Positions 1 through 64,000 of a stretch of 64,000 nt of DNA are shown here, one piece after another. Numbering within the stretch: position 1 is the stretch's first letter; every line of letters begins with the position of its first letter. Made by a program: the position numbers and the translations under genes. This DNA comes from Sphingobacterium faecium (GTDB lineage Bacteria; Bacteroidota; Bacteroidia; Sphingobacteriales; Sphingobacteriaceae): NCBI RefSeq assembly GCF_003054045.1, contig NZ_QBKH01000002.1, forward strand, positions 1 to 64,000, given 5' to 3'. The notes beneath the pieces are model-generated. The model saw only the letters and a program-made list of their open reading frames with translations. It did not search any database and was not told where the DNA came from.

Positions 1-84
1 ACCTCTTCCCATTCCGAACAGAGCAGTCAAGCCCGCCAGAGCCGATGGTATTGCCGTAACAGGTGGGAGAGTAGGTCGGTGCCT
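1..84 (+). rRNA. rrf: 5S ribosomal RNA, 3' part (cut by window start)
   Basis: Bases 1-83 match bases 195-277 of the complete 5S gene downstream almost base for base, including the loop CCATTCCGAACAGAGCAG and the segment GCCGATGGTATTGCCG. The 3' end reads GGTGCC where the second copy has GATGCC. The 5' part, with the upstream strand of helix I, lies outside the window. It is followed by a T-run and then a hairpin terminator, as expected for the end of an rRNA operon. Confidence 0.93.
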
Positions 85-94
85 TTTTTTATAC

Positions 95-126
95 AAATAG
101 CCTTTATTAAAAGGCTATTTGCTTTT
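95..126 (+). terminator. Intrinsic terminator after first 5S gene
   Basis: AAATAGCCTTT (95-105) pairs perfectly with AAAGGCTATTT (110-120) around a 4-nt loop and is followed by GCTTTT. It lies between the two 5S genes, so the second 5S either has its own promoter or depends on read-through. Confidence 0.75.
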
Positions 127-171
127 AAAATCTGATTTGTTTATATCAACGTTGTTGATTCAAAATATTTT

Positions 172-279
172 AGGTGTCTATATCGGCGGTGTCTACCTCT
201 TCCCATTCCGAACAGAGCAGTCAAGCCCGCCAGAGCCGATGGTATTGCCGTAACAGGTGGGAGAGTAGGTCGATGCCTT
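172..279 (+). rRNA. rrf: 5S ribosomal RNA, second tandem copy
   Basis: This is a complete 5S rRNA of about 108 nt. Terminal helix I is visible: GGTGTC (173-178) pairs with GATGCC (272-277), allowing G-U pairs. Bases 195-277 repeat the first copy with one clear difference in helix I (GATGCC here, GGTGCC there). The ends are set by helix I and may be off by 1-3 nt. Short open frames crossing it on both strands are chance. Confidence 0.93.
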
Positions 280-290
280 TTTTTATACAG

Positions 291-319
291 ACCACTAGAA
301 TTTATTCTAGTGGTTTTTT
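291..319 (+). terminator. Intrinsic terminator after second 5S gene
   Basis: ACCACTAGAA (291-300) pairs perfectly with TTCTAGTGGT (305-314) around loop TTTA, and a T-run follows directly. It closes the rRNA locus ahead of the efflux operon. Confidence 0.85.
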
Positions 320-361
320 GCTTTATAATACTTTTCAAAATTGTAATCTCAACCATATCTT

Positions 362-396
362 TTATGATAATGATATTTATTCTGCTATTATCATAA
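362..396 (+). promoter_or_regulatory. Paired dyad, candidate operator of the efflux operon
   Basis: TTATGATAAT (362-371) and ATTATCATAA (387-396) form a perfect 10-bp inverted repeat with a 15-nt spacer. Each arm also contains a 9-bp palindrome, TTATGATAA (362-370) and TTATCATAA (388-396), so the site can be read as two operator copies 26 bp apart. It lies in the only intergenic space upstream of the RND operon and has no T-run after it. Function as a repressor site is inference; no regulator gene is adjacent. Confidence 0.35.
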
Positions 397-489
397 CAAT
401 ATTACGAAAATCTACTTTTTTAGTCGTTTAATTTTTATAAACTTGAATATTGAAATGCATTTACGCATTTTGACATGCTATACTCGATT

Positions 490-1551
490 ATGAAAATTAA
501 ATATATTGTCATTGCGCTATTAGTACTTGTATTTGGATACTTGATTTGGCAAAGGATTGCGGCAAATAAGGAGAAGAATGCTGCTCCTGCTCCTGCTGGA
601 AAAGGAAAGAATGCCGCTATGGCTGTTTATGGAACAGTTATCTTTGCTGAATCGTTTGCTGATAATCTTAATCTTACAGGAACAATAGAACCGGATGAAC
701 AGGTTGAGATTCGCTCGGAAGTTTCGGGTTTAATCGATCAATTGAATTTTTCTGAGGGTAGTCGTGTCAATAAGGGTGCTGTGTTGGTCAAGATTGTAGC
801 GGCTGATTTATTGGCACAATTGGACCAAGCTAAAACGAGAACGCAGTTGACATCTGAAAATGAAAGAAGAGCAAAATTGTTATTGCAGAAAGAAGCGATC
901 AGCCAAGAGGAGTATGATATTGCTAGTGCTGACTATCGAACAGCAAAATCTCAAATATCTTTTATTGAAGCTCAATTGTCTAAGACCTATATTCGTGCTC
1001 CTTTTTCTGGTACTATCGGTCTTCGATCGGTATCTAAAGGGGCGTATATCACACCAACATCTCCGATTGCAAAATTAGTTAAATCTGATCGTATTAAACT
1101 TTCTTTTGCTATTCCAGAGAAGTATGTGAATAGAGTTTCGGTAGGTCAGCGAATTTCTTTTAAAATTCCGGAATCTAAGGAAACTTTTGAGGCGAAGATT
1201 TTTGCAATAGATCCAGCGGTTGATTTAACGACTAGAACTTTATTGATTAAGGCTATGGCTGATAATACACATAATAAATTTGTACCTGGTGTATTTGTAA
1301 ACGTGATATTACCTTTAGAAAGTATTGACGATGCCTTAATGGTTCCATCTGAAGCCTTGATCCCAATACAGAATGGCAAAAAAGTTTTTATAGTAAAGGA
1401 AGGAAATGCGAGAGAAGTTATTGTCGAAACAGGAGGAAGAACAAAAGATAAGGTAAATGTATTGTCCGGTTTGACAAATGGTGATACTGTTTTAACAACA
1501 GGGGTCATGTCACTGAAGAATGATGTTAAAGTGAAGGTTACATTACGTTAA
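490..1551 (+). CDS. RND efflux periplasmic adaptor (membrane fusion protein, HlyD/AcrA type)
   Basis: This is the periplasmic adaptor of a tripartite efflux pump, linking the inner-membrane RND transporter to the outer-membrane channel. The 353-residue product has an N-terminal membrane anchor (KYIVIALLVLVFGYLIW), then a barrel-sandwich (lipoyl-like) half motif near residues 60-100, a coiled-coil hairpin near 105-155, the second lipoyl half (IRAPFSGTIGLRSVSKG) near 160-185, and a C-terminal beta-barrel and membrane-proximal domain. The ATG at 490 is preferred over an in-frame ATG at 475, because 490 places a short basic stretch directly before the membrane segment. The RND gene follows after 9 bp. 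The substrate cannot be told from sequence. Confidence 0.92.
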   Translation: MKIKYIVIALLVLVFGYLIWQRIAANKEKNAAPAPAGKGKNAAMAVYGTVIFAESFADNLNLTGTIEPDEQVEIRSEVSGLIDQLNFSEGSRVNKGAVLVKIVAADLLAQLDQAKTRTQLTSENERRAKLLLQKEAISQEEYDIASADYRTAKSQISFIEAQLSKTYIRAPFSGTIGLRSVSKGAYITPTSPIAKLVKSDRIKLSFAIPEKYVNRVSVGQRISFKIPESKETFEAKIFAIDPAVDLTTRTLLIKAMADNTHNKFVPGVFVNVILPLESIDDALMVPSEALIPIQNGKKVFIVKEGNAREVIVETGGRTKDKVNVLSGLTNGDTVLTTGVMSLKNDVKVKVTLR

Positions 1552-1560
1552 TCGTGTTTT

Positions 1561-4500
1561 ATGAGTTTGTCTACAACAAGTATTAAGCGCCCTGTATTAA
1601 CAATTGTATTGAATTTGATGTTAATCTTATTTGGTATAATTGGTTATACTTATCTGGGTGTTCGTGAATTTCCTTCTATTGACCCGGCTCAGATATCTGT
1701 GAGAACAAGTTATGCAGGAGCAAATGCTGATATTATCGAATCACAGATAACAGAACCATTAGAAAAAGCAATTAATTCTATTGATGGTATTCGAAATATT
1801 TCATCTTCGAGTAATCAAGGAACTAGTAATATAACGGTCGAGTTTAATCTAGGTAAAAATTTAGAGGAAGCGGCTAATGATGTGCGCGACAAAGTTTCTC
1901 AGGCGGTTAGAAGCTTACCGCAAGATATCGATGCTCCTCCTGTCGTATCAAAGGCTGATGCCGATTCGGAACCCATCATTACGATGACGGTTCAAAGTTC
2001 TGAAAAGAATATTTTGGAATTATCGGATTATGCTGAGAATACCATTTCACAGAGGCTTCAAACAATTCCAGGTGTAAGTTCTGTACAGATATGGGGGCAA
2101 AAGAAATACGCTATGCGATTATGGTTGGATCCCGTAAAATTAAATTCGTATGGCGTCACCGTATTGGATGTGAGATCTGCTCTAAACCTTCAAAATGTTG
2201 AGCTGCCTTCAGGAAAATTGACAGGCTCTAATACGGAATTGACAGTAAAGACTATTGGAAATTTAGCTTCAGAGGATGAATTCAATGATATCATCATAAA
2301 ATCTACAGGAAATAGTATCATTCGTCTAAGCGATGTCGGAAAGGCTGCTCTGGAAGCTGAAAATTTTGAAACGAAAATGTCGGATTCGGGACTACCCATG
2401 TTGAGTATGGCGGTCATTCCACAGCCAGGTACCAATTACTTAGAAATTGCGAAGAATTTCTATAAAGAATTTGATCAATTGAAAAAGGATCTCCCTGAGG
2501 ATATTGTAATGAAAATAGCACTTGATAATACATTATTTGTCAAGCGTGCTGTTCTGGAAGTGGCTGAAACACTATTGATTTCTGTTGTCTTAGTTGTATT
2601 AATTATCTTTTTATTCTTTCGAAATTGGTCTATTGCATTTAGACCACTAATTGATATTCCGGTATCCTTAATTGCGACATTTTTTGTGATGTACCTTTGT
2701 GGATTTTCCATCAACGTATTAACATTATTGGCGATTGTACTGGCAACAGGTCTAGTGGTAGATGATGGAATCGTAGTAACAGAGAATATATTTAAAAAGG
2801 TAGAAGAGGGAATGTCTCCTATTCAAGCAGCAATAAAAGGATCCAATGAAATTTTCTTTGCTGTTATATCCATTTCAATTACACTTGCAGCTGTGTTTTT
2901 ACCAGTAGTATTTTTAGAAGGATTTGTAGGACGGCTCTTTCGAGAGTTTGGGATAGTTATTGGTGCTGCAGTACTTATTTCGGCTTTTGTGTCTTTAACA
3001 TTGACACCGATGTTAAATGCTTATCTGATGAAAGGTGGTGAACAGAAAAAGACTAAGTTTTACGAAAAGACGGAACCTTATTTTGTAGCATTAACGGAGG
3101 GGTATGCCAATTCTTTAGTCAAGTTCTTGAAAAAGCAATGGTTAAGTTATCCCATCATATTGGCTTGTTTTGCTCTTATCTATCTGTTTTTTAATTTATT
3201 ACCTAAGGAGACAGCACCTTATGATGACCGTAGTTACTTAACTATGCGTGTTACTGCTCCAGAAGGTGTATCTTATGATTACATGGACCGTTTTATGACT
3301 GAATTAACAATTTTGGTTAATGATTCTGTTCCTGAGAAAGATGTTAGTTTAGTCATTACTTCTCCTGGATTTGGTTCGGCTTCCTCTAACAGTGGTATTA
3401 TACGTCTTGGTTTAGTGCAGCAAGAAGATCGGAACAGAACTCAAGCTGAAATCGCTCGTGATTTATCCCGACTGACACGCTCTTCTTCGGAAGCTAAAGT
3501 GTCGATCATGGAACAACCAACGATTTCAGTAAATAGAAGAGGGGGACTACCTGTACAATATATTATACAGGCGCCAAATTTTCAAAAGTTGGAAGAAAAG
3601 ATTCCTGAATTTATGGACGCGGTGAATGATGATCCCACTTTTTCAATCACGGATGTCAATTTAAAATTTAATAAACCCGAAGTGTATGTGAATATAGATC
3701 GCGAAAAGGCATTGAGTTTAGGTGTTTCTATTTTGGACGTTGCACAGACGCTGCAAATGTCTCTTTCAGGACAACGATTTGGTTATTTTATGATGAATGG
3801 GCGACAATATCAAGTGATAGGTCAGTTTGATAAAAAAGATACAAGTACACCGTTAGATCTTGCTTCCATATTTGTTAAGAATAAAGAAGGTCAATTAATT
3901 CAGTTGGATAATATTGTAAAGATTGAGGAGCAGAGCAGTCCGCCGCAGTTGTACCATAATAATCGTTATATGTCTGCTACTGTCTCTGCCGGTTTAGCAC
4001 CAGGAAAGAGTTTAGGTGAGGGAATAGAAGCGATGGATCGTATTAAATCGAAAGTGCTAGATGAAACTTTTACAACAGATTTAGGTGGTGAATCAAGAGA
4101 TTTTAGGGAGAGTGGCTCTAATACTATGTTTGCTTTTGGTTTAGCCCTTTTATTGATATATTTAATTCTGGCTGCACAATTTGAAAGTTTTATAGATCCT
4201 TTTGTTATTATTATTACTGTACCACTTGCTGTTGCTGGCGCACTATTTTCGCTGTGGTTATTTGGACAATCTTGGAATATCTTTAGTCAGATTGGAACAA
4301 TTATGTTAATTGGATTGGTAACAAAAAATGGTATTTTAATTGTGGAATTTGCAAATCAGTTACGTGAGGAAGGTAAATCTAAATATGAGGCTATTATTGA
4401 GGCTTCTGCTGGACGATTGCGTCCGATCTTGATGACTTCATTAGCAATTGCACTTGGGGCCTTACCGATCGCGTTATCTCTTGGTGCGGCTTCTACAAGT

Positions 4501-4638
4501 CGTATAGGAATGGGAGTTGTGATCGTAGGAGGAACATTGTTTTCGCTTGTATTGACTTTATTTGTTATTCCTGCGATCTATTTAATGTGGTCTAGAATAA
4601 AGAAGCATAATCCTGAACTGTCGAATATTGAAGATTAA
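1561..4638 (+). CDS. RND efflux transporter, HAE-1/AcrB-like permease
   Basis: This is a proton-driven inner-membrane exporter of 1025 residues, close to the usual length of about 1040 for AcrB/MexB-type pumps. It shows the twofold repeat: TM1 near residues 12-30, a large periplasmic loop, a TM cluster near 335-500, a second TM near 530, a second periplasmic loop and a TM cluster from about 855. The proton-relay aspartates are visible in GLVVDDGIVVTENIF (about 397-411). The start of the second TM bundle carries LAAQFESFIDP (about 869). It sits between the adaptor gene (9 bp) and the outer-membrane factor gene (1 bp), so the three are almost certainly cotranscribed. Solvents, drugs, dyes or bile salts are family-level possibilities for substrate. 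Confidence 0.95.
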   Translation: MSLSTTSIKRPVLTIVLNLMLILFGIIGYTYLGVREFPSIDPAQISVRTSYAGANADIIESQITEPLEKAINSIDGIRNISSSSNQGTSNITVEFNLGKNLEEAANDVRDKVSQAVRSLPQDIDAPPVVSKADADSEPIITMTVQSSEKNILELSDYAENTISQRLQTIPGVSSVQIWGQKKYAMRLWLDPVKLNSYGVTVLDVRSALNLQNVELPSGKLTGSNTELTVKTIGNLASEDEFNDIIIKSTGNSIIRLSDVGKAALEAENFETKMSDSGLPMLSMAVIPQPGTNYLEIAKNFYKEFDQLKKDLPEDIVMKIALDNTLFVKRAVLEVAETLLISVVLVVLIIFLFFRNWSIAFRPLIDIPVSLIATFFVMYLCGFSINVLTLLAIVLATGLVVDDGIVVTENIFKKVEEGMSPIQAAIKGSNEIFFAVISISITLAAVFLPVVFLEGFVGRLFREFGIVIGAAVLISAFVSLTLTPMLNAYLMKGGEQKKTKFYEKTEPYFVALTEGYANSLVKFLKKQWLSYPIILACFALIYLFFNLLPKETAPYDDRSYLTMRVTAPEGVSYDYMDRFMTELTILVNDSVPEKDVSLVITSPGFGSASSNSGIIRLGLVQQEDRNRTQAEIARDLSRLTRSSSEAKVSIMEQPTISVNRRGGLPVQYIIQAPNFQKLEEKIPEFMDAVNDDPTFSITDVNLKFNKPEVYVNIDREKALSLGVSILDVAQTLQMSLSGQRFGYFMMNGRQYQVIGQFDKKDTSTPLDLASIFVKNKEGQLIQLDNIVKIEEQSSPPQLYHNNRYMSATVSAGLAPGKSLGEGIEAMDRIKSKVLDETFTTDLGGESRDFRESGSNTMFAFGLALLLIYLILAAQFESFIDPFVIIITVPLAVAGALFSLWLFGQSWNIFSQIGTIMLIGLVTKNGILIVEFANQLREEGKSKYEAIIEASAGRLRPILMTSLAIALGALPIALSLGAASTSRIGMGVVIVGGTLFSLVLTLFVIPAIYLMWSRIKKHNPELSNIED

Positions 4639-4639
4639 T

Positions 4640-5944
4640 ATGAATAAGATTTATTATTTATTAGCCCTGTTGTTGATCCCAATGAGCACTGCTTTTTCGC
4701 AAGATGTACTGACTGCTCAAGAGGCAGTAACTATCGCTATGGAAAATAATTTCGATATATTGCTTACAAAAAAGGATGTAATCATAGCGAAAGAAAATGC
4801 GACATATGGAAATGCTGGTATCTTACCCAACCTTACTGCGAATTTTACTCAAAGTAATAGTAACCAAAATTCAAAACAAACACAAATTACGGGTGAAGTT
4901 AGAGAATTGGAAAATGCCAAGAACAACAGTATGAATTATGGGGTCAGTCTAGGCTGGACTATTTTTGATGGATTTGGGATGTTTGCGCGATATGAGAAAT
5001 TAAATCAACTGAAATCAAGGGGTGATCTGGAGTTAAAATCTATTATTTTAACAACGGTCGGTGATGTGTTGAATATGTATTATACAATCGTTTTAGAAGA
5101 GAATCTATTGCATACCATAGATTCTTCTATAGCTATTTCTAACGATCGTTTAAAAACAGCTGAAAATCGTTTTCAAATTGGAAAAGCATCTAAATTGGAG
5201 GTTTTAAACGTTCAGGTGAACTTGAATGAAGATCAATCTCTGCGATTTAGAAAAATGGAAACAATTGCTAATTTGAAAACAGAATTAAACCGTTTGCTGG
5301 CAAGGGACTTAACGATTGATTTTGACGTTGAAGATCAATTTCAATTTAATGAAAATTTGGAAATCAATGCTTTATTAGAAGAGGCTACTAACCAAAATAT
5401 CGAACTTCAATTGATTAAATTGGATAAACGTTTGGCAGAATTGGAGCAAAAGGATGTACGATCAAAACGATTACCTGTTGTTCGGCTCAATTCTGGATAT
5501 AATTTTTCTTCATCAGAATCGAGTTTAGGTTTTGTTGCTCAATCTAACGCTAGAGGCTTAACTTATGGTGTAACGGCATCCTTGAATATTTTTGATGGGT
5601 TTAATCAGCGAAGGAGTGAACGCGTCGCTAAACAAATGGTGGAAAAAGCTTCTTTACAAATTGAAAGATCGAAAGAACTCATTAATGCCACTATTTTGAA
5701 AGCATATCAAAGTTATATGACTAATATCAGTTTGACTAAATTGGAAGAGCGAAATGAGAGAATTGCGAAGCAAAATCTGAATATAACTTTAGATAAATAT
5801 AAAATAGGTACGATAAGTGCCGTTGAATTTAGAGATGCTCAGGAAAACTATGTCAATGCAGTGAGCAGGCTAAAGGAAGCTAATTACCAAGCTAAGTTGT
5901 CTGAAGTAGGTCTTAAAGAACTTGTTGGTAACTTAGACTTCTAA
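4640..5944 (+). CDS. TolC-family outer-membrane efflux channel
   Basis: This is the outer-membrane exit duct of the RND pump. The 434-residue product begins with a signal peptide ending near AFSQ and has the TolC internal duplication: two alpha-helical hairpin/strand repeats with matching strand motifs, WTIFDGFGMFARYE near residue 105 and LNIFDGFNQRRSE near residue 313. The ATG at 4640, one base after the RND stop codon, is chosen over a TTG at 4628 that would overlap the RND gene and put extra residues ahead of the signal peptide. It is the last gene of the efflux operon; the next gene is convergent. Confidence 0.93.
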   Translation: MNKIYYLLALLLIPMSTAFSQDVLTAQEAVTIAMENNFDILLTKKDVIIAKENATYGNAGILPNLTANFTQSNSNQNSKQTQITGEVRELENAKNNSMNYGVSLGWTIFDGFGMFARYEKLNQLKSRGDLELKSIILTTVGDVLNMYYTIVLEENLLHTIDSSIAISNDRLKTAENRFQIGKASKLEVLNVQVNLNEDQSLRFRKMETIANLKTELNRLLARDLTIDFDVEDQFQFNENLEINALLEEATNQNIELQLIKLDKRLAELEQKDVRSKRLPVVRLNSGYNFSSSESSLGFVAQSNARGLTYGVTASLNIFDGFNQRRSERVAKQMVEKASLQIERSKELINATILKAYQSYMTNISLTKLEERNERIAKQNLNITLDKYKIGTISAVEFRDAQENYVNAVSRLKEANYQAKLSEVGLKELVGNLDF

Positions 5945-5981
5945 GCTTTTATAAATGAACTAAGAGCCTTAAAAAGGCTGC

Positions 5982-6371
5982 TTAGCGTCCATCTTCCGTA
6001 TAGAAGTCTAATAGAGAACTCATATAAGGGTCATCCCAGCCATCAACGATATCGGCATAATCTTCTTCTGGTATGTTGGTATGGTTAATTTCAATCGAAG
6101 TACCCTTTTTGTGGTCATGTAGTTTAATCGTCACTATAGATTCAGATTCCTGCTCGCCAAAATACCATTGTTGAACAATTTTCTTATTCGGATCTAATTC
6201 GAGAAATTTTCCTGTAATGGCACCATCCCACATGGAGAATTCACCACCAACAACTGGATTGATTTCTACTAAGTCACCTGTCCAAAGGCGTATGGTAATG
6301 TCGGTCGTCAAGGCCAGGTAGATCTCTTCTGGCTCTGCAGGTATAATGTAATATTTTTTAAAATCTTTCAT
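5982..6371 (-). CDS. START-like (SRPBCC/AHSA1-type) domain protein
   Basis: This 129-residue cytoplasmic protein has the pattern of the AHSA1/START-like helix-grip fold: an N-terminal strand KKYYIIPAEPEEIYLALT, a GGEFSMWDGAITGKFLELDPNKKIVQQW core (quoted across residues about 42-69), and a C-terminal helix. Such proteins bind hydrophobic ligands or act as Hsp90 cochaperone-like modules; no specific role can be given. It is a single-gene unit convergent with the efflux operon. Its promoter-like box lies only 5 nt upstream of the ATG. Confidence 0.8.
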   Translation of the reverse strand: MKDFKKYYIIPAEPEEIYLALTTDITIRLWTGDLVEINPVVGGEFSMWDGAITGKFLELDPNKKIVQQWYFGEQESESIVTIKLHDHKKGTSIEINHTNIPEEDYADIVDGWDDPYMSSLLDFYTEDGR

Positions 6372-6376
6372 ATCAA

Positions 6377-6384
6377 CAAAAATA
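6377..6384 (-). promoter_or_regulatory. TAnnTTTG -7 box of the START-like gene
   Basis: The minus strand reads TATTTTTG, an exact match to the Bacteroidota -7 element, and ends 5 nt before the ATG at 6371. A TTG lies about 22 bp upstream. Transcription would start within about 2 nt of the start codon. Confidence 0.45.
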
Positions 6385-6587
6385 CATTTATTATGATGGA
6401 GAGTATCAATCTATTTTAATCTTTTCTTTAGTTACTGAGAATGAAAAAATATACAGCGATTTAATACGCTAAGACAATTCTTTGGGTGATCATGTTAAGA
6501 TTGATAGCAAATAAATCGCATTTGGCTGATTATCAATTTAAGGTAATAGGAGTGATCTACTAGCTGTAATCTCTATGGAGGATAGGA

Positions 6588-7805
6588 TTAATTTAAACTT
6601 AAAATGGGATGATCTACGATGAGTTGACAAATATCTTTTGCTACTTCTTCTTTTGATTTTAATGTATATTCTTGAATATGCTCAAAGCGATCGATCACCG
6701 TTACTTTATTGGTATCTGTGGCAAAACCTGCTCCTTTATCTTGCATTGAATTGAGAACGATTAGATCTAGGTTTTTACGAATTAATTTGCTTTTTGCGTT
6801 TTCAATTTCATGCTCAGTTTCGAGTGCGAAACCAATTAGAAGCTGCTTTTCCGTCTTTTTGTTGCCCACAGTTGCTAAAATATCAGTCGTTTTTTTAAGG
6901 GATATAGCAAATTGATCTTCTTTCTTTTTAATCTTTTGAGTTGCGACTTCAATGGGGGTGTAGTCTGCTACTGCAGCACTCATAACAATGATGTCGGACT
7001 GAATGAAATATTGTTCAACAGCTTCCAACATTTCTTGAGCTGAGGTGATCGATATGCGATGCACATTTTTTGGTGATTCAAGAGCGGTTGGACCACTTAT
7101 TAAGGTGACTTGTGCTCCCAATTCTGAAAGTTGCTTTGCTAATGCATATCCCATTTTACCACTGGAATGATTGCCGATAAATCTAACAGGATCAATGGCC
7201 TCATGTGTTGGTCCAGCAGTTACTAAAGCCTGTCTTCCAATCAGTGGTAAATCAATGGAAAAGCTTTTTTCAATAAAATGAAGCATTTCTTCGGGCTCTG
7301 CAAGCCGTCCTTCTCCAATTAATCCACTCGCTAATTCTCCATTACCGGGGTGAATTATTGTGTTGCCGTAAGATTGGAGTAGTCGGATGTTATTTTGAGT
7401 AGAGGGGTGTTTCCACATGTCTAGGTCCATTGCCGGAGCAATAAAAACGGGACATTTGGCTGATAAATAGACAGCAGTTAATAAGCTGTCACAGATACCA
7501 TTTGCTAATTTTCCAATAGTATTAGCTGTGGCTGGCGCTACAAGTATAAGGTCAGCTTGCAATCCAATATGGACGTGATTATTCCATTCCCCAGTTTTAG
7601 GGTCGAAATAATCGATTAAAACGGGGTTATTTGAAAGTGTTGACAACGTCAGCGGGGTGATAAATTCTGCTGCTTCTTTTGTCATAATGATCTGAACAGA
7701 CGCTTTTTCTTTGACTAATAATCTAGTCAGATGTGCAATTTTGTATGCGGCAATACTGCCGCATACAGCAATTACAATATTTTTATTAGCTAAGCTCATA
7801 TCCAT
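6588..7805 (-). CDS. coaBC: CoaBC, phosphopantothenoylcysteine synthetase/decarboxylase
   Basis: This bifunctional enzyme of CoA synthesis (405 aa) has an N-terminal flavin-dependent CoaC half, which decarboxylates phosphopantothenoylcysteine, and a C-terminal CoaB half, which ligates cysteine to phosphopantothenate. Visible motifs are GSIAAYK (residues 17-22), His79 in HIGLQAD, PAMDLDMW (124-131), ELASGLIGEGRL, then CoaB motifs VTAGPTHEAIDPVRFI and AAVADYTP. Odd: the CoaC motif usually PxMN has Asp127, and the usual Cys of the A-C-G motif is Ser160. An alternative ATG lies at 7799. It follows rpoZ by 14 bp in the bamD-rpoZ-coaBC unit. Confidence 0.95.
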   Translation of the reverse strand: MDMSLANKNIVIAVCGSIAAYKIAHLTRLLVKEKASVQIIMTKEAAEFITPLTLSTLSNNPVLIDYFDPKTGEWNNHVHIGLQADLILVAPATANTIGKLANGICDSLLTAVYLSAKCPVFIAPAMDLDMWKHPSTQNNIRLLQSYGNTIIHPGNGELASGLIGEGRLAEPEEMLHFIEKSFSIDLPLIGRQALVTAGPTHEAIDPVRFIGNHSSGKMGYALAKQLSELGAQVTLISGPTALESPKNVHRISITSAQEMLEAVEQYFIQSDIIVMSAAVADYTPIEVATQKIKKKEDQFAISLKKTTDILATVGNKKTEKQLLIGFALETEHEIENAKSKLIRKNLDLIVLNSMQDKGAGFATDTNKVTVIDRFEHIQEYTLKSKEEVAKDICQLIVDHPILSLN

Positions 7806-7819
7806 TCAGATAAGGCAAG

Positions 7820-8149
7820 TTATTCTTGCTCTTTTGCAGGATTTCTGAAATAAATCTTATCGTGTAAGAATTCGTCAATTGCAATTAGAGTAGCTTTTGG
7901 CATACGCTCATAGTGTTTTGAGATTTCAATTTGTTCACGGTTTTCGAATACCTCTTCTAAGTTATCATTGTTAGTAGCAAATTCTGCAAGTTTGCCATTC
8001 AATTCTTCTTTGATGTCAACTGAAATTTGATTAGCACGTTTGCTGATCACTACGATTGACTCATAAATATTGTCAGTAACGATGTCTAATTGTCTTAAAT
8101 CACGTGTTACAGTTGAAGTTGCTACAGTGCTGTTATTTTTTTGACTCAT
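7820..8149 (-). CDS. rpoZ: RNA polymerase omega subunit, Bacteroidota type
   Basis: The small omega subunit supports beta' folding and assembly of RNA polymerase. The 109-residue product has RDLRQLDIVTDNIYESIVVIS followed by KRANQI (split here), the omega core in which a helix and Arg-Ala-Asn-Gln-like segment contact beta'. The middle is acidic and the C-terminus (FLHDKIYFRNPAKEQE) is typical of this phylum. Its start overlaps the end of bamD by 17 bp and coaBC begins 14 bp after it, so the three are cotranscribed. Confidence 0.88.
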   Translation of the reverse strand: MSQKNNSTVATSTVTRDLRQLDIVTDNIYESIVVISKRANQISVDIKEELNGKLAEFATNNDNLEEVFENREQIEISKHYERMPKATLIAIDEFLHDKIYFRNPAKEQE

Positions 8150-9074
8150 TGTTTTGGGTATTATCTTTATTATCTTTATTTTCTTTTTTCTCTCTCGCGG
8201 CTTTTCTTTCTTTTTCTTGCTCTGCGATCGCTTTATTTACTGTTGCCATATAGGCAGTAGCAGCTTTCATTTTCTTTTCAGCATTATCGCGAATGGACTC
8301 GGCCTCTTTCAAATATTTACTATTTGGAAATGCCATTGCCAATGAACGATAATAATCAATAACTTCAGCATATCGATCCGCCTGTTTAAAGGGGGTACTT
8401 TGATTTGCAAAATTATATTGAGACTTTAAGGTAAGATACTCAATTTCTTCCGCATACTTAGTATCAGGATATTCTTTTAACACATTTTGCAAAGCGATTA
8501 CTGCTGCTCTATAGTCGTCGTTTAATCCCATGTCATACAGGAGCTTAGCGTTTGCAAAAGCTTTAAGTTCCAATTTGTCGCGAAGCTTTTGAATTAAATC
8601 ACCAGCTTCTTTTGCTCGTTCTGACTCTGGATACAGGTTAACAAACAGTTGTAATGCATCAATTGCTTTCCTTGTATTCTCTTGATCTAAACTAGATCTA
8701 GGAGAATCGAGGTAATAACAATAAGCAGACATAAAACGACATTCTTCAGCTCTAGGACTATTCGGATAAACATCTGCAAAATCTTTAAAATGATAACGAG
8801 CTGATGTGTAGTCTTTTAGTCTGTAATTTGCGAAGGCTGTGAAATAATATAAATTTTCTGCTTCTGCCTGCCCTCTAAATTTACTCCTCAAATCTTCAAA
8901 CAATATTAAAGCTTTGCTATATTTCTTATTTTCGTATAATTTGACCGCCTCTTCGTATTTTTGAGCGATATTATTGCTTGCTCGCAATTTCTCAAATTTA
9001 CTTTTACAGCTACTGAATGATACCAATAACAAAATTCCGGCACATAAAGCCGCTATACGCCTATTTAAAAACAT
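8133..9074 (-). CDS. bamD: BamD, outer-membrane protein assembly lipoprotein
   Basis: BamD is the essential TPR lipoprotein of the BAM complex, which inserts beta-barrel proteins into the outer membrane. The 313-residue product has a lipoprotein signal with lipidated Cys23 (LLVSFSSC), then five or so TPR-like helical pairs (for example KKYSKALILFEDLRSKFRG and YPESERAKEAGDLIQKLR) to about residue 265. The C-terminal tail is rich in Lys, Glu and Asn. The start is supported by the signal peptide. The stop overlaps rpoZ. An exact promoter box ends 4 nt upstream of the ATG. Confidence 0.9.
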   Translation of the reverse strand: MFLNRRIAALCAGILLLVSFSSCKSKFEKLRASNNIAQKYEEAVKLYENKKYSKALILFEDLRSKFRGQAEAENLYYFTAFANYRLKDYTSARYHFKDFADVYPNSPRAEECRFMSAYCYYLDSPRSSLDQENTRKAIDALQLFVNLYPESERAKEAGDLIQKLRDKLELKAFANAKLLYDMGLNDDYRAAVIALQNVLKEYPDTKYAEEIEYLTLKSQYNFANQSTPFKQADRYAEVIDYYRSLAMAFPNSKYLKEAESIRDNAEKKMKAATAYMATVNKAIAEQEKERKAAREKKENKDNKDNTQNNESKK

Positions 9075-9078
9075 TTTA

Positions 9079-9109
9079 CAAAGATAAGTGAATTTGTAAT
9101 ACTAATCAA
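9079..9109 (-). promoter_or_regulatory. Promoter of bamD-rpoZ-coaBC
   Basis: The minus strand has TTG (9109-9107), a 20-bp spacer and TATCTTTG (9086-9079), an exact TAnnTTTG -7 box. Only four bases (TAAA) separate the box from the ATG at 9074, so the transcript should begin at or just before the start codon. Confidence 0.55.
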
Positions 9110-9217
9110 TTAAATTTTTATGTTGCAATATAGTGCATTAATGAATGCTAAACAACGAAATACTTTCATATTAACTTTTTTTAACCTCTAGCTAAAGCAC
9201 AATTATTATTGTCATTT

Positions 9218-9235
9218 TCATGTTTAAAAACATGA
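9218..9235. repeat. 18-bp inverted repeat in the bamD/nifU divergent region
   Basis: TCATGTTT (9218-9225) and AAACATGA (9228-9235) form a perfect inverted repeat with a 2-bp centre. It lies between divergent genes about 65 bp upstream of the NifU-type gene and has no following T-run, so an operator is more likely than a terminator. Nothing identifies the protein that would bind. Confidence 0.3.
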
Positions 9236-9301
9236 TGAATCCATTTATCATGATCTCATTTTGGTAAATTTTGATTATATTTACATTCAAATTGTTAAAG
9301 T

Positions 9302-9583
9302 ATGACATTAAAAGAAAGAGTTGAGCAAGCATTGGACACGATTAGACCTTATTTGGAAACTGATGGTGGTGATGTTAGTGTGCAAGAAATCACGGCAGAT
9401 AATGTTGTTCGTCTAAAATTATTGGGCGCATGTGCTTCATGCTCGATGAGTATTATGACTTTTAAAGCTGGCCTAGAGCAAGCGATTAAGAAAGCTGTTC
9501 CTGAAATTACAGCGGTAGAGGCTATCAATATTACCGACATGGATGATCCTAATGCGACCTTACCCACGCCTAAAGCCTTATAA
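9302..9583 (+). CDS. NifU C-terminal-domain Fe-S scaffold/carrier protein
   Basis: This small cytoplasmic protein (93 aa) consists of a single NifU C-terminal (Nfu) domain that binds a labile Fe-S cluster at a dimer interface through a CxxC motif, visible as GACASCSMS near residues 43-51. The upstream TDGGDVSVQEI segment is also typical. It carries Fe-S clusters to apoproteins, which fits a genome encoding the cluster-rich NADH dehydrogenase later in this window. It stands alone, divergent from bamD, with a weak TATATTTA -7-like box at 9276-9283. Confidence 0.88.
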   Translation: MTLKERVEQALDTIRPYLETDGGDVSVQEITADNVVRLKLLGACASCSMSIMTFKAGLEQAIKKAVPEITAVEAINITDMDDPNATLPTPKAL

Positions 9584-9645
9584 TTGACGGCTTTAATTAA
9601 CACAATTTAACAACAGTATTCCTGTTTAAATCTTAGATTTGTGCT

Positions 9646-10293
9646 ATGAAATTCAACTATCACTTTATTCTTGTTACATTTTTTATTTTTCTGGGGTATT
9701 CTTCTTATTCCCAAGAACGTAAAATATTGCAGTTTAGTGGTATTGTGCAAACCGTGAGTTCGGGCCTTCCTGTAGGGTATACGACAATTACGAATGAAAG
9801 CTTTCGGAATGAAACCTATATGGCAAATAATGAAGGCTTTTTCTCATTTGTAGCGCATGTAGGTGATACGATCCGCTTTACTTCGGTTGGTTATGAAACA
9901 TACAAGTATGTTATTCCTAATGTCGAAGGGGATCGATTATCTAGTGCTATCATCATGACCAATCTCATTATTGAGTTACCAATGGTTACGCCGTATCCTT
10001 GGGCGAGTATAGAAGAATTCAATATTGCATTTATGAATTTAGAGGTTAATTCAGATAACGTCATTCGTGCAAAACGAAATATGTCTAAAGAATCAATTGA
10101 TGCCATGGCGGCTGTAATGCCGAGAACTGCTGATGAAATGCACAGCTATAATGTGAATGAAAATCACCGTGGAATGAAAAATAAAGTCATCAATCAACGA
10201 TACGCAAATCCATTATTAAATCCTTTCGCATGGGGGAGCCTAATCCAACAGATCTCCAAAGGGAAAAAAGGAAGTAAAAGTTCTAATTTCTAA
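9646..10293 (+). CDS. Exported protein with carboxypeptidase-regulatory-like domain
   Basis: The 215-residue product has a signal peptide ending near YSSYSQE, then a CarboxypepD_reg-like beta-sandwich (residues about 28-110) with the typical LPVGYTTITNES, NNEGFFSFVAHVGDTIRFTS and GYETYKYVI pattern. These domains are common in Bacteroidota secreted and outer-membrane proteins. The C-terminal half is polar, with no recognised domain and a basic end (KGKKGSKSSNF). The function is unknown. Its stop codon overlaps the stop of the convergent permease gene by 4 bp. Confidence 0.75.
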   Translation: MKFNYHFILVTFFIFLGYSSYSQERKILQFSGIVQTVSSGLPVGYTTITNESFRNETYMANNEGFFSFVAHVGDTIRFTSVGYETYKYVIPNVEGDRLSSAIIMTNLIIELPMVTPYPWASIEEFNIAFMNLEVNSDNVIRAKRNMSKESIDAMAAVMPRTADEMHSYNVNENHRGMKNKVINQRYANPLLNPFAWGSLIQQISKGKKGSKSSNF

Positions 10294-11519
10294 TCCGTAG
10301 CTTCTAATTTATTTAATTCTGATACGCTTATTTTTGATGAAAAATAAGCGATTAGACCTGCAATACTCGTAATGGTAAAAAATACGATAATAAAATCACT
10401 TAAACGTAGTGCAATCGGGTAACTATCGATTAACATATTAGCACCTTCTTCTACTTTTATTATGCCATAATTGATTTGTAAAAAGCAAAAAATATAGCCA
10501 ATTACTAATCCACTTACGCATCCAATTAAAGAAATCATTAATCCTTCATAAAAAAATATTTTCTGAATCATCGAATTGTCTGCACCAATATTCTTTAAAA
10601 TATTCATATCTTCTTTTTTGTCGAGTACGAGCATAGTTAAAGATCCTACAATATTGAATAGTGCGATGATGCTAATTAATGTAAGTATAAAATATACCGC
10701 CCAACGTTCCACACGTACATTTTTATAAAGAGTTGGATTTTGCTCTTCTCTATTTTTTACAACAAAATTATCTCCGAGTTGTGTTTGAAGATTATTTTTA
10801 AATGTTTCCAAGTTTTTTTTGTCTTTCACATAAAATTCAATCGCAGAGATACGATTAAATTCCCCCAATACTTCTTGGGCAAAAGAGATGGGCGTAACGA
10901 CTAAATTGTCAAAATCTTGCTGATTTTTAAATATTCCAGTTGGTTGAATGGATCTAATATTAAATTCGTCGGCAGGATTTGCACTGTTTTTTACTCCTTT
11001 TCGTGGTGAGTATATATCAATTCGACTTAGCCCTGTATGTATTGAAACACCTAAGTTAGCTTGTACTCCTGCTCCTATTACAGCATAGGGAATGCTATCT
11101 TGCATCAAGTTATAATCTCCATTACTGATTAGGCTATCCTTTGCCTGATGGTCAATCGAATTGCCTTGGATCCCCTTTATCGTGCCGATATATTGTCTAT
11201 TTTCATACTGGAGCAAAACTTTTTCTTGCAGTACTTCTGTATAATTGATTACATTTGAATCTTTTTTTAATGCCTGAATCCCAGGATGATTGGGATCGAA
11301 TAATTTACCTTGTCTTGGTTCTATTTTAATTTCTGGTGCAAATTGACTAGACATGGATAAAATCAAGTTTTCCATGCCATTGAATGACGATAGTAGAATA
11401 ATTAAAGCTGCGCTGCTTACTAAAACACCTACTATACTAATACCTGATATAATATTTATTGCATTGACAGATTTTTTTGAAAATAAATAGCGCTTTGCAA
11501 ATAGATAAGGTAAATTCAT
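10290..11519 (-). CDS. LolC/LolE-like FtsX-family ABC permease
   Basis: This inner-membrane permease (409 aa) has the MacB/FtsX topology: one N-terminal TM (INIISGISIVGVLVSSAALI, about 20-40), a large periplasmic domain, and three C-terminal TMs (about 275-400) with LTMLVLDKKEDMNILKNIGA, the cytoplasmic coupling loop. LolC/E proteins extract lipoproteins from the inner membrane together with the ATPase LolD; no ATPase gene is adjacent, so the partner must be encoded elsewhere. The MBL hydrolase gene ends 5 bp upstream, suggesting cotranscription. Confidence 0.85.
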   Translation of the reverse strand: MNLPYLFAKRYLFSKKSVNAINIISGISIVGVLVSSAALIILLSSFNGMENLILSMSSQFAPEIKIEPRQGKLFDPNHPGIQALKKDSNVINYTEVLQEKVLLQYENRQYIGTIKGIQGNSIDHQAKDSLISNGDYNLMQDSIPYAVIGAGVQANLGVSIHTGLSRIDIYSPRKGVKNSANPADEFNIRSIQPTGIFKNQQDFDNLVVTPISFAQEVLGEFNRISAIEFYVKDKKNLETFKNNLQTQLGDNFVVKNREEQNPTLYKNVRVERWAVYFILTLISIIALFNIVGSLTMLVLDKKEDMNILKNIGADNSMIQKIFFYEGLMISLIGCVSGLVIGYIFCFLQINYGIIKVEEGANMLIDSYPIALRLSDFIIVFFTITSIAGLIAYFSSKISVSELNKLEATD

Positions 11520-11524
11520 TATTA

Positions 11525-12166
11525 TTATGCTCTAATATATGGATTGCTCACTTTCTCCGATCCTACTGTTGTGGTTGGTCCATGTCCTGGGTAAACCGTG
11601 ACTTCATTAGGCAGTGCGTAAATTTTTTCTTTTATATTTTTAAGAAGTAGTTCATGATTACCTCCTGGAAGGTCTGTTCTCCCTATACTGTTTTTAAATA
11701 ATACATCTCCTCCAATTAGAAATTGTTGTTTTTCATGATAGAAACATAAGTGTGCTGGTGAATGACCGGGAGCAAATATCAATTTTAACTCATCATTTCC
11801 GATTTTTATAATTCCTTCTTCGCCAAGAAAAGTATCTCCGATAGGGGAAATTTCGTACCTAAAACCCATTTGTGGCGCATAGTTTTGTACTTCAACTAAA
11901 ACCGACAGTTCTCCCTCATGAAATTGAGGATAGAGGCCATATTGATCAAAAATAAATCTATTACCCAATACGTGGTCAATATGACAGTGGGTATTTAATA
12001 AGATTTGAGGAATTAAATCATGCTGCTCAATGAAGTCTGTTAATAATTTTTCATCCGCAGGACCATACATTCCGGGGTCTATGATGGCACAATTTCGATG
12101 CTCATCATAGAGTACATAAGTATTTTCTTGGTATGGATTAAACGTAAAAGTCTTAATTTGTAACAT
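11525..12166 (-). CDS. MBL-fold metallohydrolase, glyoxalase II-like
   Basis: This cytoplasmic zinc hydrolase has 213 aa. Metal-binding motifs are clear: THCHIDH (HxHxDH, residues about 60-66), the later His in APGHSPAHL, the bridging Asp in GGDVLFKNSIGRTDLPGG, and the final His in YPGHGPTT. This arrangement is that of glyoxalase II and related thioesterases, but the C-terminal substrate domain of GloB is absent, so the substrate is open. It sits between aroE and the permease on the same strand. Confidence 0.88.
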   Translation of the reverse strand: MLQIKTFTFNPYQENTYVLYDEHRNCAIIDPGMYGPADEKLLTDFIEQHDLIPQILLNTHCHIDHVLGNRFIFDQYGLYPQFHEGELSVLVEVQNYAPQMGFRYEISPIGDTFLGEEGIIKIGNDELKLIFAPGHSPAHLCFYHEKQQFLIGGDVLFKNSIGRTDLPGGNHELLLKNIKEKIYALPNEVTVYPGHGPTTTVGSEKVSNPYIRA

Positions 12167-12237
12167 AGTTTTTAAAGTATTTTGATCAAAATAGCATCCT
12201 TAGCGGGCAGATTGGAGATATAATAAGTGCTTAAAAA

Positions 12238-12984
12238 TTATGACATTTCATTCCAAATTTCCCAATTTTTTTCAGCTTGTAGTTCTAACATCTGCAATCC
12301 ATTTTTGATTTTGGCACCGTTATTTTTTCCCTTTTTAAGGAATGCTGTTTCCGCTGGATTATAAACTAAATCATATAGTAAATGCTTATCACCAATATGA
12401 TTATATGGAATATCTGGAGCATCTTCAATATTTGGAAAAGTTCCTACTGGCGAGCAATTGATAATAATGTGGTATTCATTTAATAATTGAGCATTAAGTT
12501 CGCTATAGGTTAGATTTGTGTCTGTTTTCGTCCTGCTCACAAATCGGTAGGAGATATGCAAAGCATTTAACGCATATTCAACAGCTTTGGCGGCACCCCC
12601 ATTCCCTAAAATTAATGCTTTTTTATGATGCTCTTCTAATAAGGGCTTTAAAGACTCCATAAAGCCAAAAACATCGGTATTAAATCCCTTTAAGAAAGGT
12701 CCAGAAGCTTTATGTTTGATTTGTATACAATTTACTGCTTGAATAGCTTCTGCTTCTGGTGATAGTTCTTGAATATATGGAAGCACATTGATTTTATGTG
12801 GAATGGTAACATTCACCCCATAAAAGTCCTGATCTTTAAATATTTTTTCAAATTCCTGGATATCTGCTATGCTATATAAATCATAGTTGACACCTGTAAT
12901 ATGTTCTTTATCAAATTTCTCTAAATAGTATTTTTTAGAGAAGGAGTGTCCTAATGGAAAGCCGATGAGTCCTAACTTCTTCAT
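12238..12984 (-). CDS. aroE: Shikimate dehydrogenase
   Basis: AroE reduces 3-dehydroshikimate to shikimate with NADPH in aromatic amino-acid synthesis. The 248-residue product is slightly shorter than E. coli AroE (272). Substrate-site motifs are GHSFSKKYYLEKF near the N-terminus and NVTIPHKINVLPY with the catalytic Lys (about 67). The catalytic Asp lies in GFNTDVFGF, and the nucleotide fold is marked by LGNGGAAKAVEYAL. Its ATG directly abuts the stop codon of the TPR gene, so translational coupling is likely. Confidence 0.94.
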   Translation of the reverse strand: MKKLGLIGFPLGHSFSKKYYLEKFDKEHITGVNYDLYSIADIQEFEKIFKDQDFYGVNVTIPHKINVLPYIQELSPEAEAIQAVNCIQIKHKASGPFLKGFNTDVFGFMESLKPLLEEHHKKALILGNGGAAKAVEYALNALHISYRFVSRTKTDTNLTYSELNAQLLNEYHIIINCSPVGTFPNIEDAPDIPYNHIGDKHLLYDLVYNPAETAFLKKGKNNGAKIKNGLQMLELQAEKNWEIWNEMS

Positions 12985-14394
12985 TTACTTCGGAGAATAT
13001 TTTTTAATGATTTCTGAAATGATATGATTTCCTTGCAATTGAGGCAGATAATCAAAGAGGATATAATGTTTCTCAGGATCTGTGGCAAGACCTAATTCCA
13101 AGAAGACGATTGCATCATTGTATTTCCCGTTTGCGAATAAATAAGCTACCATTCTAAAATATAACTCTGCAGCCTCTGGATTGTTAGTGATGGCTTCAGA
13201 TACAATCTCAATGGCTTCATCCACTTTATCCTGTTCGAAGAAAATAGAAGAATAATCCAACCAGGCATCTACATCTAAAGGGTTCAATTCAACGACTTTG
13301 GCATACGCTTCTTCAGCTAGATCGATTTGTTTTAATTTATATCTTGCGTCAGCAATGGCAAACCAGTAATCCGGATTTGAATCATCTAACTCTAGTGCTT
13401 TTTTATAAAAGTGTAACGATTCAAAATGACGTTCTTCAAAATCAAGAGTCACACCAATCCCAAACCAGGCATCCGCTAAGTCGCCATCCATTTTAACTGC
13501 TTTTTTATAAAAAATACGAGCCTCTTCCATTTGCTCTAATTTTTCTAAGCATTCTCCAATAGCACAATAAGTATCTGCACTTGGTTTTTCATATTCGAAT
13601 GTTTGTTTATAGACCTCCAATGCTTCTTGATAGCGATCAAGATTGACCAATGCATTTCCTTTGTTAAAATATGCTGATGAAAAATTTTCTTTGATTAAAA
13701 TGGCGTAGTCATACGCATCTATCGCTTCAGGATATTTGGACAATTTGTGGTAAGCATTGCCTAAATTGTACCATGCATAATAAGAATAGGGTTCTGAATC
13801 AATATATTTTTTATAAAATTCGACACTTTCTTCTTGTCGATCTAGAATATCATAACAATAGGCAAGTTCGTACAAAGCTTCTTGATTATCCATATTCAGC
13901 TCTAACGTTTTTTTAAGATAATAAATCGCTTTCTCAAAATCGGCTTCACCTTGATAAACCACGCTAATGTGAAAGTAGATCTCATCTTTATTATCGGATA
14001 AGCTTAAAGCTTGAAATAACTGTTCCTTAGCTTCTTTAAATTGTCCTTTAGCGCCATAGACACCACCTCGAATGAAGAATATATCTCCTTCAGAAGGTTC
14101 TAATAGCTCCGCTTTAGAAAGTGCGTTTAATGCTCTTTCAAATTGTTGAGTGGCAGAATATAATTGTGCTTGTTTTAATAAAAATGTAACATCAAAGGGA
14201 TGCTGATTAATGGCATAATCTGCAACCTGTAATGCTTTAATAGGATCATTTTTTTCAATGTAATAATCAATAATTCCTTCAAATGCTTTAGAGTCAAAGA
14301 AGTATTGATCTTCATTTCTTATCATTTCTTCATAACGATCAACCGAGGTTTTTCTTTCCTCAGGAGATTCAAAATCAAATTCCTCTTCCATCAT
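12985..14394 (-). CDS. TPR-repeat protein
   Basis: This acidic cytoplasmic protein of 469 aa is built almost entirely of tetratricopeptide repeats. At least ten 34-residue units can be followed from about residue 48 to 455, with repeats such as AWYNLGNAYHKLSKYPEAI and YWFAIADARYKLKQIDLA. There is no signal peptide (MMEEEFDFESPEERK). TPR scaffolds mediate protein contacts; the specific role is unknown. It is the first gene of the unit running into aroE. ATGs at 14394 and 14391 are both possible. Confidence 0.85.
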   Translation of the reverse strand: MMEEEFDFESPEERKTSVDRYEEMIRNEDQYFFDSKAFEGIIDYYIEKNDPIKALQVADYAINQHPFDVTFLLKQAQLYSATQQFERALNALSKAELLEPSEGDIFFIRGGVYGAKGQFKEAKEQLFQALSLSDNKDEIYFHISVVYQGEADFEKAIYYLKKTLELNMDNQEALYELAYCYDILDRQEESVEFYKKYIDSEPYSYYAWYNLGNAYHKLSKYPEAIDAYDYAILIKENFSSAYFNKGNALVNLDRYQEALEVYKQTFEYEKPSADTYCAIGECLEKLEQMEEARIFYKKAVKMDGDLADAWFGIGVTLDFEERHFESLHFYKKALELDDSNPDYWFAIADARYKLKQIDLAEEAYAKVVELNPLDVDAWLDYSSIFFEQDKVDEAIEIVSEAITNNPEAAELYFRMVAYLFANGKYNDAIVFLELGLATDPEKHYILFDYLPQLQGNHIISEIIKKYSPK

Positions 14395-14514
14395 CCTTGT
14401 ATAATATATCAGTAACTCAACTTAGTTGAAAGTAGTGATTTTTAATAACTATGTCTAATTAATTTACAAATAAAATTAATTATTACTTAGCAAAGATACG
14501 GATTAAAGTGGGCA

Positions 14515-14547
14515 AAATAAAAAAGCCGATTCTTGCGAATCGGCTTT
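14515..14547 (-). terminator. Intrinsic terminator of ompA-like gene
   Basis: On the minus strand AAAGCCGATTC and GAATCGGCTTT form a perfect 11-bp stem with a 4-nt loop (14547 to 14522), followed by a T-rich run. It lies 24 bp after the stop of the OmpA gene. Confidence 0.9.
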
Positions 14548-14570
14548 CTAAAATTATATATTAGATATAA

Positions 14571-15947
14571 TTATTTTTTGATCTCAACACGACGGTTTTG
14601 AACACGACCTTCTTCAGTTGCATTAGATGCTACTGGGTTAGCCTCACCGTAACCGTTAGCTGTAATTTTAGAAGAAGCAACACCAGCGTTAACTAAGTAT
14701 TGTTTTACTGCGTTAGCACGGTCTTTAGATAAAGAAACATTATATGCTTCAGAACCTTCAGCAGATGCATAACCATCTAAAGTAACAGATGAGTTGTTAT
14801 CACGTACTTCTTTAGCAACTTTGTCTAAAGTAGCGTATGATTGAGTTTTCAATACTGAGCTATCAAATTCGAATTGAATTGGAGCAACATAACCGTTTGA
14901 AGAAGTTACGTTGTTAACAACTGGCTCAGGGAATTTGATTTGACGACCAGATCCATCAACTACTGCACCTGCAGGAGAGTTAGGCTCTTTATCGAATTTA
15001 TCAGAAACACCGTCACCATCAGAGTCAGTATTTAATGCATTAACAGTACCTTCTAAAGTAGATACGCGTTGTTTTAAAGCTTCAACTTCGTTACGTAATG
15101 AAGGATCTTTCAATTCATCATACATAGTAGCAACTGGGTTAGCAAAAGTCAAGTTTTGTTTGTCTCTTGAACCTAAAGTGAATTCTAAACCACCGTATAC
15201 GTTAGAGAATTTACCTTTAACATCAGAACGACCTGGACCGAATAACATGTTGTCATCAGTAAAGTTCATTGTGTAACCTAAGTTTAATGCAACAACTTCA
15301 GATAATTTGAATTTCGCACCAACTCCTACTGGAACGTAAGCCGCTAATTTAAAGTCTCTGTCGCCAGTTTTTTCACGGTCTCCGAAGATTTCTTCACCCC
15401 AATTACCTTTGTTAGAGAATGAAGCACCTGTGAAATCATTGTTTGCATATTGAACAGGGTTACTTGCGATAACACCTAAACCAACTTTAGCATAGAAATT
15501 AACAGAGTTTTCTCTTCTCAAGAAATCGATAGTACCTAATTGGAATACACCATTTAAGCTAGCTGCCCAATTTACTTCTGTTTCTGCAGATTTTGCACCA
15601 GCAGCTATCCATTTTCTACTTTCAACAGCATCGTTCTTATTGAAAGTTTTGATTTTACCACGGTTACCTTCTAATTCTAAACCGAATAAGTGAGAGAATT
15701 GTTTACGAACTGTTAATCCGTAGTACTCACCAACTTTATTTTGGAAGTAACCAACTTTTTGACCGAAGTTATTAGATCCACCGACCAAAGCGTTAGGTGT
15801 TGTGATACCACCTTGAACACCGATTGACCAAGTTCTGTATTGTGATCTTCCACCAAATACAGTTTGAGCTTGTGCTACATCAGCAAAGCCTAAAGCGGCA
15901 ACTAAGGAAGCAGCAACAGCTGTTTTTTTAATTGTAGAATAGTTCAT
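14571..15947 (-). CDS. OmpA-family outer-membrane protein
   Basis: This abundant-type outer-membrane protein of 458 aa has a signal peptide (ending ADVAQA), an N-terminal beta-barrel of about residues 30-265, a heptad-rich stretch (NEVEALKQRVSTLEGTVNAL), a calcium-binding thrombospondin-3-like linker (DSDGDGVSDKFDKEPNSPAG), and a C-terminal OmpA/MotB peptidoglycan-binding domain with YASAEGSEAYN and LSKDRANAVKQYLV. It tethers the outer membrane to peptidoglycan. Regular TTCTAA-type codon use and a strong terminator suggest high expression. It is a monocistronic unit. Confidence 0.93.
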   Translation of the reverse strand: MNYSTIKKTAVAASLVAALGFADVAQAQTVFGGRSQYRTWSIGVQGGITTPNALVGGSNNFGQKVGYFQNKVGEYYGLTVRKQFSHLFGLELEGNRGKIKTFNKNDAVESRKWIAAGAKSAETEVNWAASLNGVFQLGTIDFLRRENSVNFYAKVGLGVIASNPVQYANNDFTGASFSNKGNWGEEIFGDREKTGDRDFKLAAYVPVGVGAKFKLSEVVALNLGYTMNFTDDNMLFGPGRSDVKGKFSNVYGGLEFTLGSRDKQNLTFANPVATMYDELKDPSLRNEVEALKQRVSTLEGTVNALNTDSDGDGVSDKFDKEPNSPAGAVVDGSGRQIKFPEPVVNNVTSSNGYVAPIQFEFDSSVLKTQSYATLDKVAKEVRDNNSSVTLDGYASAEGSEAYNVSLSKDRANAVKQYLVNAGVASSKITANGYGEANPVASNATEEGRVQNRRVEIKK

Positions 15948-16016
15948 ACTCTTGTTTTTAAGGTTATTATTAAATTTTAATTGTTCTAATTTGTATGTGA
16001 TCTTTTAAAATGGAAT

Positions 16017-16043
16017 CACGGTTTGGAATAATCAAACACCGTG
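16017..16043 (-). promoter_or_regulatory. Hairpin in ompA leader region
   Basis: CACGGTTTG (16017-16025) can pair with CAAACACCGTG (16033-16043) with a two-base bulge. It lies about 70 bp upstream of the OmpA start and next to a TAATTTCG -7-like box just beyond it on the minus strand (about 16044-16051), so it could form the 5' end of the mRNA and stabilise it. The function is inferred. Confidence 0.3.
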
Positions 16044-16083
16044 CCGAAATTAAAAAAGCATCAATTGTTTTAATTCTAACTAT

Positions 16084-16103
16084 AAGAAAAACGTGTTTTT
16101 CTT
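16084..16103. repeat. 20-bp palindrome upstream of OmpA gene
   Basis: AAGAAAAAC (16084-16092) and GTTTTTCTT (16095-16103) are exact inverted repeats with a 2-bp centre. The site is upstream of the OmpA promoter region and downstream of the pit gene. It may be an operator or part of the pit 3' region. Confidence 0.3.
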
Positions 16104-16120
16104 GGTTTTATTGCAAAGCA

Positions 16121-16163
16121 GTAAAACAAAAATCCGGACGAATGTACCAAATTTTTGTTTTAC
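16121..16163 (-). terminator. Hairpin downstream of the phosphate transporter gene
   Basis: GTAAAACAAAAAT (16121-16133) and ATTTTTGTTTTAC (16151-16163) form a perfect 13-bp stem with a 17-nt loop, 33 bp after the pit stop codon. The T-rich right arm on the minus strand fits transcription termination, although no separate T-run follows. Confidence 0.5.
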
Positions 16164-16196
16164 TTTATATTTTTTTTTGGAAAATAGTGTAAATTA

Positions 16197-17207
16197 TTAC
16201 AATATGTAGTGTATAATAAACAATGTGATTGCTCCAAGTAATGCAGATACAGGAATAGTTAATACCCAAGCCCATAATAGACTAATCGTAACTCCCCATC
16301 TTACTGCTGAAACACGCTTAACAATACCTACACCTATAATAGAACCTGTAATGGTATGTGTCGTAGAAGCCGGAATACCAAAATGCTCTGTTAGACCTAA
16401 AGTTAGTGCACCAGCTGTTTCTGCAGCAACACCTTCCAAAGGAGTAACTTTAGTAATTTTGGTACCCATTGTTTTTACAATTTTCCATCCTCCACTCATT
16501 GTGCCTAATGAGATCGCCAGATAACAAGTTAATGGAATCCATTCTGGCATATGTTCAGTATTGGGTAAATACCCTCCTGCTACCATCGCTACTAGAATAA
16601 TACCCATCACTTTTTGCGCATCATTACCTCCATGGGCAAAACTTAATGCTGCAGAAGAAACTAATTGTAATACTTTAAACCACTTCTCTGCGACTGCAGG
16701 TCGGGAGTTTTTAGCAATATTAATAATAATGAGGGTGATAATAATGGATATGATCATCCCAATAATGGGGGCGAGTACAATAAATGCAATTATTTTTAGT
16801 GTTGCATCAATATTGATCGCATGGATTGGGTCTCCGCCTATTATGAAAGCATAAGCCATTCCTGATCCGGCAAATCCACCGATAAGTGTGTGTGAAGAAC
16901 TTGATGGTACACCATAGTACCATGTGAATAGGTTCCAGCCAATTGCAGCCAATAAACCTGCAAAAATAACTTCTAATGTAATATATTCTTCTAATACAGT
17001 TTTTGCAACTGTATTGGCCACTTTATGGTCTGTAAAGTAAAAGTAAGCAGCGAAATTGAATATCGCAGCCCACAGAACGGCCATAAAAGGAGTTAATACT
17101 TTTGTTGAAACGACAGTAGCAATTGAATTGGCGGCATCATGAAAACCATTAATGTAGTCAAAAGCGATCGCTAGTATAATTACAACAATTAATAATGTTG
17201 ACATCAT
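16197..17207 (-). CDS. Inorganic phosphate transporter, Pit family
   Basis: This low-affinity phosphate importer, driven by the ion gradient, has 336 aa, about the length of compact Pit proteins. Ten or so TM segments are visible, and the family's duplicated signature appears as GFHDAANSIATVVSTK (about 20) and FAHGGNDAQKVMGI (about 190). The second ends the large cytoplasmic loop. The gene lies 32 bp after the DUF47 gene, its usual partner. A PHO-box-like repeat precedes the pair. ATGs at 17207 and 17204 are both possible. Confidence 0.93.
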   Translation of the reverse strand: MMSTLLIVVIILAIAFDYINGFHDAANSIATVVSTKVLTPFMAVLWAAIFNFAAYFYFTDHKVANTVAKTVLEEYITLEVIFAGLLAAIGWNLFTWYYGVPSSSSHTLIGGFAGSGMAYAFIIGGDPIHAINIDATLKIIAFIVLAPIIGMIISIIITLIIINIAKNSRPAVAEKWFKVLQLVSSAALSFAHGGNDAQKVMGIILVAMVAGGYLPNTEHMPEWIPLTCYLAISLGTMSGGWKIVKTMGTKITKVTPLEGVAAETAGALTLGLTEHFGIPASTTHTITGSIIGVGIVKRVSAVRWGVTISLLWAWVLTIPVSALLGAITLFIIHYIL

Positions 17208-17239
17208 AATATGAATGTGTTAATGTGTTAAAATCGCAA

Positions 17240-17887
17240 TTATGCGTTTTTAACCAATATGCTTTCTAATACGTTTGCTACGTCTTCACATTTGTCTGTA
17301 GCGTCTTCCATTGCTGATAATACTTCTTTATGTTTGATCAAAGTAATGGCATCTTTTTCGAATTCGAATAAATCAGCTACAGCTTTGTCAAAAATATAAT
17401 CGGCTTTGTTTTCCACACTATTGATGCGAACACATGAATCTGTAATATTACGAATGTTTTTAAGATCTTTTAATTCGAAAATTGCTTTTGCTACATGATC
17501 TGTTGCCTCAACGATTAAATCAGCCATTTCAATCATAGGTTCTGTCGCCTTTTGTACTTTATAAAGATCCATTTTGTTGGAGGCACCATTTATAAAATCT
17601 GCCACATCGTCCAATGAACTTGCTAATGCGTGAATATCTTCACGATCAAATGGAGTAATGAAATTTTTACCAAGCTCGAGGTGAATTTGGTGTGTAATAT
17701 TGTCTCCTTTATGTTCTAGATCTTCGATTTTACGAACGATTTCTTTACGTTTTTCCGCGTCACTAGCGTTAACGGCTTCTTTTAATAATTTAGACATTTC
17801 TATCAAATTACTACCTGCTTGTTCAAATAAAGGGAAAAACTTTTTATCCTTAGGAACGAAATACTGAAAAATGCTATTTAAAGACAT
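17240..17887 (-). CDS. DUF47/PhoU-like Pit accessory protein
   Basis: This is a 215-residue cytoplasmic, mostly helical PhoU-like protein of the DUF47 family, encoded directly upstream of pit as in many bacteria and thought to modulate Pit activity. Recognisable are IVRKIEDLEHKGDNITHQI and ITPFDREDIHALASSLDDVADF, which carry the acidic metal-binding positions of PhoU-like three-helix bundles. A PHO-box-like direct repeat lies 28-73 bp upstream of the start. Confidence 0.9.
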   Translation of the reverse strand: MSLNSIFQYFVPKDKKFFPLFEQAGSNLIEMSKLLKEAVNASDAEKRKEIVRKIEDLEHKGDNITHQIHLELGKNFITPFDREDIHALASSLDDVADFINGASNKMDLYKVQKATEPMIEMADLIVEATDHVAKAIFELKDLKNIRNITDSCVRINSVENKADYIFDKAVADLFEFEKDAITLIKHKEVLSAMEDATDKCEDVANVLESILVKNA

Positions 17888-17908
17888 ATCATTATTAATT
17901 ATTTTTTG

Positions 17909-17960
17909 CGAAATTACTAAGTTAATGTTAAGTTAATGTTAAGTTTTGTGGGATGTTAAG
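17909..17960 (-). promoter_or_regulatory. PHO-box-like direct repeats and promoter of the DUF47-pit operon
   Basis: On the minus strand, CTTAACA (17943-17937), TTAA, CTTAACA (17932-17926), TTAA and CTTAGTA (17921-17915) form 7-bp units with 4-bp AT spacers, an 11-bp period. A further CTTAACA is at 17960-17954. The last unit overlaps TAATTTCG (17916-17909), one base from the TAnnTTTG -7 box, and no -33 TTTG is seen. This is the layout of PhoB-type activated promoters, where direct repeats replace the upstream promoter element. Confidence 0.55.
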
Positions 17961-17976
17961 TGATGCTTGCTTAATA

Positions 17977-19011
17977 TTATGTTTGAGAAACTTTTTCCAG
18001 TGTAAATCCAAATGTGGTACCAATACCCTCTGTGCTTCTTACATTTACATTTTGTTGGTGTGCTTCGATAATGTGTTTTACGATAGATAATCCAAGTCCA
18101 GAACCTCCAATGCCCCTTGATCTACTTTTGTCGATCCTATAAAAACGTTCAAATACACGACTTAAATTTTTCTCTTCAATACCATATCCATCATCCGTTA
18201 TTTCCACTAATACCTGTTCGAATAATGGAAAAATGCGTATTTGACTTTTTCCACCGTTCTTACCATACTTGATCGAGTTTTCAATTAAATTGACAAGAAC
18301 TTGACTGATTTTATGTTTATCAGCCTTTACCCAATAGGGTGTGCCTGATTTTGTTTTTAATTGAATTTCAATATTATGCGCTTTTGCTTTATCATCTAGG
18401 GATTCTTTGGTTTCTTTAATTAATTCTACAATATCGAATTTTTCAATATTTAAAACCATTTTGCCAGACTCTAGTTTTGATATTTCATCTAAATCTTGGA
18501 TGAGATAATTTAAGCGATCGACATTTTTAGAGGCTTTATTGAGAAATGTTTTAGCCATCTCCAGATCTTCTTCAATGAGGCCATCCTGTAGGGTTTCTAT
18601 ATAACCCTGTATAGAAAAAAGTGGGGTCTTGAATTCATGCGAAACATTGGATAGAAATTCTCTTCGAAATTTTTCCTGTGATTTTAATTGTTCTATTTCT
18701 ATTTTTTTTGCTTTTGCCCAAGCTTTTACTTCGTTTTCAGCATCTGCTATAGGATCCGCGGTAACATGCTCACCTAAGGCATCTTTCAGATCTTTTCCTA
18801 ATTTTAGGTTATGTATCAGCTTATACATCGTATTTATTCTCTTATAGATATAGCGCTCAAATACGAAGTTGAACATCAGAAAACTGATCAGCGTAGAGAT
18901 CGTAAAAATAATCAGGAACGATTTCCAATCTGAATGGTAGTAAAAACTAACGGCAGAAATAGCCAAACCTACGGCTAATGAACAATTTAAAACGAGTTGT
19001 CTAAAATTCAT
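17977..19011 (-). CDS. Sensor histidine kinase, PhoR-like
   Basis: This membrane-bound two-component kinase (344 aa) has two N-terminal TM segments (about 8-22 and 32-48) with almost no periplasmic loop, then a HAMP-like/linker segment, a HisKA domain with NVSHEFKTPLFSIQGYIETL, and a HATPase domain with N-box (LVNLIENSIKYGKNGG), G1 (DDGYGIEEKN), F-box (FERFYR) and G2 (GGSGLGLSIVKHI). This compact form resembles PhoR without a PAS domain. No response regulator is encoded nearby. Its position upstream of DUF47-pit and their PHO-box-like site suggests phosphate control. A hairpin ends about 10 nt before the ATG. Confidence 0.88.
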   Translation of the reverse strand: MNFRQLVLNCSLAVGLAISAVSFYYHSDWKSFLIIFTISTLISFLMFNFVFERYIYKRINTMYKLIHNLKLGKDLKDALGEHVTADPIADAENEVKAWAKAKKIEIEQLKSQEKFRREFLSNVSHEFKTPLFSIQGYIETLQDGLIEEDLEMAKTFLNKASKNVDRLNYLIQDLDEISKLESGKMVLNIEKFDIVELIKETKESLDDKAKAHNIEIQLKTKSGTPYWVKADKHKISQVLVNLIENSIKYGKNGGKSQIRIFPLFEQVLVEITDDGYGIEEKNLSRVFERFYRIDKSRSRGIGGSGLGLSIVKHIIEAHQQNVNVRSTEGIGTTFGFTLEKVSQT

Positions 19012-19018
19012 GTATGTA

Positions 19019-19051
19019 ATAAAAAAGGCTTTAGTAAAAATACCAAAGCCT
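19019..19051 (-). terminator. Intrinsic terminator between psd and the histidine kinase
   Basis: On the minus strand AGGCTTT (19051-19045) pairs with AAAGCCT (19032-19026) around a 12-nt loop, followed by a T-run. It follows the psd stop by 30 bp but also ends only about 10 nt upstream of the kinase ATG. Confidence 0.75.
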
Positions 19052-19080
19052 AAGTTAGTTATTCCGTTGTTAATAAATTA

Positions 19081-19734
19081 TTAAAATTTTCCGATGATTG
19101 TTTTACCCCCAACTACTTTATCTCCTATATTAACCTTAATCTCTGTTCCTAATGGTAAGAATAAGTCCACGCGAGATCCGAATTTAATAAAACCAAATTC
19201 TGCCCCCTGTGTAACATGATCTTGTTCTTTAATATACCATACAATGCGACGTGCTAATGCGCCCGCGATTTGTCTAAAAAGTACTTCAACACCAGCCGCA
19301 TTTTTTACAACAACAGTCGTTCTTTCATTATCTGTGGATGATTTTGGGTGCCATGCAACCAAAAATTTTCCGGGATGATATTTGAAATAGCTGACAACCC
19401 CACTAATTGGATTACGGTTTACGTGTACATTGATCGGAGACATGAATATGGAAACTTGTAATCTTCGATCATGGAAATATTCATTTTCATCCGTTTCTTC
19501 TATTACCACCACTTTTCCGTCAGCAGGACATAAAATTGTTCCTTCGTCGATAACAATTTGTTTTGTTGGACTACGGAAAAATTGAACGATTGTGATAAAA
19601 AGAAATGCTGAAAGGATGTAAATAATCCATTTAATAACTTCAGGAGCATCATAATAGTCAGCTATTGCATTTGTAATAAATATTACTAAAATCGTAATAG
19701 CCAAACTTGTATATCCTTCTTTGTGAAATTTCAT
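19081..19734 (-). CDS. psd: Phosphatidylserine decarboxylase, short (archaeal-like) type
   Basis: Psd converts phosphatidylserine to phosphatidylethanolamine. It is a pyruvoyl enzyme made by self-cleavage before a Ser, visible here as IKFGSRVDLFLP (Gly-Ser cleavage). The 217-residue product matches the short class (about 210-230 aa) with two N-terminal membrane segments (TSLAITILVIFITNAIA and IYILSAFLFITIV). The ATG at 19734 is chosen; a TTG at 19755 would place the start inside the promoter box. It follows the MORN-type gene. Confidence 0.9.
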   Translation of the reverse strand: MKFHKEGYTSLAITILVIFITNAIADYYDAPEVIKWIIYILSAFLFITIVQFFRSPTKQIVIDEGTILCPADGKVVVIEETDENEYFHDRRLQVSIFMSPINVHVNRNPISGVVSYFKYHPGKFLVAWHPKSSTDNERTTVVVKNAAGVEVLFRQIAGALARRIVWYIKEQDHVTQGAEFGFIKFGSRVDLFLPLGTEIKVNIGDKVVGGKTIIGKF

Positions 19735-19752
19735 GCCTATAATTTTTTTTTG

Positions 19753-19760
19753 CAAATATA
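19753..19760 (-). promoter_or_regulatory. TAnnTTTG -7 box of psd
   Basis: The minus strand reads TATATTTG, an exact -7 box, ending 18 nt before the psd ATG at 19734. No convincing -33 TTTG was found at 19-20 bp. It lies just after the MORN-type gene's stop. Confidence 0.4.
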
Positions 19761-19771
19761 ATCAAATAGTC

Positions 19772-20875
19772 TTATTGTCCTTTTTCTCGACGAATTATTA
19801 TTGGTAACACGGTAAGTTTGCCCTCTGAATTTGTATATATTTTACCAGTTACGGTCAGGGTATCAGCTACTGGTACACCGTTTTCTAATGACGGATAATA
19901 AAAACTAATGTTACTCAGTAATGGCTTAATGACATTATTAATATAGTCTGATGATGTCAATTTGATGAAATTTATTTTTGAGGGGGTTCCTGATTTATTC
20001 AGCTTGAACTGATACTCAAAACGATCTTCCGTAAATCCTTCTGGATCCATCCGGCTTAATGCGTTTGTTAATTCTACACTTGTAAACATGTTAAAATTAG
20101 AAAAATCATCAAAGTTACAGGCTTTAAAGGTAAGTGATTCTGCTCTGAAAAAAGTGTCATACGGAATTATTCCAAATTTTGTTCTCCGGTAGGAATTGTC
20201 AAAATAGTAATCATTTCCGATGAGTAAATTTCCGTCCTGATATTTTTCTAATGCAATTAATGTTTCTTTGCTTCCTTTGTTATACCCTAGTATTTGCCAA
20301 TTGCCATCTTGTTTGCCATTGCGTATTTTTCCTTTTGCCATATAAAAATCAAAACCATATTGGTTATAACCTTCAAATGGAATTGAAAATGAATAGGTTC
20401 CTTCGCCATCCTTTATTTTCTGAGTACCATTAGGTAACCAAAAGTCTTTGATATAGATGATGCTATCGGTGTACAATAGTGTCATAGCTAATTGATTACT
20501 TGGGTAGCGATGGTTAAGTTCTCCTTTTGGAATATCTGCTACAAAATTAGCTTCCCACTTTAATGTGCCATTAGGATGATAGGCTTTGAACGGTCCTTCT
20601 TTTATCCCATTTATATAAACTCCTTCTAAAATTAAACGCCCATTATTGTTGAAGTCTTTAAAAATTCCATCGAATTTTTGTGTTTTTGGATTTAAAGGGA
20701 CCACACGTTCAATCGATTTGAATTCACAAAATTTGTCAGAAAGAAAATAGTTCTTATCAAAGAAAAAACGAAAAGTGTTATTCTCGACTTTTTCATAGTA
20801 AGTTGCTTTTTCTTGTCCTATAACAATGTTAACGATCTGAAAGTAAGCTATTAATATAAACAGAAGTTTTCTCAT
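19772..20875 (-). CDS. Exported protein with MORN-type (YwqK-like) repeats
   Basis: The 367-residue product has a signal peptide ending near IVIGQE and, in its first half, MORN-variant repeats of the toxin-antitoxin YwqK-like type: GRLILEGVYINGIKEGPFKAYHPNGTLK (quoted loosely, residues about 77-105) and further GxW/GxF turns to about 200. The C-terminal part (about 270-365) is beta-rich and could be a TonB_C-like fold; this is a guess. The ATG at 20875 is chosen, because an upstream in-frame start would overlap polA and precede the signal peptide by 13 residues. The function is unknown. It follows polA by 20 bp. Confidence 0.65.
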   Translation of the reverse strand: MRKLLFILIAYFQIVNIVIGQEKATYYEKVENNTFRFFFDKNYFLSDKFCEFKSIERVVPLNPKTQKFDGIFKDFNNNGRLILEGVYINGIKEGPFKAYHPNGTLKWEANFVADIPKGELNHRYPSNQLAMTLLYTDSIIYIKDFWLPNGTQKIKDGEGTYSFSIPFEGYNQYGFDFYMAKGKIRNGKQDGNWQILGYNKGSKETLIALEKYQDGNLLIGNDYYFDNSYRRTKFGIIPYDTFFRAESLTFKACNFDDFSNFNMFTSVELTNALSRMDPEGFTEDRFEYQFKLNKSGTPSKINFIKLTSSDYINNVIKPLLSNISFYYPSLENGVPVADTLTVTGKIYTNSEGKLTVLPIIIRREKGQ

Positions 20876-20895
20876 AATTTTCCTTGATAAAGTTA

Positions 20896-23682
20896 TTAAT
20901 GTGCCTCTAACCAATTTTTACCTTGTCCTATTTCTACGACTAATGGAATCTCCGTTTTTATAGCGCCAGTCATTTTTGTTTGGATGATCTCTTTGAAAAT
21001 GGATACTTCATTTTCAGGGACATCAAAAACAAGCTCATCATGCACTTGCATAATCATTTTACCTAATAGTCCTTGCTCTTCAATTTCTTTTTGAATGCCG
21101 AGCATGGCAATTTTGATCAAATCTGCCGCCGAACCTTGAATAGGAGCATTAATGGCATTTCGCTCTGCAAACCCCCTTACGGTCATATTTGCTGAATTGA
21201 TATCTCTTAGATAACGTCTTCTTTTGAGGATTGTTTCGACATAACCGTTTTCTTTTGCAAACTCTAAAACTTCACTCATGTATTTTTTGATCCCTGCATA
21301 TTGAATAAAATATTGATCAATAATTTCTGCGGCTTCTTTGCGTGGAATAGCAAGACTCTGCGATAGACCAAATGCCGACTGCCCGTAGATTATACCAAAA
21401 TTTACTGCTTTTGCATTTCGACGCTGGTCTGATGTTACTTCTTCTAGCTCGAGGCCATAAACTCTGGCAGCTGTGGCACGGTGAATATCATGCCCAGAAG
21501 TAAATGCTTCCATCATATTGGGATCTTTACTCAATTCGGCAATCAGGCGTAACTCGATCTGAGAATAATCTGCAGAGAGGATAACATTGTTTTCATGACG
21601 AGGGATGAATGCTTTTCTTACTTCTCGACCTCTTTCTGTTCGAATCGGTATATTTTGTAAATTAGGATTTGTTGAACTTAAACGTCCTGTGGCTGCTACA
21701 GCTTGATTGTATGAGGTATGAATGAGTCCTGTGCCGGGATTGATCAACTCTGGAAGCGCATCTACGTAAGTTGATTTTAATTTCTGAAGCTGTCTAAAAC
21801 TCAATATATCTTGGACAATATCTGATTTATAGGCTAATGCTAATAAAACATCTTCTCCTGTTTTGTATTGGCCAGTTTTTGTCTTTTTTGCTTTAGGATC
21901 TAGTTTTAATTTATCAAAAAGTACTTCTCCCAACTGTTTAGGCGATGCGATATTAAAATTAACTCCCGCTTTTTCGTAAATGGTCTGTTCTAATAATCGG
22001 ATGTCTGTTTCCAGGTTTTTAGAGAATTGTTGTAATGCTTCAATATCAATTCGGACTCCATTTCTTTCTATTTCTGATAAAACGTAGACTAATGGAAACT
22101 CCACTTCATGAGCAAGGCGGAGTGTATTTGTTTCTTCCAGTAGGGGTTTAAAGATCTCTTTAAGTTGCAAGGTAATATCTGCATCTTCGGAAGCATATTC
22201 TTTAATTAAATCAAGCTCAACATCTCGCATGTTTCCTTGTTTTTTTCCTTTGCTACCTATTAATTCGGTGATGGATAGTGGTTTGTAATTCAGGTAATTT
22301 TCCGCCAATACATCCATGCCATGTCTTGTATCTGGATCGATTAAATAATGCGCAAGCATGGTATCAAAAATAGGACCTTTGACAGCAACTTCGTATCGAG
22401 CTAATAACAAAATATCATATTTTATATTTTGACCAACTTTTTCAATTTGATCATTTTCCAATACTGGTTTAAAAATATTGATAACTTCTTGTGCCTGTTG
22501 TCTATCTTCAGGTGTGGGGATATAATAGGCTTTTCCTTTTTCAAAAGAAAAAGATAAGCCTACAATATCTGCAAGGTTGGCATCTAAACCTGTTGATTCT
22601 GTATCAAAGCAGAAACTTGTAAGGGAGGATAATTGTTTTGCTAGTGCTTCTTGTTCAACTTTTGTGTTGACTAAAATATATTCATGTGTTGTATTTTCGA
22701 GGTTGTTGACAGGACCGGCATAGGTATCTTCTTCTAAAATTTCAGCATCTTGTGGTAATGAAAATAAATCCATTTGACCAGATGTATTCTTTGAACTTTC
22801 TGTACCATTGTTTAGTTCTCCAAATACCCGTTTACCAAGAGTTCTGAATTCCAATTCAATAAATAGCGGTTCCAGTATATCTCTATTTGGTTCTTCCAAT
22901 AATAATTTTTCTTCTTCGAGTTCTACTGGAACATCCAATAAGATCGTGGCCAATTTTTTTGAGATTAAGCCTTGTTCAGCATAATTTTCAACATTTTCTC
23001 GCTGTTTACCTTTTAATTTGTCGGCATTGGCTATAATATTCTCTATTGAACCAAATTCCTGAATTAGTTTTTTTGCGGTTTTTTCACCAATTCCAGGTAT
23101 TCCTGGAATATTATCCACAGCATCCCCCCAAAGGCCTAAAATATCGATGACTTGCTTGACATCTGAAACTTCCCATTTTTCAAGAATTTCTTTTACACCT
23201 TGTATTTCGGCACCATTTCCCATCCTGGCGGGCTTGTATATAAAAATATTTTCCGAAACGAGCTGACCAAAATCTTTATCCGGAGTCATACAATATACGG
23301 TAAAGCCATTGTTTTCAGCTTTTTTAGCAAGTGTTCCGATGATATCGTCTGCTTCGTAACCATCTTTAGTAATGATAGGAATATTGAAACCTGTGATTAA
23401 TTTGAATATATAAGGTATAGATGCTGAAAGATCTTCTGGCATTTTCTCGCGATGTGCCTTGTATGCTTCAAATTCAATATGCCGAGCTGTTGGTGCTTCG
23501 GTATCAAAAACTACGGCTAAATGTGATGGTTTTTGATTTTTTAATATTTCCAATAATGTGTTAGTAAATCCCATTATTGCACCTGTATTTAAACCATTTG
23601 AGGTAATACGAGGTGTTTTGCTTAATGCAAAATAGGCTCTATAAATAAGGGCCATTCCATCTAGAAGAAATAGTTTTTTCAC
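20896..23682 (-). CDS. polA: DNA polymerase I with both exonuclease domains
   Basis: The repair and Okazaki-fragment polymerase is 928 aa here, the full three-domain length. The N-terminal 5'-3' exonuclease starts VKKLFLLDGMALIYRAYFAL. The 3'-5' proofreading domain keeps its DxE metal site (FDTESTGLD). The polymerase domain has motif A (DYSQIELRLIAELS), motif B (RRNAKAVNFGIIYGQSAFG) and motif C (QVHDELVFDVP). A GTG at 23682 is taken as the start, since the residues upstream in frame are not conserved-looking and would run into the rsgA promoter region. An exact -7 box lies 26 bp upstream. Confidence 0.94.
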   Translation of the reverse strand: MKKLFLLDGMALIYRAYFALSKTPRITSNGLNTGAIMGFTNTLLEILKNQKPSHLAVVFDTEAPTARHIEFEAYKAHREKMPEDLSASIPYIFKLITGFNIPIITKDGYEADDIIGTLAKKAENNGFTVYCMTPDKDFGQLVSENIFIYKPARMGNGAEIQGVKEILEKWEVSDVKQVIDILGLWGDAVDNIPGIPGIGEKTAKKLIQEFGSIENIIANADKLKGKQRENVENYAEQGLISKKLATILLDVPVELEEEKLLLEEPNRDILEPLFIELEFRTLGKRVFGELNNGTESSKNTSGQMDLFSLPQDAEILEEDTYAGPVNNLENTTHEYILVNTKVEQEALAKQLSSLTSFCFDTESTGLDANLADIVGLSFSFEKGKAYYIPTPEDRQQAQEVINIFKPVLENDQIEKVGQNIKYDILLLARYEVAVKGPIFDTMLAHYLIDPDTRHGMDVLAENYLNYKPLSITELIGSKGKKQGNMRDVELDLIKEYASEDADITLQLKEIFKPLLEETNTLRLAHEVEFPLVYVLSEIERNGVRIDIEALQQFSKNLETDIRLLEQTIYEKAGVNFNIASPKQLGEVLFDKLKLDPKAKKTKTGQYKTGEDVLLALAYKSDIVQDILSFRQLQKLKSTYVDALPELINPGTGLIHTSYNQAVAATGRLSSTNPNLQNIPIRTERGREVRKAFIPRHENNVILSADYSQIELRLIAELSKDPNMMEAFTSGHDIHRATAARVYGLELEEVTSDQRRNAKAVNFGIIYGQSAFGLSQSLAIPRKEAAEIIDQYFIQYAGIKKYMSEVLEFAKENGYVETILKRRRYLRDINSANMTVRGFAERNAINAPIQGSAADLIKIAMLGIQKEIEEQGLLGKMIMQVHDELVFDVPENEVSIFKEIIQTKMTGAIKTEIPLVVEIGQGKNWLEAH

Positions 23683-23708
23683 GAATTCTAATTTTAAGGT
23701 GTCTCTTA

Positions 23709-23716
23709 CAAAGGTA
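23709..23716 (-). promoter_or_regulatory. TAnnTTTG -7 box of polA
   Basis: The minus strand reads TACCTTTG, an exact -7 box ending 26 nt before the GTG start at 23682. It supports the GTG start, because upstream in-frame ATGs would precede the transcription start. No clear -33 element is visible. Confidence 0.45.
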
Positions 23717-23791
23717 ATAAAAACGATAAACCTTAAGTTTAATAAATTTTTCCGATTTTTGTCGGATGATATATGCACAAAAGGAACTTTT

Positions 23792-24712
23792 ATGAGAGGG
23801 TTAGTAACAAAATCTACGGGTAGTTGGTATCAGGTATTGGGTGAAGATGAACAACGCTATGACTGTCGTATAAAAGGAAAATTTCGTACAAAAGGAATTA
23901 AAAGTACTAATCCTGTTGCTGTTGGAGATTGGGTACATTTTGAAGTGGAGCCCGATCTTGAAAGTGCTGTTATCAATGAATTAGAGCCTAGACGTAATTA
24001 TATCATTCGCAAATCTGTCAATTTATCAAAACAAACACAGATCATTGGAGCTAATCTTGATCAAGCTTTTTTGGTTGTAACATTAGCATCTCCACCAACA
24101 TCACTTGGTTTTATCGATCGTTTTTTGGTTACCACAGAAGCATATAGCATTCCTGCAGTTTTGATTTTTAATAAATTGGATTTATTTAGTGAGGATGGCT
24201 TAGCTATCCTACAAGATTATAAAAGTATCTATGAGCATATTGGTTATCCATGCTATGAAGTGTCGGCATTGAATGGGATGAACATCGATCAATTAAAAGA
24301 CCTCCTAAAAGATAAGACGACACTAATTTCAGGACACTCTGGTGTGGGTAAATCAACTTTAATTAATGCAATTGTTCCTGAATATGCTGTTAAGACAGGA
24401 GATATTTCGGATTGGTCTGATAAAGGAAAACATACAACCACATTTGCTGAAATGTATGATTTACCTTTTGGTGGAAAACTTATTGATACTCCTGGCATTC
24501 GTGAACTGGGAATTGTTGATATTGAAAAGCAAGAGTTATCTCACTTTTTCCCTGAAATGCGTGAGCTGATGAATCAATGCCGATTTGACAATTGTAGACA
24601 TGTAAATGAGCCTGGATGTGTAGTTTTAGAGGCCGTTGAAGCAGGGGAGATCGAATCATCCCGTTATGATAGCTATCTAAGTATCTATCATAACGAGAAT
24701 AATCGGATGTAA
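23792..24712 (+). CDS. rsgA: Ribosome small-subunit maturation GTPase RsgA
   Basis: RsgA is a late-stage 30S assembly factor with a circularly permuted GTPase. In the 306-residue product an OB-fold domain (about 1-70) is followed by G-motifs in permuted order: G4 NKLD, then G1 GHSGVGKSTL (about 175), G3 DTPGIRELG, and a C-terminal zinc-binding motif (CRFDNCRHVNEPGC). The ATG at 23792 (MRGLVTKSTGSWYQV) fits the family start; an upstream in-frame start would add residues outside the OB fold. It is divergent from polA and ends 2 bp before the convergent 24715 gene. Confidence 0.94.
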   Translation: MRGLVTKSTGSWYQVLGEDEQRYDCRIKGKFRTKGIKSTNPVAVGDWVHFEVEPDLESAVINELEPRRNYIIRKSVNLSKQTQIIGANLDQAFLVVTLASPPTSLGFIDRFLVTTEAYSIPAVLIFNKLDLFSEDGLAILQDYKSIYEHIGYPCYEVSALNGMNIDQLKDLLKDKTTLISGHSGVGKSTLINAIVPEYAVKTGDISDWSDKGKHTTTFAEMYDLPFGGKLIDTPGIRELGIVDIEKQELSHFFPEMRELMNQCRFDNCRHVNEPGCVVLEAVEAGEIESSRYDSYLSIYHNENNRM

Positions 24713-24714
24713 TA

Positions 24715-27126
24715 TTAATTTTTTGAAATAAAATCTTGTAAGTAAGTACATTCGCGGACTGCTGTTTGAAAAAAGGCAGTCTGCTGATATTGTTTTTTTA
24801 ATTGATGAAAGTATTTGTTATGAATTGCAAATTGATAAAAGGGATTTTCATTACTGCTTTCGTAATATGTCCATCGCATATCATCTTTTAATTCAAACTC
24901 TTTTTGCTCACATTTCGCTAACATAAAGGTACACTTAGCTTTGAATTCGGGAGTAGTACCTAATTCTCGCGCTTTTAAATACCACTCTTTAGCAGTTTTT
25001 GCCTGGGTGTAGTTCCTTTCCCAATATTTGCTTGGTCGTGCGTTGTTGTCATAGGATGACCATTGGTAAGATACGAGAGACCAGGCATTTCCATAGGTAC
25101 TTGTTTGGTAAATACCATTCGCCATATGAAAGTAGTAATCCGCTTTTTTACCATTATTTTTTTCTTCTTTTATTAACGATTGGAACTTCAACATACGTGC
25201 TGCGTATTCAAGTTTAGTCATGCCTGAAGTGCCAATCCTTTTTGGATAGTCATTGATGGTTACAATGAATGGATCTGGCGCTACTGTTTGTTCGGTATAC
25301 CAATTGCTATATTCTTTGGATTTATATGTTCCAGGTAATTTTTTCAATATTTTTACAGCATTCTTAAAATCTAATTCTCTGAGGTAGGCTGTACCAATCA
25401 ATTCCGTTAAATAATTCTTGTTTACTTTCTTGATATCCTCTAGTAAAAACTGAACCATTTTTGTTTGTTTTTCAGGAGTCAAAATATATTCTTGAATTTT
25501 TAAAAGTGTTTGTGGAGTTAAATTTTCTTGCCAAAATTGGACAGTACCATATTGCATATTATTTTCTAAGGTATCATTAACATGACCGTAGTTGTAAAAA
25601 ATATCACTTTTTACTGATGCAAGGCTGGCTAGCGCAGTATCTCCTTTAATTAGGTATTGATGGACAACGATATTTTGTATAATATTTTTAGCAATGAGAC
25701 TGTAAGAGCTATGTTCAAATGCATTCCAATAATTTTCATTTTCAGATTTATCGTCTTTGCGTGCCTTTTCTTGTAACCATTTTAAGGTTGCGATCAATTG
25801 ATTTTCATTTAATGATTTATTAGCTTTCCAATCTGTTAGTTGAGTTAACATTTCTGTTATTCGTAATTGATCTTTAAGATTTTCACTTAGAGATTTAGCA
25901 TCGACCATTTTGAGATATTTCTTTGCTAAATCATTCTCTGCATTAAGCCAACTTAAATAAGCCGCTGTAATTAACCCTAACTGTGGTTGACTGTATTTCT
26001 TATCTTTATAAAGTAAGAGGGAAAGCGCTCTGACGTCTTGGAGATGTTTTTGAATTTCTTGTTTATGTTCATCATCGTACGCATTTGTAATGCGGTAACC
26101 GATCGTATGGGGCTTAATATAATCGTTTTCAATTTTATTGACCTCGCGGGTTAGGAGTACAGCATTAATCGTATTTGCAGGGTCCAATTGATAGCAGTTT
26201 TCAAGATATGTTAATGTGATATTGCTGTTATTAAAGCCAATAATTGCATTGATATTGAACTTATCCGCCTTAGTTTTTGCATGCGCTAATATTTCGGAGT
26301 CAGTTGTCTGAATATAATGGAAATTGTTATAAGCTAATATTCTTCTTTCGGGTGATTGTGTAAAGACTTTAGAAAATAAGAAAGCTGCTTTTGCTGGATC
26401 ACCATTTTTTCTAGTAGCGCCGGCATAGTTGGAGAGTGCCCAACCTATAACTGGAGATTTTAACTTTGACCGTGCTATGTATTTATCATAAATGGAGATA
26501 CTTTTCTCATATTCTTTTGCAAAAAGAAATAGTCTTGCGGCCTGATATACATAGCGTAATGTAATAAAGTGATTGTCTTTGTGGGTAGAAATTTTGCTTT
26601 CAGCTTCTTTTGCAAATTGTTTAATTTTATCAAAATTACGCTCATCAGGGCTCCATGGGTCTTGAGCAATGTTTGTAATGGGCTCTTGATCTTTTGTAAA
26701 GATGAAATAATGGAGTTCAGGCTTGTTTTTTGGAAGTAATAAGCTCTGAACAAAGCTGTTATTTTGTAAAGAATCAGGTAGATTTTTTAAAACATTGTTG
26801 TTTTTGAGGATGTGTACTGTTTCTAGATTGGACTGATACATAAGAGCGTAGACATCATCAGTTTTTACCTGGTTACCTAGGTGATCTACCCAGTCTGCCA
26901 CGTTGACCATCGCTTCAGAAACAGGTTCTTGTTCTGTATAGAGAAATTGATAGGGAATGAACTGAAAGGCAGAATAGCTATTGTCTTCCAAATTAGGTAG
27001 AAAATAGGTTTGTTGATTATCATATGGATCCATCTCTGGCCCACAAGCGATATTAATCGCAATCTCACTGAAATAAAGGAAAAGTGTTGTGCTAAAAAGT
27101 AGCAATGACTTCTTGTAAATCTGCAT
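24715..27126 (-). CDS. Large exported protein of unknown function, TPR-like
   Basis: I do not recognise this 803-residue protein. It has an N-terminal hydrophobic segment (SLLLFSTTLFLYFSEIAI) followed by NIACGPEMDPYD; the Cys could be lipidated, though the -3 Asn is unusual for a lipobox. The rest looks mainly helical and TPR-like, for example YEKSISIYDKYIARSK followed by WALSNYAGATRKNGDPAKAAFLF (about 220-265), and near the C-terminus AKEWYLKARELG. It is rich in Tyr, Asn, Gln and Lys. Its ATG lies inside the last 35 bp of the upstream lipoprotein gene, implying translational coupling and a shared job. Confidence 0.6.
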   Translation of the reverse strand: MQIYKKSLLLFSTTLFLYFSEIAINIACGPEMDPYDNQQTYFLPNLEDNSYSAFQFIPYQFLYTEQEPVSEAMVNVADWVDHLGNQVKTDDVYALMYQSNLETVHILKNNNVLKNLPDSLQNNSFVQSLLLPKNKPELHYFIFTKDQEPITNIAQDPWSPDERNFDKIKQFAKEAESKISTHKDNHFITLRYVYQAARLFLFAKEYEKSISIYDKYIARSKLKSPVIGWALSNYAGATRKNGDPAKAAFLFSKVFTQSPERRILAYNNFHYIQTTDSEILAHAKTKADKFNINAIIGFNNSNITLTYLENCYQLDPANTINAVLLTREVNKIENDYIKPHTIGYRITNAYDDEHKQEIQKHLQDVRALSLLLYKDKKYSQPQLGLITAAYLSWLNAENDLAKKYLKMVDAKSLSENLKDQLRITEMLTQLTDWKANKSLNENQLIATLKWLQEKARKDDKSENENYWNAFEHSSYSLIAKNIIQNIVVHQYLIKGDTALASLASVKSDIFYNYGHVNDTLENNMQYGTVQFWQENLTPQTLLKIQEYILTPEKQTKMVQFLLEDIKKVNKNYLTELIGTAYLRELDFKNAVKILKKLPGTYKSKEYSNWYTEQTVAPDPFIVTINDYPKRIGTSGMTKLEYAARMLKFQSLIKEEKNNGKKADYYFHMANGIYQTSTYGNAWSLVSYQWSSYDNNARPSKYWERNYTQAKTAKEWYLKARELGTTPEFKAKCTFMLAKCEQKEFELKDDMRWTYYESSNENPFYQFAIHNKYFHQLKKQYQQTAFFQTAVRECTYLQDFISKN

Positions 27127-28144
27127 AACTGTAATTGGATATAACTTCTGGTGCTAAATGATAAAATATAATTCTATTTTCTTTTCCTTGAAGTTCTTTA
27201 TTTAAAAATTTTGCTGTTGCTATCAATTGATCTTTAGAAACAAATTCATGGCGGATCACATCTCCTTTTTTAAGATTGGCTTTTTGCAAATCTTGGTTTA
27301 GAATATATAATTCAGTTTTTGGATTTCTTGTAAAAAGTGATTTGTCTGCGAAATCCGCTTGGTCAATATACTTGGATATTCCAATGTATTGATGATCACG
27401 AAATGCGACATACCAATCAAAAAGTGGTAAAGCGATGTCCAGTTGTAAGGGATAATTTTTTAATGTTCCACTCAGGTATGTTGTTAAATCTTGCTGATTT
27501 AAAATAGAATTATGATCACCAAACTGTCTCAAGTTGCCCATATTATAGCACATAAGTGTCGCTTTTTTAATAGGAGGTATACCATTAGTTTGAATATTTT
27601 TCACTTGGTGAAGTCGCAAAGTTGATGTTACTGTTACGTCATTTAACTCAGGAATAGTTTGTAAGAATTCGAGTAGATAGAAATATTTATCTCTTGAACT
27701 TTTTGTCCAATCGCAGTCTATTTGGAGTTCTTTAAAAGAGTCTTTTCCTCCTTGCTTTACTTTTGAAGATATAAAAGGTATCATTTTATGAGCAAGACCT
27801 CTTATTTCTAGACTATCCAGCTCTGTAAATATTCTTTGGTTGATGAATACTACTGGAATAAGCTCTTGATTTTGATCCACAGTTTGTTCAAAAGATATGG
27901 GTGATATGGGTGTGGGCTCAATTCCACCATCTGTAAAATCAATATCCATAACACGTATGAACAAGGCATCGGATTTTAACTCCTGTACTATTTTTTGTGA
28001 TATGGTGTCAGGTTTATAAATTGTTTTCCAGTAATAAAATCCAACAGAATGCTCTTTTTTTTGACAGGAAATGAGTAATATTATGCTAAGTGCAGCACAT
28101 AAGAATGTATTTATTTTGGGGGATACCATGGATTTTTTCTTCAT
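27092..28144 (-). CDS. Lipoprotein of unknown function, possible TIM-barrel (DUF3142-like)
   Basis: The 350-residue product has a lipoprotein signal with Cys27 (SIILLISC). The mature part alternates strands and helices and contains LQIDCDWTKSSRDKYFYLLEF, a VTVTSTLRL strand and TLMCYNMGNLRQFG, then ALPLFDWYVAFRD. This order (IDxD, helix, strand, PM-like xMG) recalls DUF3142 or GH18-like barrels, but this is by eye and uncertain. An alternative ATG is at 28129. The 3' end overlaps the next gene by 35 bp. The pair is flanked by rsgA and an AsmA-like gene and appears self-contained. Confidence 0.55.
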   Translation of the reverse strand: MKKKSMVSPKINTFLCAALSIILLISCQKKEHSVGFYYWKTIYKPDTISQKIVQELKSDALFIRVMDIDFTDGGIEPTPISPISFEQTVDQNQELIPVVFINQRIFTELDSLEIRGLAHKMIPFISSKVKQGGKDSFKELQIDCDWTKSSRDKYFYLLEFLQTIPELNDVTVTSTLRLHQVKNIQTNGIPPIKKATLMCYNMGNLRQFGDHNSILNQQDLTTYLSGTLKNYPLQLDIALPLFDWYVAFRDHQYIGISKYIDQADFADKSLFTRNPKTELYILNQDLQKANLKKGDVIRHEFVSKDQLIATAKFLNKELQGKENRIIFYHLAPEVISNYSYADLQEVIATF

Positions 28145-28243
28145 GAATGAATCGTTGTGAATATGATTTTATTGCAAATCAAACAAAAGTATCAATAAGT
28201 TGTTTTGTTTAAGTTTAAAATAACCAAATAATTTACACTAAAT

Positions 28244-28250
28244 AAGGAGA
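28244..28250 (+). promoter_or_regulatory. Shine-Dalgarno-like AAGGAGA before the AsmA-like gene
   Basis: AAGGAGA lies 8 nt upstream of the ATG at 28259. It is worth recording because most genes in this window lack such a motif. A TTTG (28204-28207) and a weak TAATTTAC box (28229-28236) with 21-bp spacing could be its promoter. Confidence 0.4.
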
Positions 28251-28258
28251 ATAGTTTA

Positions 28259-30070
28259 ATGAAGACAGTTTGGAAATGGGTTATCGGCATCGTGGTGACG
28301 CTGTTAATTATGCTTGGCGGTATCGTTTGGTATTTTAGTGTACATTGGAAACCTCTCCTTGACCAAAAATTTAAAGAACTTGTCATCGCTTCTACCGACA
28401 GCTTGTATACTGTCGATTATGATGATTTGGATATTAATCTGGCTTTAGGGAATGTTACGGTTAGTAATCTTGTTCTTCGGTCAGATAGTAATGTTTATCG
28501 ACAACTAGAAGAAATTAAAAAGGCGCCGGATAATCGCTTCCAAATCGAAGTGAGTAAATTGAAATTTCGGAATTTCTCGATTAAAGATATGCTCATGAAT
28601 AAGGAACTTTATCTCAAGAATGTTGTATTGGATACGCCTATTATTCATATGATAAATGAATATCACTCGTACAATGATACGGCATCTACCGAGGTGAAAA
28701 AACCTTTATATGATAAAATTAAAAATACATTAAAAAGAATTCAAATATCTGGAATAGCATTAAATGGGGTGAATTTTAAATATTCTCAACTCCAAAAAAA
28801 TATCTATCAAGATTTTGAGCTAAAAAAAGTCAATATCAAGATCCAAGATGTTTTAGTAGACTCCACATCAATCTTGGATGCGAGTCGATTTTACCACACG
28901 AAAATGGTTGACATAGAGGTTCCTGGTTTTACTTATAAAACTTCAGATGGCTTTTATAAAATAGACTTTGAAAAGTTAAAGATCAATACTAAAAAACGTA
29001 ATATTTTATTGACTAAGGTCGCCTATCAACCACTTTTGAATAAAGCAGCCTTTTATAAAGCAAAAGGAAAGGGGGGAAGTTATGTTGTCATGAAGTTTGA
29101 TACCGTGCGTTTTGAATCTTTCGATTTTAATGATTTGATCCGTAATAAGAAAGTATATGCCGCAAAAGCGCAATTAAAAAATGGTCGACTGGATATTTAC
29201 TCTGATAAGCATTATAAATCTACTCCATTAAATAAAATTGGAAGATCTCCTCATCAAGCTCTATTGCATATGAAGACTCATCTGGCAATAGATACGGTAT
29301 TAGTTCAAAATGCAGATATTAGTTATTCAGAACTTAGTGACAAATACAATCAAGTCGGAAAGATCACATTTGATAACAGCTATGCAACCATTACTAATAT
29401 GACAAATGATGCTGTGAATTTAGCCAAAAATAAATGGATGCGCGTTGATGTTATTACAAAAGTGATGAATAGTGGGCGTTTACATGTTTTGTTTGGATTT
29501 GATATGACATCTAAGGCAGGTTTTCATACTTATAAAGGAACTGTAGGTTCTATGCAAGCTCCTGCTTTTAACCAAATTTTACGACCGCTACTGAATGTTG
29601 AAATTACTTCTGGTAATATAAAAAAAATAGCTTTTGATATGGAGGCAAATGATCACAGAAATTGGGGAAAATTTAACTTTGATTATGATGATCTGAAAGT
29701 TGCTATTTTAGAAAAGAAAGAAGATGGAACACATAAAAGAAAAGGTCTGGTTTCTTTATTGGTTAATGAGCTTCTAGTAAATGGAAGTAACCCTAATCTT
29801 TCTGGGGAATACATTATTGGAAAAGTAAACTGGCAAAGACATCCTGATCATACATTTTTCAAGACTTTGTGGCAAAGTCTATTAGATGGGATCAAACAAT
29901 GTGTTGGATTGAGCAAGCAAAGAGAAGCGAAATTAATGCGTTCTGCAGACCGAGCACAGCACACGATTGAAAAGGCAAATACTGTTGTCGGTAAAACAAA
30001 AAGTTTTGTTTCCAAGATTTTCAAAAAAGATAAGGACAAAGAAGATAAAGAAGATCAAAAAGAGAAATAG
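28259..30070 (+). CDS. AsmA-like membrane-anchored protein
   Basis: The 603-residue product has one N-terminal TM (VIGIVVTLLIMLGGIVWYF) and a long beta-rich periplasmic part starting with YTVDYDDLDINLALGNVTVSNL, the pattern of AsmA/DUF748-like bridge proteins in which repeated strands build a lipid-conducting groove. The C-terminus is highly charged (KKDKDKEDKEDQKEK). Related proteins affect outer-membrane lipid homeostasis, so that is the best functional guess. It precedes the potassium-uptake genes by about 100 bp that contain a parS-like palindrome. Confidence 0.6.
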   Translation: MKTVWKWVIGIVVTLLIMLGGIVWYFSVHWKPLLDQKFKELVIASTDSLYTVDYDDLDINLALGNVTVSNLVLRSDSNVYRQLEEIKKAPDNRFQIEVSKLKFRNFSIKDMLMNKELYLKNVVLDTPIIHMINEYHSYNDTASTEVKKPLYDKIKNTLKRIQISGIALNGVNFKYSQLQKNIYQDFELKKVNIKIQDVLVDSTSILDASRFYHTKMVDIEVPGFTYKTSDGFYKIDFEKLKINTKKRNILLTKVAYQPLLNKAAFYKAKGKGGSYVVMKFDTVRFESFDFNDLIRNKKVYAAKAQLKNGRLDIYSDKHYKSTPLNKIGRSPHQALLHMKTHLAIDTVLVQNADISYSELSDKYNQVGKITFDNSYATITNMTNDAVNLAKNKWMRVDVITKVMNSGRLHVLFGFDMTSKAGFHTYKGTVGSMQAPAFNQILRPLLNVEITSGNIKKIAFDMEANDHRNWGKFNFDYDDLKVAILEKKEDGTHKRKGLVSLLVNELLVNGSNPNLSGEYIIGKVNWQRHPDHTFFKTLWQSLLDGIKQCVGLSKQREAKLMRSADRAQHTIEKANTVVGKTKSFVSKIFKKDKDKEDKEDQKEK

Positions 30071-30097
30071 TAAGAAAATCTAACTGGATTACAAATG

Positions 30098-30113
30098 AGT
30101 TTCACGTGAAATG
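30098..30113. promoter_or_regulatory. parS-like palindrome
   Basis: AGTTTCACGTGAAATG contains the 12-bp perfect palindrome TTTCACGTGAAA (30100-30111), which is the core of the widespread ParB-binding site TGTTTCACGTGAAACA; 13 of 16 positions agree. It lies between two co-oriented genes. Only one such site was noticed in the window. An unrelated CACGTG-type operator is the alternative. Confidence 0.45.
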
Positions 30114-30168
30114 TCCCTGTAGTTGGCTGTCTTCTATTTTTCCTAAGTTATGAGTATGTTTGTGACAG

Positions 30169-31956
30169 ATGGGGTCAATATTGAGTTTTTTAAAGTTCGT
30201 CTTTAAATATAAAAACGGCGTTGTGGATCAAATCATGTTTTATGTCAGCATGATTTGTGCCTTTGCTGTTATTTTTAATGTGGGATATGTGAGAGATCCT
30301 GAGTTAGCGACTCTATTGGATCATATTATCCATGCGATGTTCTACGCCTTGTTTATTATGACGGGACTTCGTACCGCTTCTTCTATTTTTGCTTTAAAAA
30401 AAATTGCAGTAGAGCATTATTCGGGTTTGGTGATATTGACTTATTTCACTGTGATCATCATAGCGCGATTTGCAAGTATCCCTGCTGTAGATTTATTTGG
30501 AAAAGATCAGTGGATTTATTTGGGCATATATCTTATATTTATCACGGAATTGTCCAAAAGCACTTTATTTTTTGATAATTTTTATTTTAACCCTACGATT
30601 TTATTTGTTATCAGTTTCTTTGCACTGATATTAATTGGTACCGTATTGTTAATGCTGCCCAGAACAACATTGCAAGCTCCTTTAAGTTTTATTGATGCCT
30701 TATTCATGGCCACTAGTGCGGTATGTATTACGGGATTATCGGTAACAGATATTTCGACCAACTTTTCTCTTTTCGGACAAACTATTATTCTCGTTTTAAT
30801 ACAGATTGGTGGATTAGGAATCATGACATTTACGGGATTTTTCGGTTATTTTTTTTCAGGAGGATTTTCTTTTAAGAATCAATTGATGTTTGGAGAAATC
30901 CTTGGTGAAAATAAAGTGGGCTCTGTTGTCAAAACACTTTTAACCATTATTTTTATAACGTTATTATTTGAACTTCTTGGTGCACTATTAATTTTTAGCA
31001 CATTAGACGCAGCTCTTTTTCCTTCTCTTGGAAATCAAGTGTTTTTTGCTATCTTTCATTCGATATCTTCTTTTTGTAATGCTGGATTTTCCATATTAAC
31101 CAACGGAATAACAAATGATGGCTACAAATTCAATTATAATTTTCAGTTAGCTTTATCGGTTTTATTTATACTTGGAGGATTGGGCTTTGGAATTGTATTG
31201 AATATATATTCTTATGTTAAGGATTCTACCGTGTACTGGTACCATCGACTCATTACAAAGAGAAATTATAAGCATAAGGCCTGGAATTTTAGTTTCAATT
31301 CTAAGTTAGTCCTACTGTGTAATGCTATTATTATTGTCGTTGCGACGGTATTCTTCTTTTTTTTAGAAGAAAATAAAACACTTTCTTTGGAACAGGGACA
31401 AGTTGGGGAATGGATAACCTCATTTTTTATGGCGAATGCTTCTCGTTCAGCTGGGTATAACAGTGTCGATTTATCATTTATATCTATGCCTACAGTTTTA
31501 CTGATCATTCTGCTGATGTGGGTTGGAGCGTCACCAGGTTCTACAGGTGGAGGTGTCAAAGTAACGACTATTGCCGTTTCCATTATGAATATCATAGCCC
31601 TAGCTAGAGGGAAGGAACATATTGAGCTTTTTAAAAGACGTATAGCGAGTGAATCGGTTCACAAGGCTTTTGCCATTATTTTGTTGTCTTTATTTACGAT
31701 AGGTATTAGCTTTATGCTCCTGGTATTTTCGGATCCGGATAAGAGTTTTAAAGCATTATTGTTTGAATCGGTATCGGCATATACGACTTGTGGGCTTAGT
31801 TTGGGAATTACGCCATCTTTGAGTGTTGCGGGAAAATTTATTGTGATGGTGACCATGTTTGTTGGACGGGTGGGAACGTTGACTTTATTGGTTGCTTTTA
31901 TTAAGAATATAACACGAAGAAACTATACTTTCCCTGAAGAAAAGATACTCTATTAA
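30169..31956 (+). CDS. ktrB: KtrB/TrkH-type potassium channel subunit
   Basis: This inner-membrane subunit of a Trk/Ktr potassium uptake system has 595 aa. Four pore repeats with selectivity-filter motifs are visible: AVCITGLSVTD (about 185), SSFCNAGFSI (about 305), ASRSAGYNSVD (about 425) and AYTTCGLSLGI (about 540). The product is about 130 residues longer than bacterial KtrB because of an N-terminal block with several predicted TM helices (from VVDQIMFYVSMICAFAVIF). The ATG at 30169 is used. The gating subunit gene follows after 10 bp. Confidence 0.9.
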   Translation: MGSILSFLKFVFKYKNGVVDQIMFYVSMICAFAVIFNVGYVRDPELATLLDHIIHAMFYALFIMTGLRTASSIFALKKIAVEHYSGLVILTYFTVIIIARFASIPAVDLFGKDQWIYLGIYLIFITELSKSTLFFDNFYFNPTILFVISFFALILIGTVLLMLPRTTLQAPLSFIDALFMATSAVCITGLSVTDISTNFSLFGQTIILVLIQIGGLGIMTFTGFFGYFFSGGFSFKNQLMFGEILGENKVGSVVKTLLTIIFITLLFELLGALLIFSTLDAALFPSLGNQVFFAIFHSISSFCNAGFSILTNGITNDGYKFNYNFQLALSVLFILGGLGFGIVLNIYSYVKDSTVYWYHRLITKRNYKHKAWNFSFNSKLVLLCNAIIIVVATVFFFFLEENKTLSLEQGQVGEWITSFFMANASRSAGYNSVDLSFISMPTVLLIILLMWVGASPGSTGGGVKVTTIAVSIMNIIALARGKEHIELFKRRIASESVHKAFAIILLSLFTIGISFMLLVFSDPDKSFKALLFESVSAYTTCGLSLGITPSLSVAGKFIVMVTMFVGRVGTLTLLVAFIKNITRRNYTFPEEKILY

Positions 31957-31966
31957 TCAGATTTAT

Positions 31967-32653
31967 ATGAAATATATAGTTTTAGGACTTGGGCATTTTG
32001 GCCGGTCACTTGCCGTACATTTGACAGAATTGGGACATGAAGTGATTGGAGCGGATAAGAGTCTAATTATTGTAGAACAATTGAAGGATAAAGTGACACA
32101 TACGGTCTGCTTAGACACAACGGATCGAGAAGCGGTTTCTTCTTTGCCATTGAAAGATTGCCATGCGGTGATTGTGGCAATAGGTGAGGATGAAGGAGCA
32201 TCCTTATTAACTGTTGCTTTAATGAAGCAACTAAAAGTAAAACGGATTATTGGACGTATTGTATCGGATCTGCAGAGAACTGTACTTGAGGCGATGGAAA
32301 TAGGTGAGTATATTATGCCAGAAGAGGAAGCTGCAGAAAGACTGGCTATGCGCTTGGATAATATTGATATCGTGGATTCGTTTAAGGTATCGGATAAATA
32401 TAGTATTATTGAAACTAAGGTTCCTGCAAAATATATTGGAATGACCCTTCGTGAGGCTAACCTTACTAATCTTTTTAAGGTTATCGTTATGACAACGTTA
32501 AAGATAACGGAGACCAAAGATGATGTGAAAAAGAAAGAAGTGAAAGAGGCCTCTGGTATTGCAACTTCAGAAACGTTGCTAGAAGAAGGCGATATATTGG
32601 TTCTTTTTGGCGAATTGTCCAATATTAATAAGCTTATTCAAAAAGGTGAATAG
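31967..32653 (+). CDS. ktrA: KtrA/TrkA-type potassium channel regulatory subunit (RCK)
   Basis: This cytoplasmic RCK protein forms a ring that gates KtrB in response to nucleotides. The 228 residues correspond to a single RCK_N plus RCK_C, the KtrA size, rather than the duplicated TrkA of about 458. The Rossmann motif is VLGLGHFGRSLA (about 4-15), with the acidic Asp of strand 2 in GADKSLIIVEQL. The C-terminal TrkA_C domain (about 135-225) ends in ETLLEEGDILVLFGE. A 219-codon antisense frame over this gene is judged spurious. Confidence 0.93.
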   Translation: MKYIVLGLGHFGRSLAVHLTELGHEVIGADKSLIIVEQLKDKVTHTVCLDTTDREAVSSLPLKDCHAVIVAIGEDEGASLLTVALMKQLKVKRIIGRIVSDLQRTVLEAMEIGEYIMPEEEAAERLAMRLDNIDIVDSFKVSDKYSIIETKVPAKYIGMTLREANLTNLFKVIVMTTLKITETKDDVKKKEVKEASGIATSETLLEEGDILVLFGELSNINKLIQKGE

Positions 32654-32705
32654 GTGAAATAAGTGCTGGGTTTATAAAATAATATAAATTGTAAAATCAA
32701 ATGTA

Positions 32706-32713
32706 TATTTTTG
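32706..32713 (+). promoter_or_regulatory. TAnnTTTG -7 box upstream of the YfhO gene
   Basis: TATTTTTG is an exact -7 box 33 bp upstream of the ATG at 32747. The nearest TTG (32689-32691) is 14 bp away, shorter than usual, so the promoter call is tentative. Confidence 0.35.
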
Positions 32714-32746
32714 GTTTTCGTAAGTTTTAATAACCTAATAATATAG

Positions 32747-35230
32747 ATGAAAAATTGGTTTAAAGAAAATTCAGCACATCTGATCGTTATCGCGATTTTT
32801 GTAGCGCTTGTATTCTTTTATTTTACTCCAGTGTGGCAGGGACAGACCTTGGCGCAAAGTGATGTCGTGCAAGCTCAAGGTGCACAGAAAGAAATGTTCG
32901 ACTATAAAGCACAGGATGGCAAAGCACCTTTGTGGACAAATTCGATGTTTGGAGGTATGCCGACCTATCAGATTTGGTCTGCAAGTGAGAATAATATAGG
33001 AACTTATATTCTAGCGGCTGTTAAAACCGTTTTTCCTCAACCTATAGATATCGTTCTGTTTTATCTTTTGGGAGGTTATTTCCTATTGAGTGTCTTACGT
33101 ATTCGCCCTTGGCTAGCAGCATTGGGTGCTATTGCTATTGCATTCACTTCTTATAATTTTATTTATATCGAAGCGGGACACGTTACTAAAGCTTATGCTA
33201 TCGCTTTTATTCCTCCGGTTATTGGAGCTGTTATCATGTGTTTTAGAGGAAGTCGATTATGGGGACCCGTATTATTAGCCTTATTTATGGCTCTGGAGAT
33301 TCGTGTCAATCACTTACAAATGACCTATTACATGCTTATTGCATTAATGGTGTATGTCATTTTTGCTTTAATATATGCGATTCGTGATAAAAAAGTCAAA
33401 GAGTTTTTTATAGCTTCAGGTTTACAGTTGGCCGCAGTGATCGTTGCGGTTATGGTGAATGCTTCTATTTTAATTCCAACCTATGAATATAGTAAATTAA
33501 GTACGCGTGGTCATGCCAATATTACGAAAGTAGATGCTTCGAAAGAAAAGGGATTAGATAAACAATATGCTTACGAATGGAGCCAAGGTGTAGGAGAGAC
33601 ATTGACATTTTTAATTCCTAATGCCTATGGTGGCGGATCTAGTGGCGTTTTGGATGAGAAATCAAATGTCGCTAAATTTTTGATGTCTACTTTTGGAGCA
33701 CAGGGAATGAGCAACGTCCAAGCTGCCGAGATTGCGAGCCGAATGCCTGTATATTGGGGAGACAAACCTTTTACATCTGGTCCTTGGTATTTTGGTGCAG
33801 GAGTATTGTTTTTATTTATTTTGGGTTTAGTCATTGTCAATAATAGATTAAAGTGGTGGATTTTGACAACAACAATATTGATTTTATTGCTATCGTTTGG
33901 AAAGAACTTTACTTTAATTTCAGACTTATTCTTTGACTACTTCCCCATGTACAATAAGTTCAGGGCAGTGGAATCGATTTTGGTTATTGCAGCTATCTTG
34001 ATTCCGCTAATGGCCGTGTTAACGTTGAATGAGCTAATTACTAAGGCAGATAAAATTGAAAAATTGGATAAGAAAGTATTATATACTTTTATCGGTGTCG
34101 GCGGGGTTTGTTTACTGATCGCCTTTGTCCCTGATTTATTTTTGAGTTTTAAAAATAAAGACCATGCGCAATTGGTCGAGAGTTTGACACAGCAAGTGGG
34201 TGATCAAAATGCTGCAAACCAATGGGTAAACAGTTTAATAAAGGATCGCTCAACAGTTGCTACTACGGATGCATACCGTTCTTTTGCAATAGTTCTGATC
34301 ACTTTTTTAGCCGTTTGGTTTTTTATTAAAAAGAAGCTTTCTGCAAATATATTAATCATTGGATTAGCTGTTATTTTTCTCTTTGATCTATGGAGTGTCG
34401 ATAAGCGTTTTTTAAACGATAAATCTTTTATGGAGAAACGTTTGGTTACAAGCCAAGCATTTCAAGAACGAGAAGTAGATCAATTGATCCGTATGGATAA
34501 AGATTTGAGCTATCGGGTGATTGACCTAACAACCAATCCATTTTCAGATGCGCGAGCGTCTTATTATCATAAATCTTTAGGAGGGTATCATGCGGCAAAA
34601 TTGATGCGTTTTCAGGAGATTTTAGAAAATCAATTTAATGGAGCAGTCAATGAAGATGTATTGGATATGTTTAATGTTCGTTATGTCATTACTGGTGATG
34701 AACAAAAAGGCCAACGTATTCAACGTAGGAGCTCGGCCGCTGGCAATGCATGGTTTGTAGATCAGGTAACCTTCGTTAAGGATAATGCTCAGGAAATGCA
34801 AGCAATCAGTAGCTTTAATCCTTCAAAAGAAGCTTTTGTTAATGAAGAGTTTAAGGATAAATTCAATGGTCAACGCTTGGGCGTCCCTGTAAATGCATCA
34901 ATCAAGTTGACATCTTATCATCCCGATAAAATGGTGTATGAGTATTCTACTCCTACTGAAGCATTTGCTGTATTCTCGGAAGTATATTATGAAAAAGGCT
35001 GGAAAGCTTTTGTTGATGGTAAAGAAATTCCAATTATACGTGCCGATTATATTTTGAGAGCTTTACAACTACCAGGTGGAAATCATAAAGTAGAATTTAT
35101 TTTTGATCCTGAATCACATAAGCTTGGAGGTATGTTGACTTTAATTGCGTCAATAATCTTAGGCTTAGGTTTAGTTGCCGCAGTTTATTATTCTGTAAAA
35201 AACGATAAAACGAAAAAAGCAATAACCTAA
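32747..35230 (+). CDS. YfhO-family polytopic membrane protein
   Basis: This 827-residue membrane protein has about 12-14 TM helices and the YfhO pattern: an N-terminal TM followed by the exported loop (DVVQAQGAQKEMFDYKA and WTNSMFGGMPTYQIW), many TMs to about residue 530, and a C-terminal periplasmic beta-rich domain (FAVFSEVYYEKGWKAFVDGK) before a last TM. YfhO proteins are GT-C-fold relatives of lipid-linked glycosyltransferases and are implicated in decorating cell-envelope polymers; the substrate here is unknown. Transcription ends at a hairpin inside the convergent rnhB. Confidence 0.85.
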   Translation: MKNWFKENSAHLIVIAIFVALVFFYFTPVWQGQTLAQSDVVQAQGAQKEMFDYKAQDGKAPLWTNSMFGGMPTYQIWSASENNIGTYILAAVKTVFPQPIDIVLFYLLGGYFLLSVLRIRPWLAALGAIAIAFTSYNFIYIEAGHVTKAYAIAFIPPVIGAVIMCFRGSRLWGPVLLALFMALEIRVNHLQMTYYMLIALMVYVIFALIYAIRDKKVKEFFIASGLQLAAVIVAVMVNASILIPTYEYSKLSTRGHANITKVDASKEKGLDKQYAYEWSQGVGETLTFLIPNAYGGGSSGVLDEKSNVAKFLMSTFGAQGMSNVQAAEIASRMPVYWGDKPFTSGPWYFGAGVLFLFILGLVIVNNRLKWWILTTTILILLLSFGKNFTLISDLFFDYFPMYNKFRAVESILVIAAILIPLMAVLTLNELITKADKIEKLDKKVLYTFIGVGGVCLLIAFVPDLFLSFKNKDHAQLVESLTQQVGDQNAANQWVNSLIKDRSTVATTDAYRSFAIVLITFLAVWFFIKKKLSANILIIGLAVIFLFDLWSVDKRFLNDKSFMEKRLVTSQAFQEREVDQLIRMDKDLSYRVIDLTTNPFSDARASYYHKSLGGYHAAKLMRFQEILENQFNGAVNEDVLDMFNVRYVITGDEQKGQRIQRRSSAAGNAWFVDQVTFVKDNAQEMQAISSFNPSKEAFVNEEFKDKFNGQRLGVPVNASIKLTSYHPDKMVYEYSTPTEAFAVFSEVYYEKGWKAFVDGKEIPIIRADYILRALQLPGGNHKVEFIFDPESHKLGGMLTLIASIILGLGLVAAVYYSVKNDKTKKAIT

Positions 35231-35260
35231 TTGGTTATTGCCTTCGATATATTTTGTGTC

Positions 35261-35309
35261 AAACCTTTAGAATAGCTTGAGCTGCGGATCCGTTATTCTA
35301 AAGGTTTTT
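35261..35309 (+). terminator. Terminator of the YfhO gene embedded in rnhB
   Basis: AAACCTTTAGAATA (35261-35274) pairs perfectly with TATTCTAAAGGTTT (35294-35307), a 14-bp stem with a 19-nt loop, and five T follow on the plus strand. The hairpin contains the stop codon and last codons of rnhB on the other strand. Confidence 0.7.
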
Positions 35310-35863
35310 CTATGATGCGGTGTTATTCCTCTTAATAATACGGCGGTTCTGTGTTTGACTGTAGGATAACCCTTATTGTTTAACCAATCATATTCTGGAT
35401 AATCCTGTGCAATATGATCCATATAATCGTCACGATAGGTTTTGGCTAATATGGATGCTGCTGCAATAGATAAATATTTTCCGTCGCCTTTGACAATACA
35501 ATTATGAGGAATTTCCTGATAAGGGATGAACTTATTGCCATCAACTAAGATGTACTCGGCTTTTAATTTTAATTGATCCAATGCGCGATGCATCGCGACA
35601 TAGGATGCATTGTGAATATTAATTCGATCAATTTCTTCAGCAGACACACTTGCTACTGCATATGCAATTGCTTCTTGTTCAATAATGCTGCGCAATTGCA
35701 TTCTTTTTTTTGCACTGAGTTGCTTAGAATCATTTAACAGCTCATGATGATAGTCTTTAGGGAAAATAACGGCTGCAGCAAAAACGGGCCCTGCTAGACA
35801 ACCTCTTCCTGCTTCATCACAACCAGCTTCTATAAGTTGATCTTGAAAGTACGATAATAGCAT
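35267..35863 (-). CDS. rnhB: Ribonuclease HII
   Basis: RNase HII cleaves RNA-DNA hybrids and removes misincorporated ribonucleotides. The 198-residue product carries the catalytic DEAGRG motif ([19 protein letters not shown], about 12-30), a second Asp in ILVDGNK, and the type [16 protein letters not shown] motif with its catalytic Asp. The ATG at 35863 ([19 protein letters not shown]) gives a normal N-terminus; an in-frame ATG at 35893 would start within the promoter box. Its 3' end doubles as a terminator for the convergent gene. Confidence 0.94.
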
Positions 35864-35882
35864 CTTTTGTATTTTTAAGAAA

Positions 35883-35890
35883 CAAAAATA
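35883..35890 (-). promoter_or_regulatory. TAnnTTTG -7 box of rnhB
   Basis: The minus strand reads TATTTTTG, an exact -7 box ending 19 nt before the ATG at 35863. It argues for the shorter start. No good -33 element was seen. Confidence 0.45.
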
Positions 35891-35893
35891 CAA

Positions 35894-36343
35894 TATATTA
35901 TCAAATAGCGATAGTATGATATTTTTTGATGGACAGTATTTCGAATATAGAATTTTATTGTAGGGAAATCATTGTTGTTTGATTTTCTGCGGATGATGCA
36001 GAAAAATGAAGAACTGTTTTGCTATTAAATAATGGAATTGTTTGTTGAGGTCTATTTTGCTTGTTATCAATTGTTTAATTGAATTTATTTTGATTTAGGA
36101 TTAAATAGATTTTATTGTAACTATTGTGTTAAAATTCGGGATTTACATTTATTAACAATACTATTCTCGTCATTTGTATAATTATTTTAATACATACTTC
36201 CTCAAAACAATTTATATAAATTATTTTGAGGAATAGCTCGTTTTAAAAGTTAATTGGAAAAGAAAAAATGAAAGTCTTTTATCAAAGAAATTTGAAAACG
36301 TGTTTTATGATTTAAATAATTGGCTTTTGCCATTAAAGTATAT
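35894..36343. other. Long AT-rich divergent intergenic region
   Basis: About 450 bp between rnhB (minus) and the outer-membrane barrel gene (plus) hold no open frame with coding character and no tRNA-like fold. The only clear structure is the 36-bp palindrome at 36198-36233. Its size suggests a regulated promoter with an appreciable leader for the barrel gene. Confidence 0.6.
36198..36233. repeat. 36-bp near-perfect palindrome upstream of the barrel gene
   Basis: Outer arms TTCCTCAAAA (36198-36207) and TTTTGAGGAA (36224-36233) are exact complements. The centre AATTTATATAAATT (36209-36222) is itself a perfect palindrome, and a single C/A pair at 36208/36223 is the only mismatch. No gene ends here: both flanking genes read outward, so a terminator role is unlikely and an operator or leader hairpin is favoured. 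Confidence 0.6.
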
Positions 36344-39208
36344 ATGATGATCACAAAAAAAATGAATATGATGAGGGTTACTTTCCTATTATTTTGGAGT
36401 ATGTTATTGAGCTGGGGAGTTCATGCGCAAACGAAGACTGTGCAGGGTATGTTGAAAGATGACAAGATCCGTGTTGTCGCTGGCGCTTCAGTAAAATTGA
36501 TTTCCGATCAGGACTCGCTGATTACAAGTTCTTCGATCGCAGGAATATTTATTTTTACTAATGTAAAAGCAGATAAATTTAAAATATCGGTTTCAAATTT
36601 GGGATTTCAACGGTTTGAGCAAGAGTTTACATTTCCTTCGGGAGAAACTAAATATATCATTCCAAGTTTCACTTTACAACAGTCTTCAGAGTTGTTACAA
36701 GAAGTTGTTATTGATGGTGTCCCCACTGTTGTCGTCAAAGGGGATACTTTAGAGTATACCATGAAAGACTTAAAGTTGCGTGATGGCTCTGTTGCTGAAG
36801 ATGCTTTAAAGAAATTGCAAGGAGTCGAGGTGGATAAAGATGGCAATGTGACTGCGCAAGGGGAGTCTGTAAAACGTGTTCGTATTAATGGCAAAGATTT
36901 TTTTGGAGGAGATGTGAAAACAGCTACTCAAAACTTACCTGCAAATATCATTGAAAAAATGCAAATTGTCGATGATTATGGTGATATGGCGAATATAACA
37001 GGTAATAAAAATGGTGATTCGGAAAAAGTGCTGAATATTCAAATTGATCCCAAATATAATAAAGGTCAAATGGCAACATTACGTGCTGGATATGGTACGG
37101 AAGATCGCTATCAAGCTACGGGTATGTGGATGGGCATGAGGGAAGGGGAGCAGATTTCCGTCTTGGGTAATCTAAATAACACAAACGCGCCATTATTTGA
37201 TTTTAGCACCACTGGTGGTGGCGCTCGTCGTCAGCAAGGTGGCGGAGGACGTCGTGGTGGAGGTATGTTTGGTGGATCTGATGGTCTGACAAAATTGGGA
37301 TCAATTGGAGTGAATGCGAGAAAAGATTTTTCAGATAAACTAACTGTATACGGTAGCTATAGTTATAGTCATAGCAATAATGTCACTTTGTCCGAACAGT
37401 TCCAAGAAAATACCCTAAGAGGAATAATTCAAGATGATAGTATAAAATCGAATGCTAATACGATCGGTGGAAGTCATCGTTTTGAAGCGAATCTAGAATG
37501 GAAACCTTCTGATAAAGATTATATCAAGATCTCTCCTCAATTTGGATTTGACGAGGGAGATGCAAGTTCTTTGACGAATTCCATTACTTTTAGAAATGGG
37601 GAATTTAATAATTCACAAGATCAAAATATTTTCACTCAATCAACTGCCCCAAGATATGGCATTAGTGGTTTGTATAATAGGAAGCTAAATGATCGTGGTC
37701 GAAATATCTTCTTGAACATGAACTATAATAATGCTAAAACTGATAAAGATCAAAATGCAATATTACAGCGTTTATTGGAAGATCCAAATAATGCCGATGC
37801 CTCTTTAAATTCAATTTACGAGAAAACAATTCAGGAAGCAAGTAATAAAAGTTGGAATGCTGGTGGCTCATTAAATTACACGGAACCTTTATCTGAGAAA
37901 GGAAGGTTGGAATTTACATATGATTTTAATAAAAATAAATATGATAATTCAAATTTGCAACAGGGATTTGATCGTGATGAAAACCCAATTGTTAATGATC
38001 CGAAGTTAAACTTTGATTATAATTATGATTATTCTTTCACCACACATAAGGTAGGAGCTAATTACTTATATAATGGTGACAAGGTAACTTATTCAATTGG
38101 TGCTGCTGCACAACCTTCCCAATTGCGTGGGAATGCATTGAGTTCTGATCTTTCGGTACCCATTCATCGTAACAATTTGAATTGGATGCCTATCGCGAGA
38201 TTTGAATACAAATTTTCACGTCAATCAAATATTTCCTTAAATTATAGCGGTTCAACAACAGAACCATCTGTTACCCAAATATTGCCATTTGATATGAGTA
38301 CTAATCGTACGAGTATTGTGATGGGAAACGCAGACTTAAGTCCGGAATTTAATCATCAATTGAATATTAGATTTCGCAAAAATGATTTTCAGAAGGGAAA
38401 TAACTTCTTTGCTTTTTTAAATGCAAATTTGGCCAATAATAAAATCGTGAGCCTTAATAAATCGTATTTAGGTCGCTTACAAAATAATAATACGGGCGGT
38501 GTTGATACGACTTTAATATCCGAAACACGTTATTTAAATGAAACAAATGATCATCCTTTTGGCATTAGTTCTTTTTATCATTATGGTAAATCTTTGAAAG
38601 AAAAGACTTATAATATCATGTTGATGGGAGGTGTTTCTTACAATAAAAGGATAGGATATTCTTCAACGGATAGTTTGGATAATATCGGCTTGAAAAATAT
38701 ATCTAATAATATTGTATTCAATCAAGGTTTAATGTTCAGATATAACCCTTCCGAAAATTTCGAACTTAATCCTGGAGTGAGATATCAGTATAATCATACT
38801 AAAAATTCTTTAACCAATAGAACGACAAATATTTCATCTTGGACACCTACTTTAATCGGATCCGTTAATATCACTCCTACCACCATTTTTGGAGCCGATC
38901 TATCGAAACAGTTTAATCAGGGTTATGGTGATGGAATTAATGCCAATCCATTTATTATCAATACTTATGTTGAACAAAAATTTTTAAAAGGGCAACGTGG
39001 AACTTTACGCTTACAAGCATTTGATCTGTTAAATGAGCAAACTAATATTTCTAGAACGGTAAGCGAGTCGATGGTTATCGATAGTCGTACCAATCGTTTG
39101 GGACGGTATTTTATGCTACTATTTACCTATAAATTTCAAAAATTTGCATTAGGCTCCCCAACAGGAGATGGCGGTGGCCCTGGTGGAATGCGTCCGCCTC
39201 GCATGTAA
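36344..39208 (+). CDS. Outer-membrane beta-barrel protein with carboxypeptidase-regulatory-like N-terminus
   Basis: This TonB-receptor-like outer-membrane protein has about 954 aa. A signal peptide (VTFLLFWSMLLSWGVHAQ) is followed by a CarboxypepD_reg-like domain (about 35-115), a plug-like segment with LEYTMKDLKLRDGSVAEDAL and VRINGKDFFGGDVKTATQNLP, a Gly/Arg-rich stretch near 37214-37280, then a long run of amphipathic strands. The C-terminus is a Gly/Pro/Arg tail (GDGGGPGGMRPPRM), not the usual aromatic end. The family is often annotated only as outer membrane beta-barrel protein; ligand unknown. ATG at 36344 or 36347; 36362 is also possible. Confidence 0.82.
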   Translation: MMITKKMNMMRVTFLLFWSMLLSWGVHAQTKTVQGMLKDDKIRVVAGASVKLISDQDSLITSSSIAGIFIFTNVKADKFKISVSNLGFQRFEQEFTFPSGETKYIIPSFTLQQSSELLQEVVIDGVPTVVVKGDTLEYTMKDLKLRDGSVAEDALKKLQGVEVDKDGNVTAQGESVKRVRINGKDFFGGDVKTATQNLPANIIEKMQIVDDYGDMANITGNKNGDSEKVLNIQIDPKYNKGQMATLRAGYGTEDRYQATGMWMGMREGEQISVLGNLNNTNAPLFDFSTTGGGARRQQGGGGRRGGGMFGGSDGLTKLGSIGVNARKDFSDKLTVYGSYSYSHSNNVTLSEQFQENTLRGIIQDDSIKSNANTIGGSHRFEANLEWKPSDKDYIKISPQFGFDEGDASSLTNSITFRNGEFNNSQDQNIFTQSTAPRYGISGLYNRKLNDRGRNIFLNMNYNNAKTDKDQNAILQRLLEDPNNADASLNSIYEKTIQEASNKSWNAGGSLNYTEPLSEKGRLEFTYDFNKNKYDNSNLQQGFDRDENPIVNDPKLNFDYNYDYSFTTHKVGANYLYNGDKVTYSIGAAAQPSQLRGNALSSDLSVPIHRNNLNWMPIARFEYKFSRQSNISLNYSGSTTEPSVTQILPFDMSTNRTSIVMGNADLSPEFNHQLNIRFRKNDFQKGNNFFAFLNANLANNKIVSLNKSYLGRLQNNNTGGVDTTLISETRYLNETNDHPFGISSFYHYGKSLKEKTYNIMLMGGVSYNKRIGYSSTDSLDNIGLKNISNNIVFNQGLMFRYNPSENFELNPGVRYQYNHTKNSLTNRTTNISSWTPTLIGSVNITPTTIFGADLSKQFNQGYGDGINANPFIINTYVEQKFLKGQRGTLRLQAFDLLNEQTNISRTVSESMVIDSRTNRLGRYFMLLFTYKFQKFALGSPTGDGGGPGGMRPPRM

Positions 39209-39243
39209 TCTTACCACCTATCTACCGAAAAACTAGTGGATTA

Positions 39244-39279
39244 AATGGTTCTGATAGCAATGTCAGGACCATTTTTTTT
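39244..39279 (+). terminator. Intrinsic terminator of the barrel gene
   Basis: AATGGTTCTGA (39244-39254) pairs with TCAGGACCATT (39263-39273), with one G-T pair, around an 8-nt loop and runs into eight T. Confidence 0.88.
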
Positions 39280-39345
39280 ATTTGATTCTATATCCCATGT
39301 ACGTCATTTTTCGATTGTTATAGAATGCGACTGTTTTTATTTAGT

Positions 39346-39353
39346 TATTTTTG
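39346..39353 (+). promoter_or_regulatory. TAnnTTTG -7 box of the GNAT-M16 unit
   Basis: TATTTTTG is an exact -7 box ending 18 nt before the ATG at 39372. No -33 TTTG at the usual distance was found. Confidence 0.4.
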
Positions 39354-39371
39354 CCTCTAAACGAATGCACT

Positions 39372-39824
39372 ATGCTCACATTTGAAAAATTAACTTTTGA
39401 AAACATTGATACTATTGTCGCCATGATGCAAGATTTCTATGCCATTGATGGATATGATATTGATGCTCAGGTAAGCCAGGAAAATTTTAAAACTTTTCTT
39501 GATGATGAACGATTAGGTCAGTCTTGGTTAATCAAAGAAAATGATTTAGTGCTTGGTTATATTATTGTTGTTTATTTCTTTAGCTTTGAGTTTAAGGGAA
39601 GGGTAGCTTTGTTGGACGAGTTATATCTCAATGCTGATGCAAGAGGTAAAGGCGTAGGAAGAAAGGCTGTTGAATTTGTGAAAGAATATGTTCAAAACCA
39701 AAGCTGTAAATTGGTCTTGTTGGAGGTCGAGCCACATAATATTCCTGCACAAAAATTGTATGAAAGTCAAGGGTTTGATTTTCATCCTAGAAATATAATG
39801 CGATACAGCATTAAAAATAATTAA
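39372..39824 (+). CDS. GNAT-family N-acetyltransferase
   Basis: This cytoplasmic acetyl-CoA-dependent acetyltransferase has 150 aa. The GNAT core is seen as strand LLDELYLNADARGKGVGRKAV (quoted from residues about 84-104), whose RGKGVG is the acetyl-CoA pyrophosphate-binding motif A. The C-terminal KLVLLEVEPHNIPAQKLYESQGF is motif B. The substrate is unknown. The ATG at 39372 is preferred; an upstream TTG would lie within the promoter box. The M16 peptidase gene follows after 22 bp. Confidence 0.9.
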   Translation: MLTFEKLTFENIDTIVAMMQDFYAIDGYDIDAQVSQENFKTFLDDERLGQSWLIKENDLVLGYIIVVYFFSFEFKGRVALLDELYLNADARGKGVGRKAVEFVKEYVQNQSCKLVLLEVEPHNIPAQKLYESQGFDFHPRNIMRYSIKNN

Positions 39825-39846
39825 AATAGAATCTCCAAATTAATAT

Positions 39847-41076
39847 ATGGAATACGAAATAATACGCTTATCCAATGGTATTCGTGTGGTTTTTCAACCA
39901 CAAAATTTACCGATTACACATGCCTGCATGTTGATCAATGCCGGTTCAAGAGATGAAAAAGAAGGTAAATTTGGTGTTGCACACTTCATTGAGCATCTCC
40001 TTTTTAAAAGAACGGAACGCAGAAGTACAAACCAAATTTTGAATCACTTGGAAGCTGTTGGTGGAGATCTAAATGCTTATACAACTAAAGAATATACTTG
40101 TGTTCATGCTTCTTTTTTGACGCCCTATTTGGATAAAGCATTAGACTTGTTTGAAGATATATTTTTTCATTCGACTTTTCCAGAGGAGGAATTAGAGAAA
40201 GAGAAGTCAGTTATTGTAGATGAAATGGCTTCTTACTTGGATAGTCCTGAAGAATCGATCGTAGATGATTTTGAGGATCTTTTATTCGAGAAATCGGGTT
40301 TGGGACACAATATACTAGGACTTGAAGAGCAATTGTTAGCCCTTACGAAAAATGATATTCATGATTTTATTCAATCCAATTACGACACAAACGAGATCGT
40401 AATCTCGATTACGGGAGATTATACGCTAAAACAGGTGGAGCGATTGGCTAATAAAATATTTGCGCCAGTTGCTGAGAATAAAATTCAAAGAGAGCGAAAT
40501 GACGTGGTTCCTGTCTTAGTCAGTCATGTGGAGTCTCCAAAACCAATCAATCAGGTACATTATATGTTGGGGGCTCATGCCTATAGTTTCCGTGATGATC
40601 GTAAGACAGGCTTATTACTGCTTAATAATATGTTAGGGGGAATGGGAATGAGTTCGATATTGAATCTTTCTATTCGTGAAAAACATGGTATCGCCTATAC
40701 TATTGAATCGAACTATACGATGTTTTCTGACTCAGGCCTATTCAGTATATATCTTGGAACGGATGAAGAGAAAATAGAAAAGGCTAAAAAATTAGTTTTT
40801 AAAGAACTCAATAAATTATGCGACAGAGAGATGACATCTGGACAGCTCCAAAAAGCCAAACGTAAATTTATCGGTCAAATCGCACTATCTGAAGAGAATA
40901 GAATGAGTATGATTATTGCGGCTGCAAAAAATGTGATGGATTATAATCGTATCATAGAATTGGATGTTATCATTGAAAAGATAAAAACAATCACAGCTGT
41001 AGAATTACTGGAAATATCGAGAGATATTTTGGATCCTACGAAGATGACATCGCTAAGTTTTGTACCTGAAGATTAG
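39847..41076 (+). CDS. M16-family zinc peptidase (pitrilysin-like)
   Basis: This zinc protease has 409 aa, the length of single-repeat PqqL/processing-peptidase-like M16B proteins. The inverted zinc motif HxxEH is present in VAHFIEHLLFK (about 44-54) and the distal Glu ligand lies in KEKSVIVDEMASY (about 118-130). The C-terminal half is the inactive homologous domain, with the conserved Arg/Tyr segment REKHGIAYTIES. There is no signal peptide, so it is probably cytoplasmic. It is encoded 22 bp after the GNAT gene. Confidence 0.92.
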   Translation: MEYEIIRLSNGIRVVFQPQNLPITHACMLINAGSRDEKEGKFGVAHFIEHLLFKRTERRSTNQILNHLEAVGGDLNAYTTKEYTCVHASFLTPYLDKALDLFEDIFFHSTFPEEELEKEKSVIVDEMASYLDSPEESIVDDFEDLLFEKSGLGHNILGLEEQLLALTKNDIHDFIQSNYDTNEIVISITGDYTLKQVERLANKIFAPVAENKIQRERNDVVPVLVSHVESPKPINQVHYMLGAHAYSFRDDRKTGLLLLNNMLGGMGMSSILNLSIREKHGIAYTIESNYTMFSDSGLFSIYLGTDEEKIEKAKKLVFKELNKLCDREMTSGQLQKAKRKFIGQIALSEENRMSMIIAAAKNVMDYNRIIELDVIIEKIKTITAVELLEISRDILDPTKMTSLSFVPED

Positions 41077-41214
41077 TTTTTCATGTATTATGGATGTTGC
41101 TTTTTTAAGAATTTAAAGATAAAAGATGATTTGTTATTGCTTGTAAATCATTTGTTTAAATATTTTTAAATGGCCAGGTGGTTTATATTGTATTTGACAT
41201 TCAATTCAATTTCA

Positions 41215-41245
41215 TTGTATATAAAATACAATTTCTCTAAGTTTG
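41215..41245 (+). promoter_or_regulatory. Promoter of fabD
   Basis: TTG (41215-41217), a 20-bp spacer, and TAAGTTTG (41238-41245), an exact -7 box. It gives a leader of about 20 nt before the ATG at 41271. This is one of the best-formed promoters in the window. Confidence 0.6.
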
Positions 41246-41270
41246 TTTATTAGAATAGATAATTTTAAAT

Positions 41271-42161
41271 ATGAAAACAGCATATGTATTTCCTGGTCAA
41301 GGAGCTCAATTCGTAGGAATGGGCCAAGACTTGTATAACTTAAATGATGAAACGAAAGCTTTATTTGAAAAAGCAAATGATATCTTGGGGTTTCGCATTA
41401 CAGATATCATGTTTACAGGAACTGATGATCAATTAAAACAAACAAATGTAACACAACCAGCTATTTTTTTACATTCTGTAATTTTAGCTAAAGCTTTAGG
41501 AGATCAATTTAAACCAGATATGGTTGCTGGACACTCTTTAGGAGAGTTCTCCGCATTAGTTTCTGCAGGGGCACTGTCTTTTGAAGATGGTTTAAAATTA
41601 GTTGCACAACGCGCAAATGCGATGCAGCGGGCATGTGAAATTGAGCCTTCCACTATGGCTGCCATTTTAGGTCTTGAAGATGCTGTTGTAGAAGAGATTT
41701 GTTCAAAAGTGGATGATGTCGTTGTTGCTGCAAATTATAATTGTCCAGGTCAATTGGTGATTTCTGGATCAATTTCTGGAGTGGATAAGGCGTGTGCTTT
41801 ATTGACAGAAGCTGGTGCCAAGCGAGCATTGAAATTAAATGTTGGTGGAGCCTTTCATTCGCCATTGATGGAACCTGCTAAAGTTGAATTGCAGGCGGCT
41901 ATTGAAGCAGTGGAGATAAAAACTCCTATTTGTCCAATTTATCAAAATGTAGATGCAACTTCCTATACAGATGCTGAAACAATAAAGAAAAATCTGATTG
42001 CACAATTGACGGGTGCTGTACGTTGGACGCAAACTGTTCAAAATATGCTCCTTGATGGTGCAGAGGCTTTTGTAGAAGTTGGTCCTGGTAATGTATTACA
42101 GGGATTAGTAAAAAAGGTGAATCGTCAAGTTCAAACATCGGCAGCAAGTATTGCCGAATAG
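41271..42161 (+). CDS. fabD: Malonyl-CoA:ACP transacylase
   Basis: FabD loads malonyl groups onto acyl carrier protein for fatty-acid elongation. The 296-residue product shows the N-terminal FPGQGAQFVGMG, the nucleophile motif GHSLGEFSAL (Ser about 89), the carboxylate-binding Arg in LVAQRANAMQ (about 114), and the catalytic His in GGAFHSPLM (about 198). It has its own promoter and ends at a strong bidirectional terminator facing metK. Confidence 0.96.
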   Translation: MKTAYVFPGQGAQFVGMGQDLYNLNDETKALFEKANDILGFRITDIMFTGTDDQLKQTNVTQPAIFLHSVILAKALGDQFKPDMVAGHSLGEFSALVSAGALSFEDGLKLVAQRANAMQRACEIEPSTMAAILGLEDAVVEEICSKVDDVVVAANYNCPGQLVISGSISGVDKACALLTEAGAKRALKLNVGGAFHSPLMEPAKVELQAAIEAVEIKTPICPIYQNVDATSYTDAETIKKNLIAQLTGAVRWTQTVQNMLLDGAEAFVEVGPGNVLQGLVKKVNRQVQTSAASIAE

Positions 42162-42189
42162 CAGTACTTATAATATTCGTTATTAACTA

Positions 42190-42230
42190 TCATAAAAAAA
42201 GGAAGTCATTTTGACTTCCTTTTTTTATGA
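42190..42230. terminator. Bidirectional terminator between fabD and metK
   Basis: A perfect 19-bp stem (42190-42208 with 42212-42230) has a 3-nt loop; the GC-containing part is GGAAGTCA/TGACTTCC, flanked by A7/T7. It lies 28 bp after fabD and 11 bp after metK, serving both convergent genes. Confidence 0.95.
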
Positions 42231-42241
42231 TATGATTTAAA

Positions 42242-43495
42242 TTATAGGCCAAATGAAGCCTTCACTTGATCAACATAATCTAGTTTTTCCCAAGTAAATA
42301 GTTCTACTTCGATTATTTTTTTATCTCCATTTGAGTTTTCAAATTCTTTAGTAACTTTTTTAGGAGTTCTACCCATGTGTCCGTAAGCAGCCGTCTCCGA
42401 ATAAATCGGATTTCTTAAACCTAAACGAGTTTCAATTCCGTAAGGTGTCATGTCAAAGATCTCCGTTATTTTTGATGCAATTTGACTATCATTTAAATTC
42501 ACTTTACCTGTGCCGTAGGTATTCACGTAAATACCCATAGGGTCTTTTACACCAATAGCGTATGAAATTTGAACTAAAATTTCATCGGCAATACCTGCTG
42601 CGACTAAATTTTTAGCAATATGACGAGTTGCATATGCAGCAGAGCGGTCAACTTTGGAAGGATCTTTTCCTGAGAAAGCTCCTCCACCATGAGCACCTTT
42701 ACCTCCATACGTATCTACAATAATTTTACGACCTGTTAAGCCCGTATCTCCATGAGGACCACCAATTACAAATTTTCCTGTAGGATTAATGTGAAATTTG
42801 ATTTCATCATTAAATAGACTTTGCAACTCCGGCTTTAACTGTGCTTTGACTCGTGGTATTAAGATATTTTTAATATCAGCTGTGATTTGGTCACGCATCT
42901 CTTCTTCAGTTGAAAAATCATCATGTTGTGTTGAGATTACGATCGTATCAATTCGAGCAGGTTTGTGATCTTCTGTATATTCTAAGGTTACTTGTGACTT
43001 TGCATCTGGACGTAGGTAGGTAATCTCTTTATTTTCACGACGCAGTACCGCTAATTCATAAAGTAAGCGATGTGACAGATCTAAAGCTAGTGGCATATAG
43101 TTATCCGTTTCATTGCTTGCATATCCAAACATGATGCCTTGGTCACCCGCGCCTTGATCCTGTTTTGCTTTACGATCTACACCTTGATTGATATCTGCAG
43201 ATTGTTCATGGATGGCTGATAACACACCACAAGAATTTGCTTCAAACATATATTCAGATTTCGTATAACCAATGCGTTCGATTACTGAACGGGTTATTTT
43301 TTGAACGTCTAAATATATTTTTGATTTCACTTCCCCAGCAAGAACAACTTGCCCAGTTGTTACTAAAGTTTCGATTGCAACGCGTGCATCTTCGTCCCAA
43401 GCTAAAAAATTGTCAATCAGTGCATCTGAAATTTGATCAGCAATTTTGTCTGGATGTCCTTCTGAAACAGATTCGGACGTAAATAAGTAAGCCAT
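42242..43495 (-). CDS. metK: S-adenosylmethionine synthetase
   Basis: MetK makes S-adenosylmethionine from methionine and ATP. The 417-residue product has the N-terminal [19 protein letters not shown] motif with metal and ATP ligands, the signature [12 protein letters not shown] (about 115-126) and the P-loop-like [19 protein letters not shown] (about 265-283). It is slightly longer than E. coli MetK (384), as in other Bacteroidota. It is monocistronic, between the shared terminator and a structured leader of about 170 nt, which suggests regulation at the RNA level. Confidence 0.97.
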
Positions 43496-43520
43496 ATTAC
43501 CTTTTTTATTTATATAATAA

Positions 43521-43648
43521 GGATTTGCGTTGGAGAGGTTTTCAATAGAAAAGTGCTAAATAGCCTTGCTACATGATGGTTTTAGCACTTTTTTACTGTG
43601 GTTGCAATCTCCTGTTATATTCTCATTAAGAATAAACTACGCAAATCA
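43521..43648 (-). ncRNA. Structured metK leader RNA, candidate riboswitch
   Basis: Read on the minus strand, GATTTGCGT (43647-43639) pairs perfectly with ACGCAAATC (43530-43522), closing an element of about 126 nt. Inside, TATTCT/AGAATA (43634-43629 with 43623-43618) makes a small hairpin; GGAGA (43612-43608) pairs with TCTCC (43536-43532); and AAGTGCTAAA (43590-43581) pairs with TTTAGCACTT (43560-43551), capped by TAGC-AAG-GCTA. It starts about 20 nt after the predicted transcription start and ends 26 nt before the metK ATG. GCAACC and GTGCTAA occur as in SAM-I-clan cores, but the rest of that consensus is not visible. Confidence 0.6.
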
Positions 43649-43672
43649 ATCCACATTTTTTTATTGTCGACA

Positions 43673-43703
43673 CAAAACTACAATACTTTCTGTTAAGATT
43701 AAA
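43673..43703 (-). promoter_or_regulatory. Promoter of metK
   Basis: On the minus strand TTTA (43703-43700), a 19-bp spacer, and TAGTTTTG (43680-43673), an exact -7 box. The predicted start near 43669 gives a leader of about 173 nt that contains the whole structured element. Confidence 0.55.
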
Positions 43704-43769
43704 GATTTCTTGTATAATAGTTTGAAATTGATGGATCAAATGGATGGTAATTAAGAATTTTGACATTGT

Positions 43770-43800
43770 TTTAAGAAATTAGTGAATAACTGTATATTTG
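43770..43800 (+). promoter_or_regulatory. Promoter of the lipid-kinase gene
   Basis: TTTA (43770-43773), a 19-bp spacer, and TATATTTG (43793-43800), an exact -7 box. The box ends 4 nt before the ATG at 43805, so the mRNA should be leaderless or nearly so. Confidence 0.55.
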
Positions 43801-43804
43801 ATTT

Positions 43805-44683
43805 ATGGGAGAACGTAAACAGATACTGTTTGTTATCAATCCGATTTCGGGAGGGAAGCATAAGACATCATTTAAGAAGCAGGTGTTGGATGTGCTTGAT
43901 TTACAGAGGTTTGACCCTACATTTCAGGAGACTTCTTATGCAAATCATGCCTATGAAATTGGTTTGCGCGCTATTGAAGAACAGTATGATGCGGTGATCG
44001 CAGTAGGGGGAGATGGAACAATTAATGAATTGGGGTCTGCTCTAGCAGAGAGTGGCATCCCGCTGGGCATTGTACCTGAGGGATCGGGAAATGGTCTTGC
44101 TTTATATTTAGGTATACCTTTAAATGAAACAGCTGCAATTCGACGTATTAATAGATTTGAGTTTGTCGAAGTCGATTGTGGAACAATAAACGATAGAAAA
44201 TTCTTTAATATAGCTGGATTGGGGTTTGATGCGTCCGTAAGTGAAAATTTTGCGAATGAGAATATTCGTGGTCCTTTGGGCTATCTGAAATCTGCCATCA
44301 ATGTGCTCAGTAAATATAAACCATGTGAGTATCGATTGAGCATTGATGGTAAGGAATATGAGCGTAAAGCTTTTATGATTTCTGTAGCTAATTCGCCACA
44401 ATATGGTAATAATGCTTACATCGCACCCCAAGCTTCAGTTAATGATGGTATATTAGATGTGTGTATTGTACATCAATTTCCTATGTATATATTACCAAAG
44501 ATGTTATTTCACTTATTTAATAAATCTGCTGATCAGTCAGATTATGTAGAAATAATACCTGGGAAAAATATTAAAATTGAGACGACTGATAAATCAGTTG
44601 TACATATTGACGGTGAGCCAGTTGACTTAGGGAATTGCCTAAATATTGGAATTATTTCTAAGGCTTTAAAAGTAATTTGTTAA
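43805..44683 (+). CDS. Diacylglycerol kinase-family lipid kinase (YegS/DgkB-like)
   Basis: This cytoplasmic or membrane-associated lipid kinase has 292 aa. The catalytic DAGK domain is clear: FVINPISGGK at the start, AVGGDGTINELGSALAES (nucleotide loop GGDGT, about 61-78), PEGSGNGLALYLGIPL, and a C-terminal two-layer beta domain with VHIDGEPV near 278. Substrates in the family include diacylglycerol, sphingosine and phosphatidylglycerol; Sphingobacteriaceae make sphingolipids, so a sphingoid substrate is possible but unproven. The SUI1-type gene begins 8 bp after it. Confidence 0.9.
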   Translation: MGERKQILFVINPISGGKHKTSFKKQVLDVLDLQRFDPTFQETSYANHAYEIGLRAIEEQYDAVIAVGGDGTINELGSALAESGIPLGIVPEGSGNGLALYLGIPLNETAAIRRINRFEFVEVDCGTINDRKFFNIAGLGFDASVSENFANENIRGPLGYLKSAINVLSKYKPCEYRLSIDGKEYERKAFMISVANSPQYGNNAYIAPQASVNDGILDVCIVHQFPMYILPKMLFHLFNKSADQSDYVEIIPGKNIKIETTDKSVVHIDGEPVDLGNCLNIGIISKALKVIC

Positions 44684-44691
44684 ATAAAGTT

Positions 44692-45042
44692 ATGAGTAAA
44701 AATAAGAAACAACCGTATGAAGGCGTTGTATATTCAACAGACAACAGTTTTGAATATCAATTTTCTGAATTATTAGATGATCTGGAAACACTTCCTAATC
44801 AGCAACAACAGCTTAAAGTTCAATTGGATCGCAAAATGCGAAAAGGTAAGGTGGTGACTTTGATCACGGGTTTTAGAGGTAAGCAAGAAGATCTGGAGAT
44901 ATTAGCTAAATTTTTGAAGCAGAAATGTGGAGTTGGCGGAAGTGCCAAGGATGCTGAAATTGTTGTTCAGGGTGATTTTAAACAGAAAATTGCAGAGTTG
45001 TTACTTTCTGAAGGATACAAAGTGAAATTGGTAGGAGGTTAA
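44692..45042 (+). CDS. SUI1/eIF1-like translation factor (YciH family)
   Basis: This is a small cytoplasmic protein of 116 aa. The SUI1 fold occupies residues about 45-116, with KGKVVTLITGFRGKQEDLE, KFLKQKCGVGGSAKD and a final EGYKVKLVGG, all typical of YciH, a bacterial relative of eIF1 that affects start-site fidelity. The ATG at 44692 is chosen, because a TTG at 44677 would overlap the kinase gene. It probably shares the kinase transcript. Confidence 0.9.
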   Translation: MSKNKKQPYEGVVYSTDNSFEYQFSELLDDLETLPNQQQQLKVQLDRKMRKGKVVTLITGFRGKQEDLEILAKFLKQKCGVGGSAKDAEIVVQGDFKQKIAELLLSEGYKVKLVGG

Positions 45043-45507
45043 TGGGATATTATTTGAACCTAAAATCGGCACTTTTCATGCATAATCTTCCTTGTAAACG
45101 TCTGTAAATTAATTAATAATAATCGTTTTAGCATTGTTTAAAGAGGATTGATCGGCTAGAATGTGGTGAGTGAGCGGTTACTTGAATTTGAAATTAAATC
45201 GTTTGTTTTCTTGCATATCAAAAAAAAAATGATTTTCATTGTAAAAAATTTATTGCTTTCTCTTGATAAACGATGAGAAGTACATGAATTAAAGTCGGAA
45301 CCGCTGAGGTGATAACTGAATATTAAGAAATTGTAAAGAGAAATTAAAGTCTCTTTTATATTTCTAATTTAATTCGCTTTAAGATTTTAAATATGGCATA
45401 AAAGACTATATTTGCTTGATAAATTTTAAAACGAATACTTAGAAAAGCATATAATTAAAAAAAACATATTATATTTAACAACAGTAAAAAACTAAAAAAT
45501 TAGAAAA
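45043..45507. other. Long intergenic region before the exbB operon
   Basis: These 465 bp contain no plausible coding frame, tRNA or known riboswitch by eye. A hairpin AAAGAGA (45335-45341)/TCTCTTT (45350-45356) and a promoter-like box at 45407-45414 are the only clear signals. A 7-bp complementarity (AGCGGTT 45173-45179 with AACCGCT 45299-45305) is too weak to call a structure. Confidence 0.55.
45407..45414 (+). promoter_or_regulatory. TAnnTTTG -7 box of the exbB operon
   Basis: TATATTTG is an exact -7 box; TTTT lies 18 bp upstream in place of TTTG. It would give a leader of about 90 nt before the exbB ATG at 45508. Confidence 0.5.
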
Positions 45508-46338
45508 ATGGCAAACGCACCTAAAACAAGTCCTGCTGCAAAACAAGAGAGCAATAATTCAGGTTCTTTCTTTGCACAAGCTGCAATTATCATTTGTTTC
45601 ATTCTCGGTTACCTTTTATGGAAATTTGTGATGGGTAGTCCTTCAAACTTTATTGATAATAATCCAGAAAACCAACCTTTACCAGGTAACTATTTAGGAA
45701 TGGTTTATCACGCAGGTGCTGTAGTACCAGTTTTATTAGGTTTATTCTTTATGGTATGGGTATTCTCTATTGAGCGTTTCATCGTAATTGGTAAAGCTTC
45801 TGGAACAGGAAATGTTGGTAATTTCGTAAGAAAAGTACAAGTATTAATTAACGGTGGTAACTTAGATTCAGCTATTGCTGAGTGTGACAAACAAAAAGGT
45901 TCTGTTGCAAATGTAATCAAAGCTGGTTTAGTAAAATACAAAGCAGTTTCAGCTGATACTGCAGTAGATACGGAAAAAGCTACTATTGCAATTCAAAAAG
46001 AAATCGAAGAAACTACAGCATTAGAAATGCCGATGTTAGAGAAAAACTTAAACGTAATCGCTACATTAGTTTCTATCGGTACATTAACAGGTTTATTAGG
46101 TACAGTAACAGGTATGATCAAGGCCTTCAGTGCATTAGCAACTGGTGGTACTCCTGACTCTGCTAAATTAGCAAATGGTATTTCTGAGGCCTTAATCAAT
46201 ACAGCAACAGGTATCGGTACTTCTACAATTGCGATTGTAATGTACAATATCTTGACTGCTAAAATTGATAAATTAACTTATTCAATCGACGAGGCTGGAT
46301 TCTCAATCGTACAAACGTACGCTGCGAACCACAAATAG
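45508..46338 (+). CDS. exbB: ExbB/MotA/TolQ proton-channel protein
   Basis: ExbB forms the pentameric inner-membrane proton channel that, with ExbD, powers TonB. The 276-residue product has an N-terminal extension with an extra TM (AAIIICFILGYLLWKFV, about 25-41), TM near 70-90, a cytoplasmic helical domain, and two closing TMs with LVSIGTLTGLLGTVTGMIKAF and ISEALINTATGIGTSTIAI, the family signature. It is the first gene of exbB-exbD-exbD-tonB; the next gene is 99 bp downstream. Confidence 0.94.
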   Translation: MANAPKTSPAAKQESNNSGSFFAQAAIIICFILGYLLWKFVMGSPSNFIDNNPENQPLPGNYLGMVYHAGAVVPVLLGLFFMVWVFSIERFIVIGKASGTGNVGNFVRKVQVLINGGNLDSAIAECDKQKGSVANVIKAGLVKYKAVSADTAVDTEKATIAIQKEIEETTALEMPMLEKNLNVIATLVSIGTLTGLLGTVTGMIKAFSALATGGTPDSAKLANGISEALINTATGIGTSTIAIVMYNILTAKIDKLTYSIDEAGFSIVQTYAANHK

Positions 46339-46437
46339 TAAAATATATGATTTTTGAAATTTTATTTTATGGAATATGAATTTCAAATGCATCATATAGT
46401 AAGAGATTGAATAATTAATTTATAAAGAAGTTTAAAA

Positions 46438-47097
46438 ATGGGTAAAGCAAAAGTAAAAAGAGCCAGTACATCCATTGATATGACCGCAATGTGTGACGTA
46501 TCATTCTTGCTTCTTTCATTCTTCGTAATGACATCAACGGCAAAACAACCGGAAGCATTTCCGGTAGATACGCCAGCGTCGACGACGAAAGATAAATTAC
46601 CAGACTCTAATGTTGGTATCATTACCATCGGAGATAAAGGTAAAGTATTCTTTGGCGCTACAGATCGTGATGTTAGGGTTAAAACTTTAGAGAAAATGTC
46701 TTCTAGATATGGAGTTCAATTTTCTCAACAGGATTATGACCAATTTGCGTTGATGGAAAATGTTGGTACTCCAATGAAGGCGATTAAGCAAGTGTTGGCA
46801 ATGGAGCCAAGCAAACGTCTTGAACCTGGTGTTCAGAATGGTATACCAGTTGATAGTACAGAAGCATTATCAAACGAATTATATCAGTGGGTACAAACGG
46901 CACGTTTAGCTGCAGCAGAATTGAATAAGGAAAAGGAAAGCAATAGAGATTTTGTCGATCCAGGACCATTGAAAATTGCTATTAAAGCAGATGGAGCAGA
47001 AAAGTATCCTTCAATTAATGCGGTAATCGAAACATTACGTAACCAAAAGCAAAATAAATTCAGTTTCATCACTGGTTTACGAGCGGAAGATAAATAA
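46438..47097 (+). CDS. exbD: ExbD biopolymer transport protein, copy 1
   Basis: ExbD provides the stator helix with the proton-carrying Asp. In this 219-residue copy the N-terminal TM reads SIDMTAMCDVSFLLLSFFVM (about 14-33) with the conserved Asp about 22. The periplasmic domain is longer than the roughly 140 residues of E. coli ExbD. It has an insert around residues 85-150 before the usual C-terminal strand-helix AEKYPSINAVIETLRNQ. It is followed by a second ExbD after 24 bp, so the complex may hold a heterodimer. Confidence 0.92.
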   Translation: MGKAKVKRASTSIDMTAMCDVSFLLLSFFVMTSTAKQPEAFPVDTPASTTKDKLPDSNVGIITIGDKGKVFFGATDRDVRVKTLEKMSSRYGVQFSQQDYDQFALMENVGTPMKAIKQVLAMEPSKRLEPGVQNGIPVDSTEALSNELYQWVQTARLAAAELNKEKESNRDFVDPGPLKIAIKADGAEKYPSINAVIETLRNQKQNKFSFITGLRAEDK

Positions 47098-47121
47098 TGT
47101 TGATTTAATAAAAAGACATAA

Positions 47122-47673
47122 ATGGCAGAATTAAATCAAGACAGTGGTAAGGGTGGCAAAGGCGGAAAAGTAAGATCAAAGAAAAACGGTGGTAAAGTCG
47201 ATTTGACAGCCATGGTGGATTTAGCATTCTTATTGATTACCTTCTTCATGTTGACTACGTCTTTAAATAAACCACAAGCAATGGATGTTGCGATGCCTGA
47301 TAAAGATAAAACAGAAAAGAAGGAAGAAGTTTTAACAGCTGACAACCGTTCCGTTACAGTTTTATTAGGATCTGACAATAAAGTTTCTTGGTACTATGGA
47401 CAAATTAATGCACCAATTGAAGGTCCTACGGTTGCAGGCTTTGGCGCTGATGGAATACGTAAAGTTTTAATTGAGAAAAAAGCTTACGTTCCTCGTGTTT
47501 CAGGCGGAAAAGATGTAATCGTTATTATCAGACCTAGTGATATGTCTACACAAAAAGATCTTGTTGACATCCTTGATGAGATGAAGATCGTAGATATTAA
47601 GCGTTATATGATTGCGAAAATTAGTCCTGAAGAAATAGATGTTTTAAAACGTGATAATATTTATAATGACTAA
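47122..47673 (+). CDS. exbD: ExbD biopolymer transport protein, copy 2
   Basis: This second ExbD has 183 aa. After a Gly/Lys-rich cytoplasmic start (DSGKGGKGGKVRSKK) comes the TM KVDLTAMVDLAFLLITFFML with the conserved Asp (about 29), then a periplasmic domain with VIVIIRPSDMSTQKDLVDIL near the C-terminus. It differs from copy 1 in length and charge, so the two are not a recent duplication. Paired ExbDs are common in this phylum and in Xanthomonas. Confidence 0.92.
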   Translation: MAELNQDSGKGGKGGKVRSKKNGGKVDLTAMVDLAFLLITFFMLTTSLNKPQAMDVAMPDKDKTEKKEEVLTADNRSVTVLLGSDNKVSWYYGQINAPIEGPTVAGFGADGIRKVLIEKKAYVPRVSGGKDVIVIIRPSDMSTQKDLVDILDEMKIVDIKRYMIAKISPEEIDVLKRDNIYND

Positions 47674-47709
47674 GTTAGTCATTATAAAAATCACGAAAAC
47701 TATATAAAT

Positions 47710-48597
47710 ATGATTGGGTCAAAATTAGATATTTTTAAAAAGGAATGGCTTGATGTCGTATTTCAAGGCAGAAATAAGGAGTATGGAGCTTACGAGCTTC
47801 GTAAACTAGCTCCTAAAGCTACCAACGTTGGTTTGTTGGCAGTTGTAATTGCCGTAGTACTATTAAGTCTTCTTAAATTATTCGGAGGTAGCTTATTTCC
47901 TGATAAACCTATTGAAGCCGCTCCAGTTGTTACAGAGGTGACTTTAGAGGATTTGGAGGAAATTAAACCACCAGAGCCGGAAGAAGAGGAGCCACTTCCT
48001 ATCGAAGAAGAAAAACCTCAACAAATAGCGATGGATATACCAAAAGAAGATTTGGTACGTTTTCCAGAACCAAAGGTAGCTCCGGCTGCTCAGGTGAAAG
48101 AAGAAGTTGCTGCTCAAGAAGAGTTCAAAGATGATAAAAAATCACCAGCACGTATTACTTTGAAAGGTAGTGCAGCAGGTTCTTCAGTAGCAAGAGGTGA
48201 ATTTGGAACGAAGAAACAAGATGGTGGAATTACCGGTGTTTCTAAAGGAGATCCGAATGGAGATCCAAATGGTGACCAGATCTTTAATGCGGTAGAGGTT
48301 CAACCTCAACCTCCTGGGGGTATGGCTGCATTTATGAAATGGGTAGGAGATACTTACGAATATCCTTCTGGAGCTTTGGAAAATGGAATTAACGGCGTAG
48401 TAGAGGTTTCCTTTGTCGTTGAAAAGGATGGTAGTTTAACAGATATTTCTGTAAAACGAGATCTTAAATATGGTACAGGAGAAGCCGCAGTTAGGTTATT
48501 GAAAAAAGCAAAAAAATGGAGAGCAGGTATTCAAAATGGTCGACCAGTACGTGTCGCTTATACATTACCTATCCGTCTAAATACAATTAATCAGTAA
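47710..48597 (+). CDS. tonB: TonB energy transducer
   Basis: TonB spans the periplasm to energise outer-membrane receptors. The 295-residue product has a cytoplasmic start with the phylum-specific RNKEYGAYELRK motif (about 20-31), one TM (VGLLAVVIAVVLLSLLKLF), a Pro/Glu-rich periplasmic stretch (about 75-130) and a C-terminal TonB domain (from YEYPSGALENGINGVVEVSF to PIRLN). A short membrane-protein gene begins 3 bp after its stop codon. Confidence 0.94.
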   Translation: MIGSKLDIFKKEWLDVVFQGRNKEYGAYELRKLAPKATNVGLLAVVIAVVLLSLLKLFGGSLFPDKPIEAAPVVTEVTLEDLEEIKPPEPEEEEPLPIEEEKPQQIAMDIPKEDLVRFPEPKVAPAAQVKEEVAAQEEFKDDKKSPARITLKGSAAGSSVARGEFGTKKQDGGITGVSKGDPNGDPNGDQIFNAVEVQPQPPGGMAAFMKWVGDTYEYPSGALENGINGVVEVSFVVEKDGSLTDISVKRDLKYGTGEAAVRLLKKAKKWRAGIQNGRPVRVAYTLPIRLNTINQ

Positions 48598-48600
48598 TTA

Positions 48601-48837
48601 GTGGCGAATTTTAATTCAAATAATACAAATTACAGACAGAAATCGCCTATAAAGCGATTTCTGTCTATTTTAGGACTATTTATGTTCGGCCTATATTTTG
48701 GTTTAGGCCTCTTGGTTATTTTTTGGAAGGATTTACCTTTAGATATCAATCCAACTTATAAAACTTTATTTGGTATTGTACTTATTGTTTATTCTTTTCT
48801 ACGTTTTGTGAGGCTGTGGCAAAGTAATTTTAATTAA
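48601..48837 (+). CDS. Small two-TM membrane protein, unknown function
   Basis: This 78-residue protein starts with GTG 3 bp after tonB. A polar N-terminus (about 20 residues) is followed by two hydrophobic helices (SILGLFMFGLYFGLGLLVIF and TLFGIVLIVYSFLRFV) joined by KDLPLDINPTYK. The composition and position immediately after tonB suggest a real, coupled gene that may belong to the ExbBD-TonB complex. Codons 12-22 coincide with a perfect 13-bp hairpin in the mRNA. A later start is possible, but no better one is evident. Confidence 0.65.
   Translation: MANFNSNNTNYRQKSPIKRFLSILGLFMFGLYFGLGLLVIFWKDLPLDINPTYKTLFGIVLIVYSFLRFVRLWQSNFN
48634..48671 (+). terminator. Hairpin inside the small gene after tonB
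   Basis: AGACAGAAATCGC (48634-48646) pairs perfectly with GCGATTTCTGTCT (48654-48666) around CTATAAA, followed by ATTTT. It lies 37 bp after the tonB stop and inside the 78-codon gene, so it could be a partial terminator that reduces expression of the downstream genes, or an RNA-stability hairpin. Confidence 0.45.
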
Positions 48838-48886
48838 GCCCTTCTTATGAATCTGAAATTTTCATTATTTATTAAATGATTGCCAT

Positions 48887-49822
48887 ATGAAAAACAGCTT
48901 AAAGATAGTTTTACCATTGCTATTCGCAATCTTAATTTTGGGAAGTTGTAATCGCTCCAAGAAACAAGAAGCAACGGCACCGAGTCAGGATATTTTGAGA
49001 GGTAAGGTCAATGTTCTTGTCGATGAGACGTTATATCCAATTCTTAAAGAACAAGTTGACGTTTTCCAAAGTTCTTATTCAGATGCGACGATTCAGTTAC
49101 TCGCTAAGCCGGAAATTAAAGCAGTGAATGCCTTATTAGCAGATTCCTCTAGTGTTATTATTTTAACCCGGAAGTTGACGGAAGCTGAAGGTAAGAATTT
49201 TAAAGATCGAAAAATTATACCAAAAGAGTATCAGATAGGAAGTGATGCTGTGGTATTGATAAATAATATTGCGGATACAGATACTACAATTACTCTTTCA
49301 GACGTTAAATCATTGTTAAGTGGTGAGCTTAAAGGTAAGTACAGGGTGGTTTTTGATAATGCTAACTCAAGTACTTTGAGATTTTTAAAGGACTACCTAT
49401 CCATAAATAAAATAGATCCAGCATCGATTTCTGCATTGGATAAAAATGAAGATGTTATTAAATATGTTAGTGAAAATAGGGGCAGTATCGGTATCGTAGG
49501 TTACAATTGGATATTAGAAATGGCTCAAAAAAAATCTGATTTATTGAATAAAATTCGTACATTGAGCGTTGAGAATGCAATAGGTGCTCAGAAAGATGGT
49601 TTGTTTTATAAACCTTCGCAATCCAATATGTCTTTGGGATTGTATCCTTTTACGAGACCTATTTATGTCTTGAATTATCAACCGAATATGGGGTTGGGTT
49701 TAGGGTTTAGTGCATTCTTAACAGGTGACAGAGGACAGCGCATTATGTTAAAAGCAGGTTTGCTTCCAGTAACTATGCCAGGTAGAGAGATTATCATAAG
49801 AGAAGAAAATAGTTTAAATTAG
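48887..49822 (+). CDS. PstS-like periplasmic binding lipoprotein
   Basis: The 311-residue product has a lipoprotein signal with Cys21 (FAILILGSC) and a type II periplasmic-binding (PstS-like) fold: a first lobe with VLVDETLYPILKEQVDVFQ, an acceptor loop with SSSVIILTRKLTEAE, and a C-terminal lobe with RGSIGIVGYNWILE and PITRPIYVLN-like text (FTRPIYVLNYQP). Phosphate is the usual ligand, but no pstABC genes follow. It sits instead with exbBD-tonB and a TPR protein, so it may serve an unrelated role. Confidence 0.82.
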   Translation: MKNSLKIVLPLLFAILILGSCNRSKKQEATAPSQDILRGKVNVLVDETLYPILKEQVDVFQSSYSDATIQLLAKPEIKAVNALLADSSSVIILTRKLTEAEGKNFKDRKIIPKEYQIGSDAVVLINNIADTDTTITLSDVKSLLSGELKGKYRVVFDNANSSTLRFLKDYLSINKIDPASISALDKNEDVIKYVSENRGSIGIVGYNWILEMAQKKSDLLNKIRTLSVENAIGAQKDGLFYKPSQSNMSLGLYPFTRPIYVLNYQPNMGLGLGFSAFLTGDRGQRIMLKAGLLPVTMPGREIIIREENSLN

Positions 49823-49848
49823 AATATAAAATAGTACAACAATAGATT

Positions 49849-51567
49849 ATGACAAACAGTAAATTATTATTTAGTCTGTTATTAGCAGGTTCTGTTGGCA
49901 CAGCAAGTGCACAAAGTTTAAAGGATGCTAGAGCGGCTATTGAAACAGAAAACTACGGTAAGGCAAAAACAATTTTGCAACAATTAGTAAGTAAACAAGC
50001 TAAAGTTGGGGATAATTACTTCTATTTAGGTCAGATTTATTTAGTAAATGATAAGCCTGATTCAGCAGCAATTATGTTTAATCAAGGCTTAGCAGCGGAT
50101 CCAAAATCATTGATTAACAATGTTGGTTTGGGTTATATTGATTTATTGAAAAAGGACAAGGCATCTGCTGAGTCTAAATTTTCTGCTGCAAGTGCTAATT
50201 TAAAGAAAAAGGATTACGAAGAATTGTTGGAGATTGGACGTGCCTATATTAAAGCACCAGAGCCTGATTATGCAAAAGCTTTAGATTTCTTGACTCAAGC
50301 GAAAGCAAAGAATGCAAAAGATGCAGCGATTCCATTGGCATTGGGTGATGCTTATAGAGGATTAAAAGAAGCAAGTAGTGCTTATACGAGCTATAGTGAT
50401 GCTGCTGAATTAGATCCTGCATCAGTTCGTGCAAAAATTGGTCTAGCGGTTATCGTTCGTGGTGCACAGGCTTATGATGAGGCAATTGCTCAATTAACGA
50501 CAATTACAGAAGAAAATCCTACATATGCTCCAACTTATCGTGAGTTAGCAGAGACTTACAATATGTGGTCAAAAGCTCCAGGTACATCTGATGAGAAATA
50601 TGTAGAATTAAATAAAAAAGGGGTTGAGCAGTATAAAAAATATTTAGAAGTCAATGGAGATAATTCTTTGGAAGCAAAGATTCGTTACGCCGATTTCTTG
50701 GTATATGCTAGACAATATGATGAGTTAGGAACTGTATCAGAAGAATTAGCTAAAAATCCTGATGTAGATCCAAAGATCTATCGTTATTTAGCGTATAATG
50801 CTTTCAGAAACAAAGAATACGCTAAAGCATCGGAGAATTTAGAAAAAATGTTCGCGAAAATGGATCCATTACGAGTTATCCCATTGGATAATATGTATGC
50901 AGGTCTATCTGATGTAGCAAATAATAAAGTAGAGTCTGGTATTGTTCATATTCAGAAAGCTATTGATGCCGACAAAGAATTGTTAGCTGAAGTTGCTGAA
51001 ACAGCTTTTGCTAAATATCAAGATCAAGAAACTGCAACTGCAGTATCTTTGTTTGAGATCATAGCAAAATATCCTGATACAGATTATTACTACGATTCAA
51101 ATTATTATGCAGGTGAGGGTAACTACTTAATCGGATTCAAAAAAGATCAAGAAAGTAAAGATGAGGAAGGAAAAGTTATCAATCAAGCTTTAAGAGATGA
51201 AGCAATTGCTGCATTCGTAAAATCTCAAGCTCAATTGGCTCTAGTAGAAAAGGCGACTAAGCCAGAAGTATTAGAAAAATACTTAATTACGTCTTTATAT
51301 TACAGAGCTTTTTCAGCATTGGGGGCAGATAATTTAGAAGCGCCTAAGGGAGATTTCGTAGCTCCTTTTGAGAAATTGATCCAAGTGGTTAATGAAAAAG
51401 GAACACAAGAAAAGAACAAAGCATATTTAATAGATGCGCATACTTATATTGGTTTCTATCAATATAACAAAAATGAAATTGCAAAAGCAAAAGCTAGTTT
51501 TCAAGAGGTTCTAAAATTAGATCCTGAAAATGAAAGTGCTAAATCTTATTTAGAAGGTTTAAAATAA
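49849..51567 (+). CDS. Exported TPR-repeat protein
   Basis: This secreted or periplasmic protein has 572 aa. A signal peptide (LLFSLLLAGSVGTASAQ) is followed by TPR units through most of its length: GDNYFYLGQIYLVNDKPDSA, IPLALGDAYRGLKEASSA, PTYRELAETYNMWSK, and a final one at HTYIGFYQYNKNEIAKAKAS followed by FQEVLKLDPENE. It begins 26 bp after the PstS-like gene and ends the cluster at a strong terminator. A scaffold for the TonB-energising complex or for outer-membrane traffic is possible; nothing specific is shown. Confidence 0.8.
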   Translation: MTNSKLLFSLLLAGSVGTASAQSLKDARAAIETENYGKAKTILQQLVSKQAKVGDNYFYLGQIYLVNDKPDSAAIMFNQGLAADPKSLINNVGLGYIDLLKKDKASAESKFSAASANLKKKDYEELLEIGRAYIKAPEPDYAKALDFLTQAKAKNAKDAAIPLALGDAYRGLKEASSAYTSYSDAAELDPASVRAKIGLAVIVRGAQAYDEAIAQLTTITEENPTYAPTYRELAETYNMWSKAPGTSDEKYVELNKKGVEQYKKYLEVNGDNSLEAKIRYADFLVYARQYDELGTVSEELAKNPDVDPKIYRYLAYNAFRNKEYAKASENLEKMFAKMDPLRVIPLDNMYAGLSDVANNKVESGIVHIQKAIDADKELLAEVAETAFAKYQDQETATAVSLFEIIAKYPDTDYYYDSNYYAGEGNYLIGFKKDQESKDEEGKVINQALRDEAIAAFVKSQAQLALVEKATKPEVLEKYLITSLYYRAFSALGADNLEAPKGDFVAPFEKLIQVVNEKGTQEKNKAYLIDAHTYIGFYQYNKNEIAKAKASFQEVLKLDPENESAKSYLEGLK

Positions 51568-51585
51568 GCTGATCAATATTTCGAG

Positions 51586-51618
51586 AAAAAGGGGGAAACA
51601 AATGTTTCCCCCTTTTTT
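51586..51618 (+). terminator. Strong intrinsic terminator before nuoA
   Basis: AAAAAGGGGGAAAC (51586-51599) pairs perfectly with GTTTCCCCCTTTTT (51604-51617) around AAAT, with a T-run. It separates the tonB/TPR cluster from the nuo operon. Confidence 0.95.
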
Positions 51619-51646
51619 GATTTCCCCTATTTTTTTCTTAAATTTA
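51616..51646 (+). promoter_or_regulatory. Promoter of the nuo operon
   Basis: TTTG (51616-51619), a 19-bp spacer, and TAAATTTA (51639-51646), one base from the TAnnTTTG consensus. The -33 element overlaps the terminator's T-run. The predicted start is about 22 nt before the nuoA ATG. Confidence 0.5.
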
Positions 51647-51672
51647 GGTTTTACCAATATAAACATTTTGAT

Positions 51673-52050
51673 ATGGAACAAGTTAGTGCAAATGCACCAA
51701 TTGATTATTTACCAATTTTATTCCAACTTATTGTTGCAGCAGGATTTGGTATAGGAACCATTATAATCACACACTTAATCGGACCAAAAGTTCGTACGGC
51801 GAATAAATTGTCATCTTTTGAATCTGGTGTAGAAGTCATTGGTAATGCAAGACAACCTTTTTCTATCAAATATTTTTTAGTAGCCATCTTGTTCGTCATT
51901 TTTGATGTTGAAGTTATCTTTATGTATCCTTGGGCAGTTAATTTTCGAGATTTTGGTTTCGAGGGTTTGATTCAGATGTTTGTCTTTATGGGTATGTTGC
52001 TTTTGGGCTTCATTTACGTGATCAAAAAGAAGGCTTTGAGTTGGGATTAG
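51673..52050 (+). CDS. nuoA: NADH-quinone oxidoreductase subunit A
   Basis: This small membrane subunit of complex I has 125 aa and three TM helices. The conserved loop after TM1 contains FESGVEVIGNARQPFSIKYF (about 50-69), where the usual family Cys of the exposed loop is replaced by Val-Glu, a common variant, and FVIFDVEVIFMYPWA carries the acidic pair of TM2. It is the first nuo gene; a 102-bp gap with a possible internal promoter separates it from nuoB. Confidence 0.95.
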   Translation: MEQVSANAPIDYLPILFQLIVAAGFGIGTIIITHLIGPKVRTANKLSSFESGVEVIGNARQPFSIKYFLVAILFVIFDVEVIFMYPWAVNFRDFGFEGLIQMFVFMGMLLLGFIYVIKKKALSWD

Positions 52051-52075
52051 AATAGTTCTAAATTGCCCTAATCAC

Positions 52076-52105
52076 TTGATTTTTATCAAGAAAATGTTAG
52101 TTTTG
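52076..52105 (+). promoter_or_regulatory. Possible internal promoter between nuoA and nuoB
   Basis: TTG (52076-52078), a 19-bp spacer, and TAGTTTTG (52098-52105), an exact -7 box, lie in the only sizeable gap near the start of the nuo operon. A hairpin TTGAT-TTTT-ATCAA (52076-52089) overlaps the -33 side. Confidence 0.45.
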
Positions 52106-52152
52106 ATATGTGCGAAGGCACGCAACTGTAAACCACTTTAAATTATATTTCC

Positions 52153-52704
52153 ATGAGCGATATTAAGTTGGCCAAAGCACCTCCGGGAGTTGAGGGCGCT
52201 GGTTTTTTTGCCACTAGTTTGGAAAAAGCGATTGGTTTGGCGCGTTCAAATTCTTTATGGCCTTTGCCATTTGCAACTTCTTGTTGTGGGATTGAGTTTA
52301 TGGCAACAATGGGGTCAACTTATGACCTCGCACGCTTTGGAGCAGAAAGACCAAGTTTTTCTCCCCGTCAAGCGGATATGCTATTGGTAATGGGGACTAT
52401 TGCCAAAAAGATGGCTCCAGTTTTAAGGCAGGTGTATACACAAATGGCAGAGCCACGTTGGGTGATTGCTGTCGGTGCTTGTGCTTCCAGTGGTGGTATA
52501 TTTGATACCTATTCCGTTTTGCAGGGTATTGATGAAATCATCCCAGTCGATGTGTATGTGCCAGGATGCCCACCAAGACCTGAAGCTATTTTAGATGGGG
52601 TACTTCGTTTGCAGGATATTGTGAAAAGTGAGACTTTAAATAGAAGAAATACTCCTGAATATAGAGCTTTATTAGAAAAATATGGAATAGAAACTTATGG
52701 ATAA
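52153..52704 (+). CDS. nuoB: NADH-quinone oxidoreductase subunit B
   Basis: NuoB holds cluster N2, the last Fe-S cluster before quinone. The 183-residue product has the tandem-Cys motif [11 protein letters not shown] (about 40-50) and the other two ligands in VGACASSGG (about 106) and [10 protein letters not shown] (about 136). It overlaps nuoC by 8 bp (ATGGATAA), implying translational coupling. Confidence 0.97.
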
Positions 52705-53200
52705 AATCGATAACGCCTATTTATGGGATAAGTTAACATCTAAATTTGGTCAAGATATTGTGCAACTCCATGATGGATTTGATCTGTTGACTGTGGATGT
52801 GCATGTTGATGCTATTATTCCTGTTTTAACTTTTCTAAAACAGGATGAAGAATTGCAGTTTATTCATCTGACAGATATTACAGCCGTTCACTATCCGCTT
52901 CAAAAAAAAGCTTTTGAAATTGTATATCATGTCAATAGTTTAATTAATAATATTCGTATTCGTGTTAAAGTGCAACTAGATGGTATTCATCCGGAAATTC
53001 CAACAGCAACTACCATTTGGAAAGGGGCAAATTGGATGGAGCGCGAAACATATGATTTTTATGGAATTCAATTTTTGGGACATCCCGATTTAAGGCGGAT
53101 CCTAAATGTAGATGATATGGAAGTCTTTCCAATGCGAAAAGAATATCCATTAGAAGATCCAAACCGAGTCGATAAGAAAGATCTTTATTTCGGCCGTTAA
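52697..53200 (+). CDS. nuoC: NADH-quinone oxidoreductase subunit C
   Basis: This is the 30-kDa-type peripheral subunit, 167 aa, separate from nuoD rather than fused as in E. coli. The signature [20 protein letters not shown] (about 115-134) is intact, and the short C-terminal tail ends [13 protein letters not shown]. It contacts NuoB and NuoD near the quinone site. It overlaps the nuoB stop and is followed by nuoD after 20 bp. Confidence 0.96.
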
Positions 53201-53220
53201 AGTTAAAAAGCAGACCAGTT

Positions 53221-54456
53221 ATGAGCGATTTTATTACCAAGATATCCCCCAATAAACCTGTATATGAAGATAACGATCCTCAGGATGAGTTAATCACTTT
53301 AAATATTGGTCCGACGCATCCTGCTACACATGGCGTGTTTCAAAATGTTGTTCAGATTGATGGAGAACGGATCGTAAGTGGTGTGTCAACAATCGGTTAT
53401 ATTCATCGTGCTTTTGAGAAGATCGCTGAACATAGGCCTTTTTATCAAATAACACCCTTAACAGATAGGTTGAATTATTGTTCAGCTCCTATTAATAATA
53501 TGGGCTGGCATATGACCGTTGAGAAATTATTAAAAATAGAAATTCCCAAACGCGTACAATATATGCGCGTTATTGTAATGGAGTTGGCTCGTATAGCAGA
53601 TCATATCATTTGTAATGGAATTCTTGGTGTGGACACCGGTGCTTTCTCCGGATTTTTATATGTCATGCAAGAACGAGAGTTTATTTATGAGATTTTTGAA
53701 GAGATTTGTGGCGCTCGATTAACCACTAATATTGGAAGAATTGGAGGTTTCGAAAGAGATTTCAATGATATTGCATTTGCAAAAATCGAAGAATTTTTAA
53801 AACGATTTCCACCAGTTTTGACTGAGTTTATGGAGTTGTTTGATCGTAATCGTATTTTTATTGAACGCACTTCCGGTATTGCTTCCGTCACCGCTGAAGA
53901 GGCTTTGGATTATAGTTGGTCAGGACCTATATTACGGGCTACGGGTGTAGATTATGATATTAGAGTCCAAAATCCGTACTGTTCATATGAAGAGTTTGAT
54001 TTCGATGTTCCTGTTGGTACAAAAGGAGACGTCTACGATCGTTATATGGTCCGTAATGAAGAAATGCGGCAATCTATGCGCATTATCGAACAGGCGCTTT
54101 CTAAGATAGCAAATGAGCCCAAGGGAGTTTTTCATGCTGATGTTCCTGAGTTTTATTTACCTCCAAAAGAACAGGTGTATACCAACATGGAAGCACTGAT
54201 TTATCATTTCAAAATTGTTATGGGTGAGGTGGAAACTCCGAAGGCCGAAGTCTACCATGCGGTAGAAGGGGCTAATGGGGAATTGGGTTTTTATTTAGTA
54301 CACGATGGAGGACGTACCCCGTATCGATTACATTTCAGACGACCTTCTTTTGTTAATTATCAAATGTTTGCTCCTATGAGTGCAGGTATGCTACTTTCGG
54401 ATGCAATTCTTAATATGAGTAGTCTTAACGTTATTGCAGGAGAATTAGATGCTTAG
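53221..54456 (+). CDS. nuoD: NADH-quinone oxidoreductase subunit D
   Basis: This 49-kDa-type quinone-site subunit has 411 aa and is homologous to the hydrogenase large subunit. Quinone-binding loop residues are in IGPTHPATHGVF (about 30-41, with the conserved His) and in ITPLTDRLNYCSAP (Tyr about 88). The C-terminus carries the Asp-rich GELDA end expected for the family. It overlaps nuoE by 8 bp (ATGCTTAG). Confidence 0.97.
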   Translation: MSDFITKISPNKPVYEDNDPQDELITLNIGPTHPATHGVFQNVVQIDGERIVSGVSTIGYIHRAFEKIAEHRPFYQITPLTDRLNYCSAPINNMGWHMTVEKLLKIEIPKRVQYMRVIVMELARIADHIICNGILGVDTGAFSGFLYVMQEREFIYEIFEEICGARLTTNIGRIGGFERDFNDIAFAKIEEFLKRFPPVLTEFMELFDRNRIFIERTSGIASVTAEEALDYSWSGPILRATGVDYDIRVQNPYCSYEEFDFDVPVGTKGDVYDRYMVRNEEMRQSMRIIEQALSKIANEPKGVFHADVPEFYLPPKEQVYTNMEALIYHFKIVMGEVETPKAEVYHAVEGANGELGFYLVHDGGRTPYRLHFRRPSFVNYQMFAPMSAGMLLSDAILNMSSLNVIAGELDA

Positions 54457-54967
54457 TGTCAAACATAATGAGATTGTTGAATTTTCTTCAACATTGCTAG
54501 ATCAATTTGCTGAAGTAGTGGCCCGTTTCCCAGAGGGAAGGCAAAAATCAGCGTTACTTCCTATTTTACATTTAGTACAAGCTGAATTTGGATGGTTAAG
54601 TCCTGATGCTATGAATAAAGTTGCGGGCTATTTAGGTATTGAACCTATAGAGGTATATGAGGTTGCTACTTTTTATACGATGTACTTATTGCAGCCACAA
54701 GGAAAATATGTTTTGGAAGTCTGCCGTACCGGACCATGTTGTTTGGTTGGTGCCGAACGTATCATGACGCACCTGGAGAATAAATTGGGTGTGAAAGAAG
54801 GTGAAGTGACGGCTGATGGCTTATTTTCTTGGCGGGGAGTTGAATGTCTTGCCGCATGCGGTTATGGACCTGTCTTGCAGATAGGCCCTGAATATACGTT
54901 TTATGAAAACTTGACAGAAGCTAGTGTCGATCAATTAATAGATGATTTAAGCTCAAAAACGAATTAA
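54449..54967 (+). CDS. nuoE: NADH-quinone oxidoreductase subunit E
   Basis: This is the 24-kDa-type subunit of the NADH-input module, 172 aa, binding the [2Fe-2S] cluster N1a with a thioredoxin-like fold. Cluster ligands are in CRTGPCCLVGAE (about 92-103) and CLAACGYGPV (about 133-142). Its presence with NuoF shows that this complex I accepts NADH directly, unlike the 11-subunit forms of many Bacteroides. nuoF follows after 1 bp. Confidence 0.96.
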   Translation: MLSVKHNEIVEFSSTLLDQFAEVVARFPEGRQKSALLPILHLVQAEFGWLSPDAMNKVAGYLGIEPIEVYEVATFYTMYLLQPQGKYVLEVCRTGPCCLVGAERIMTHLENKLGVKEGEVTADGLFSWRGVECLAACGYGPVLQIGPEYTFYENLTEASVDQLIDDLSSKTN

Positions 54968-54968
54968 A

Positions 54969-56324
54969 ATGGCACGTAAACTTTTGCTAACACATATTGA
55001 TGTTCCAGGAATCCAAACTTTCGAAGTATATCGTCAACAGGGCGGCTATCGTGCTGTAGAAAAGGTGCTTAAGACGATGTCTCCTGATGATGTTGTTGAA
55101 GAAGTTAAGAAATCAGGTCTTCGTGGAAGAGGCGGGGCTGGATTTCCGACCGGAATGAAGTGGAGCTTCTTGGCAAAACCAGAAGGGGTGCCTCGTTATT
55201 TAGTCTGTAATGGTGATGAATCTGAACCTGGAACTTTTAAAGATCGCTTTTTAATGACCCACATTCCACATGCGCTATTGGAAGGAATGATTGTTTCCAG
55301 TTATGCCTTGGGTGCCCATACTTCTTATATCTACGTCAGAGGTGAGATGATGCCTCAAATCCGTATTCTAGAACGGGCTATACAAGAAGCAAAGGCTGCA
55401 GGTTTTCTAGGTAATAATATATTGGGGTCTGGTTATGATTTAGAAATCTATGTACAACCGGGGGCTGGAGCTTATATATGTGGTGAGGAAACTGCTTTAT
55501 TGGAATCTTTAGAGGGTAAAAGAGGCAACCCACGTATAAAACCACCATTTCCTGCTATTGCAGGCCTATATGGGTGTCCTACTGTTGTCAACAATGTTGA
55601 ATCTATTGCAGCAACTGTCCCCATTATCAATGATGGTGGTGAAGAATATGCTAAAATTGGTATAGAACGAAGTACCGGTACTAAATTAATTTCAGCGAGT
55701 GGAAATTTAGTAAAACCAGGTGTATATGAGATCGATTTGGGCCTATCTGTAGAAGAATTTATTTATTCGGATGAGTATTGTGGCGGTATTGCCAATGGAA
55801 AAAGATTAAAGGCCGTTGTCCCTGGAGGTTCATCCGTTCCAATATTACCGACTAATTTAATTCTAAAAACTGCAAACGGGAACAGCCGTTTAATGACCTA
55901 TGAATCCTTGGCTGATGGAGGCTTCCAAACAGGAAGTTCAATGGGATCTGGAGGATTTATTGCTTTTGATGAGGATCAATGCATTGTCCGTAATACTTGG
56001 AATTTCAGTCGTTTTTATCATCATGAAAGCTGTGGGCAATGTTCTCCTTGTAGAGAGGGCACTGGTTGGATGGAAAAAGTATTGCATAAAATTGAAACGG
56101 GGCATGGTGATTTGTCTGATATTGAATTGCTTTGGGATATCCAAAGGCGTATTGAAGGAAATACCATTTGTCCTTTAGGGGATGCGGCAGCATGGCCTGT
56201 TGCAGCAGCTATTCGCCACTTTAGAGATGAGTTTGAATGGCATATCAATCATCCAGAGGATGCATTGACAAGAAATTATGGATTAGCACATTATGCAGAT
56301 CCTTTAGCACCGATTGTTTCTTAA
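54969..56324 (+). CDS. nuoF: NADH-quinone oxidoreductase subunit F
   Basis: NuoF binds NADH, FMN and cluster N3. The 451-residue product has the NADH/FMN glycine-rich loops GLRGRGGAGFPTGMKW (about 51-66) and GAGAYICGEETALLESLEG (about 166-184), and the N3 ligands in SCGQCSPCREGT (about 352-363) plus a distant Cys in NTICPLGDAAAWP. It is full length. NuoG follows after 25 bp. Confidence 0.97.
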   Translation: MARKLLLTHIDVPGIQTFEVYRQQGGYRAVEKVLKTMSPDDVVEEVKKSGLRGRGGAGFPTGMKWSFLAKPEGVPRYLVCNGDESEPGTFKDRFLMTHIPHALLEGMIVSSYALGAHTSYIYVRGEMMPQIRILERAIQEAKAAGFLGNNILGSGYDLEIYVQPGAGAYICGEETALLESLEGKRGNPRIKPPFPAIAGLYGCPTVVNNVESIAATVPIINDGGEEYAKIGIERSTGTKLISASGNLVKPGVYEIDLGLSVEEFIYSDEYCGGIANGKRLKAVVPGGSSVPILPTNLILKTANGNSRLMTYESLADGGFQTGSSMGSGGFIAFDEDQCIVRNTWNFSRFYHHESCGQCSPCREGTGWMEKVLHKIETGHGDLSDIELLWDIQRRIEGNTICPLGDAAAWPVAAAIRHFRDEFEWHINHPEDALTRNYGLAHYADPLAPIVS

Positions 56325-56349
56325 TTAGATTGATAAACGAGATACGAAG

Positions 56350-57363
56350 ATGGCAGAAGAGATAAAATTGAAAGTTAGTATAGATGGTATCCCTATAGAA
56401 GTAGCGTCAGGCACTACAATTTTGAATGCGGCACGTCAAATCGGCGGAGATATTGTTCCTCCTGCGATGTGTTATTACTCTAAATTGGAAGGTACTGGAG
56501 GTAAATGTCGTACCTGTCTGGTTAAGGTATCAAAAGGATCCGATAAAGATCCTCGTCCGATGCCTAAACTGGTTGCTTCTTGTCGAACAACAGTTATGGA
56601 TGGTATGGAAGTTGAAAATATCACTTCACCAGATGTGGTAGATGCACGTAAGGCTATCGTCGAAATGTTACTTATAAATCATCCATTAGACTGCCCTATT
56701 TGTGATCAGGCTGGAGAATGTAAGTTGCAAGATTTAGGTTTTGAGCATGGTTCTGCACAGACTCGCTATGAGTTTGATCGACGTACCTTTGAACGTATTG
56801 ATATTGGAGAGAAAATACAATTGCACATGAATCGATGCATTTTATGCTATCGTTGTGTTTTTGTTGCGGATCAGATAACAGATAAACGCGTCCATGGTAT
56901 TATAGGACGTGGAGATCATGCCGAGATTTCGACTTATATTCAAAATGTCGTTGATAATGATTTTTCAGGAAATGTCATTGATGTATGTCCGGTAGGTGCT
57001 TTGACAGATCGAACTTTCCGCTTTAAGAACCGTGTTTGGTTTACAAAGCCTGTAGATGCGCATCGTGATTGTCCTACTTGCTCAGGTAAGGTGACTTTAT
57101 GGTATAAAGGGGCTGATGTTATACGTGTGACCGCAAGGAAAGATGAATTTGGTGAAGTAGAAGAATTTATCTGTAATACCTGTCGCTATGATAAAAAAGA
57201 AACTCGCGATTGGAAATTAGAGGAACCAACGCCAATTAGCGATCAATCTGTGATTGCTTCTAATCATTACACGCGTTTTAATCCACCAGCAGTTATTGAA
57301 AATGATCCTGTACTACAGGAACAAAATTTAGAACAACTGGCTAGAACTGAAAAATTGAAATAA
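56350..57363 (+). CDS. nuoG: NADH-quinone oxidoreductase subunit G, short form
   Basis: This is the Fe-S wire subunit, only 337 aa against about 700-900 for standard NuoG. Present are the [2Fe-2S] domain (MCYYSKLEGTGGKCRTCLVKV), the His/Cys [4Fe-4S] N5 motif (NHPLDCPICDQAGECKLQD), the N4-type CILCYRCVFVAD with a later DVCPVGALTD, and the first part of the molybdopterin-oxidoreductase domain (DCPTCSGKV, FICNTCRYDKK). The large C-terminal molybdopterin-like domain is missing. The stop is followed after 1 bp by nuoH in frame order, so this is a natural short form, not an apparent frameshift. Confidence 0.93.
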   Translation: MAEEIKLKVSIDGIPIEVASGTTILNAARQIGGDIVPPAMCYYSKLEGTGGKCRTCLVKVSKGSDKDPRPMPKLVASCRTTVMDGMEVENITSPDVVDARKAIVEMLLINHPLDCPICDQAGECKLQDLGFEHGSAQTRYEFDRRTFERIDIGEKIQLHMNRCILCYRCVFVADQITDKRVHGIIGRGDHAEISTYIQNVVDNDFSGNVIDVCPVGALTDRTFRFKNRVWFTKPVDAHRDCPTCSGKVTLWYKGADVIRVTARKDEFGEVEEFICNTCRYDKKETRDWKLEEPTPISDQSVIASNHYTRFNPPAVIENDPVLQEQNLEQLARTEKLK

Positions 57364-57364
57364 T

Positions 57365-58405
57365 ATGGAGTGGTCATTTGTCATCGAAAAATTTGCCCTT
57401 GTCACAATTGTATTTGTTGTCACACTTGTGATCGCGATGTACTCGACATTGGCGGAGCGTAAGATTGCTGGATTTATGCAGGATCGCTACGGTCCAGATC
57501 GAGCAGGAATTTTTGGCTTATTGCAACCATTCTGTGATGGTGGAAAATTCTTTTTTAAAGAAGAAATCATTCCTGCCGGAGCACATAAGACTTTATTTAT
57601 CATGGGTCCCACTATTGCTATCATTACAGCATGCATCAGCTCTGCTGTTATTCCATGGGGGCAATCGTTAACGATCGGTGATCGCGTGATCTCACTACAA
57701 GTTGCGGATGTGAATGTCGGTATTCTTTATATGTTTGGTGTGATCGCATTAGGTGTGTACGGTATTATGCTAGGCGGTTGGGCATCGAACAATAAATTTT
57801 CACTAATGGGGGCTATTCGAGCAGCTTCACAAAGTATTAGTTATGAGATCGCAATGGGATTATCCATTATTGCCTTATTGATGATTACAGGATCACTATC
57901 CCTAAAAGAGATCGTTGCAGACCAATCCGGATTTGTTAATTGGAATATTTGGTCTCAGCCTTTGGGTTTTATCATTTTTATGGTTTGTGCTTTTGCAGAG
58001 TGTAATCGTGTTCCATTTGATTTGCCAGAATGTGAGACTGAATTGGTTGGTGGATATCATACAGAATACTCTTCTATGAAATTGGGACTCTATATGTTCT
58101 CTGAATATATCAATATGTTTGTTTCTTCGGCATTAATGGCTTCTCTTTATTTCGGAGGGTATAATTTCCCTTTTATGAATGACTTAGGTCTTTCGGAGAA
58201 TTGGATAACGATTCTGGGCGTATTGGCATTCTTTATTAAAATATTTGCTTTTATCTTTTTCTTTATGTGGGTACGATGGACTTTACCAAGATTCCGTTAT
58301 GACCAATTAATGAATTTGGGATGGAAAATGTTAATCCCTTTAGCCATAGCAAATATCGTTTTAACAGGAATTATTACATTGATTAAGGATACATATTTTT
58401 CATAG
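57365..58405 (+). CDS. nuoH: NADH-quinone oxidoreductase subunit H
   Basis: This membrane subunit, 346 aa with eight TM helices, forms the quinone chamber entrance. Conserved segments are LAERKIAGFMQDRYGPDRAG (about 29-48), LLQPFCDGGKFFFKEE (about 52-67) and FAECNRVPFDLPECETELVG followed by YHTEYSS (about 213-240), which carry the acidic residues of the E-channel. It starts 1 bp after nuoG. Confidence 0.97.
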   Translation: MEWSFVIEKFALVTIVFVVTLVIAMYSTLAERKIAGFMQDRYGPDRAGIFGLLQPFCDGGKFFFKEEIIPAGAHKTLFIMGPTIAIITACISSAVIPWGQSLTIGDRVISLQVADVNVGILYMFGVIALGVYGIMLGGWASNNKFSLMGAIRAASQSISYEIAMGLSIIALLMITGSLSLKEIVADQSGFVNWNIWSQPLGFIIFMVCAFAECNRVPFDLPECETELVGGYHTEYSSMKLGLYMFSEYINMFVSSALMASLYFGGYNFPFMNDLGLSENWITILGVLAFFIKIFAFIFFFMWVRWTLPRFRYDQLMNLGWKMLIPLAIANIVLTGIITLIKDTYFS

Positions 58406-58417
58406 AAAGGAACCGTT

Positions 58418-58930
58418 ATGCAACCACTAAGTAATAGGAAAAAAGTTTTAGAACAGAAACCGATGAATTTTATGGAAAGGATTTATTTCCCAGCCATTGT
58501 AAAAGGTTTGTCCATTACGTTAAGACATTTTTTTAAAAAAATACCTACGATTAAATATCCCGAGCAACAACGACCTTTTTCTAAAAATTTTAGGGGACAA
58601 CACTCTTTAAAACGAGATGAAGAAGGGCGTGAGCGTTGTACGGCTTGTGGATTATGCGCCTTGTCGTGCCCAGCAGAGGCGATCACGATGATTGCTGCTG
58701 AACGAAAAAATGATGAAAAGCATTTATACCGAGAAGAGAAATATGCCGCAGTATATGAAATCAATATGCTCCGTTGTATTTTCTGTGGTCTTTGCGAAGA
58801 AGCATGTCCTAAAGAAGCCATTTATTTGGATGGACCACATGTGACCGCCGATTATTTACGTAAAGATTTCATTTATGGAAAAGATAAGTTGGTAGAACCA
58901 AAATTTGATATTACAAAGTTGAATAGTTAA
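58418..58930 (+). CDS. nuoI: NADH-quinone oxidoreductase subunit I
   Basis: This 8Fe-ferredoxin-like subunit has 170 aa and carries clusters N6a and N6b. Two CxxCxxCxxxCP motifs are intact: CTACGLCALSCPAEAI (about 72-87) and CIFCGLCEEACPKEAI (about 117-132). An amphipathic N-terminal helix lies at about 20-45. A Shine-Dalgarno-like AGAAAGGA lies 8 nt upstream of the ATG, unusual for this window. nuoJ follows after 10 bp. Confidence 0.96.
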   Translation: MQPLSNRKKVLEQKPMNFMERIYFPAIVKGLSITLRHFFKKIPTIKYPEQQRPFSKNFRGQHSLKRDEEGRERCTACGLCALSCPAEAITMIAAERKNDEKHLYREEKYAAVYEINMLRCIFCGLCEEACPKEAIYLDGPHVTADYLRKDFIYGKDKLVEPKFDITKLNS

Positions 58931-58940
58931 TCAAAGACTT

Positions 58941-59438
58941 ATGACCGTTTTTTATTTAGTTGCTTTCCTTTCTATTTTTTTCGCGCTGATGACCATCTTC
59001 ACGAAAAACCCGGTGCATAGTGTTCTGTATCTCGTAATTACGTTTTTTACATTTACCATTCACTATATTTTATTAAATGCACAGTTTTTGGCTGTGGTGA
59101 ATTTCATTGTATATATGGGTGCAATTATGGTGCTCTTTTTATTTGTACTGATGTTGTTGAATCTCAATAAAGATACAGAGCCTATGAAATCCAATCTAGT
59201 AAAAATGATGGGTGTGATTGCAGGTTGCTGTTTGGTAGTTGTTCTTTTTGGTGCATTTCGAGTTTTTGACTTGTCAAATCCTTTGATTGTAAAAGATCCC
59301 GATATCGGTTTAGTGAAAAATTTGGGAAAAGTGTTATTTAAAGAGTTCCTGCTTCCGTTTGAATTGTCTTCGATTCTATTGTTAACGGCTATGATTGGAG
59401 CAGTTTTATTGGCGAAAAAAGAAACAAGAAAAGTATAA
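58941..59438 (+). CDS. nuoJ: NADH-quinone oxidoreductase subunit J
   Basis: This membrane subunit has 165 aa and five TM helices. The TM3 region reads FIVYMGAIMVLFLFVLMLLN (about 55-74), the pi-bulge helix implicated in coupling. The C-terminal TM ends in GAVLLAKKE. Its stop codon overlaps the nuoK ATG by one base (TAATG). Confidence 0.95.
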   Translation: MTVFYLVAFLSIFFALMTIFTKNPVHSVLYLVITFFTFTIHYILLNAQFLAVVNFIVYMGAIMVLFLFVLMLLNLNKDTEPMKSNLVKMMGVIAGCCLVVVLFGAFRVFDLSNPLIVKDPDIGLVKNLGKVLFKEFLLPFELSSILLLTAMIGAVLLAKKETRKV

Positions 59439-59767
59439 TGGAAGCAGCAATTCAACAATTACAAGGTGTTCCAATCAATCATTATTTGATTTTTTGCAGT
59501 ATAATTTTCGTCATTGGTGTGATCGGCGTGCTTATTCGTCGTAATGTCATTATTATGATGATGTCTATTGAATTGATGTTAAATGCTGTTAATCTTTTAT
59601 TAGCTGCATTTTCAGTGCAACATGGTGATGCTTCGGGACAAGTATTTGTATTCTTTATCATGGCTTTGGCAGCAGCAGAGGTTGCGGTCGGTTTAGCTAT
59701 TATTATTATGGTATATCGAAATACGAAGTCGGTAGACATTGAGTCTCTTCACAAACTTCGTTGGTAA
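59438..59767 (+). CDS. nuoK: NADH-quinone oxidoreductase subunit K
   Basis: This small proton-channel subunit has 109 aa and three TM helices. Its key glutamates are in IMMMSIELMLNAVNLLL (TM2, about 41-57) and FFIMALAAAEVAVGLAII (TM3, about 69-86). The start codon shares a base with the nuoJ stop codon. Confidence 0.96.
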   Translation: MEAAIQQLQGVPINHYLIFCSIIFVIGVIGVLIRRNVIIMMMSIELMLNAVNLLLAAFSVQHGDASGQVFVFFIMALAAAEVAVGLAIIIMVYRNTKSVDIESLHKLRW

Positions 59768-59800
59768 TTTAGAGCATTAAAAAAAAGAAAGATAGTAGCT

Positions 59801-61720
59801 ATGCGTGATTTAATTTGGTTAATTCCTTTATTGCCCTTGATTGGATTTCTGATCAATGGTATAGGACGACAAGTACTTTCAAAAGGTTTGGTAGGTTTTA
59901 TCGGTAGTACTACCGTATTTGTTTCCTTTCTATTGAGTTGTACCTTATTTGCATCTATATATGAGGACCGTACGAGTGGTGAAAGTGGAATTATATTATA
60001 TCATATTTTTGATTGGATCAAAATTGGAAATTTAGATATTTCTCTTTCGTTTCTGGTTGATCCCTTAAGTGCAATCATGTTACTCGTTGTAACGGGTATA
60101 GGATTTTTAATACATGTATACTCAATTGGATATATGCAGCAGGATGCTGGTTTTGCAAAATATTTTGCCTATCTGAATCTATTTATATTTTTCATGTTGC
60201 TATTGGTGATGGGGTCCAATTACTTGGTCATGTTTATTGGCTGGGAAGGAGTAGGGCTATGTTCCTATTTATTGATTGGCTTTTGGTATAAAAATAGTGA
60301 TTACGGCGCAGCCGCGAAGAAGGCTTTTGTCATGAACCGCATCGGTGATTTGGGGTTTCTGTTAGCCGTTTTCTTTATATTCAATGCATTTGGTTCTTTA
60401 GAATTTGCAACTGTATTTCAATCTGCGAAAAACTATCCTATTGGGGATATGACCCTATTAACGATTACACTTTTGTTATTCGTGGCAGCAACAGGTAAAT
60501 CGGCGCAGATTCCTTTATTTACTTGGCTACCGGATGCCATGGCTGGACCGACACCTGTATCGGCTTTAATACATGCTGCTACCATGGTGACAGCGGGTAT
60601 ATATATGATTGCTCGATCCAATATTTTGTTTGTTCTTTCTCCTCTAACGCTCCAGATCATCGCTGTTATAGGTGTTTGTACTGCACTTTTTGCGGCAGCA
60701 GTTGCTCTAACACAAAATGATATTAAGAAAGTACTGGCTTACTCAACCGTGTCGCAGCTAGGTTATATGTTTTTAGGATTAGGTGTTGGCGCGTTTACAG
60801 GAGCTTTCTTTCACGTATTGACCCACGCATTTTTCAAAGCCTTATTGTTTTTAGGTGCTGGATCAGTTATTCACGGTATGAGCAATGAACAAGATATGCG
60901 TAAAATGGGCGGTTTAAAAAAAGTATTACCTATTACCTATATCACGATGCTGATCGGTACCATTGCCATTTCGGGGATTCCTCCCTTTTCTGGTTTTTTC
61001 TCGAAAGACGAAATTTTAGCTCATGCTTTTGCTGCTAACCCAATTTTTTGGATTTTGGGATTTGCCGGAGCTTTGATGACTGCTTTTTATATGTTCAGAT
61101 TGATTTATCTGACCTTTTTCGGGACTTTTAGAGGTACTGAAGAGCAAAAACATCACTTACATGAGTCTCCTAAATCGATGACTTTTCCCTTAATCATGTT
61201 GGCTGTATTATCTATTTTTGGAGGAGTCTTAAATCTTCCAGAGGTATTAGGGGGAAATGCTTGGTTGGCTAATTTCTTATCCCCCGTATTTGCAGATGGT
61301 GCTCGTCTACAACATACGCATGCCATTGAGCATAGTACTGAATATATGTTAATGGGAGTATCTATTGTTGGAGTTTTAGTAATGGCATTTGTTGCTTACA
61401 ATAAATATGTCAAGCAAGGGGTTGTTCCGCAGCATGATCAAGTGGCAAGGACTGGCCTTGCAAAACTTTCTTATCATAAATTTTATGTCGATGAAATCTA
61501 TGATCAATTGATTGTAAAACCGATTAATTGGTTATCTGTATTTTTTGGAAAGGTTGTGGATACCTCAGGCATCGATGGTTTGGTCAATGCAATTGGTAGA
61601 TCATCATTTATGACAGGAAAGGGAGTACGTCTTTTACAAAGTGGAAATGTAGGTTTCTATCTTTTACTGATGGTAGTTGGGGCAATTGCCATCTTTATAT
61701 ACGGTTTATTGAGTTTTTAA
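59801..61720 (+). CDS. nuoL: NADH-quinone oxidoreductase subunit L
   Basis: This antiporter-like proton pump subunit has 639 aa and about 16 TM helices plus the long lateral helix near the C-terminus. The TM5 Glu is in FIGWEGVGLCSYLLIGFW (about 145-162), the TM7-8 Lys/His region in GKSAQIPLFTWLPDAMAGPT with SALIHAATMVTAG (about 230-270), and the discontinuous TM12 Lys in FSKDEILA. The C-terminus carries YHKFYVDEIYDQLIVKP, the start of the lateral helix. Confidence 0.97.
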   Translation: MRDLIWLIPLLPLIGFLINGIGRQVLSKGLVGFIGSTTVFVSFLLSCTLFASIYEDRTSGESGIILYHIFDWIKIGNLDISLSFLVDPLSAIMLLVVTGIGFLIHVYSIGYMQQDAGFAKYFAYLNLFIFFMLLLVMGSNYLVMFIGWEGVGLCSYLLIGFWYKNSDYGAAAKKAFVMNRIGDLGFLLAVFFIFNAFGSLEFATVFQSAKNYPIGDMTLLTITLLLFVAATGKSAQIPLFTWLPDAMAGPTPVSALIHAATMVTAGIYMIARSNILFVLSPLTLQIIAVIGVCTALFAAAVALTQNDIKKVLAYSTVSQLGYMFLGLGVGAFTGAFFHVLTHAFFKALLFLGAGSVIHGMSNEQDMRKMGGLKKVLPITYITMLIGTIAISGIPPFSGFFSKDEILAHAFAANPIFWILGFAGALMTAFYMFRLIYLTFFGTFRGTEEQKHHLHESPKSMTFPLIMLAVLSIFGGVLNLPEVLGGNAWLANFLSPVFADGARLQHTHAIEHSTEYMLMGVSIVGVLVMAFVAYNKYVKQGVVPQHDQVARTGLAKLSYHKFYVDEIYDQLIVKPINWLSVFFGKVVDTSGIDGLVNAIGRSSFMTGKGVRLLQSGNVGFYLLLMVVGAIAIFIYGLLSF

Positions 61721-61745
61721 CATTGTAATAGCTATTTGATAATCA

Positions 61746-63191
61746 ATGGATAACCTATTTTTACTTATTTTAACCCCTATAATTGGCGCAATCTTTTTAC
61801 TATTTGTATGTCAACATGCATTAGCGAAAAAAGGGGCGTTGATTTTGTCTTTGATCACGTTGGGTCTGACTATTCCTTTTATTTGTCAATTCAATGCTTC
61901 AGGTGACTTTAATTATGAACAATCCTATCCATGGATTGCTGCTCTTGGAGTAAATTTTCATATTGGTATTGACGGTATTAGTTTGCCTTTATTGGTTTTA
62001 ACAAATGTTTTAGTGCCATTGATTGTGCTCACGACTTTTAAAAAACCTTTTAAAGGTGATTTCTATGCATTGATGTTTTTCATGCAGAGCGGTTTGATGT
62101 TAGTGTTCTCTGCTATGGATGCTTTTACATTTTATGTGGGATGGGAAGCTGCTTTAATTCCGATTTATTTTATATGTGCATTGTGGGGTGATGGAGATCG
62201 AATTCGAGTTAATTTAAAGTTCTTTGTCTATACGTTTTTTGGTAGTTTATTGATGTTGATTGCCATATTATATCTACACCAACAGGTTGCTACCCATGAT
62301 TTTGAATGGCATTCTTTTGTCTCACTTGATTTGGATGCTTCTACACAACGTTGGATATTTTGGGCATTCTTTATTGCTTTTGCTATTAAAATACCCATTT
62401 TTCCTTTTCATACGTGGCAACCAAATACGTATACACATGCACCTGCGGCAGGCACGATGCTATTAGCGGGCATTATGTTGAAAATGGGTGTTTACGGTTT
62501 ATTGCGCTGGTTATTACCCGTTGTGCCAGAAGCTGTTGCCAGCTATGGTCAACTAGTGATGGTTTTATGTGTTTTTGCTGTCGTTTATGCCTCCATCATT
62601 GCTATTCAGCAGCAGGATGCGAAGCGACTGATTGCTTATTCTTCTATTGCTCACGTTGGATTAATTAGTGCAGGTGTGTTTACTTGGAATTTAACGGGTA
62701 TGGGTGGTGCTATGATACAAATGATCAATCATGGTATATCTGTAGTTGGTTTATTTTTCGTACTTGATATCATTCAAGATCGGACTGGATCAAGAGATTT
62801 AAGAGATTTAGGCGGTATTGCAAAGCAAGCCCCGCGATTGGCTATTGTGTTTTTGATTATTATCATGGGCGCAATTGGTTTACCACTAACAAATGGTTTC
62901 ATTGGTGAATTTTTACTATTAAAAGGGATTTATGAATATGGCATTTGGTATGCCGTTTTTGGAGGGCTAACATTGATTTTGGGTGCTGTCTATATGTTAC
63001 GGTTATATCAAAAAACAATGCTCGGAACAACATCTGAAAGGACTGCGTCTTTTGTCGATATTTCTGGTGTTGAATTATATACACTAATAATCATTTCAGG
63101 ATTGATTATTTATTTAGGAATTTTTCCAAATAGCTTATTGCATATTTCTTCAGCTTCATTGGATGTATTGGCTACATTCCTTGGAAGATAA
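61746..63191 (+). CDS. nuoM: NADH-quinone oxidoreductase subunit M
   Basis: This antiporter-like proton pump subunit has 481 aa and about 14 TM helices. Characteristic positions are the TM5 Glu in FYVGWEAALIPIYFIC (about 128-143), the TM7-8 Lys in AIKIPIFPFHTWQPNTYTHA (about 215-234), HVGLISAGVF, and the TM12 Glu region NGFIGEFLLLKG (about 384-395). It follows nuoL by 25 bp. Confidence 0.97.
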   Translation: MDNLFLLILTPIIGAIFLLFVCQHALAKKGALILSLITLGLTIPFICQFNASGDFNYEQSYPWIAALGVNFHIGIDGISLPLLVLTNVLVPLIVLTTFKKPFKGDFYALMFFMQSGLMLVFSAMDAFTFYVGWEAALIPIYFICALWGDGDRIRVNLKFFVYTFFGSLLMLIAILYLHQQVATHDFEWHSFVSLDLDASTQRWIFWAFFIAFAIKIPIFPFHTWQPNTYTHAPAAGTMLLAGIMLKMGVYGLLRWLLPVVPEAVASYGQLVMVLCVFAVVYASIIAIQQQDAKRLIAYSSIAHVGLISAGVFTWNLTGMGGAMIQMINHGISVVGLFFVLDIIQDRTGSRDLRDLGGIAKQAPRLAIVFLIIIMGAIGLPLTNGFIGEFLLLKGIYEYGIWYAVFGGLTLILGAVYMLRLYQKTMLGTTSERTASFVDISGVELYTLIIISGLIIYLGIFPNSLLHISSASLDVLATFLGR

Positions 63192-63227
63192 TTTTAGACT
63201 TAAACTTTACGAATAATAGATTCGATT

Positions 63228-64000
63228 ATGGGGGCGATTATTACATTATCAATATTAGCATTATTGGTACTTTACTTAGGGTTATTTAAAGCAAATAAAT
63301 CATTATTACCGGTATCTTTAGTTGGACTCCTTGTCGTCATCGGCCTATTGATCCATGATTGGAAAGCAGAAGCTATACCTTTATATAACGGGATGGTTTT
63401 ATTTGATCACTATGCTGTAGCATTCTCCATACTTTGTACCGTGATTACGTTGCTGGTTTTGATACTATCTAAGGGGTATTTCACGTCTTCTAGTGATCAT
63501 GTGGCAGAGTATTATACTTTGTTATTATTTTCCTTAACGGGTGCTGTTTTGGTTAATAGTTTCCACAATTTGGCGCTATTGTTTTTAGGGATAGAGATTA
63601 TGTCTGTTGCCTTGTATATTCTGGTAGGGATACGGAAGAAGGATCCTGCTTCCAATGAGGCAGCTATTAAGTATTTTATCATGGGAGCGTTTTCAACGGG
63701 ATTTCTGTTGTTTGGTATCACTTTGTTATACGGCGCTTCAGGATCCTTTGATCTGGTTATGATTAAAGATTATGTCACGAGTCATCCTAATGAGATCTCC
63801 CCATTGTTTTATGGAGGAATATTATTAATGATTATTGGTCTGATTTTCAAAGTCGGTGCTGCCCCTTTTCATTTTTGGACTGCAGATGTTTATGATGGAG
63901 CTCCAATCTTGATTACCAGCTTTATGAGTACAGTTGTTAAGATCGCATCCTTTGCTGGCTTGCTTCGTTTATTTACATTCTCCCTTTTACCCTTACAGGA
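63228..64000 (+). CDS. nuoN: NADH-quinone oxidoreductase subunit N (cut by window end)
   Basis: The first 257 codons of the third antiporter-like proton pump subunit are present from the ATG at 63228, 36 bp after nuoM. Visible are several TM helices, the TM5 Glu in FLGIEIMSVALYILVG (about 124-139), and the TM7-8 Lys region in GLIFKVGAAPFHFWTADVYDGAP (about 204-226; split reading). The frame remains open to the last base of the window, so the gene continues beyond it. Confidence 0.95.
   Translation, partial: MGAIITLSILALLVLYLGLFKANKSLLPVSLVGLLVVIGLLIHDWKAEAIPLYNGMVLFDHYAVAFSILCTVITLLVLILSKGYFTSSSDHVAEYYTLLLFSLTGAVLVNSFHNLALLFLGIEIMSVALYILVGIRKKDPASNEAAIKYFIMGAFSTGFLLFGITLLYGASGSFDLVMIKDYVTSHPNEISPLFYGGILLMIIGLIFKVGAAPFHFWTADVYDGAPILITSFMSTVVKIASFAGLLRLFTFSLLPLQ

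Follow-up and report, generated by a model that had tools for sequence, protein, structure and literature searches.

The leader of metK in Sphingobacterium faecium raises the question of which kind of SAM sensor it carries, and by which route the state of that sensor would reach the gene. Within the window (i.e., the whole analysed stretch of 64,000 nucleotides), metK occupies positions 42242-43495 on the minus strand and encodes a methionine adenosyltransferase of 417 aa; its name, given already in the first-pass annotation, is correct according to the curated equivalog model TIGR01034 (506 bits). The leader comprises roughly 173 nt on the minus strand, 5' of metK. A Bacteroidota-type -7 box, TAGTTTTG (TAnnTTTG), is situated ahead of it at 43673-43680 (minus strand) and marks the putative promoter that had been proposed there; a TAnnTTTG box is found 5' of the aptamer described below in 104 of 110 related leaders.

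In an Rfam search of the whole window, the only riboswitch found is the SAM-II (long loop) aptamer RF01726 at 43572-43660 on the minus strand (score 55.1 bits, gathering threshold 44 bits, E 8e-8). The alignment spans model positions 1-60 of 60, every pair in it is standard, and it contains stem P1 (5' strand UGUGG, 43651-43655; 3' strand CCACA, 43597-43601; both minus strand) as well as the conserved SAM-II strings GAUUUG, GAUUGCAACC and UGCUAAA. When the published SAM-II topology is applied to the aptamer sequence, the strands assigned to the P2 pseudoknot are UUU (43643-43645), GCA (43603-43605), UGC (43585-43587) and AAA (43581-43583), which are complementary by sequence. The long loop holds an extra hairpin (43614-43637, minus strand), which is predicted by folding and fits both states of the leader discussed below. 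That the metK leader carries a SAM-II aptamer is practically certain, and binding of SAM by this RNA is to be expected from its sequence.

The earlier suggestion of a SAM-type riboswitch in front of metK is hence supported by the RF01726 match, whereas the two forms in which it had been put forward, an undescribed class or a divergent member of the SAM-I clan, are not: RF01726 is matched confidently and over its full length, SAM-I-clan and SAM-IV models gave no Rfam match at E up to 1 between 43400 and 43800, and no other Rfam family besides SAM-II matched the leader. The strings GCAACC and GTGCTAA, taken previously as core elements of the SAM-I type, are both conserved SAM-II positions (GAUUGCAACC ... 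UGCUAAA). A new or SAM-I-clan-like class, for which the metK context and the strong structure could be adduced, can practically be discarded, given these matches and given that the homologues across the family all read as SAM-II. The comparison with the Rfam SAM models consequently refutes novelty of the sensor, not its function: class and setting were both known before, by which a false lead to a new riboswitch class is removed and the leader is settled as belonging to a known class.

A study of 2005 (PMC1273637) already recorded SAM-II from the Bacteroides group, and the long-loop form RF01726 has been listed for Bacteroidetes, and also for marine sequences, since 2010 (Weinberg et al. 2010, PMC2864571). 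With RF01726, the metK leader agrees in phylum and, along the entire model, in the sequence and structure of the aptamer; no difference exists in the aptamer core, and the extra loop hairpin fits the description as 'long loop'. With the SAM-II/metA element RF00521 (PMC1273637, 2005) it shares the single stem P1 and the pseudoknot P2, and also the expected OFF switch and a transcription start just before P1. The aptamer in front of metK is the sole copy in the genome. Within the genus, 89 of 94 genomes have it; in the family it was found in 288 of 301 genomes, spread over 23 of 25 genera, and in a sample of the phylum in 21 of 148. A leader nearly the same as that of the window is present in Sphingobacterium sp. 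B16, which adds one member to the window's clade and was recovered by a scan of genome contigs.

The four helices described in the first-pass annotation are all present at their positions in the leader, and all belong to its minimum-energy fold. On the minus strand, the aptamer loop strand GATTTGCGT (43639-43647), which includes the UUU thought to form P2, is perfectly complementary over 9 bp to ACGCAAATC (43522-43530); the aptamer strand GGAGA (43608-43612) pairs over 5 bp with TCTCC (43532-43536); and the aptamer 3' strand AAGTGCTAAA (43581-43590), which is assigned to P2, pairs over 10 bp with TTTAGCACTT (43551-43560), a stem capped by TAGCAAGGCTA at 43561-43571. The first two of these helices are recognized from fold and sequence, while for the third, changes in relatives are added, compensatory ones in the case of TTTAGCACTT. 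The fourth helix, seen in the predicted fold, is the hairpin at about 43614-43637. The SAM-II aptamer itself had escaped the first-pass annotation, and so had the use of aptamer strands by three of the four helices. The fold as a whole reaches -42.5 kcal/mol (z = -4.1; none of 200 shuffles equals it), and when shuffling is restricted to the part of the window's leader downstream of the aptamer, z is -5.5.

The 9-, 5- and 10-bp helices join aptamer strands to downstream strands in nested order. Because they occupy strands that P2 needs, this alternative fold and the SAM-II pseudoknot are mutually exclusive, and the three helices probably represent the SAM-free conformation, reached by strand exchange. 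In computed energies, in which neither pseudoknot nor ligand is included, the nested hairpin (-37.8 kcal/mol) outweighs P1 alone (-13.6 kcal/mol) plus the downstream fold (-9.9 kcal/mol), from which we infer that the choice between the folds would be made co-transcriptionally and under kinetic control.

Concerning the conservation of the downstream strand, a set of 110 distinct leaders, later enlarged to 185, was compared. The joint fold worsens when the downstream strand is shuffled (mean z -1.25 in the genus and likewise in other genera), and in the window's clade the corresponding values range from z -2.8 to -6.6. Tested against the aptamer 3' half with dinucleotide shuffles, the downstream strand gives genus means of z -1.06 +/- 0.21, and negative values, which mark a complementarity beyond that of the shuffles, are obtained in 12 of 15 genera. 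The partner strands vary by lineage, and many single leaders are insignificant alone: in the window's clade, the pairing is AAGUGCUAAA:UUUAGCACUU, in another part of the genus AGGAGAUUGCAAC with GUUGCA..UCUCCU, and in genus g18 GAUUGCAA..AAUGC with GCGUU..UUGCAAUC. Single-segment tests place the segment around GATTGCAACC below shuffles both in the genus and in the other genera, and the GTGG..GATTTG segment not below shuffles. For 6-nt complements to GATTGCAACC, the count in the genus, 6/63, agrees with the 5.0 expected, and that in other genera, 12/47, exceeds the expected 5.6.

The stem of the window recurs in genus g14 as AAXUGCUAA:UURGCRX'UU, and when the window's clade is counted in, 31 leaders give 19 different stem rows with 94.7% of the cells paired. 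Of the 19 rows, 9 have G-C at the variable position X, 8 have U-A, and 2 have a mispair; to place the anti strand, its RGC anchor was used and not the X' base. Neither the observed pairing nor the covariation score was reached by any of 500 shuffles, and registers slid by 1-3 columns were only 23-50% paired. Among the ten leaders with X = A, seven (genera g5 and g18) carry GCAUU or GCGUU. Two-sided change is limited to this one column, since the aptamer side is nearly invariant, and the G-C/U-A change within g14 may go back to a single evolutionary event. Taken from sequence comparison, a strand-exchange platform downstream of the aptamer is very likely.

Further observations concern the same part of the leader in relatives. 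In g14, g15 and g21, another anti-aptamer form is seen, in which the A-rich aptamer strand GUAAAAAAAAGUG has its complement in CUUUUUUAC or CACUUNNUUUUAC further downstream. In g14 leaders such as L150-L169, a small hairpin of the form CCUG-N4-6-CAGG recurs downstream of the aptamer, and two leaders (L023 and L030) contain an insertion of more than 100 nt with inverted repeats of its own between aptamer and start codon.

Our preferred reading is that of a SAM-II (long-loop) switch which turns metK OFF at plentiful SAM by strand exchange, to which we assign a probability of roughly 0.7; the OFF logic, taken by itself, is highly likely. The aptamer would be transcribed first and, with SAM, would close into P1 and the P2 pseudoknot. 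Without SAM, the 60 nt that follow, which contain the aptamer-complementary strands UUUAGCACUU, UCUCC and ACGCAAAUC, would invade the aptamer to form the long nested hairpin, such that the downstream strand would be occupied and metK expressed. If SAM is bound, the downstream strand would stay free and repress metK, in Sphingobacterium faecium most likely through pairing of AGGCUAUUUAGCACUUUUCUAUU (43544-43566) with the stretch at 43489-43510 that holds the SD-like sequence and the start codon. Sequence comparison supports the aptamer, the exclusion of one pairing by the other and the conservation of the alternative pairing; the readout is the weakest step of the proposed mechanism.

For the readout in Sphingobacterium faecium, start-codon masking at the level of translation appears as the likeliest single candidate, which we put forward tentatively. 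On the minus strand, the strand AGGCTATTTAGCACTTTTCTATT (43544-43566) might sequester the start region when SAM is bound, and a possible partner is the region of the SD-like AAAAAAGG and the start codon (43489-43510); when the downstream part is folded alone, the freed strand pairs with the start region at -9.9 kcal/mol in leader L001, similarly in L015, L018 and L071, and in L019 a 7-bp part of the pairing is kept at the start codon. Modelling the bound state by folding the leader without the aptamer, RBS accessibility is on average unchanged between the modelled states in the genus (0.54 vs 0.57), and the mean change in RBS opening energy amounts to +0.2 and +0.5 kcal/mol. In the window's leader, RBS opening is 6.7 in the free vs 5.8 in the bound state, and therefore no extra masking results. 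In the family, the downstream strand is complementary to the RBS only at chance level (z +0.13 and +0.17), such that accessibility, opening energy and complementarity all give no support to a family-wide RBS sequestration. Direct occlusion as in other SAM-II switches was rejected likewise: the aptamer ends at 43572 and the start codon is at 43495, and the RBS thus lies outside the aptamer 3' strand.

Despite the general similarity in sensor, the metK leader differs in this respect from the known SAM-II systems. The compact metX SAM-II (PDB 2QWY; PMC10907184, PMC5352136), for which 'direct occlusion' is described, belongs to the same H-type pseudoknot sensor class, but carries the RBS in the aptamer 3' strand, whereas in the metK leader 76 nt separate the end of the aptamer from the gene. 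The metZ and metA switches of Sinorhizobium meliloti (PMC9373788) adopt alternative structures with and without SAM, as predicted for the metK leader; however, neither the predicted Rho-independent terminator that metZ forms with SAM nor the SD hidden next to the aptamer in metA (both PMC9373788) is seen here. In fluoride, ZTP and purine riboswitches (treated or cited in PMC13273304), the aptamer is invaded from downstream if no ligand holds it, as in the present proposal, whereas these riboswitches feed a terminator; no family relation to them exists.

The first-pass annotation had considered the 10-bp stem as an attenuator. The stem itself (GUGCUAAA:UUUAGCAC) is preceded by A6 and followed by UUUUC, and -11.5 kcal/mol are computed for 43551-43590; the U run comprises only four residues, however, and a scan between aptamer and metK found no intrinsic terminator or terminator-like site. 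Since the stem uses the aptamer's own 3' strand, it can form only without SAM, and as a terminator it would therefore let SAM activate metK, which is the wrong logic. In other lineages the alternative stem is not followed by a U run. The attenuator is accordingly doubtful to the point of being very improbable. A different kind of termination would be gated by the aptamer if SAM left the downstream strand unpaired and G-poor for Rho to load before metK, with the nested hairpin holding this strand in the SAM-free state. Rho is encoded in the genome, modelling of the bound state raises the unpaired fraction of the freed strand from 0.43 to 0.57, outside the genus this strand shows hardly any intrinsic structure (z 0.08; within the genus, z is -0.62), and it is C-rich and G-poor across the family (genus G 0.10, C 0.23). 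This composition may, on the other side, merely follow from complementarity to the purine-rich aptamer, and in the window's leader C minus G is ordinary (20% of windows are as high, and so are 4 of 25 other leaders). A rut site in this leader is not supported, with neither a marked C excess nor rut-like C spacing found, and Rho loading lacks support across the family as well; we regard gating of Rho as rather unlikely, though far less so than the attenuator.

It is also conceivable that the aptamer alone does the work and switches by other means, with the downstream complementarity being incidental or lineage-specific drift. The variation of the partner strands among lineages and the insignificance of many single leaders would fit this; the genus means given above, the compensatory G-C/U-A change, and a start codon too distant for direct occlusion argue against it, as does the observation that leaders lacking the aptamer also lack the whole downstream strand or a large share of it. 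These apparent losses were found among ten family genomes without a match to the covariance model, all ten of which possess metK. In nine of their metK leaders (L221-L227, L229 and L230) the aptamer is absent and the downstream leader is wholly or mostly gone too: in eight the leader is short, a -7-like box lies about 20-40 nt from the start, and neither aptamer nor platform can be recognised; L221, with its aptamer deleted, retains just the distal leader part. In the tenth (L228, from genome G290), a palindromic insert, cccgatagctatcggg, interrupts the aptamer beside the GCAACC strand, and the covariance model missed it. Independent action of the aptamer is therefore improbable, and the natural losses of the leader within the family constitute ready-made comparisons.

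Returning to the switch by strand exchange, the platform would lack both an intrinsic terminator and a conserved RBS sequestor, and for this reason its readout in Sphingobacteriaceae might be one undescribed for SAM-II. The chance that metK in this family is preceded by a SAM-II riboswitch with a conserved long-range anti-aptamer platform of this kind is, in our estimate, a little short of even; if true, such a readout could consist, for example, in masking of the start codon by a strand particular to the lineage, in mRNA decay or in Rho loading. The platform would constitute at most a lineage variant. In the literature searched, no paper working out the SAM-II readout in Bacteroidota was found, and publications on Bacteroidetes SAM-II, on Rho together with riboswitches and on anti-aptamer platforms yielded nothing on the metK readout. 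The leader would offer a testable model for how SAM-II works with the aptamer far from the start codon and the terminator absent.

Elsewhere in the window, two tandem 5S rRNA genes are situated on the plus strand at 1-87 and 170-281, about 80 nt apart, the first of them being cut by the window edge.
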